Of a DNA stretch of 25,260 nt, positions 1-25,260 are shown piece by piece. The notes beneath the pieces are model-generated. The model was not told the DNA's origin. It saw only the letters and a program-made list of their open reading frames with translations, and made no database searches. A program made the position numbers and the translations under genes. Location of the stretch: positions 1 through 25,260 of IMG/VR virus record IMGVR_UViG_3300032267_000894; one strand, written 5' to 3'. Numbering within the stretch: the first letter of the stretch is position 1; each line of letters starts with the position of its first letter. The stretch comes from a virus.

Positions 1-1210
1 CCTTAAGCTTCAGGAGGGTCGCTGCGTTGTTGATGTGGGCCGAGTCTAGAAGAGCTCGAAGAGAACCGGTAAGAGCAGCAGACAGTCCGCCAATAAGATG
101 AGGAAGGCCGATAGCGTAAGCACCGCGCCAAGGAATGAACTTGTACTCGACAATCCAGTCAAGCTTCGCCATCGTCTCATCGCCTTCCTCCCAGTTCCTG
201 TACAGCCCGATCGCCTCAGAGTTGTAATCGTCAATCATCAAGATATAAGGCGCAGACTCACCCTTCGTGTACTCATCGCCCTTGATCTCAAGCCAGGTAT
301 ATATGTGGTATATACGGCGCAACCCGTCTTCGTTCTCGCTGTGGTTGCGGCCCTCAATCTTGTCGGTAGCCTTCTGCGACTTAGTCTGCTCAAGATCAAG
401 CGCGGACGACATCCAGCTAATGTCTTTGTAAAGCCCAGACGCAACCCGGCGGTCGAACTCGTACTGGGTAATGTCGTGAACCTCAGTCACCCGCTGCGCC
501 GTATAAAAGTTGGCTGCGGCAAAAGGTAGCAGGACATTATCAATCGGCAGGAACTCAGCACAGGGCCGGCGCTTCTTTTCGTCGTACCAGAGCTTCATGT
601 ACTGCGAGCCGCCTAGAGGTAGCTGCGTCATCATCTGCTCCTGCTCGTCCCGGAACTCCTCAATCTGCTGCGTGAGCTGCCAGTTCATGAAGTCACGCTT
701 GCGCTCGGCCGCGGCTAGCTTATTCTCGTCAACGTCGCCGATGATGTTCGTACGCACAGGGCCATCGGGCGGGAATAGCTCCTTGATAGCTCGAGACGCA
801 AAGTCAATGCAGGCCTCGGCCATTACGGGGTGGACGACCTTGCTGGCACCGCTGAAGTTGGCCCCGCCAGGAGCATCGTTACCTAGGCCCGTGCGGCGGA
901 TACCCTCCTCGTACTGCTCATCGCGCTTCTCTCGAGCCCGCCGATCCTTCTCAACCAGCTCAATGTAACGCAGCGCCATCCCGCCAAAGTCCTCGTCCAT
1001 CTCAAGGTCAAGGTCGTCAGCCAGGTTGCGGTAGAAGTCCTCATTCTCTCGAGGGCCCTCAGACTTGGTTGTGACCATCGCGCCGCCGTCGGGCAACTCC
1101 TCAATGTCGGAGTCCTCAAACAGTGAGCCAATGTCTTCTGCCGGCGCTGTGTCTGGCTGGCCCTCTACGAAGCGATCGGCCTCGGCGTCAACTGGGAACT
1201 GGGTTGGCAT
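1..1210 (-). CDS. Portal protein (3' end beyond window)
   Basis: The reading frame starts at the ATG whose last base is 1210, preceded by AAAGGGG as ribosome binding site, and stays open for 403 codons to the window edge, so the C-terminus is missing. Portal proteins form the dodecameric ring at the capsid vertex through which DNA is packaged and ejected. The translation has an acidic N-terminus (residues about 20-60), then a segment with NFSGASKVVHPVMAEA followed by KELFPPDGPVR, and near the cut end LLDSAHINNAATLLKLK. Recall places these in the long portal proteins of short-tailed and related phages. The position downstream of terS, terL and one large gene fits the usual packaging order. The call rests on recalled family likeness and synteny; no database search was possible. 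Confidence 0.85.
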   Translation of the reverse strand, partial: MPTQFPVDAEADRFVEGQPDTAPAEDIGSLFEDSDIEELPDGGAMVTTKSEGPRENEDFYRNLADDLDLEMDEDFGGMALRYIELVEKDRRAREKRDEQYEEGIRRTGLGNDAPGGANFSGASKVVHPVMAEACIDFASRAIKELFPPDGPVRTNIIGDVDENKLAAAERKRDFMNWQLTQQIEEFRDEQEQMMTQLPLGGSQYMKLWYDEKKRRPCAEFLPIDNVLLPFAAANFYTAQRVTEVHDITQYEFDRRVASGLYKDISWMSSALDLEQTKSQKATDKIEGRNHSENEDGLRRIYHIYTWLEIKGDEYTKGESAPYILMIDDYNSEAIGLYRNWEEGDETMAKLDWIVEYKFIPWRGAYAIGLPHLIGGLSAALTGSLRALLDSAHINNAATLLKLK

Positions 1211-1262
1211 TTGTTCGCCCCTTTGCTACGATAGGTGTCAATTGGAAAAATAGGAACCGAAA

Positions 1263-1475
1263 GTGGACAAGTATGATGAAGCGATAGAGTTTCTTAAAGG
1301 CGTTGAACCCGGCAGTTACTTCGATGAGTGCGCCGAACTTATGGAAGAGCTACTCGCCCAGGTTCATAAGAAGAAGCGCCCAAAGCCGCAGCAGTGGACG
1401 CCAGAAGATATTGCCTGGGCAAAGCAGATGGAAGGCAGCATCCGTCACTACATGAAGGCAAGAGGGCGGCTTTAA
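1263..1475 (+). CDS. Small acidic/basic protein, opposite to late operon
   Basis: This 70-residue ORF starts with GTG, with AGGA ten bases upstream. It fills most of the space between the portal start (1210) and the end of the 858-residue gene, and its stop abuts that gene's stop with no gap. The product is charged, with a helical acidic N-terminal half (residues 1-32) and a basic centre (KKKRPKP, about 37-43), followed by WTPEDIAWAKQ. It has no signal peptide or membrane segment. The composition looks like a true soluble protein and no competing frame is open on the minus strand here. I do not recognise the family. Its orientation against the late operon is that of a separately transcribed accessory gene (moron), which is inference. 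Confidence 0.6.
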   Translation: MDKYDEAIEFLKGVEPGSYFDECAELMEELLAQVHKKKRPKPQQWTPEDIAWAKQMEGSIRHYMKARGRL

Positions 1476-4052
1476 TCACCGCCGTTCTCCGGCCATCGAG
1501 GTTGCGCTGTAACCAAGAGCGGCGATCGCGGCAGCCGGGGTCATCCCCTCGCGAATGAGCTTCACCGCCTTGGGCCAGTCAGCCTCACTGAAGAACCTGC
1601 GCGATTCCTGAATGTCGCCTCGAGCCCCGCCAAGCTTGGCGTCCCTTAGCGCCTTCTCGCGGATCTGATTGCGAACCGCCTCAGACTCGCTCAGGTTCTG
1701 GGCCACCGACTGTGGTAATTCGGAGAAGTGCGTCAATAGGTCGCTAGTGGCCTCGCCGCTGTATGGTGCCGTTGACAGGTTGCCTTCAGGTCCGCGCTTG
1801 CCGATGCCTGGCAGATAGCCGGTTGTGGTCTTGGCCTTCTCCGCCGTGCCTGGGTAAACCTTCGCCACTTCCTTCTTGAGCTTGTTCAGGAACTTGTTGG
1901 CTTCTTTTGATTCCATCGCTGGGTCGCCTGGGAACACAACGATCCCGCGATTGGTGGCCGAGGTATAGAACTTGACGTCCTCCCCCTTCGGCGTGAGCTT
2001 TCTGATGGCCTGGTCAATCGCGGTCACTTCCTGCGCGGTCGGCTCAATGGAAGCGGTTGGGTCTGCCAGCTTGTTGGGGTTCAGGCTGCGAGCGTCGAAG
2101 ACCATCGAGTTCTTGCCCTTGACCCCTTTCATGGTATTAGGCAGGTTGAAGGCGCCGGCCTCTTGAGCGTCTTGGAATGCGCGGAAGTGCTCGAGCGCCT
2201 CCATCGTCTTGCGAGACTGCGGGTCCATGAAGCCGCCTCCGCCGCCAGTGGGGAAGTCCATCAGCGGGCGGGCCATCGTCATTGGATTGTTCTCGACCTC
2301 GCCCAGGCTGTTCCGGTACATCCCGCTCATCGTCTCTCGCGATGGGAGCTGGCGGTAGCCCTGTGAGCCGTACAGGATGTCGCGGTTTCCTGCGCCAACT
2401 TCAGCAGGGTAGTCGTACATCCCAGCCTCTGGTGCCGGCAAATCCCAGCGACCCTGGCGGCCGTATTCAAGCTTCTCCGCAGGCGTCATAGACAGAACCT
2501 GGGGAACGTGGCCGAGCCCGGCGCCAGGAACCGCCTCATGCGTGGCCGTCGCAGTGTGCTTATACATATAGTCGCGGGCGGTGTTGTTCGCGTCCCGCAG
2601 CGCCAGCAACTTTCCTGCAAGCCCGTCAGTGTCGCTGTCGCCAGAGTACCGGCCCTTCTTACCACGATAGTAGAAGTCCTGACCCTTGCCGTAAACCCAG
2701 GGCACTTCCTGAATGTGAGGGCCGAACCAGTCAGTGCGCCCGCCAATCCCCAACTGGTTGGCTCGGTTCACCTGCAGGGCTGTCTCGGCGTCCATTACCG
2801 GATGCATAGTGTCACGCACTCCCTCATGCCACGGGTTTCCTGCTGTATCGGTGTACTGCATCCCCTGGGCGCGGCGGAAGTCGTTAACGCCAAAGAGCCC
2901 CGTGTTAGGCAGCCGCGGATCGTTCTTGTTCGCGTACTCTTTGATTTTGAACCCCATCCGAGCCGGGCGATCCTGCGCCACCGCCTCATCCAACGTCCGC
3001 ATTCCTGCGCCGCGGTAGGCCATCTGTGGAACGCCAGCGACCCGGCTGTTCAGGTGCTTAAGCGCAAACCCAAGCTCAGACTCCGGGCTCACACCGGCCG
3101 AGTACACACCGTGCTGCTCGAGGACGCGGGGAAGCTGATAGGGCTCGGCCGTCTCAGCAATGCCAGACTTAGCTCTGTCGTACCAAGTTCCCAGGCGATC
3201 GGGATCGGCCAACCGCACCGCCTCAACGGAATCGGCGAAGTCCTTGTCGATCCCTTTCCGCATTGCCGTAATGCCTTGCTTGCTGGTCACGGTGCGCGGG
3301 AATCCAATGAAGCCAGATCCAGATGGGCGGATGTGCTCCCCGGCCATCGCGGCATCGAGCACCGCCTGGTCACCGAGGTCTGCAGCCATCGTGCGGTAGT
3401 AGTCCGGCTCCACCTTCTCGCGCTTGCCGCCGCCCTTCTTGCTGGTCTTAGCCTCCGGGCTCTTGCCGGCGCTCTCCTTGGCCATCTTCTCAACCTTCTT
3501 CGTCCGCGCCGCCTCCTGCTCCTGCTTCTGCCCGAACTTGGATAGGACGCTCTGCTCCACCTCCGATCTCGGCACAATAGACAGCGGGCTAGCGCCAGTC
3601 ACATCAGCCAGCCTGCCCGCCATTCTTTCTGCCGCTGGACTCCGCGCTAGGTCAACTGCAGCCCTACCTACAGCCGGTGCAGCCCTGAGCGTACCTGCAG
3701 CGCCTGGTAGCATCCCTAACGCAGACGCTCCGTAATTGCGGAGGGCGCTTCCGTACCGGCCAGCCTCGAGATCATAGGCAGCCTGGTTGACGTCACGAAC
3801 GCCCTCCTCGAGCCCCTTGGCGGAGCCTACGAAAGGGATGAAGTCGACAGCACCAATACCGCCAGGGATACCGCTCTCGGCTCCACCGAATGCCGTCATG
3901 GAGAGCCTGCGAGCCCGCTCCCGACTGGTGATCTTGGCCAGCTGCTCCTCGAGGAAAGCCTGCGCCTTCTCGGCCTGGGTTAGCTCTCGGCTGCGGGCTT
4001 CAGGTTCAACACCACGAAGCAGGCGCTCCATCGTCGGGTACGTTACTGGCAT
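1476..4052 (-). CDS. Large phage protein of unknown function (858 aa)
   Basis: An 858-residue protein between terL and the portal. The start ATG has AGGTGA just upstream, 7 nt after the terL stop. The N-terminal 130 residues include a Gly/Ala-rich hydrophobic stretch (GIPGGIGAVDFIPFVGSAKG, then GMLPGAAGTLRAAPAVGRAA) that could contact or insert into membrane. Residues about 180-220 are Lys-rich and low-complexity. The middle (about 220-560) is globular and rich in aromatic residues and Gly, and the C-terminus is helical, ending in a short Ala-rich segment. I see no catalytic motif I can name. The packaging-gene position suggests a virion or injected protein, since phage genes of this size here often encode ejected or large polyvalent proteins, but that is inference. 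It could instead be an unrelated late accessory protein. Confidence 0.75.
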   Translation of the reverse strand: MPVTYPTMERLLRGVEPEARSRELTQAEKAQAFLEEQLAKITSRERARRLSMTAFGGAESGIPGGIGAVDFIPFVGSAKGLEEGVRDVNQAAYDLEAGRYGSALRNYGASALGMLPGAAGTLRAAPAVGRAAVDLARSPAAERMAGRLADVTGASPLSIVPRSEVEQSVLSKFGQKQEQEAARTKKVEKMAKESAGKSPEAKTSKKGGGKREKVEPDYYRTMAADLGDQAVLDAAMAGEHIRPSGSGFIGFPRTVTSKQGITAMRKGIDKDFADSVEAVRLADPDRLGTWYDRAKSGIAETAEPYQLPRVLEQHGVYSAGVSPESELGFALKHLNSRVAGVPQMAYRGAGMRTLDEAVAQDRPARMGFKIKEYANKNDPRLPNTGLFGVNDFRRAQGMQYTDTAGNPWHEGVRDTMHPVMDAETALQVNRANQLGIGGRTDWFGPHIQEVPWVYGKGQDFYYRGKKGRYSGDSDTDGLAGKLLALRDANNTARDYMYKHTATATHEAVPGAGLGHVPQVLSMTPAEKLEYGRQGRWDLPAPEAGMYDYPAEVGAGNRDILYGSQGYRQLPSRETMSGMYRNSLGEVENNPMTMARPLMDFPTGGGGGFMDPQSRKTMEALEHFRAFQDAQEAGAFNLPNTMKGVKGKNSMVFDARSLNPNKLADPTASIEPTAQEVTAIDQAIRKLTPKGEDVKFYTSATNRGIVVFPGDPAMESKEANKFLNKLKKEVAKVYPGTAEKAKTTTGYLPGIGKRGPEGNLSTAPYSGEATSDLLTHFSELPQSVAQNLSESEAVRNQIREKALRDAKLGGARGDIQESRRFFSEADWPKAVKLIREGMTPAAAIAALGYSATSMAGERR

Positions 4053-4059
4053 ATGTCAC

Positions 4060-5484
4060 CTATGCGGCGTAGGGGTTAACGCGCTTCCTGCTGGCTCCGG
4101 AGTCCGCGTAGTCATCTTCGTCGTAGTCATCGCGAGGCGGTGGGTCAATCTCAATCCAGCCCGAGTCACGAAGAAACCTCAGGCCCTGGCTGGTGCAATC
4201 AACGAAGTCGTCGTGGGTCGTCTCAGGGAATGCGCAGAGCTGGCTGACCATACCCTCGGCCCAGTCGCGAACGTAGCCGGGCCTGGTGCTGCTCTCAGGT
4301 ATCCAGACCCTACCGCGGGCGATCACGTTGCTGACGATGTTGAGTCGCTGCATTTTGTCTGCTTTGCCCGGATTGTACGAACGAACCGGGAGATGAGCCC
4401 TCTGCAGGTCCTGGATAAGGCTGATACCGGCTGACTTATCCTCAACCAGAATGAGGTCAACGCGCTTGCGATCCTTTCCCTCGCCATACACATTGTCGTA
4501 TTCCTCAATTACCTTAGGCCGTAAATCGGGGTATTGTAATCTATCCTGCCAGCAATCAATGACCATCACAGCCATTGGATCGTCAGTCGGTTTAAAGACT
4601 CCATAAGTAATACAGGCAGTCGGATCGTTTTGCGTCTTTTCAGTATAGGCGCAATCGTAACTCTGGATAATGTATTCAAACCGCGGGAATGGCTTATCTG
4701 CCGGCCATAACTTGAACATATCCCTTTTGACAATCCCGCTCTCTTCAGGGTCAATGATCTCGGCGAAAATCTCCTGGCGCCCAAGCTTGGTCCCCTCATA
4801 CTGCAGGATCTGTCTTTGAAAGTTGGGCGATAGGTTGGCCAGGTTGGTGTACGTCGATGCCGTAGTCACCACAACATCATCGCCGTCCCTGCCGATCAGG
4901 TCGATGATCAGGTCCTTAGGTCTGGGGGTTGTGGTGCAAATCATGATCGTCCGCTTACCCAGCCGCAGCCCGAACTGAATCTGATCCCAGGCCGCTTGCA
5001 GATAATCCCAGGCCGCTAGCTCATCCGCCCAGGCAAAGTGGAACTGAGGGCCGCGGAAGCGTTCTGGCTCTGATGCTGGGATCCCCTTGATGAGGCTGCC
5101 GTTCTTCAGCTTGAGCTCGTGCAGCGACTTGTTGTAGTCCTCTACCAAAATGGGAGGAATCACGCTCAGAAGCCCGCTGTCGCCCTCAAAGCAGGTTCCC
5201 CTGACGTCAGATGAGGTAGGGGCCGCAACGAGGGCTCGAGTGCCTGGATTAGACCATGCAAGCCACCCTATCTGTTCTGCAGCTAATCTCGTCTTGCCCG
5301 CTCCCCGACCCGCGCAGAGCAACCAGATACTCCACCAGTCCCCTGGCGGCATGATCTGGTGCTTATGAGCCTGGGTCAGCCACTTTGCCCGCCACAGGAA
5401 TGCCGCCTTTTGTTCTTCGGATAACGCCGCGAACTTTGCCTTGACGTTGGGGTCCGATAGCGTCTGGATTACGGCATCATTCAT
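4060..5484 (-). CDS. Terminase large subunit (TerL)
   Basis: The 474-residue ATPase-nuclease motor that cuts concatemeric DNA and pumps it through the portal. The ATPase domain has Walker A CAGRGAGKT (residues 57-65), Walker B FHFAWADE (148-155; D154, E155) and a coupling motif CTTTP (183-187). The RNase H-like nuclease has D277 (SYDCAY), E348/D349 (LVEDKSAG) and HDDFVD (424-429) as probable metal ligands. An acidic tail with DDYDEDDYAD follows the nuclease. Length is normal for the family. The start ATG overlaps the stop of the glycosyltransferase gene (ATGA), showing translational coupling. All catalytic motifs are present, so it is probably functional. Confidence 0.96.
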   Translation of the reverse strand: MNDAVIQTLSDPNVKAKFAALSEEQKAAFLWRAKWLTQAHKHQIMPPGDWWSIWLLCAGRGAGKTRLAAEQIGWLAWSNPGTRALVAAPTSSDVRGTCFEGDSGLLSVIPPILVEDYNKSLHELKLKNGSLIKGIPASEPERFRGPQFHFAWADELAAWDYLQAAWDQIQFGLRLGKRTIMICTTTPRPKDLIIDLIGRDGDDVVVTTASTYTNLANLSPNFQRQILQYEGTKLGRQEIFAEIIDPEESGIVKRDMFKLWPADKPFPRFEYIIQSYDCAYTEKTQNDPTACITYGVFKPTDDPMAVMVIDCWQDRLQYPDLRPKVIEEYDNVYGEGKDRKRVDLILVEDKSAGISLIQDLQRAHLPVRSYNPGKADKMQRLNIVSNVIARGRVWIPESSTRPGYVRDWAEGMVSQLCAFPETTHDDFVDCTSQGLRFLRDSGWIEIDPPPRDDYDEDDYADSGASRKRVNPYAA

Positions 5485-6113
5485 TCAAGCCAGTGAGATG
5501 ACGACACAGTGCCCTGATGGCAGACGTAGGTGACCGTCATCTTGTCAGGGTTGTGTTTATGGAAAAACTTAGGCATCGTCACCTTGCTTACCACGTTATC
5601 CGCCCAGAAGTGCTCGGTGTTGGCCTCGAGGTCATTTAGCAGCTCTTCAGCGAACGTCCTGTTAAACGCCATTGATGAGCTAATGCCACCAGGATCATGG
5701 GCAGTGAACGGACCGCGGTAATACTCATAGAACCCTGGCTTAACCTTGAGGAGGCCGCCGGTAGAGTTGATTACCATGTAGCTGTTTTGCAGATCCTTAA
5801 TGCTCTCCTCGATGTGGTTGGAGCGGTAGATCTCGTCGTGGTCTGCCCAAAAGAAATACTCGCAGCCACTTTCAATCAAGAACCTTAATGGTATCGAATA
5901 CCACAGGCACTGATTCTCGAGCTGCTCAGGGGTATGCATCCAATGGTGGAGGTATGGCAGATCCAGATCCTCAATGGCCCACTCAAAGCTGCCTGGGGTA
6001 CCGTTCTGATGGAATGCAACCAGGTCAGGCTTTACGGTCTGTGCTGCGAACTGGAGTGCTGCGAATCTTGCAAAGTCTGGCCGTGAGTAAAGCGGCGTAA
6101 AGATACCGATCAT
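5481..6113 (-). CDS. Putative GT-A type glycosyltransferase
   Basis: A 210-residue protein wedged between the two terminase subunits, overlapping both by 4 nt. The start resembles family 2-like glycosyltransferases: MIGIFTPLYSRPDFARFAAL, then QTVKPDLVAFHQNG, a nucleotide-sugar-binding pattern. EYFFWADHDEIY (residues 85-96) supplies a DxD-like metal site, D91-H92-D93. C-terminal residues include many His/Trp/Phe and no transmembrane segment. Enzymes of this fold transfer a sugar from a nucleotide donor; acceptor and sugar cannot be told from sequence. Co-translation with the terminase implies late expression, so capsid, tail or cell-surface glycans are possible targets (inference). Assignment is from motif pattern only. 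Confidence 0.65.
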   Translation of the reverse strand: MIGIFTPLYSRPDFARFAALQFAAQTVKPDLVAFHQNGTPGSFEWAIEDLDLPYLHHWMHTPEQLENQCLWYSIPLRFLIESGCEYFFWADHDEIYRSNHIEESIKDLQNSYMVINSTGGLLKVKPGFYEYYRGPFTAHDPGGISSSMAFNRTFAEELLNDLEANTEHFWADNVVSKVTMPKFFHKHNPDKMTVTYVCHQGTVSSSHWLE

Positions 6114-6472
6114 TGATCTTCCAGTTGACGCTTAGATTCCAAGTTCGTAATTATGGCGTCAAACACTGTAGTGTCAACCTTAATAGGGCCACCGTTCTCA
6201 CCGGTCAACTCAATCTGGGAGCGATCACTCCATCCTGCACGGGACTTTAGCCAGAAGATGGCCGCGGGGATATTCCCGTTCTTCCCTGCATTAAAGAGCG
6301 AGGTAGCCATCTCTGAGGTGGCATCAATACGTCCATCATCAAGCTCTCTGCGGTACTTACGGACCAGGGTATCTTGAGATATACCGATCTTCGTAGCAAT
6401 ATCCTCATGACGAATGCCAGCAGCCGCTAGTGTACGGACTATCGTTTGATTGGCCTCCGTTACATGGTGCAT
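6110..6472 (-). CDS. Terminase small subunit (TerS)
   Basis: A 120-residue DNA-recognition subunit of the packaging terminase. Residues about 15-45 form a helix-turn-helix (AAAGIRHEDIATKIGISQDTL followed by a basic RKYRRELD). Then comes a helical oligomerisation segment and the AAIFWLKSRAGWSD motif I recall from this terminase family. The ATG at 6472 is chosen because CGGAG lies 9 nt upstream. The longer frame opening with GTG at 6514 lacks a good binding site and adds an unlikely hydrophobic stretch. The stop overlaps the next gene start. The gene is the first clear member of the late packaging run. Confidence 0.88.
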   Translation of the reverse strand: MHHVTEANQTIVRTLAAAGIRHEDIATKIGISQDTLVRKYRRELDDGRIDATSEMATSLFNAGKNGNIPAAIFWLKSRAGWSDRSQIELTGENGGPIKVDTTVFDAIITNLESKRQLEDQ

Positions 6473-6496
6473 TTTAAAATCTCCGAAAAAAACAAA

Positions 6497-6560
6497 TAGC
6501 GACAGCGGCGTCACTTTATATTTATCTTTTCTTTTCTTTTCTTGTCTTTCTTATCTTTCT
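6497..6560. repeat. Composite element, copy A (upstream of terS)
   Basis: On the plus strand this holds TAGCGACAGCGGC, 7 bases, TATATTTAT (6517-6525), then an almost pure pyrimidine tract to 6560 that includes CTTGTCTT. The same parts in the same order occur at 15028-15095 inside the replication gene. The left block matches at 12 of 13 bases, TATATTTAT is identical, and the tract is similar. Copy A is non-coding except for the weak GTG extension of terS. An AT-rich segment beside a polypurine/polypyrimidine tract could be an unwinding element, an origin or a terminase site; sequence alone does not decide. Confidence 0.6.
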
Positions 6561-6567
6561 GGCAATG

Positions 6568-6749
6568 CTAGCCCTTACCGTATCTATGTAAAAGACACAG
6601 GACAGCTTTACGCTGCTCTGGCAACGCTTCCCAGACTTCTTTCAACCACCCGGCTCTAGGATTCGCCCACCGCCCCCGCTCTGGCTTGCTCGTGTAACGG
6701 GGTTTGCAAGCTCCCACCACCGACGGACCGCATGGGAGCGAGCGACCAT
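6568..6749 (-). pseudogene. Possible small gene, apparently frameshifted
   Basis: No single ATG frame spans this gap (6561-6769), but two minus-strand frames look protein-like end to end. ATG at 6749 gives MVARSHAVRRWWEL. A -1 shift at about 6707 continues CKPRYTSKPERGRWANPRAG and then WLKEVWEALPEQRKAVLCLL to a TAG at 6568. Alternatively the second frame could start at GTG 6717 or 6720 and encode about 50 residues by itself. The phrase ALPEQRK resembles ELPEQRQ near the end of the gene at 6949-7167. Either a frameshifted gene, an assembly indel or a short GTG-started gene would explain it. The rest of the gap holds only the polypyrimidine tract. Confidence 0.3.
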
Positions 6750-6769
6750 TATGTCATAAAAATCTTGTG

Positions 6770-6952
6770 TTAGTTGAACTTTGGCCAGAGCATCAACATA
6801 TTTTTCTTTGCCCCGCGGCGGACCAGCTCCTTCTCACTGGCTATCAGTCCACCTGGTAGGCCGTAGTAGCCGGGGATGTGGAAGTGTGGGACGAGGTTGA
6901 TGCCGTTGAGTACCAGGCACTTGGTGGCCACTTTAGCTGATGCGATTGTCAT
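6770..6952 (-). CDS. Hypothetical protein, 60 aa
   Basis: A 60-residue ORF whose ATG overlaps the stop of the preceding gene (ATGA), so it is probably co-translated. The product reads MTIASAKVATKCLVLNGINL, then a Gly/Pro/Tyr-rich centre (HIPGYYGLPGG) and a basic C-terminus. No signal peptide, membrane helix or known motif is visible. It is the last clear gene of the accessory run before terS, followed by about 300 bases with only a doubtful small gene and the repeat element. Real on the strength of the overlap; function unknown. Confidence 0.6.
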   Translation of the reverse strand: MTIASAKVATKCLVLNGINLVPHFHIPGYYGLPGGLIASEKELVRRGAKKNMLMLWPKFN

Positions 6953-7167
6953 GATTTATCCTTGTTAAAGTATGTAAGCCAGAGTTTCTGTCGTTGCTCT
7001 GGAAGTTCGATAAAAAGTCGTGCAGCTAGGTCTGTAACGGATGCGATAGTGAAGTTGCTCTTGTGGTGCTCACCGACTTCGCACTCGTAGAAACTACGTT
7101 CTGTGCTCTTTTCGATGAGGGAGCGAATCTCCTCCAACCGCTTCTTTTGTTCTTGGTAGTAGTCCAT
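6949..7167 (-). CDS. Hypothetical protein, 72 aa
   Basis: Starts at an ATG with GAGGG in the overlapping end of the upstream gene, 1 nt after that gene's TAA. The product has a charged helical N-terminus (EQKKRLEEIRSLIEK, residues about 6-20) and ends DLAARLFIELPEQRQKLW. I recognise no domain. The C-terminal ELPEQRQ phrase resembles one in the possible small gene downstream (6568-6749), which hints at a shared origin. The tight spacing on both sides puts it in the same transcription unit as the 79- and 60-residue genes. Confidence 0.65.
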   Translation of the reverse strand: MDYYQEQKKRLEEIRSLIEKSTERSFYECEVGEHHKSNFTIASVTDLAARLFIELPEQRQKLWLTYFNKDKS

Positions 7168-7168
7168 C

Positions 7169-7408
7169 TTATTGGCCCTCGAGCTGCGCGAGTTCTTCTG
7201 CTACCCACTGGATTGCCCAGGAGTGTGATGGCTCGTCGATCAGGTTCTGGACCCACTCAAAGTTCTCAAAGCCTGCGACCTTGAACGCCTCGAAGTTGGC
7301 GAAGGTCACGAACTGCTCGACCAGGTACTCTTTTGCCCACTCTGCATCTTCGATGGCTGGATGTGCCTGGTCTTCGAGGAACCGCTTGATTTCTTGCTTG
7401 ATGTTCAT
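7169..7408 (-). CDS. Hypothetical acidic protein, 79 aa
   Basis: A 79-residue acidic, Trp/Phe-rich protein (AFKVAGFENFEWVQNL, about residues 41-56; WAIQWVAEELAQLEG at the end). It carries the shared leader AAAGGACAGTGAAATG, which contains its ribosome binding site and start codon. A conserved promoter-like element lies about 70 nt upstream (7474-7522), so this gene heads a short unit with the 72- and 60-residue genes. No known fold is recognised. Small acidic phage proteins often bind host enzymes, but nothing here shows that. Confidence 0.7.
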   Translation of the reverse strand: MNIKQEIKRFLEDQAHPAIEDAEWAKEYLVEQFVTFANFEAFKVAGFENFEWVQNLIDEPSHSWAIQWVAEELAQLEGQ

Positions 7409-7421
7409 TTCACTGTCCTTT
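7406..7421 (-). promoter_or_regulatory. Shared leader/RBS, copy 1
   Basis: Minus strand AAAGGACAGTGAAATG: AGGA lies 7 nt before the ATG. It is identical, start codon included, to four other leaders at 7731, 7939, 8140 and 12826. Confidence 0.85.
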
Positions 7422-7473
7422 CTCTTGGTTGCGATCGTTAGTGACCGTAGACAAATAGTGGCACAAACGAATC

Positions 7474-7522
7474 GGTCTGTGTGAACTTTTTTGAACTTTT
7501 TTTACTAGGGGAAACCCTTACG
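7474..7522 (-). promoter_or_regulatory. Conserved upstream element, copy 1
   Basis: The minus strand reads AAGGGTTTCCCCTAG, an A-run, then TTCAAAAAAGTTCACACAG and ACC. The element at 8209-8258 is nearly the same. AGGG/CCCT can form a small hairpin that contains the stop codon of the 71-residue gene. Its position upstream of a leader-bearing gene suggests a promoter or operator. The A-run after the hairpin is not a terminator on this strand. Confidence 0.55.
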
Positions 7523-7733
7523 GGCATGGGTGGTTGACTGAGTCGAACATTCCAGCCTCTTCACCGATCCGGCCATCGTTGACCGCGGCATCAAAGGCTT
7601 CCTGTTCTAGCTGGTCGCAAGCTGCGGTGAGGGCCACGCCGGCTGAGATAAGCTCATCAAGGTCGCATCCCCAGATTGAGAGCACTGCGACCCGGCCAGA
7701 GGTATCCATGAGGCTGATTGAGTAGTCTTTCAT
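7518..7733 (-). CDS. Hypothetical protein, 71 aa
   Basis: A 71-residue acidic protein with the shared leader at its start. It opens KDYSISLMDTSGRVAVLSIW, a possible beta-hairpin, followed by a helical, acidic Ala-rich part (ALTAACDQLEQEAFDAAVND, about residues 34-53). No membrane segment or named motif. It is the third gene of the unit 8142-7518, 25 nt after the stop of the 60-residue gene. The TAA lies in the small hairpin of the downstream regulatory element. Function unknown. Confidence 0.7.
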   Translation of the reverse strand: MKDYSISLMDTSGRVAVLSIWGCDLDELISAGVALTAACDQLEQEAFDAAVNDGRIGEEAGMFDSVNHPCP

Positions 7734-7746
7734 TTCACTGTCCTTT
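7731..7746 (-). promoter_or_regulatory. Shared leader/RBS, copy 2
   Basis: Same 16 bases (AAAGGACAGTGAAATG on the minus strand), here preceded by further A residues, serving the 71-residue gene. Confidence 0.85.
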
Positions 7747-7758
7747 TTTATGATGGAA

Positions 7759-7941
7759 TTAGACTGCGGTGGTCTCTACGACGTTCACGAGGCCGTAGGT
7801 GGTGCCCGATGCGGCTGTGAAGTGAACGTAGGTCTCGATAAAGGTACGGGAGCCTTCGGACCAGGAGCGCAGTGGGGTGCCGTCTGGGCAAACGCCAATC
7901 AGCTTTGAGTTGGCGATTGGGTGGTATTCAAAAGTCTTCAT
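7759..7941 (-). CDS. Hypothetical protein, 60 aa
   Basis: A 60-residue protein with a strand-rich look: KTFEYHPIANSKLIGVCPDG, TFIETYVHFTAASG and TYGLVNVVETTAV. It has no signal peptide and only one Cys. The shared leader fixes the start at 7941. It sits between two other leader-bearing small genes and probably shares their transcript. No recognised family. Confidence 0.7.
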   Translation of the reverse strand: MKTFEYHPIANSKLIGVCPDGTPLRSWSEGSRTFIETYVHFTAASGTTYGLVNVVETTAV

Positions 7942-7954
7942 TTCACTGTCCTTT
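7939..7954 (-). promoter_or_regulatory. Shared leader/RBS, copy 3
   Basis: Identical 16-base leader and start codon of the 60-residue gene, directly downstream of a GC hairpin (7961-7976). Confidence 0.85.
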
Positions 7955-7960
7955 TTTGAT

Positions 7961-7976
7961 GGGGGCCGAGACCCCC
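7961..7976. other. GC-rich hairpin between small genes
   Basis: GGGGG, six bases, CCCCC forms a perfect 5-bp stem. On the plus strand GTTTTG follows; on the minus strand ATC and an A-run that belongs to the next leader follow. It could be a weak plus-strand terminator limiting antisense reading, or an RNA-processing or stability hairpin between two minus-strand genes. Confidence 0.35.
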
Positions 7977-7983
7977 GTTTTGA

Positions 7984-8142
7984 TTAGTAGTTCCAGGCCT
8001 TCAGTCCGCGGCGTTTGGCTTCTGCTTTTGCTTCTGCCTTCGAGGAGAAGGTCAGGCGGAGAACTTCGGTTGTGATCGACGCATCGGTGTGCATGATCAG
8101 GATGAAGCGTTTGGCTGGTGCGTTGAAGATTGAAGCAAGCAT
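7984..8142 (-). CDS. Hypothetical basic protein, 52 aa
   Basis: The shared leader sets the start at 8142, giving 52 residues. A frame-only reading would extend upstream to 8388, but that part overlaps another gene and has no binding site. The product begins MLASIFNAPAKRFILIMHTD, then a strand, and ends in a basic Ala/Lys helix (SSKAEAKAEAKRRGLKAWNY). That pattern looks like a small compact alpha/beta protein. It heads the unit 8142-7518 behind the upstream element at 8181-8258. Family not recognised. Confidence 0.7.
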   Translation of the reverse strand: MLASIFNAPAKRFILIMHTDASITTEVLRLTFSSKAEAKAEAKRRGLKAWNY

Positions 8143-8155
8143 TTCACTGTCCTTT
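8140..8155 (-). promoter_or_regulatory. Shared leader/RBS, copy 4
   Basis: Identical 16-base leader and start codon of the 52-residue gene; here C rather than A follows the ATG. Confidence 0.85.
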
Positions 8156-8180
8156 CTGTTTTGCGCCGAGACGTTCAGCG

Positions 8181-8258
8181 CATGAGTTGAACTGTACACA
8201 GATTTTTTGGTCTTGTGTGAACTTTTTTGAAAATATTTTCTAGGGACAAACCCTAACG
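8181..8258 (-). promoter_or_regulatory. Conserved upstream element, copy 2
   Basis: The minus strand carries TTAGGGTTTGTCCCTAG, an AT-rich run, AAAAAAGTTCACACAAGACC, A-run, TCTGTGTACAGTTCAACTCA and TG. The first half matches copy 1 (7474-7522). The second half matches copy 3 (12867-12922), including the ACACA/TGTGT inverted repeat and TTCAACTCATG. TTCACA and TACAGT 19 nt apart resemble loose -35/-10 boxes. Most likely a promoter/operator for the 52-residue gene and its followers. Confidence 0.55.
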
Positions 8259-8537
8259 TCTCCACCAGTGGTACTTGTGCTGGTCCGTATGAGGTAGAAC
8301 GCACTCCAGAGTCTTTACAACACCCGCCGTGCCCGCGCTGGGACAGGAGTAGGTCGTGACCCTTACAAACGGGCGGCTGCGGCCCCACAGCAGGCTAAAG
8401 CGCACACCCCACTGCCATCTAGCCCGTTCCCAGTAGGTGATAGCCAGGCCATACTGTCCGTCAGCCTTCTCGGCCCAGCACCAGTGCTCAGGAATGACGA
8501 GGATCGTGAACCGGCGTATTTTTGCTTCGATTCTCAT
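8253..8537 (-). CDS. Hypothetical Trp-rich protein, 94 aa
   Basis: A 94-residue ORF with ACGGAAACAG before the ATG. It is rich in Trp and Arg (YWERARWQWGVRFSLLWGRS, about residues 35-54) and has basic N- and C-termini (MRIEAKIRRFTILV; KYHWWRR). The alternation of residues suggests beta strands. It overlaps the preceding 44-residue gene by 50 nt in another frame, so one of the two might be a chance ORF. I favour both because each has protein-like composition. Its stop lies in the hairpin of the adjacent upstream element. Confidence 0.55.
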   Translation of the reverse strand: MRIEAKIRRFTILVIPEHWCWAEKADGQYGLAITYWERARWQWGVRFSLLWGRSRPFVRVTTYSCPSAGTAGVVKTLECVLPHTDQHKYHWWRR

Positions 8538-8622
8538 TCTGTTTCCGTTTGTCTTTGTGCTTTCCCGACCCTCGAGGAGGCCTCTGGATCAGATCGCGGA
8601 TTACGGGATTTCGTTTTTTCAC
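8488..8622 (-). CDS. Small basic phage protein, 44 aa
   Basis: A GTG-started gene shorter than common ORF cut-offs. It begins (M)KKRNPVIRDLIQRPPRGSGK and continues with a Lys/Arg/Asn-rich tail. Small basic proteins with a KRNPV start recur in tailed phages as I recall them, of unknown function, possibly nucleic-acid binding. The binding site (GGTGA) is weak. It fills most of the space between the DUF3310 gene (ends 8636) and the Trp-rich gene (starts 8537), overlapping the latter by 50 nt. No ATG exists in frame. Confidence 0.55.
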   Translation of the reverse strand: MKKRNPVIRDLIQRPPRGSGKHKDKRKQNENRSKNTPVHDPRHS

Positions 8623-8635
8623 TTCACCGCGGATG

Positions 8636-8866
8636 TTAGCCGGATCGTTCACTCTCAAGCTCCGCAATCAGTCGGTTGATGTACCAGGCGGCCTTCTTCA
8701 GGTCCACCACCGCATCGCCCTTTAAGCCGGCCCTGCTGAGGTACTTGAGTGCGTTAAGCCTCAGGTATCCCCGGAACTCCTCAGGGCTCGCCTTGGCCCG
8801 CATATAGTCGATAGTCTCGATTCCGCCCGCAGTGTAGTGCGCTGGGTTGTTGACCTCATCCGTCAA
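8636..8866 (-). CDS. DUF3310 family protein
   Basis: A 76-residue protein matching the DUF3310 pattern: NNPAHYTAGGIETIDYM at the start, then LRLNALKYLSRAGLKGD and DLKKAAWYINRLIAEL. This family occurs widely in phages, often near replication or nucleotide genes; its biochemical role is not established. The start codon is TTG, with GAGAGGTGA upstream in the overlapping end of the winged-helix gene; no in-frame ATG exists before the conserved N-terminus. Length is normal for stand-alone members. Confidence 0.85.
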   Translation of the reverse strand: MTDEVNNPAHYTAGGIETIDYMRAKASPEEFRGYLRLNALKYLSRAGLKGDAVVDLKKAAWYINRLIAELESERSG

Positions 8867-9116
8867 TTGCCGTCACCTCTCGAGGTAGGTTCCGCAGGAT
8901 GTAGGAATACTCGGGCTCTACCGCCGCGACCTTCGACCGGTACAGTGTCCGGCGCCTGCCGTTTTCAATCTCGTCATCCTTTACGATTGAATTGTTCTCT
9001 ACCAGCCTCATCAAGACCCCTGAGATGGACTTCCTGGTCATACCCTCCACCTCAATCTTAGACATCTGGATGGGTCCGTGCTCAATGATGTAATCAAGTA
9101 CCCGCTGCTGCGTCAT
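8856..9116 (-). CDS. Winged-helix DNA-binding protein, putative
   Basis: An 86-residue protein that looks like a winged helix. MTQQRVLDYIIEHGPIQMSK is the first helix and turn, IEVEGMTRKSISGVLMRLVE the recognition helix region, and VKDDEIENGRRRTLYRSK the wing. Such folds bind DNA as regulators, so this is a candidate transcription regulator of the small-gene region. It overlaps the DUF3310 gene by 11 nt and the upstream gene by 23 nt. The target operator cannot be assigned. A structural role of the fold without DNA binding is possible. Confidence 0.65.
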   Translation of the reverse strand: MTQQRVLDYIIEHGPIQMSKIEVEGMTRKSISGVLMRLVENNSIVKDDEIENGRRRTLYRSKVAAVEPEYSYILRNLPREVTAIDG

Positions 9117-9285
9117 CTTCTACCTTCCATTGTCTGATCATGAAATATTCACCGTAACTCTCGCGGACGCTGGGCGGGTAGCCGCGGTCATCTAGCCAGT
9201 GATACAAGTTTGTGTGCAGCTCGTTGTCCCAGATCTTCGGGAAACCATACCGCCACCCCTCTGGCGGGTCAACCCAGATCTTCAT
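9094..9285 (-). CDS. Conserved small phage protein, 63 aa
   Basis: Starts at ATG 9285 behind AAAGGAGCAGGA, a strong binding site located within the end of the upstream gene. The sequence MKIWVDPPEGWRYGFPKIWD, then YPPSVRESYGEYFMIRQW, is of a type I recall in several phage genomes. It is Trp/Tyr/Pro-rich and compact, without cysteines or membrane segments. Function unknown. It overlaps its neighbours at both ends, typical of this operon. Confidence 0.7.
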   Translation of the reverse strand: MKIWVDPPEGWRYGFPKIWDNELHTNLYHWLDDRGYPPSVRESYGEYFMIRQWKVEDDAAAGT

Positions 9286-9542
9286 TCCTGCTCCTTTAGT
9301 TGTGCGTGTAGGCGCTTGTGGAAGGTTGCAGGCGCATCGTCACCGCAGACTAGCCAGTCAACCCTCTGGACGTAGATGTAGGCCCGGCGAAGCAGCCTCA
9401 CGGCCTCCTTGAACTCGGCGATCGTCTCCTTGGCGTACTTGTCCTCCCAGTCCTGGGCGTCGTTGTCCAGGATCATCTGCTCAATGTCATCCGCGAGCTG
9501 CTGAAGCTTAAACTGCTCAAACCCAAAGTGGCCGCCACTCAT
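9282..9542 (-). CDS. Conserved small phage protein, 86 aa
   Basis: The start is the ATG at 9542, 7 nt after GAGG and overlapping the stop of the zinc protein gene (ATGA). A TTG two codons upstream is unnecessary. The protein begins MSGGHFGFEQFKLQQLADDI, a start I recall from a recurrent family of small phage proteins (SGGHF...). It continues with acidic helices (EDKYAKETIAEFKEAVRLLR) and ends near HKRLHAQLKEQE. All-helical, soluble, function unknown. Confidence 0.75.
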   Translation of the reverse strand: MSGGHFGFEQFKLQQLADDIEQMILDNDAQDWEDKYAKETIAEFKEAVRLLRRAYIYVQRVDWLVCGDDAPATFHKRLHAQLKEQE

Positions 9543-9688
9543 GACCAATCCTCATAGAATTTGTGTTGTCCAATCGGCAGATTAACGCCGCACCGCTGGC
9601 ACCTGTCATGCGTATATCGGTAGTGGGCATCAATGCAACTGATGACGTTCTTGTGGCCAAATAACCAGCACAGAACCTTAGCCAGCAT
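9539..9688 (-). CDS. Small zinc-binding phage protein, 49 aa
   Basis: A 49-residue gene below common ORF cut-offs, with AAGGAAAAAA before the ATG and a 4-nt overlap with the next gene. The sequence MLAKVLCWLFGHK, then C18 and CQRCG (residues 30-34), is that of small Cys/His proteins often found in phages (DUF1660-like, from recall). C7, H12, C18, C30 and C33 could ligate one zinc. Function of the family is unknown. Start and end are fixed by binding site and overlap, so I am fairly sure it is expressed. Confidence 0.75.
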   Translation of the reverse strand: MLAKVLCWLFGHKNVISCIDAHYRYTHDRCQRCGVNLPIGQHKFYEDWS

Positions 9689-9875
9689 TTTTTTCCTTAA
9701 TTAACTTAACAACACCTTCGTGCGTCAGCCCGACCCACTGCTTTGAGTGTTTGACTGCTTCTTGAATAATTGTGATTTCTTCTTGAAGTGTGTCGGCAAG
9801 GTAAATGGGTTTTAATTTTCCGTCTGCGTCTTTATGCCTACGCAAAGACATAAGAAACTGTTTAATATCAATCAT
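9678..9875 (-). CDS. Hypothetical protein with WVGLT motif, 65 aa
   Basis: The ATG at 9875 is chosen because GGAAGAGG lies upstream; the frame extends to 9944 but over another gene. The product starts MIDIKQFLMSLRRHKDADGK, has an acidic helix, then QWVGLTHEGVVKLIKEKNAG at the C-terminus. That last block is repeated in the 169-residue protein (QWVGLTNEEIKSL, ending REKNGG), with an exact 20-base DNA match. The WVGLT block is a modular phage segment of unknown role. Confidence 0.7.
   Translation of the reverse strand: MIDIKQFLMSLRRHKDADGKLKPIYLADTLQEEITIIQEAVKHSKQWVGLTHEGVVKLIKEKNAG
9723..9742. repeat. 20-bp direct repeat, copy 1 (WVGLT module)
   Basis: CGTCAGCCCGACCCACTGCT is identical to 10136-10155. 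Both copies encode the QWVGLT(H/N)E block on the minus strand. Confidence 0.85.
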
Positions 9876-10029
9876 GTGCCTCTTCCTTAGATTCAAGCGC
9901 ATCGGCGGCTTCCTCCAACAGTTCTGCAATCCTGTCTGGGGCACCCTCTTGAACCGATTTGCGTGTGCTGATTTGTCTACGAATTTCAGCGCGTTTACGA
10001 AGCCTGTAAATTAGGTCTTGGTTATCCAC
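9868..10029 (-). CDS. Small helical phage protein, 53 aa
   Basis: GTG-started, with GGGAGAA 8 nt upstream, inside the last codons of the 169-residue gene, so it is likely translated by coupling. The product (M)DNQDLIYRLRKRAEIRRQI continues with a basic helix, then DRIAELLEEAADALESKEEA, an amphipathic helix. This looks like small helical proteins I recall from other phages (DLIYRLRKRAEIR), of unknown role. It ends 8 nt into the next gene. It is too short for most ORF finders, but overlaps and composition argue it is real. Confidence 0.7.
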   Translation of the reverse strand: MDNQDLIYRLRKRAEIRRQISTRKSVQEGAPDRIAELLEEAADALESKEEAHD

Positions 10030-10531
10030 CGTTCTTCTCCCGCAGCTTGGCTTCTACATCTTTAACTAATTCAATCAAAGCCGGGGCGTCTTCGTAACTA
10101 GGCCACCAACTTGGCAGGGATTTAATTTCCTCATTCGTCAGCCCGACCCACTGCTGTGGCGGTGTGGTGTTGAATTTCAATTCGGCGCGAAGGCGCTGGT
10201 TTTCGTCAAACAATTCCCAGAAAGGTTGTGCTGCGGGTGGGGTGGTGTAGAGAGGGACCGTGTGGTATGGTCCTCCGCCTGTTCGCACCCGCATATCAAA
10301 GTTTTGCAAATCGTCTTTATTAGCCCACGCAACCGGCTCTTGATTAGGTTGTGGACAGCAATGGCCGCACCGGGGGCAGTCAATCACATGGGGGGTGACA
10401 TCGGGGGTGGAAAAAAGTGGCTCTGGTTGCGACATCCTGTTGCGCAGGGCTACTGCTGTGCGTAGTTGTATGTCTGGATTGTCGCTATCCAAAGCATCCA
10501 GCACCTGTTGCATAAGTTCTCGGTCAGTCAT
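10022..10531 (-). CDS. Phage protein with PLYT and WVGLT motifs, 169 aa
   Basis: Start at ATG 10531, overlapping the upstream stop (ATGA); the TTG two codons earlier has less support. Order of parts: helical MTDRELMQQVLDALDSDN; a Cys cluster CPRCGHCCPQ (about residues 52-61), perhaps zinc-binding; EPVAWANKDDLQNF to YHTVPLYTTPP, a phage domain common in proteobacterial phages (EPVAW...PLYT); FDENQRLRAEL, a short coiled coil; and the QWVGLTNEE block. This mosaic of modules is typical for variable early genes. Function unknown. Confidence 0.75.
   Translation of the reverse strand: MTDRELMQQVLDALDSDNPDIQLRTAVALRNRMSQPEPLFSTPDVTPHVIDCPRCGHCCPQPNQEPVAWANKDDLQNFDMRVRTGGGPYHTVPLYTTPPAAQPFWELFDENQRLRAELKFNTTPPQQWVGLTNEEIKSLPSWWPSYEDAPALIELVKDVEAKLREKNGG
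10136..10155. repeat. 20-bp direct repeat, copy 2 (WVGLT module)
   Basis: Identical to 9723-9742; lies in the 3' part of the 169-residue gene. Confidence 0.85.
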
Positions 10532-10731
10532 AGCCAACTACCTTGCAAAACATACGTCTTCTTGCCTTTTTCGCGCACATCAATCTGGCGCACCTTGAGC
10601 TTGAGACGCTTGGCGTAGTACCGAGCGCGACCTAAATACTTGGTTGCAATAAAGTTTCTGCCGCCCCCTTTTGGATATTCAATCCAACGGCAACATACGT
10701 AATACAGTTTCTTGGGCCAGCAGTGTTTCAT
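10528..10731 (-). CDS. Hypothetical basic protein, 67 aa
   Basis: Starts at ATG 10731 behind AAGGGGGGAGC, a strong binding site. Very basic (many Lys/Arg; KKLYYVCCRWIEY, RARYYAKRLKLKVRQIDV) with three cysteines near the N-terminus (C4, C13, C14). The alternation suggests an alpha/beta fold that could bind nucleic acid. No signal sequence. Stop overlaps the next gene by 4 nt. Family not recognised. Confidence 0.65.
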   Translation of the reverse strand: MKHCWPKKLYYVCCRWIEYPKGGGRNFIATKYLGRARYYAKRLKLKVRQIDVREKGKKTYVLQGSWL

Positions 10732-10747
10732 TGCTCCCCCCTTACTT

Positions 10748-11224
10748 TTAACATTTTGGCTCCTGTAATTGTTTTTTGCTGTCGCAGTCTGTGGGAACTG
10801 GCGTATTTACATATACAACATAACCTGCACCTAGGACAAAGGGCAGAGCAGCCGGATAACCAACACCCGTTAGGACTGCTAAATTATTAACACTAGCAGC
10901 AGTCCATAAAGTGGCTGCTGATCTTCTGAAATATTCCTGACTCCGTGGTGACAACCAATCAACAACATAGTTAAGAATGAACACTTTGAATAGCGTAGCA
11001 CCCACAAAACCAGCAGGATTGATTTCATATCCTGTTCCTGTACTAAGTACAGCAGCAGAAGTAACAGTATCAAGCACAGCAGCTTCTTTTGTAGTGGGCA
11101 CCGTGCTACAGCCAGCACTGGCTATGGACAAAATAATTAATGTAGTGGTAATAATTTTATTGAAGCGCATCGTTGTTTTAATGGTGCTAATTGGCTTGCC
11201 GCACCGAAGGCAAGTGCAGGTCAT
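10748..11224 (-). CDS. Putative membrane lipoprotein
   Basis: From ATG 11224 (AAGGGGAGAGAA upstream, ATGA overlap with the previous gene) the product is 158 residues. Residues 1-18 hold CTCLRCGKP, a zinc-ribbon-like start. From M19 it reads MRFNKIITTTLIILSIASAGC, a signal peptide with a lipobox-like SAGC (C39). Later come hydrophobic stretches GFVGATLFKVFILNYVVDWL and YPAALPFVLGAGYVVYVN, likely one or two membrane segments. Starting at ATG 11170 would give a cleaner signal peptide but lacks a binding site. A role in the cell envelope (superinfection exclusion or lysis accessory) is conceivable but not shown. Confidence 0.65.
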   Translation of the reverse strand: MTCTCLRCGKPISTIKTTMRFNKIITTTLIILSIASAGCSTVPTTKEAAVLDTVTSAAVLSTGTGYEINPAGFVGATLFKVFILNYVVDWLSPRSQEYFRRSAATLWTAASVNNLAVLTGVGYPAALPFVLGAGYVVYVNTPVPTDCDSKKQLQEPKC

Positions 11225-11445
11225 TTCTCTCCCCTTGCGCGAATAGCCATTGCTGCTAGTTTGCTTGTTTGTGATGCGTACTCTGGATCCACGGCTAAAG
11301 CATCGCAAATTTTGGCGCACTCCTCCCGCTCATGCGCGGCGACAAGGTTGGCGAAGCGTTCAAACCCCTCAAACCCAACGATATCTACAACCCCATCGGC
11401 AAACCCAGCCTCGCGCGCCATGCGAATGATGTCGTCGCGTGTCAT
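11221..11445 (-). CDS. Conserved small phage protein, 74 aa
   Basis: A 74-residue protein beginning MTRDDIIRMAREAGFADG, then FERFANLVAAHEREECAKIC and ending AAMAIRARGEK. This is a very common small phage protein type in proteobacterial phages by my recall. It is helical, with two Cys in the EECAKIC segment; role unknown. Start and stop both overlap neighbours in ATGA form, so the three genes from 11714 to 10748 form one coupled group. Confidence 0.8.
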   Translation of the reverse strand: MTRDDIIRMAREAGFADGVVDIVGFEGFERFANLVAAHEREECAKICDALAVDPEYASQTSKLAAMAIRARGEK

Positions 11446-11714
11446 GGTTTTCCCGATCGGTAATTGTGCCTTGCGATTAGTAGGCTTTCCTGCGGATTCT
11501 TCCCGATCGGGATTGCAGGTGCATCTCCGGCCCCAGCCTCTGATGTCTGATCTATTGATACAAGACGCAGGGTTTTGTGCTCATAGGGCGCCTGGCTCAT
11601 TTCTTCTGATTTGCTTGAACAGGTGCATCTTCGGCCCTGTCCGCAGTCTCCTGTGCAGCTACTGCCTCCGCTAAAAACTTCGCGAAGATAGTTTTTCCTG
11701 GCCAGTTTGAACAT
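11442..11714 (-). CDS. Cys-rich hypothetical protein, 90 aa
   Basis: ATG 11714 is preceded by AAGGAG at good distance. The basic N-terminus MFKLARKNYLREVFSGGSSC leads into CTGDCGQGRRCTC (about residues 20-32), a Cys pattern seen in other small phage proteins that could bind a metal. The rest (APYEHKTLRLVSIDQTSEAG, AIPIGKNPQESLLIARHNYR) is soluble. A 17-base segment (GGCCGAAGATGCACCTG, one mismatch) occurs twice in the gene in different frames. Another minus frame (11597-11788) also stays open here but lacks a binding site. Confidence 0.6.
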   Translation of the reverse strand: MFKLARKNYLREVFSGGSSCTGDCGQGRRCTCSSKSEEMSQAPYEHKTLRLVSIDQTSEAGAGDAPAIPIGKNPQESLLIARHNYRSGKP

Positions 11715-11738
11715 CTATCCAACTCCTTTTGACGGCGG

Positions 11739-12035
11739 TCAGATGTTGTGTGCATCCTCCACCAGACGGGCAAAATCAACAACCTCATCTAGGTCACCCT
11801 TAACGTAATATTCCTTGGCATTCTCAGACTTGTCAATAAGGCCTGCCGCTAGTGCGAGCTTCACGAGCTGGCGCTGACCCAACCCCATCGGCGGCTTGTT
11901 CTCCTCAAAGCTGAAGCAGGCAGAGTCCCAGGCCGCACACCAGCACTTGTACAGCGGCTCCTCGAGGGGGTGATAGGTACCGTTTCCGACCATGATGCTG
12001 TCTCGCCATTTACGCCACGCAATATCGCGCTCCAT
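11739..12035 (-). CDS. Hypothetical protein, 98 aa
   Basis: GTGGAG lies just before the ATG, 3 nt after the stop of the upstream gene. The protein starts MERDIAWRKWRDSIMVGNGT, then a Trp/Cys-rich part (YKCWCAAWDSACFSFEENK, about residues 29-47) and an acidic C-terminus with DLDEVVDFARLVEDAH. Phages often carry such Trp/Cys-rich proteins of about 100 residues; I cannot name the family. It is the next gene after the 94- and 65-residue pair in the same run. Confidence 0.7.
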   Translation of the reverse strand: MERDIAWRKWRDSIMVGNGTYHPLEEPLYKCWCAAWDSACFSFEENKPPMGLGQRQLVKLALAAGLIDKSENAKEYYVKGDLDEVVDFARLVEDAHNI

Positions 12036-12038
12036 ACT

Positions 12039-12323
12039 CTACTCCACGATGATTCGATCGCCGATGCCATCCTTCCTGGCGGCCGGCTCCCATCCGATGT
12101 TGAAGTCCCAACTACCATCTTTCTGGCGTTTTGCCTCAATGAACTGGATCTTGCACGGGAATTGGTACGACTTGGTTACAAAGCCATAATTGGAATAAAC
12201 CTTGACGCGCTTATTCTCTGGCTTTAAATGGCCAAGCAGCTCGACCAGCTCCTCTTCCTCTACCGCTCGGGCGCTTGAGTTACCGCGCTTCCCGAAGTGA
12301 TTCTTCAACTCGATTACTTTCAT
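12039..12323 (-). CDS. Hypothetical protein, 94 aa
   Basis: Taken from the ATG at 12323 (GGTAAC upstream, weak). The longer frame up to 12470 overlaps the preceding gene and reads unlike a protein. The product starts MKVIELKNHFGKRGNSSARA, then an acidic EEEELVELLGHL and a strand-rich end (RVKVYSNYGFVTKSYQFPCK, SWDFNIGW). It overlaps the 65-residue gene by 44 nt in another frame; translational coupling would explain the poor binding site. Not recognised. Confidence 0.6.
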   Translation of the reverse strand: MKVIELKNHFGKRGNSSARAVEEEELVELLGHLKPENKRVKVYSNYGFVTKSYQFPCKIQFIEAKRQKDGSWDFNIGWEPAARKDGIGDRIIVE

Positions 12324-12477
12324 TGTTACCAACATATAGACGTGAACAATGAAAGAGTAAATCACTGACCAATGAGTTGACAAGTGTTCTGTCCGGTGAT
12401 GAAGACGCCATAATCTCTTGAAGCTTGCGGGCATGAAGCAAGAGAATTGTGGTCGATTCTGCGATTTCAATTTGCAT
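12280..12477 (-). CDS. Hypothetical helical protein, 65 aa
   Basis: A 65-residue ORF whose ATG follows the U-tract of a terminator without a gap. It is all-helical in look (MQIEIAESTTILLLHARKLQ, LVNSLVSDLLFHCSRLYVG, NRVEESLREAR). The only binding-site candidate is the G-run of the terminator stem, 8 nt before the ATG. Overlap of 44 nt with the 94-residue gene makes one of the two less certain. If real, it needs read-through or a promoter inside the preceding gene. Confidence 0.45.
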   Translation of the reverse strand: MQIEIAESTTILLLHARKLQEIMASSSPDRTLVNSLVSDLLFHCSRLYVGNNESNRVEESLREAR

Positions 12478-12505
12478 AAAAAAAGCCCCCCGGTTTAGAG
12501 GGGCT
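12478..12505 (-). terminator. Rho-independent terminator
   Basis: The minus strand reads AGCCCC, a 10-base loop, GGGGCT and seven T residues: a GC stem with U-tract, 8 nt after the stop of the 104-residue gene. It would end that gene's transcript. Confidence 0.8.
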
Positions 12506-12513
12506 CGGTTGAA

Positions 12514-12828
12514 TTAGCGGGAGGTGACCTTGATGCTGAACACCGCGGTCGACTTGGTGAACTCGGCCACCTTGTCGGCGCTGATGCCGCAGGACTTGAC
12601 CAGTGCCTTCCAGTCCACAACAGAGCGGTTGGACTCGGAGTGAGTAGCCTTGAAGAGGGCCCCCTCGAAGACCTTGGCTCCGCCTGGGAGAGTTGCCTCA
12701 TCCTTCATCCCGTCTTTGATTGCGTCTGCACGAGCGGTCAGTTCTGCGATCTGTGCAAGCAATACGCCAAGCTCATCGACTTCGTTGGTCTGGAGTGCGA
12801 GGGCTTCGATGTTGGTAACTGCGTTCAT
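12514..12828 (-). CDS. Conserved phage protein, 104 aa, own transcription unit
   Basis: The shared leader fixes the start at 12828. The protein has a helical coiled-coil-like first half (NEVDELGVLLAQIAELTARA, about residues 14-33), then GGAKVFEGALFKATHSESNR and VVDWKALVKSCGISADKVAE, ending STAVFSIKVTSR. I recall this layout (helix, then an EG.LFKAT strand pair, then VKVT) from phage proteins near recombination genes, without a proven role. Promoter-like element in front and terminator directly behind make it a single-gene unit, which suggests separate and perhaps strong expression. Confidence 0.8.
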   Translation of the reverse strand: MNAVTNIEALALQTNEVDELGVLLAQIAELTARADAIKDGMKDEATLPGGAKVFEGALFKATHSESNRSVVDWKALVKSCGISADKVAEFTKSTAVFSIKVTSR

Positions 12829-12841
12829 TTCACTGTCCTTT
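12826..12841 (-). promoter_or_regulatory. Shared leader/RBS, copy 5
   Basis: Identical 16-base leader and start codon, here 4 kb from the other four copies and serving the 104-residue gene. Confidence 0.85.
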
Positions 12842-12866
12842 TTAACCTGGGCCACACCGTGCAGCC

Positions 12867-12922
12867 CATGAGTTGAATACTACACAGAATTTTTCGTCCT
12901 GTGTAGATTTTTTTCACTTTTT
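12867..12922 (-). promoter_or_regulatory. Conserved upstream element, copy 3
   Basis: The minus strand holds CTACACAG, 11 bases, CTGTGTAG: a perfect 8-bp inverted repeat. TATTCAACTCATG follows, as in copy 2, and A-rich sequence precedes it. TTGAAA lies upstream as a possible -35 box. Candidate promoter with operator for the 104-residue gene; the stop codon of the 56-residue gene lies inside. Confidence 0.6.
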
Positions 12923-13084
12923 TTCAAATTTTTTTTGGTCAGGCAAATCCTCGCTCTTGAGGTGCTCCAGAAGGGGCTCGAGGACCGACTCCTGCTCAGG
13001 ACGCAGCTTCATCCACTCCTCAATCTCCTGGATGATGATTGCAACGCCAGCGTCAAACCCTTGAATCCATTCGTTAATTTGCAC
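12914..13084 (-). CDS. Small helical protein, 56 aa
   Basis: A GTG-started gene missed by simple ORF calling. It overlaps the rusA end by 11 nt and has GAGG 6 nt upstream within it. The product (M)QINEWIQGFDAGVAIIIQEI continues EEWMKLRPEQESVLEPLLEH and ends in Lys. It looks like two amphipathic helices, soluble and acidic. No known family is recognised. Codon choice and the coupled start support it; it is the last gene of the replication operon before the regulatory element. Confidence 0.7.
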   Translation of the reverse strand: MQINEWIQGFDAGVAIIIQEIEEWMKLRPEQESVLEPLLEHLKSEDLPDQKKFEKK

Positions 13085-13430
13085 TTTCAGCCTCTTTGAT
13101 GGTTACCTTAAGCATCCCTGCGACTATATCGCCCCAGTAGACACGCAAGTCTACAATCTGCGAGTCGTCCTTGTAAATACCCGCGTGAGCCAGCGCATCG
13201 AGCGGGGCCTTGAGCAGGTTATCGAGATCCCTCTTCCGCTTGTCAGGCCTGAACGCCTCCACCGTCATGACAATGGGGCCCTCAAAGTGAACCGTCGGGT
13301 TGCTGTGCATGATCTGGTGCATCACCGCCTCACGGTACAGGCGGCCTGCGTCCGAGATGACCATGCGGTTCTTCCACTTGCGCCAGTAGGTGTTGACACT
13401 GGGCGGCCAGGGTAGGGTGATCTCCATCAT
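13074..13430 (-). CDS. rusA: RusA-like Holliday junction resolvase
   Basis: A 118-residue endonuclease of the RusA family, which cuts four-way DNA junctions during recombination and before packaging. It starts MMEITLPWPPSVNTYWRKW, the family N-terminus. The acidic active site RDLDNLLKAPLDAL (D68, D70, with N71 and K74) is followed by GIYKDDSQI (D88, D89). Length is normal. The first ATG overlaps the helicase stop and GAGG lies 5-8 nt before the two ATGs. All key acidic residues and the Lys are present, so it is probably active. Confidence 0.93.
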   Translation of the reverse strand: MMEITLPWPPSVNTYWRKWKNRMVISDAGRLYREAVMHQIMHSNPTVHFEGPIVMTVEAFRPDKRKRDLDNLLKAPLDALAHAGIYKDDSQIVDLRVYWGDIVAGMLKVTIKEAESAN

Positions 13431-14413
13431 GCGTACCTCACTAAGTTCATCTGTTCATTTTCGCAAAATGATTGGCTCTCTCTGTGGTACCACAACTTGT
13501 ACCACTCCTCGATGTCGCCGTTACGTTGCTTCTCACACATCAGCGTCAGGTCGTGCTCAAACGGCATAAACCCGCCGCCGCTTTTCTGAGCCGTCTCCTT
13601 CTTCTTATTTCTCCAAACCACGAAGACATTATCAACTTGGTCTGTGATCGCGCCTGAGCCCTTCAGATCAAACTTGTTGGGCTGCGCCTCCTCCGATAGA
13701 AGCTTGCGAATGTGATGCACCAGGTGAATATGCACCTCGTGGTCTCGAGCCAGCGCCGTCAGCTCATCAATAAAGTTTTTCTGGGCGTTGTAGTCATCCT
13801 CGCCCTGGACACACTTCATGAGAGAGTCGATGAAGATATGACGGATGCCCAGCTCCATAGCGCAGTACCTGGCCATAGCCACCACCGATCGTGCGTCAGT
13901 GGTCCCCTGCTGATCGTACAGCCAGAGCTTGGATTGCGAAAAGGTATCAAAGTCCACCACAGTCTTGGCTAGCGCATCCTGGGGGTAGGTCATCCCCTCA
14001 ACGTTCTCACCAGAGAATTGACGCAGCATTCTGGTCAGCGTTCGGACTGGCTTCATCTCGAAACTGGCGATACAAACGCGCTCACCTTGCGAGACAAGGC
14101 TCAGGGCTATCTGACCCGTTAAGAGGCTCTTGCCGCCCCCGTTAGAGCCTGCGTAGACCGTTACCTCACCTAGTCGAAACTCAAACTCGCCCCAGGTTTT
14201 GGTCCAGGGCATCTGCAGTGGCTTGGGTGGTGCCGGTTGATTGCGGCTGTCAAGGATCTCGAGAAGGTAGGCGCTAGCCTCTCTGACCTTGAGCTTGATC
14301 TCAGTTAGTTTTTCATATTTCGCTACGTCTATGTCGGATTGTCGGACTTTACGGTGTTGGTCGAGCGCCTTGGCCCGTTCTTCGATGCCGTCAGGCGAAT
14401 TTGAGAGCTTCAT
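13427..14413 (-). CDS. SF4 replicative helicase (DnaB/T7 gp4-like)
   Basis: A 328-residue RecA-fold helicase that would unwind DNA at the replication fork. Walker A AGSNGGGKS (residues 88-96), the catalytic Glu in SFEM (E119), Walker B HIFIDSL (D196), IHLVHHIRK (229-237) and the H4-like DLKGSGAITDQVDNVF (249-264) with VVWRNK are all visible. The N-terminal 70 residues are helical. No primase domain is fused; the zinc finger is on the previous gene. ATG 14413 is chosen over 14425 since AGAGGA precedes it. It overlaps the primase-finger gene by 23 nt. Confidence 0.9.
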   Translation of the reverse strand: MKLSNSPDGIEERAKALDQHRKVRQSDIDVAKYEKLTEIKLKVREASAYLLEILDSRNQPAPPKPLQMPWTKTWGEFEFRLGEVTVYAGSNGGGKSLLTGQIALSLVSQGERVCIASFEMKPVRTLTRMLRQFSGENVEGMTYPQDALAKTVVDFDTFSQSKLWLYDQQGTTDARSVVAMARYCAMELGIRHIFIDSLMKCVQGEDDYNAQKNFIDELTALARDHEVHIHLVHHIRKLLSEEAQPNKFDLKGSGAITDQVDNVFVVWRNKKKETAQKSGGGFMPFEHDLTLMCEKQRNGDIEEWYKLWYHRESQSFCENEQMNLVRYA

Positions 14414-14786
14414 CGATCCTCTCATAAGCTAACCAAGCGCGGTCGATGTCGGCCTGGGTAAGGGTTTTTCCACGCGAAACGTCAAGTGCCAGGGTCATTG
14501 CGACGACGGCCTCAAAGTGAATGATTTTCAACAGGTCCTTAGAGTAGAACTTGGGCTTTGGACCCTTGCGCTCACGCTTGTCGGGAAACAGGTCTGAGAT
14601 GTCAATCCCGATTGCGCCACAGATTTCATGGGCGGTGCATCCTGCGAAGCAGTGTAAAAGGATCACACCATCGCGGTCTGCAATGGCGAGCGACGGGGAT
14701 TTGTCTTGATGCGACGGGCACTTAGCAACCCAAGAACCGTTCCGACCCGAAACCTTCTCAAGCCGGGAGAGAAGATTATCAATCAT
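14391..14786 (-). CDS. Stand-alone primase zinc-finger protein (CHC2)
   Basis: A 131-residue protein with the CHC2 zinc ribbon of bacterial and phage primases: C23-P-x-H26 and C46-x3-C50, with SPSLAIADRDGVILLHCFAG between. In primases this finger reads the template start site. The rest (residues 60-131) is helical, and no TOPRIM catalytic domain is present in the protein or elsewhere in the window. It probably works with the adjacent helicase and a primase core supplied by the host or by an unseen gene (inference). Starts by ATGA overlap with the previous gene. Confidence 0.85.
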   Translation of the reverse strand: MIDNLLSRLEKVSGRNGSWVAKCPSHQDKSPSLAIADRDGVILLHCFAGCTAHEICGAIGIDISDLFPDKRERKGPKPKFYSKDLLKIIHFEAVVAMTLALDVSRGKTLTQADIDRAWLAYERIDEALKFA

Positions 14787-15427
14787 TTTCCAACTCTCAC
14801 CGGGAGAGCGGTCGTCTGGTTATCCCATCGCCTCTGGTTTAGGTACGTCGTAGGGGCAGGAGTGTACCCGGAGAGCCAACCCTCCGACTCCCGAGACTTC
14901 AGGACATGGGCGACGATCACATCGGCCTCGCCGTCAAGGGCCTGCTTCACCCAGGACGCTAACGCAGCCTCCTTCCCGTACTTTCGCTGCCCTGCAGGCC
15001 ATGCTGACCAAAATTCACTGAAACGACTAGCGATAGCGGCCAGAGGTATATTTATTTTCTTTTCTTCTCTTGTCTTCTCTTCTCTCTTCTTCTCTAAGGT
15101 ATTACGCTCGGAATACGAACGTATCTGCCACCTAGCGTTGACTGCGTCTCGAGCCTTCTGTGACTTGACCTCAAAGTCGGACAGGTCGTCGTCTGCCTGC
15201 TGGTAGGAGTAGCCCTCTTCTCCGTGTCTGAAGAACTCTTTTAGAACAGAATCAACGACTTGGACGTCAGAGATCTGGATTCGTTTGGCGACCCACTCTG
15301 CGTTAGGGAAGGGCTGTTTGTGGCCGTAGTAAAGGTCGATGCAGCGCCTCAACACCAGGTCCTCAAGCTCGGTCAGGTGGCGGGTCTGCATCGCATATTC
15401 AGCGTATCGAAATTTGTACCAGTTCAC
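14783..15427 (-). CDS. Replication initiation-type protein (DUF1376 + DnaT-like)
   Basis: A 214-residue protein started by GTG behind a near-perfect AAGGAGGT. The N-terminus (WYKFRYAEYAMQTRHLTELE, then LRRCIDLYYGHKQPFP, residues 1-42) fits DUF1376, which in phages marks replication initiators. A charged Lys/Glu linker (112-124) follows. The C-terminal part FSEFWSAWPAGQRKYGKEAA to WVKQAL (136-163) and YLNQRRW (195-201) resembles the helicase-loading part of phage initiator and DnaT-like proteins. It heads the minus-strand replication operon. Its linker codons contain copy B of the composite element, as in phages where the origin lies inside the initiator gene. Confidence 0.82.
   Translation of the reverse strand: MNWYKFRYAEYAMQTRHLTELEDLVLRRCIDLYYGHKQPFPNAEWVAKRIQISDVQVVDSVLKEFFRHGEEGYSYQQADDDLSDFEVKSQKARDAVNARWQIRSYSERNTLEKKREEKTREEKKINIPLAAIASRFSEFWSAWPAGQRKYGKEAALASWVKQALDGEADVIVAHVLKSRESEGWLSGYTPAPTTYLNQRRWDNQTTALPVRVGK
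15028..15095. repeat. Composite element, copy B (in replication gene)
   Basis: The plus strand shows TAGCGATAGCGGC, 6 bases, TATATTTAT (15047-15055), then a pyrimidine tract with CTTGTCTT to about 15095. It matches the arrangement at 6497-6560. On the coding strand it specifies the Lys/Glu linker and following residues of the initiator-like protein. Candidate origin or DNA-unwinding element, by analogy to origins inside lambdoid initiator genes. Confidence 0.6.
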
Positions 15428-15476
15428 TGTTGTACCTCCTTAGGGTGTGCGAACGATGACCGATCAAAAGACAGTC

Positions 15477-15491
15477 GTCAAGGGGGTTGAC
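15477..15491. promoter_or_regulatory. Inverted repeat at -35 (operator candidate)
   Basis: GTCAA-GGGGG-TTGAC. The right arm is part of the plus-strand -35 box; the left arm read on the minus strand also gives TTGAC, so the site could control both directions. Confidence 0.45.
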
Positions 15492-15514
15492 AAGATTTTT
15501 TTTGTGTGTAGAGT
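15487..15514 (+). promoter_or_regulatory. Sigma70-like promoter of the plus operon
   Basis: A consensus -35 TTGACA (15487-15492), a 16-base spacer and TAGAGT (15509-15514) as -10, about 40 nt before the SSB-like gene. The spacer (AGATTTTTTTTGTGTG) resembles part of the conserved upstream elements at 8181 and 12867 in plus orientation. Confidence 0.65.
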
Positions 15515-15521
15515 CCGCTTT

Positions 15522-15534
15522 GCCAACGTTTGGC
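15522..15534. promoter_or_regulatory. Palindrome downstream of promoter
   Basis: GCCAA-CGT-TTGGC, a perfect 5-bp inverted repeat just after the expected transcription start and 20 nt before the SSB-like ATG. Placement fits a repressor-binding operator; the binding protein is unknown. Confidence 0.5.
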
Positions 15535-15553
15535 GTCAACACAAGAGGAAAAA

Positions 15554-16171
15554 ATGATCCTATCGAAGCAAGTAGAAGGTACGTACAGACAGATCCCGGC
15601 AGGCACCTACCTAGCCCGCTGCTACAGATTTGTTGACATGGGCACACAGACTGCCGTGTACGACGGTGAGACGAAAAGCCGGCACGTTGTCATGATCCAG
15701 TGGGAGGTTCACGGATCTGACGAGAACGGAGAGGAGCTTGTCACGAACAAGGGTGAGCCGCTCACAATTACCAAGAACTACACCGCAAGCATGAACGAGG
15801 CCTCCACGCTGCGTAAGCACCTCCGAGCCTGGCGCGGTCGTGACTTTACACCAGAGGAGGAGAAGGGCTTCAAGATGGAGAACATCCTCGGCCAGTGGTG
15901 TATGTTGACCGTAGAAGAAAATCCAGGCTCAAACGGTCGGATGTACACGAACGTCAGCTCGGTGAGTCCTGTCCACGCCACGCTCAAGAAGAACCTTCCG
16001 CAGGGCTACAACCAGCCTGATTTCTTCAGCCTGGCCGATCGCAACATGACTGTATTTGAGCGCCTCTCCGATCGAATTAAGGAGAAAATTCAGGCGGCTC
16101 CGGAGTGGTCTGCGAAGAAGGCTGCCCCGGCAAGCGTCAGCGTTGACGTCGACGAAGACATCCCCTTCTGA
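15554..16171 (+). CDS. Putative single-stranded DNA-binding protein
   Basis: A 205-residue protein, first in the plus-strand operon. AGAGGA precedes ATG 15554; a TTG 24 nt upstream is not needed. The N-terminal part has IPAGTYLARCYRFVDMGTQT, then strands (HVVMIQWEVHGSDENGEEL, LTITKNYTAS) like an OB-fold, a helical RKHLRAWRGRDFTPEEEKGF and strands MLTVEENPGSNGRMYTNVSS. The tail DVDEDIPF copies the acidic DDDIPF end by which bacterial SSBs hold partner proteins. That tail plus the position before recombination genes supports ssDNA binding; it may also be a DUF669-type protein. Binding itself is inferred. Confidence 0.7.
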   Translation: MILSKQVEGTYRQIPAGTYLARCYRFVDMGTQTAVYDGETKSRHVVMIQWEVHGSDENGEELVTNKGEPLTITKNYTASMNEASTLRKHLRAWRGRDFTPEEEKGFKMENILGQWCMLTVEENPGSNGRMYTNVSSVSPVHATLKKNLPQGYNQPDFFSLADRNMTVFERLSDRIKEKIQAAPEWSAKKAAPASVSVDVDEDIPF

Positions 16172-16320
16172 TGATCATGTTAAGCGCCATCTTATTTGGT
16201 GCTGGGGTGGCCTGTGCGCTGGCGGGTGAGAACCTGCTCGCGATAGGCTTCCTTGCAGCCTGTTTAGTTACGACAGTAATCGCTAAAAAAATTGAGGAAA
16301 AGCATGGATTTTACAGATGA
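16171..16320 (+). CDS. Small membrane protein, 49 aa
   Basis: A 49-residue gene whose ATG overlaps the SSB-like stop (TGATG); a second in-frame ATG two codons on may be used. MLSAILFGAGVACALAG and NLLAIGFLAACLVTTVIA are two hydrophobic segments, followed by a basic KKIEEKHGFYR tail, so it is probably a two-helix inner-membrane protein. It overlaps the next gene by 17 nt. Short two-helix proteins in phage operons can be holin- or exclusion-like, but no specific motif is present. Confidence 0.65.
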   Translation: MIMLSAILFGAGVACALAGENLLAIGFLAACLVTTVIAKKIEEKHGFYR

Positions 16321-16585
16321 GCAAGCCGCGTTCCTTGAACTCGAAGCAGCAAAGACAGACCAAGTGAAAGCCAAAACCAGTAAGTTCTTTGAGCGGGTCA
16401 TAGACAGGTCTGGCCTAACAGGAACCGCCCGACAGGTGATGCTGTTGAGTGAACCAGTCTCGGTAGATATTTCAATTCGGGTTCCGATTCAGGCGTTTAC
16501 AGATCACAAGGCCCTTAACGCGATCGAACGGAAGCTTACTGAGGAGTGGGGCGTCCAGGTTTATTTGATCACGAGGACAAAATGA
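16304..16585 (+). CDS. Hypothetical protein, 93 aa
   Basis: GAGGA stands 6 nt before ATG 16304. The product starts MDFTDEQAAFLELEAAKTDQ (helix), then KFFERVIDRSGLTG and a strand-rich half (EPVSVDISIRVPIQAF, WGVQVYLITRTK). Soluble, no Cys. It overlaps the methyltransferase start (ATGA). The family is unknown to me; co-translation suggests an early role. Confidence 0.65.
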   Translation: MDFTDEQAAFLELEAAKTDQVKAKTSKFFERVIDRSGLTGTARQVMLLSEPVSVDISIRVPIQAFTDHKALNAIERKLTEEWGVQVYLITRTK

Positions 16586-17349
16586 GCAAGATCTCCGGGA
16601 TTGAGGCCAGGGACGGGAAGTTTTTGTATCCTACAAATGACACCTACATTGGCAGGTGCATGGCGGAGTACGGAGAATGGAAAGGCGAATTAGTTAGCAA
16701 GTTAACTAATATTATTCCAGAGGGTGGGGTCGTAGTTGAGGTTGGATCAAACATCGGCACTCACACTGTTCCGATCGCTCGACACCTAGGACCAAACGGA
16801 AAGGTTTACGCCTTTGAGCCCCAGCGGTTGATATTCCAACTGTTATGCGCAAATTTAATATGCAATGAGGTTTATAACGTTTTTGCCTATAATGCCGCGG
16901 TTGGAGATAGGCCGGGAGAGGTCCTGGTTCCAGACTTGGATATAGGCGTGGAAGAAAATTTTGGTGCCATTCAAGTTGCTGGAAATGAAGGATTGAAAGT
17001 CGAACTAATGACTATTGACCAACTAAAGCTTGACCAGTGTGACTTCATTAAGATTGATGCGCAAAACTTTGAGCCGCAGGTGATGCTAGGGTCCTTTGAG
17101 ACAATAAACAAATTTTCCCCTGTCATTTATCTTGAGTACAATTACCACGTCAGAAGCACGATCAACTTTTACATAAAGCAGTTCCTGAATGGTTATACCG
17201 CCTGGGAGTACATTGAGCCAATTTTTAAGGAAAACAATTACTTTGAAAACAAAACCAACCACTACGACTCAATATGTTCGTTGGGCTTGATTTTGTCAAA
17301 GAATGACATTCCCGGTGTCACTGATTCACTACAAGTAGTTTCAATTTAA
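16582..17349 (+). CDS. FkbM-family SAM-dependent methyltransferase
   Basis: A 255-residue enzyme with GAGG 6 nt before its start. The SAM-binding motif I is VVVEVGSNIGTHTVPIARHL (residues 50-69). FEP at 78-80 is the acidic tip of strand 2, and IKIDAQNFEPQVMLGS (156-171) is the FkbM signature (usually KID-E/C-G-x-E). FkbM enzymes O-methylate sugars or small hydroxyl groups; the acceptor is unknown. The gene looks richer in A and T than its neighbours (many AAT, ATT, TTT codons), a sign of separate acquisition. It could modify surface glycan or a virion sugar together with the glycosyltransferase at 5481-6113 (inference). Confidence 0.85.
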   Translation: MSKISGIEARDGKFLYPTNDTYIGRCMAEYGEWKGELVSKLTNIIPEGGVVVEVGSNIGTHTVPIARHLGPNGKVYAFEPQRLIFQLLCANLICNEVYNVFAYNAAVGDRPGEVLVPDLDIGVEENFGAIQVAGNEGLKVELMTIDQLKLDQCDFIKIDAQNFEPQVMLGSFETINKFSPVIYLEYNYHVRSTINFYIKQFLNGYTAWEYIEPIFKENNYFENKTNHYDSICSLGLILSKNDIPGVTDSLQVVSI

Positions 17350-17360
17350 TGGAGGCCTTA

Positions 17361-17633
17361 ATGCAGTCATCTGCCGTATTCAAGATTTTTAAACTTAATC
17401 CCGCTGTTTTTCAAGCCGATCCGCGTCTACCGGACGATGAAGAAGATGGAAACGCATTCTGTGGGAACTGTGTGTTTTGGGACAAAGACGAAGAAGAAGA
17501 GTCAATCGGTGAATGTCGCCGTAACCCGCCCCAGGTAATTACATTGGCTGACGCAGACGGGATTATGACCCCGGTATCTGTTTTTCCGGCCTCTGAAGTT
17601 GACCAATGGTGCGGGGAACACCAGGAAGAGTAA
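17361..17633 (+). CDS. Cys-rich putative zinc protein, 90 aa
   Basis: GGAGG 7 nt before ATG 17361 decides the start over the ATG at 17349. The core is FCGNCVFWDKDEEEESIGEC (about residues 33-52), RRNPPQ and later FPASEVDQWCGEHQ. The four cysteines (CxxC, then C, then C near the end) suit one zinc ion. I recall similar CGNC.FW...WCGE proteins in phages and bacteria, without known activity. Ends 2 nt before the metallophosphoesterase gene. Confidence 0.75.
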   Translation: MQSSAVFKIFKLNPAVFQADPRLPDDEEDGNAFCGNCVFWDKDEEEESIGECRRNPPQVITLADADGIMTPVSVFPASEVDQWCGEHQEE

Positions 17634-17635
17634 AA

Positions 17636-18565
17636 ATGACGGGCCAGTTTTGTACGGACGAAGAGATTGCCGCTGCCTGTAGACAGTACAGCAGCACAAC
17701 AGAGGCAGCCCAATCTCTAGGAATGAGCGACCGTAATTTTCGCAGGAGGAAATCTAAGCTAAACCTCCACACGAAGGCTCACGTTCATAAAGCCGAACAC
17801 AGGGGCGGTGTCACAGACGGCACCGTCCTTGTTTTTTCTGACGCACATTTCTGGCCTGGCATCAGGACTACTGCTCTCAAGGGCCTCTTATGGGCGATAA
17901 AAGAGCTTAAACCGGTGATGGTCATCGCGAACGGAGACATATTTGACGGGGCCGGGATCAGCAGGCACCCCAGGTCGCAATGGCAAACGAGGCCAAACGT
18001 CCGGCAGGAACTCGAGGCCTGCAAGGAGTACATGACCGAGATTGAGAATGCCTGCCACGAGGCCCGCCACCACACTCAACTCATCTGGCCACTGGGAAAC
18101 CACGATACTCGGTTTGAATCTCGCCTGAGCGCCTTTGTACCCGAATTTGAGGGCGTTCAAGGGCTGACGCTACAGGAGCATTTCCCGAAGTGGCACCCCT
18201 GCTGGAGCTGCTGGCCAACGGACGATGTGATCGTTAAACACCGTTTTAAGAGTGGCGTTCATGCTACGCACCAGAACACGGTCTCGGCCGGGGTCTCGGT
18301 GGTCACTGGGCATCTACACAGTCTTAAGGTCACGCCGTTCTCGGATCTTCGGGGAAACCGTTTTGGGGTCGATACCGGAACACTGGCCGAGACTGATGGG
18401 CCTCAGTTTCTTGATTATTTAGAGATGAACCCAACAAACTGGCGGTCCGGGTTTGCTGTTTTGACCTTTAAGGATTCAAAATTGCTTTGGCCGGAGCTTG
18501 TCCACAAGTGGGATGAGGGCGTGATTGAATTTAGAGGGCAACTTATTGACGTAGGTGCGTTATGA
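17636..18565 (+). CDS. Calcineurin-like metallophosphoesterase with N-terminal HTH
   Basis: A 309-residue enzyme. Residues 7-43 form a helix-turn-helix (TDEEIAAACRQYSSTTEAAQ, then SLGMSDRNFRRRK). The catalytic domain has SDAHF (D69, H71), NGDIFDG (D101, D104), GNHD (154-157), HATHQN (209-214) and GHLHS (225-229), the full two-metal set. In phages this fold cleaves DNA ends (SbcD/Mre11-like) or nucleotides. The HTH and the exonuclease next door favour DNA as substrate (inference). ATG 17636 is chosen for GGAAGAG upstream rather than 17606, which lies within the previous gene. Confidence 0.85.
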   Translation: MTGQFCTDEEIAAACRQYSSTTEAAQSLGMSDRNFRRRKSKLNLHTKAHVHKAEHRGGVTDGTVLVFSDAHFWPGIRTTALKGLLWAIKELKPVMVIANGDIFDGAGISRHPRSQWQTRPNVRQELEACKEYMTEIENACHEARHHTQLIWPLGNHDTRFESRLSAFVPEFEGVQGLTLQEHFPKWHPCWSCWPTDDVIVKHRFKSGVHATHQNTVSAGVSVVTGHLHSLKVTPFSDLRGNRFGVDTGTLAETDGPQFLDYLEMNPTNWRSGFAVLTFKDSKLLWPELVHKWDEGVIEFRGQLIDVGAL

Positions 18566-18744
18566 CTAACTTTATTCAGAAACAGATTGAGGCCTCTGAG
18601 CGTCTTTTCTATGCGATGAAGAAGGACCACGAGGAGCGGGTAAATCGGATTGAGGTCTGGCAAAAGACCAGCGACAGTCTGATGGCAAAGCTTGAAGAGA
18701 GAGATCGAGAAATTGAACAACTAAGGGCAAAAATAAATGGCTGA
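18562..18744 (+). CDS. Small coiled-coil protein, 60 aa
   Basis: Overlaps the phosphoesterase stop (ATGA). Almost the entire product is one charged helix with a heptad look (ASERLFYAMKKDHEERVNRI, LMAKLEERDREIEQLRAKIN). No cysteine or membrane segment. It follows a nuclease-type gene directly, so it might act as an accessory or dimerisation subunit, which is speculation. Family not recognised. Confidence 0.65.
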   Translation: MTNFIQKQIEASERLFYAMKKDHEERVNRIEVWQKTSDSLMAKLEERDREIEQLRAKING

Positions 18745-19012
18745 ATATCCAAGGTGTTTTGGAGACAGAAAGCAATATACGGAGTGGGTTAAGTTTGCAA
18801 GACACTCCCACCCACATCCGAATCACGGTTATTGCGAAGACTGCACCCTAGAATACAAGACAGAGATGTTGAAGCAGAACCGGTGTGAGTTTCCTGAGGT
18901 CAAGTTTAAGAAATCTCGCGATGGCGGCCTTGAGGGTTACCGATCGGCGTCCGAGATCAAGGTCCTGAAGAACACCAGATTCCAAAAATACTTAAAGGAA
19001 ATCACCGCATGA
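18737..19012 (+). CDS. Conserved phage protein, 91 aa, CxxC
   Basis: Starts inside the previous gene (8-nt overlap) and ends by ATGA overlap with the exonuclease. The sequence begins MAEYPRCFGDRKQYTEWVKF, then ARHSHPHPNHGYCEDCTLEY (about residues 21-40) and EMLKQNRCEFPEVKF. The cluster of His and CxxC plus C near position 50 could form a zinc site. I recall CEDCT...RCE proteins from proteobacterial phages. Function unknown, though the position beside the nuclease suggests a DNA-linked role. Confidence 0.7.
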   Translation: MAEYPRCFGDRKQYTEWVKFARHSHPHPNHGYCEDCTLEYKTEMLKQNRCEFPEVKFKKSRDGGLEGYRSASEIKVLKNTRFQKYLKEITA

Positions 19013-19761
19013 TCATCAGCAACACGAACACCGGCGGGCACTGGTACACCAGAGAAGGCGACCCACAATATACCCAGATGGGACTAAACGGGAAAGAGCG
19101 CCCGACGACTTTACGGGACGCCAGAAAAAAGGATTTGGTCCCTAGCGTCACTACAATCCTGGGCGTTGTTGCGAAGCCAGCGTTGAACTTGTGGATCCAG
19201 AAGCAGGCAATTCTGTCGGCCATGAAACTCTCTCAGCAGCCCGAGGAGAGCCTGGATGAATACATCAATAGGGTGATCAAGGATGGCCAGGAAACGTCGC
19301 GCCAGGCAGCGGCGGAGGGTACTAGGATCCACTCAGCGATTGACCACTTCTACGACGAGAAGGAGCCCGTTGAGGCATACGCGGAGCACGTTCAGGGGAC
19401 CACCTCAACGATCAAGCTTGCTTATGGTGAGAGGAAATGGATTGCAGAGCGGGCGTTCGCTCATGAGATTGGCTTTGGCGGCCGGGTTGACCTTCACACT
19501 GACGGGATTGTCCTTGACGTTAAGACCAAGGAATTTGAGTCAGAGTCTGAGATCACCAACTTCGATGAGAACCTGATGCAGCTCGCCGCCTACCGGGTTG
19601 GCCTGGGTATGCCTCAAGCAGTCTGCGCTAACGTCTTTGTATCCAGGACTCGGCCAGGACTCGTTAGCATTCAGGAGTGGACTCCAGTCGAGCTAGACCG
19701 CGGCTGGGAGATGTTCTGTCACCTGCTGCAGTTCTGGCAGATTCGGAACAATTACCTGTAA
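19009..19761 (+). CDS. PD-(D/E)XK exonuclease (Cas4/RecB-like)
   Basis: A 250-residue nuclease. LVPSVTTILGVVAKPALNLW (residues 43-62) is the family start, followed by GTRIHSAIDHF (104-114; H108). GGRVDLHTDGIVLDVKTK (157-174) holds D161 and the D170-x-K172 catalytic core, and LMQLAAYRVG (189-198) is the QxxxY motif. Phage enzymes of this type resect DNA ends for recombination and work with an SSB or annealing protein. It closes the plus-strand operon and overlaps the convergent lytic transglycosylase gene by 10 nt. Confidence 0.88.
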   Translation: MIISNTNTGGHWYTREGDPQYTQMGLNGKERPTTLRDARKKDLVPSVTTILGVVAKPALNLWIQKQAILSAMKLSQQPEESLDEYINRVIKDGQETSRQAAAEGTRIHSAIDHFYDEKEPVEAYAEHVQGTTSTIKLAYGERKWIAERAFAHEIGFGGRVDLHTDGIVLDVKTKEFESESEITNFDENLMQLAAYRVGLGMPQAVCANVFVSRTRPGLVSIQEWTPVELDRGWEMFCHLLQFWQIRNNYL

Positions 19762-21209
19762 TAGTCTCGAACCTGCTTAACCGCCTCAAGACCAAAGGCT
19801 GCAGGAACAGCGATAGGCGCGAGTGGAGGATACATTGATGCCCCGGTGGCTGCTAATTGAGATGCGGCTATAAGGGCGTCGATATATTCCTGCCTCTGCA
19901 GTGCCTCGTCTATTTCTGCGACGTTTCTGCCCATTGAAGCACCAGCCGCTCCGTATCCAACCACCGGGAAACGTTTAAATGCGGTTTCTGCAACTCGAGC
20001 ACTAATCTGGCCTAAAGGGGATTCCCTGACTGACGTCAAAGCTGCTCGAGCTTGGTTCATTGGACGATTGGCTTCTTGCTGTTGTAAACGAGCCTGCCTC
20101 GCTCTCTCAGTGTCGGCCGCAATCCTAGCAAGCCGCTCTTCATTTGCCGCCGCTTGAGCCTGCTGCTGCGCTGCCTGATCAGCAACCCCTGGCGGGAGCA
20201 TCAATTGTCCGCGCCCTTCGCCGGTTAATTGAAACCTACCCTCGCCCATGCCTCGAATCTTGGCCATCGCCTCTGCGTCTTTGTTAAGCAAGCTCTGGCC
20301 GCCGGTAGCACGGACCTTATCCATCGTCTCCGCCTGCTCTGCGATTGCATACGGAACCTGATTGCCAAGGCTCTGGACCCACTTCTGGGCGCCTTTCAAT
20401 TGTGGGGAACCTTGCGTCGTCGGCAGGGCCCCAGGTCGAGCGGTAGGCTGCGCAGGAGCCGCGGGGGCTGCTGGCTGAGGGTTGAGCCGAGCCATCTGCT
20501 GTTGAGCCCTAATCCGCGCCATCTCCTCACGCATGGCTTTAGTTTCGGCCGCGTTAATACGGGACTTTGCAAACCCGACTCCGGCACCTAAAACTGCCCC
20601 AGTAGCCGTGGCCATCTCTTTATTCTTTTGAGCGTCCTCGTCAGGGTTGGCTGCATCCTGTTCGTAAATGGTCGCCTCTGGGGTCGGCTCGTTAGGTTCT
20701 GGCTCAACTTCAACCGGCTGCTTGGGCTCGTTTGGTGACGGCTCTCCCTCTCCAAGCCCACCAACGCTTTTTATGTGTTTTAAATAATTTATTGTTTCTG
20801 TAGGCAACTCACCTTGTCCAGTCCTAAAAAAACTATTGCCTGGCCCCCAGTTATACATTGCCGCAGCAGTAGCCTTATCACCTTCGCTTTTTTCAATTAA
20901 ATGCTTTAGATAGGTCACTCCGGCAGCGATGTTTTTTTCTGGATCGCGCAAGTCTTTAGGGCTAAACCCGTAGTCCTTAGCGGTTGACGGAAGAACCTGC
21001 ATAATCCCAACCGCACGTTCACCAGATTTTTTTTTGAGTGGCGGACCAATAATGACATTGTTTTTTTCGTCAAATTGGCGAAGCCTACTCTCGGCATGAG
21101 CTACCGACAATGCAAAATCTCGGTCAACGCCCATCTCTTCAGCTTTAGCAGAGATGAGTGCGGCGATCTTTCTTTGATTTTCGTTAAGATCTTGTTCTGA
21201 GAAAGCCAT
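19752..21209 (-). CDS. Virion lytic transglycosylase / ejection protein
   Basis: A 485-residue protein with a soluble lytic transglycosylase domain at residues 10-125. The catalytic Glu is in HAESRL (E40), followed by GIMQVLPSTAKDYG (68-81), NIAAGVTYLKHL (93-104) and AMYNWGPGN (117-125). It would cut peptidoglycan glycan strands during DNA entry. A Pro/Glu linker (150-190), a long Ala/Gln helical region (215-400) and a Gly/Ala hydrophobic C-terminus (FPVVGYGAAGASMG and beyond) suggest an internal virion protein that crosses the envelope. GAGGGCGAT precedes the ATG. Last gene of the right-hand late cluster. Confidence 0.88.
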   Translation of the reverse strand: MAFSEQDLNENQRKIAALISAKAEEMGVDRDFALSVAHAESRLRQFDEKNNVIIGPPLKKKSGERAVGIMQVLPSTAKDYGFSPKDLRDPEKNIAAGVTYLKHLIEKSEGDKATAAAMYNWGPGNSFFRTGQGELPTETINYLKHIKSVGGLGEGEPSPNEPKQPVEVEPEPNEPTPEATIYEQDAANPDEDAQKNKEMATATGAVLGAGVGFAKSRINAAETKAMREEMARIRAQQQMARLNPQPAAPAAPAQPTARPGALPTTQGSPQLKGAQKWVQSLGNQVPYAIAEQAETMDKVRATGGQSLLNKDAEAMAKIRGMGEGRFQLTGEGRGQLMLPPGVADQAAQQQAQAAANEERLARIAADTERARQARLQQQEANRPMNQARAALTSVRESPLGQISARVAETAFKRFPVVGYGAAGASMGRNVAEIDEALQRQEYIDALIAASQLAATGASMYPPLAPIAVPAAFGLEAVKQVRDYYR

Positions 21210-21219
21210 ATCGCCCTCG

Positions 21220-23127
21220 TTACTGAAGCAAAGAGTTTATTTTATTGCGAGCGGCAGTCAGACCGGACTCTTTCTTTGGCGCCTCAGTTGGTTTTGGCCC
21301 CAGTCCAATCGTCTTGTTAATTTTCTTGAGTTCATCGTGATAGTCGGACTCAATAGTATCGTAGGCCTTGGTGCGGTTGAACTGCTCGATGGTCCCGTCA
21401 GGGTTCTTGTCGCGCCAAGACTGGAACGTTTTGATATAACGCTCGTTCATGTTCGCTTGAGCGTTGGCTAGCTGAGACTTGAACAATAGGGCGTTTGCCG
21501 GGTCTTTGTCTACAATGCCGTTGATGTCCTTGACGATCCCCCGCTCCATATTGGTGACGGTACCCTCGCCCTTGAGGTAGGTCTTGGCATTGAGAAGCTC
21601 TGCCTTACTCAACAAGCTTCGGGCCACGTTGAGCTGAGTAATGACTTCTTGCGAGGCGTCTACCTGAACGATCGCCTTGTCGAAGTTCGCGATAGCAACC
21701 TGGTAGCCGCCTACGTTCAGGCCACCGCTAATCACCTCGCCGATCGCAGCCTTAACGCCAGGCTTCGCAGTTGGGCCAAGAACCTTCTGAACGTCCTTCT
21801 TGTTGAAGATATCAATAAGCGTCTTGGTTTCATTCTTCTGCGTTTTAATCGCATCTATTCTTGAGACCAGTTCTTCTTGACGCTTTTGCTCGGCCTTGAG
21901 TTTCTCAATCTTTACCGTCTCTTGGACTTTTAAGTCGCTTGCTCTCTGGGCCTCTTCTCTGTCACTTCTTGACTTGCGCGCTTGAACAGACTCTCCCTCC
22001 GGAGGTGGCTTAAATTCAGCGCCAGCGGCAGTAAGCGAGGCTTGAGCAGTCGGAGATGCGGGCTCTTGGGTTGGGGCAATCGGGGACCCAAACCTATTTT
22101 TAGTTAGCAGACGAGCTAAACGTTCCGATTCTTTTAAATCGTTTCTTTCTAGTGCGCCGTAATAACGACCAATCATAACGGGGTCGCCTAGGAAGGTCTC
22201 TCCTCCGATGTTGACCTCTTTTCCTCCTTGGCGATAAAGAATCTTCGGCTCGCCGCTCGACATATCAATAACTGTGCCGTCTTGCAGTGTACGGATGTTT
22301 CCTTGAGCAAGCTGTCCCTGATCAACCTTGAGCTTTTCTTCTTTAACTATAATGTCTCGAGCATCAATCTGTCGCTTCTGCACAGCGGCGTCAAACTTTT
22401 GACCTTTTTCAATGGCGTCTTGAATTGAAGCACCCTGACGGAATGCGTATTCGGCTATCTTCCGACCTTCTTCCGTCATCCCCAAAATAAGCTCCTCTTG
22501 AGCAGGCGAGACTTTCGCTTGGGGGGGTGCTGAGAGTGGCGCAGGAGGTGACGCTTGAGGGGGCGCAGCAAGAGGAGGAGGCTGGTAAGGTTTAAAAACC
22601 AAATCTGGCCGTGGCTCGCTTTCGTTTTTAGTTGGTGTAAATGGGGGTAATTCGCCCTGTGGACCAACTTCCAATGGACGGCTGGTAATTCCTGGAACGA
22701 TTGCAGACGTTAAGGCGCCACCCTCTGCAGGCGGTGGTACCGGTAGAGCGCCGGCGGGTGGCTGTCCTGGTAAAGCAGCGGCAGGTGGCTGTTTACCACG
22801 GAAAAGCGCAAGGCCCTCTGCTTGGTTTTTGCGCTGCTGCTCAATGGTAAGAAGTTCTTTGTTGATGTCGAATCGAGCTTTGTTTTCTTCGATGTTTCGC
22901 TTGAATTCTTCCTCTTGCGACTTGCCGACAGCCCCAGCAACATTACCTAATGCCTCAAATGCGCTACCTGTTTTTGTTGGAGTCAAGAAAGCTTGGGCAG
23001 CGGCCAGATAGGAAGGATCAAAGAAGCGATTCTTCCTTTGGTCCAGAGACTCAACAAGCTTCTGATACGCCTCCTCTAGGCGAGCCTGGTAATCTGGATC
23101 GGTAAGTGCCGTGCTTTTATTAGCCAT
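21220..23127 (-). CDS. Putative internal virion protein, 635 aa
   Basis: Sits 10 nt before the transglycosylase gene and probably shares its transcript. The N-terminal helical part (residues 1-110) includes DPDYQARLEEAYQKLVESLD. A Pro-rich stretch (113-208; PPAAALPGQPPAGALPVPPP) comes next, then a mixed region, and a long Lys/Glu coiled coil (about 395-445; KIEKLKAEQKRQEELVSRID). The C-terminal 180 residues are helical. This resembles the layout of phage inner-core or ejection proteins encoded next to a transglycosylase. No enzymatic motif. Role is inferred from neighbours and architecture; I recognise no named family. Confidence 0.65.
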   Translation of the reverse strand: MANKSTALTDPDYQARLEEAYQKLVESLDQRKNRFFDPSYLAAAQAFLTPTKTGSAFEALGNVAGAVGKSQEEEFKRNIEENKARFDINKELLTIEQQRKNQAEGLALFRGKQPPAAALPGQPPAGALPVPPPAEGGALTSAIVPGITSRPLEVGPQGELPPFTPTKNESEPRPDLVFKPYQPPPLAAPPQASPPAPLSAPPQAKVSPAQEELILGMTEEGRKIAEYAFRQGASIQDAIEKGQKFDAAVQKRQIDARDIIVKEEKLKVDQGQLAQGNIRTLQDGTVIDMSSGEPKILYRQGGKEVNIGGETFLGDPVMIGRYYGALERNDLKESERLARLLTKNRFGSPIAPTQEPASPTAQASLTAAGAEFKPPPEGESVQARKSRSDREEAQRASDLKVQETVKIEKLKAEQKRQEELVSRIDAIKTQKNETKTLIDIFNKKDVQKVLGPTAKPGVKAAIGEVISGGLNVGGYQVAIANFDKAIVQVDASQEVITQLNVARSLLSKAELLNAKTYLKGEGTVTNMERGIVKDINGIVDKDPANALLFKSQLANAQANMNERYIKTFQSWRDKNPDGTIEQFNRTKAYDTIESDYHDELKKINKTIGLGPKPTEAPKKESGLTAARNKINSLLQ

Positions 23128-23138
23128 AAATAACTCTC

Positions 23139-24119
23139 TTAAAGAGCGTTCTCTGCGTTTTCTGTATTTGCAACATAGAACGGACTTCTTGTATCGCTTG
23201 AATTAAAGTATGGCAGGAGCGTGTCAACGCCAACATTCCATAAATTTCCAAGAGATGATAGTTGCGATGAAGAAAGTCCAAACGCATCAGCATTGGCCCC
23301 TCCAAAAATTGAAGCAAGCCCGGCAATTTTTTGAAGGTCACTCAATCCATACTGCCCTTGAGTGCCAGGCTTGACTGTGGTCTGAGTTTTATCCGTTGGT
23401 ACTGGGTACCCTCTCAACAATCCAGCAACGTTACTCGCCGTAGTGAGAGGCGCCTCTAACTTCTGCTGCTCATATTTCTGCTTTTCTGCGCCAGCTTTTC
23501 TTAATGCCTCAGATTCGTTCAATCCTAAGGTCTGGGCCTGGGTAGCCAAGTCACTCTGAAGCTTGCCTGCCTGAGTCTGGTTCTGCTGCTCTTTTAATAA
23601 TGCCTCTACAGCGTTGTTATATCCGCTAGCAAGCAACTTCCCTTGTTCCCCGGCTAGGTTTGCAGAGACGTCCGTCATGGCCTGACCAAGAGCGCCAGCG
23701 TAACGTGAAGAACCTAAAGCGCCAGAGCCGACAAAACCGCCAGTAATCTGCGGCATGATGTTGCGCTGGAGGGCGTTCCCAGACTGCCTAGCAAGCTCCT
23801 GCACAACGTTCTGAGTGTAGGGGTTCATTAGCTGCTGCAGGCGCTCTGGAGTGATCCCAGCGGCCGCGGCGTTTGCTGTTGTGGTGGCGTTCGTAAGCCC
23901 AGGCTGATAAGCACCAGCCGCCCCCGCTACCTTGTTATAACCCTGCGTCTGCATCGGGTCATAGCCGGCAACTAACTGATCTGATGTTTTCTTTAGAAAG
24001 TCTTGCCCAGTGTTGGACAGACCAGTAACCGTCTTGTTGAACCACTCCGGCGCAGTCTCTTTGGCTGTCTGCGTCTCAGTTACGTTTGGCAGCGCCCCAC
24101 CTTGAAAAAATGACGACAT
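23139..24119 (-). CDS. Putative virion / DNA ejection protein, 326 aa
   Basis: GGAG precedes the ATG, which overlaps the stop of the repeat protein (TAATG). The protein is Ala/Gln/Asn-rich and largely helical: TGLSNTGQDFLKKTSDQLVA, AGITPERLQQLMNPYTQNVV, RNIMPQITGGFVGSGALGSS, then a Gln-rich helix to about 235. Segments like NPYTQNVV..L..Q....LQRNIMP occur, by my recall, in virion proteins of short-tailed phages encoded close to ejection proteins. No signal peptide or enzyme motif. Likely an inner virion component; the exact role is not provable from sequence. Confidence 0.6.
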   Translation of the reverse strand: MSSFFQGGALPNVTETQTAKETAPEWFNKTVTGLSNTGQDFLKKTSDQLVAGYDPMQTQGYNKVAGAAGAYQPGLTNATTTANAAAAGITPERLQQLMNPYTQNVVQELARQSGNALQRNIMPQITGGFVGSGALGSSRYAGALGQAMTDVSANLAGEQGKLLASGYNNAVEALLKEQQNQTQAGKLQSDLATQAQTLGLNESEALRKAGAEKQKYEQQKLEAPLTTASNVAGLLRGYPVPTDKTQTTVKPGTQGQYGLSDLQKIAGLASIFGGANADAFGLSSSQLSSLGNLWNVGVDTLLPYFNSSDTRSPFYVANTENAENAL

Positions 24120-25260
24120 TACTTTCTCCGCTTCATGTATTCAAGTGGTGACAAGGCTTTAGGCGGCAAGTCTTTCGGGGCTGCCTTTCTAGCTCGAGCG
24201 CGAATGTTGTGCATCATTTTATACAACTGCTCGCTCCCGGCTTTGGTGGAACCATTTCCTAGCGCAGCCACGACGTCAGCAGGAAAAACAAACTCCCCGT
24301 CTGCAAGCATAGCCGGAATATCGTCAGATTGGCCATCGCCAGGGCCAGAAACGGCATCTCCGCGACGGTAATCCGTTCTCATTTTACCCGATTTATAGAG
24401 CTTTTTAAACGGATCAGCCAATCCGCCCTTTGCAAAGGACATCTCTTCAACTTCAGGCTCCTCGGCCCCCAGGATGTCATCAATCGAAGGGGCCTCGCCG
24501 TATTCGTAATATTGCTGTTTGGGCATTGAAGCCTCCGGTTGGTTAACTTCTGGCGCAGTATTTTGCTCAACTGTAGTAAAAAACTGATCAAGTATGCCCT
24601 TGTATTGCGGTTTGCCGCGAATAAACATTGGGCTAATTTCTAAAAATGGCGTTGCTGCCGCGGCAACAGTTGCAATTTGCGGCATAGAAAATCGGAAGCC
24701 AGTTCTTGGTTGAGAAGGCGGTGGCGGAGGAGGTGACCCAGTGGGAGTAACCGAAACAGTAGGAGTAACCGAAACAGTAGGAGTAATTGAGACGGTAGGA
24801 GTAATTGAGACGGTAGGAGTAATTGAGACGGTAGGAGTGACTGAAACGGTAGGGGTAATAGAAACAGTAGGAGTGATCGAAGCAGTAGGCGTAATTGAAA
24901 CAGTAGGGGTAATAGAAATAGTACGGGTAATAGAAACAGTAGAGGTGACAGAGACGGTAGAGGTAACAGAGACGGTAGAGGTAACAGAGACGGTAGAGGT
25001 AACAGAGGCAGTAGGAGTAACAGAAACAGTAGGGGTTACTTCAGCAGTAGGAGTAACAGAAACAGTAGGAGTTACTTCAGCAGTAGGAGTAACAGAAACA
25101 GTAGGAGTTACTTCAATAGAAGGGGTAACCGAGGCAGAAGGAGTAACTGAAGCAGAAGGAGTTAAATCAACAGAAGGAGTAACTGAAGCGGTGGGAGTTA
25201 AATCAACAGAAGGAGTAACTGAAGCGGTGGGAGTTAAATCAACAGAAGGAGTAACTGAAG
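24119..25260 (-). CDS. Repeat-bearing virion protein (5' end beyond window)
   Basis: The frame has no stop from the right edge to the TAA at 24119, giving at least 379 residues. An internal ATG at 24685 exists, but the upstream codons are open and continuous, so it is probably not the true start. The visible N-terminal 174 residues are hexapeptide repeats ending in T-P (SVTPTV, SITPTV, SVTPTA and variants). A poly-Pro hinge (GSPPPPPPSQPRTG) follows. The C-terminal domain has a signature SGPGDGQSDDIPAMLADGEF, then VFPADVVAALGNGS and MMHNIRARA, which I recall from phage virion genes. Ser/Thr/Pro repeats act as extended stalks, often glycosylated. Role unknown; likely structural. Confidence 0.75.
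   Translation of the reverse strand, partial: SVTPSVDLTPTASVTPSVDLTPTASVTPSVDLTPSASVTPSASVTPSIEVTPTVSVTPTAEVTPTVSVTPTAEVTPTVSVTPTASVTSTVSVTSTVSVTSTVSVTSTVSITRTISITPTVSITPTASITPTVSITPTVSVTPTVSITPTVSITPTVSITPTVSVTPTVSVTPTGSPPPPPPSQPRTGFRFSMPQIATVAAAATPFLEISPMFIRGKPQYKGILDQFFTTVEQNTAPEVNQPEASMPKQQYYEYGEAPSIDDILGAEEPEVEEMSFAKGGLADPFKKLYKSGKMRTDYRRGDAVSGPGDGQSDDIPAMLADGEFVFPADVVAALGNGSTKAGSEQLYKMMHNIRARARKAAPKDLPPKALSPLEYMKRRK
24740..25260. repeat. 18-bp tandem repeat array (hexapeptide coding)
   Basis: About 29 units of 18 bp run to the window end, each coding a six-residue T-P repeat on the minus strand. Typical plus-strand units are AGTAGGAGTAACAGAAAC and GGTAGAGGTAACAGAGAC. Units fall into blocks: SVDLTP/SASVTP types at the edge, 36-bp alternation of SVTPTA/EVTPTV, four SVTSTV units, then SITPTV. 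Block structure points to repeated local duplication. Confidence 0.9.

Follow-up and report, generated by a model that had tools for sequence, protein, structure and literature searches.

The T-P hexapeptide array at the end of this viral DNA probably forms the C-terminal portion of a spacer, extended and tolerant of sequence change, within a giant (~2,000 aa) tape-measure/ejection-like virion protein of an uncultured podophage. This reading is based on the synteny of the gene with an ejection cassette, on a conserved C-terminal domain as opposed to a hypervariable spacer, on a tape-measure-type match and on hydrophobic segments near the N-terminus. From these sequence comparisons we infer that the protein is present in the virion and is ejected.

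The window, i.e., the whole stretch of DNA analysed, equals the complete virus record (25,260 bp), and the contig end cuts the array. On the minus strand, which carries all features of this gene, a frame without any stop was found from 25258 to 24119 (379 aa, open at its 5′ end). From the contig edge inward it encodes approximately 29 hexapeptides, then a hinge of 18 residues, six of which are prolines, then a linker of 82 residues and finally a conserved end of 106 residues. The hexapeptides, [VIL]-T-P-[TS]-[VA]-[SDE], occupy 24740–25258 up to the truncating contig end and are encoded by 18-bp units with a higher-order period of 36 bp. The poly-Pro hinge GSPPPPPPSQPRTGFRFS (24686–24739) follows, with neither a stop nor a frameshift up to the conserved domain, and must be translated, given that relatives keep the GF-x-F motif it contains. 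The linker (MPQIATV...VEEM; 24440–24685) is moderately conserved in an alignment with six close relatives (L090–L095), and the near-invariant C-terminal domain (GPGDGQSDDIPAMLADGEFV..GNGSTKAG..LY.MMH.IR; 24119–24439, including the stop codon) contains a core motif common to tape measure proteins. The first-pass annotation had described a repeat array fused in frame to a conserved GPGDGQSDDIPAMLADGEF domain, and this single frame, open from 24119 out to the contig edge, confirms it. Of the interval given for the fusion (24119–25260), the array itself takes up 24740–25258, and 24119–24739 comprises the hinge, the linker and the C-terminal domain.

Tandem Repeats Finder described the array (24739–25259) as 28.9 copies of an 18-bp unit with 75% matches, or as 14.5 copies of a 36-bp unit with 83% matches. 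Within the window, 28 hexads are complete and in frame, and they correspond to 20 distinct DNA units and 12 distinct peptides. DNA identity between units two apart was 0.835 compared to 0.714 in shuffles, a value reached by none of 2000 shuffles, and thus the 36-bp period, proposed earlier as a mark of slippage or unequal recombination, is real and supports that origin. The identity between neighbouring units was weaker (matched by 52 of the 2000 shuffles).

The suggestion that ATG 24685 is internal to a much longer protein was borne out. The residue corresponding to M24685 is V, V, T, T, and T in L091–L095, and M is found only in L090. No Shine-Dalgarno-like sequence was found upstream of ATG 24685, the GF-x-F motif just upstream of it is kept in all six close relatives, and in relatives with contigs of sufficient reach the frame extends upstream for a further 650 to more than 2,000 residues. 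Together, these four observations support the assignment of M24685 as a variable, internal residue.

The front part that is missing from the window probably lies in contig L182 (15,199 bp), the end of which falls in the same array. The last 119 nt of L182 match the first 119 nt of the reverse complement of the window exactly and in the same frame. Besides, an array 22-mer (CTCCTTCTGTTGATTTAACTCC) was present only in L182 among 2.9 million viral contigs, in a search that excluded the window's own record. L182 stops at most 16 bases from a 139-nt stretch with an exact 36-bp period. A stretch of this length can break a short-read assembly, which accounts for the break at this position. The tail genes of L182 are 89% identical to those of the related genome G001 (52.9 kb), and the window itself shows 88–94% identity to G001. 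Based on the exact overlap, the unique 22-mer, the assembly-breaking repeat and the comparable identity to G001, L182 and the window most likely represent one phage population. Joining them at the 119-nt overlap, which does not fix the copy number at the join, would give an ORF of 2078 aa, with the frame continuing past the contig edge. This ORF would begin 12 bp past a PF11397 (GlcNAc-type) glycosyltransferase gene, and a serine-rich block precedes the T-P block. The giant protein of G001 is likewise 2078 aa; selection on length was considered, but other members of the clade range from 1923 to 2672 aa, and the equality is probably a coincidence. Contigs L176, L177, L179, and L182, like the window, end within the repeat spacer; short-read assemblies cut these genes and the full protein stays hidden.

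About 80 related loci were read, out of at least 237 in the viral collection (a second query raised this to more than 590). In about 60 relatives, an almost invariant C-terminal domain is preceded by a spacer that is swapped wholesale. An alignment of 55 C-terminal domains showed 57% mean column identity and 48 invariant columns, compared to 7% and zero for the spacers, which do not align. The spacers are built of T-P hexads, TTSPEVSV octads, KASxE pentads, SxSxS or other S-rich sequence, TGT, GT, GS, NT, VTPP, APTP, or AEA repeats, and the TGT-type (collagen-like) ones match Pfam collagen in four relatives. Both type and length of the spacer differ among relatives, in agreement with the variation between phages that had been foreseen for the array. 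Among 67 giant genes with a closed start, 60 contain a low-complexity spacer (median length 181 aa, maximum 1,108 aa), and the giant proteins range from 468 to 3264 aa (median 1738). The N-terminal parts showed 77–91% identity among L179, L181, and L182 and are barely recognisable between sub-clades, which points to a modular protein. The N-terminal 1,000 aa gave no family matches. Hydrophobic Gly-rich N-terminal segments were found in eight of ten giants checked, in six of them within the first 310 residues.

The C-terminal domain carries the motif GPGxGxSDxIPAxL..GEFV of tape measure proteins, and its profile matches a solved tape measure protein (PDB 8zdo, E 3e-6) and the tape-measure PHROGs 6090 and 3547, the motif match being short (about 40 residues). 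Siphophage tape measure proteins thus share with the giant the motif G-x-G-x-G-x-SD-x-I-x-A-x-L-x-[DS]-GE-[FY]-V, as well as great length and hydrophobic segments. In contrast to them, the giant has a hypervariable spacer and not a helical ruler, only these ~40 residues match, and no long-tail genes were seen among the scanned structural genes of G001. These scanned genes, which are part of the genes of G001, included an SU10-type adaptor and podophage-like genes, and no tail-tube gene was recognised among them.

The gene next to the giant in the window, overlapping it by one base, encodes a 326-aa protein of a DNA ejection protein family (phrog_4287; 23139–24119, minus strand). It is followed on the same strand by a gene for a 635-aa protein without a family match (21220–23127) and by one for a 485-aa protein with an SLT transglycosylase domain, identified by a domain match as the virion lysin of the ejection cassette (19752–21209). 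In G001, genes for the SU10-type adaptor, proteins of 408 aa and 737 aa, an 80-aa protein, the PF11397 glycosyltransferase, and the giant are followed by those for the phrog_4287 ejection protein, a 622-aa protein, and the SLT protein. In this arrangement the tail adaptor gene lies upstream of the giant, and the ejection and SLT transglycosylase genes come next to it on the other side. The order giant homologue, ejection protein, ~600-aa protein and SLT protein was also found in Caulobacter phage GB2A, DSL-LC04, and ctpbd312. Their homologues are compact (581, 760, and 640 aa, respectively), share the C-terminal domain, the gene order and the three following genes, and are annotated as tape measure or hypothetical proteins; they differ from the giant in being three to five times smaller, in having a short linker where the giant has several hundred residues of repeat, and in lacking PF11397. 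The ejection proteins of podophages (T7 gp14/gp15/gp16; P22 gp7/gp20/gp16) belong to the same kind of cassette, with DNA-ejection-family and SLT transglycosylase proteins following. Compared to these three, the giant is an additional and much larger protein without sequence similarity to them. A repeat spacer in podophage ejection proteins is not described in a review (PMC8954989), and literature searches yielded nothing direct about such spacers, whether for ejection proteins or for tape measure proteins. Elsewhere in the window, a gene between terminase and portal (1476–4052) encodes an 858-aa protein without a Pfam or PHROG match, the G001 counterpart of which has 493 aa.

According to the ejection-like reading, the giant protein would be packaged in the particle and exit through the tail during infection. 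The tape-measure-type domain at its C-terminus may dock it in the tail or portal, and the hydrophobic Gly-rich segments near the N-terminus may enter the host envelope. The spacer would supply reach and be selected for extension and for threading through the channel rather than for sequence, leaving it to be freely rewritten by slippage and unequal recombination. In the clade of this phage, the PF11397 enzyme encoded in the operon might, less certainly, glycosylate the spacer as well. Against this model count the N-terminal 1,000 aa that resemble no family, the shortness of the tape-measure match, unconfident AlphaFold predictions of the C-terminal domain (55 sequences; pLDDT 59) and of the array (pLDDT 38), and the collagen triple-helix matches in the spacers of four relatives, which would fit a trimeric external fibre equally well.

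A sugar, perhaps GlcNAc, added to Ser/Thr of the spacer by the PF11397 enzyme encoded upstream could produce a mucin-like chain that is stiffened or shielded. This would supplement and not exclude the ejection-protein explanation, and we consider it a plausible but tentative extension, resting on genetic linkage in relatives and on the confinement of the glycosyltransferase to a clade with serine-rich spacers. The PF11397 match in G001 is strong (E 9e-56; 190 bits compared to the Pfam cutoff of 21). Among 16 full-length PF11397 relatives in the 2.9 million viral contigs, 14 are located 7–89 bp (mostly 7–12 bp) before a giant gene, and the remaining two have an ACP/ketosynthase insert in the intervening stretch; all 16 have intact frames and the DSH metal motif. 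No PF11397 homologue was found near the giant gene in more distant relatives, and giants accompanied by the enzyme have the most serine-rich spacers (S 0.19–0.43, compared to 0.29 or less, mostly far lower, elsewhere). However, the association represents one clade, and common descent alone could explain it. Thr-rich spacers (T up to 0.58) are common without the enzyme, the target could differ (e.g., a host surface sugar), and a sugar-bearing chain, if ejected, would still have to pass a narrow channel. The PF11397 gene is absent from the window and is ascribed to this phage through the overlap with L182. In the complete picture, widespread uncultured freshwater podophages would eject a giant protein with a spacer that repeat slippage rewrites and that switches between fibrous types, and one clade would glycosylate this spacer with an enzyme from its own operon to make a glycosylated DNA-delivery protein; this picture is speculative and of fairly low probability.

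The earlier proposal of Ser/Thr glycosylation survives through this upstream enzyme in close relatives, and not through the sugar genes cited for it in the window. The cited glycosyltransferase (5481–6113; 210 aa) had no match in Pfam, PHROG, or NCBIfam searches and was rejected as such. This gene lies between the terminase subunits, encodes a DHD-like motif (FFWADHDEIY) and is absent at that place in G001. The cited FkbM-type methyltransferase gene (16546–17349) is a genuine FkbM match and is conserved in G001, but it was rejected as a partner owing to its place among the early genes, at a distance from the cassette. Other genes were observed in the slot just upstream of the giant: a ketosynthase and an ACP-like gene in L095 (2699–4610), also in L188 and L189, and a ketosynthase gene in L172 (6894–7838). 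A lipid-type modification of a virion protein would be a possible parallel to the glycosyltransferase. In another clade, the slot in L114 (5515–6198) holds a PF10118 predicted metal-dependent hydrolase gene; L111, L116, L124, L152, L159, L166, and L168 have slot genes that look similar as judged by their N-termini, L114 alone having been scanned.

An external trimeric fibre or stalk, in which the spacer forms a rod outside the particle that bears the N-terminal part, is in line with the fibrous repeat types of related spacers, some of which score as collagen beyond the Pfam cutoff. In L146 (8672–9433), a Gly-Thr-Thr repeat spacer in the homologous position scored 107 bits with Pfam Collagen (cutoff 27) and is likely a triple-helix rod. 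However, the majority of the spacers are not triple-helical, the C-terminal motif is tape-measure-like, and the gene is flanked by a tail nozzle-type gene on one side and by the ejection/SLT genes on the other, the fibre-like genes of G001 being found elsewhere (3.4–9.3 kb). Gene order argues for a DNA-delivery role and against a receptor fibre; the virion fibre suggested in the first-pass annotation is doubtful and, in our view, an unlikely reading. Models of serine-rich-repeat and collagen-like adhesins and of extensins also score against the spacer repeat types; this likeness is compositional and not homologous, and a signal peptide, an anchor or a binding domain was not shown for the giant. 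Histone-like and extensin matches to the KAS pentads were likewise attributed to composition.

Even less probable is a left-handed beta-helix, in which the T-P hexads would follow the hexapeptide rule and form a rigid prism. In the joined array, all 39 hexads start with V, I, or L, and 36 of them have V or A as their fifth residue (I, I, and T in the others). The array matches LpxD/LpxA models (E 1.5e-12 to 1.5e-7), and the controls, i.e., the family's other natural repeat arrays, P/T-rich ones included, used in place of column-permuted arrays, do not. However, all these matches lie far below the curated cutoffs (47 compared to 207 bits). Compared to the pattern [LIV]-[GAED]-x2-[STAV]-x, the spacing fits and the second position, T instead of the usual G/A/E/D, does not; besides, 34 of the 39 hexads contain Pro. 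For the 379-aa piece in the window, an AlphaFold prediction made without an alignment was not confident (pLDDT 38), and the best-matching solved chains are low-complexity proteins that are not left-handed beta-helices. PDB sequence matches of the array covered low-complexity regions only, and those of the giant, to pentapeptide-type solenoid chains, covered KAS repeats only; both were treated as compositional. An extended disordered or polyproline-like chain is at least as likely. Translation from ATG 24685, the choice of mechanical ORF callers, with a 188-aa product and an array that is non-coding or chimeric, is already contradicted by the comparison with relatives and by the same array in a second contig, and is most improbable.

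In bacterial genome assemblies, the sole good match was a contig that binning had assigned to a Limnohabitans MAG, and a second match was found in an uncultured betaproteobacterium. The hosts are likely freshwater Burkholderiales, subject to binning error. Gene callers and short-read assemblies systematically truncate the giant genes at the repeat. Within one virion protein there is a clear split between a C-terminal domain that is near-fixed across hundreds of phages and an adjoining spacer that is never the same twice, which indicates that extension and not sequence is selected. This makes it possible to test how the length of the spacer bears on DNA delivery. If the linked glycosyltransferase does act on the spacer, the phage would, unusually, be decorating a component of the machinery that it uses for delivery.
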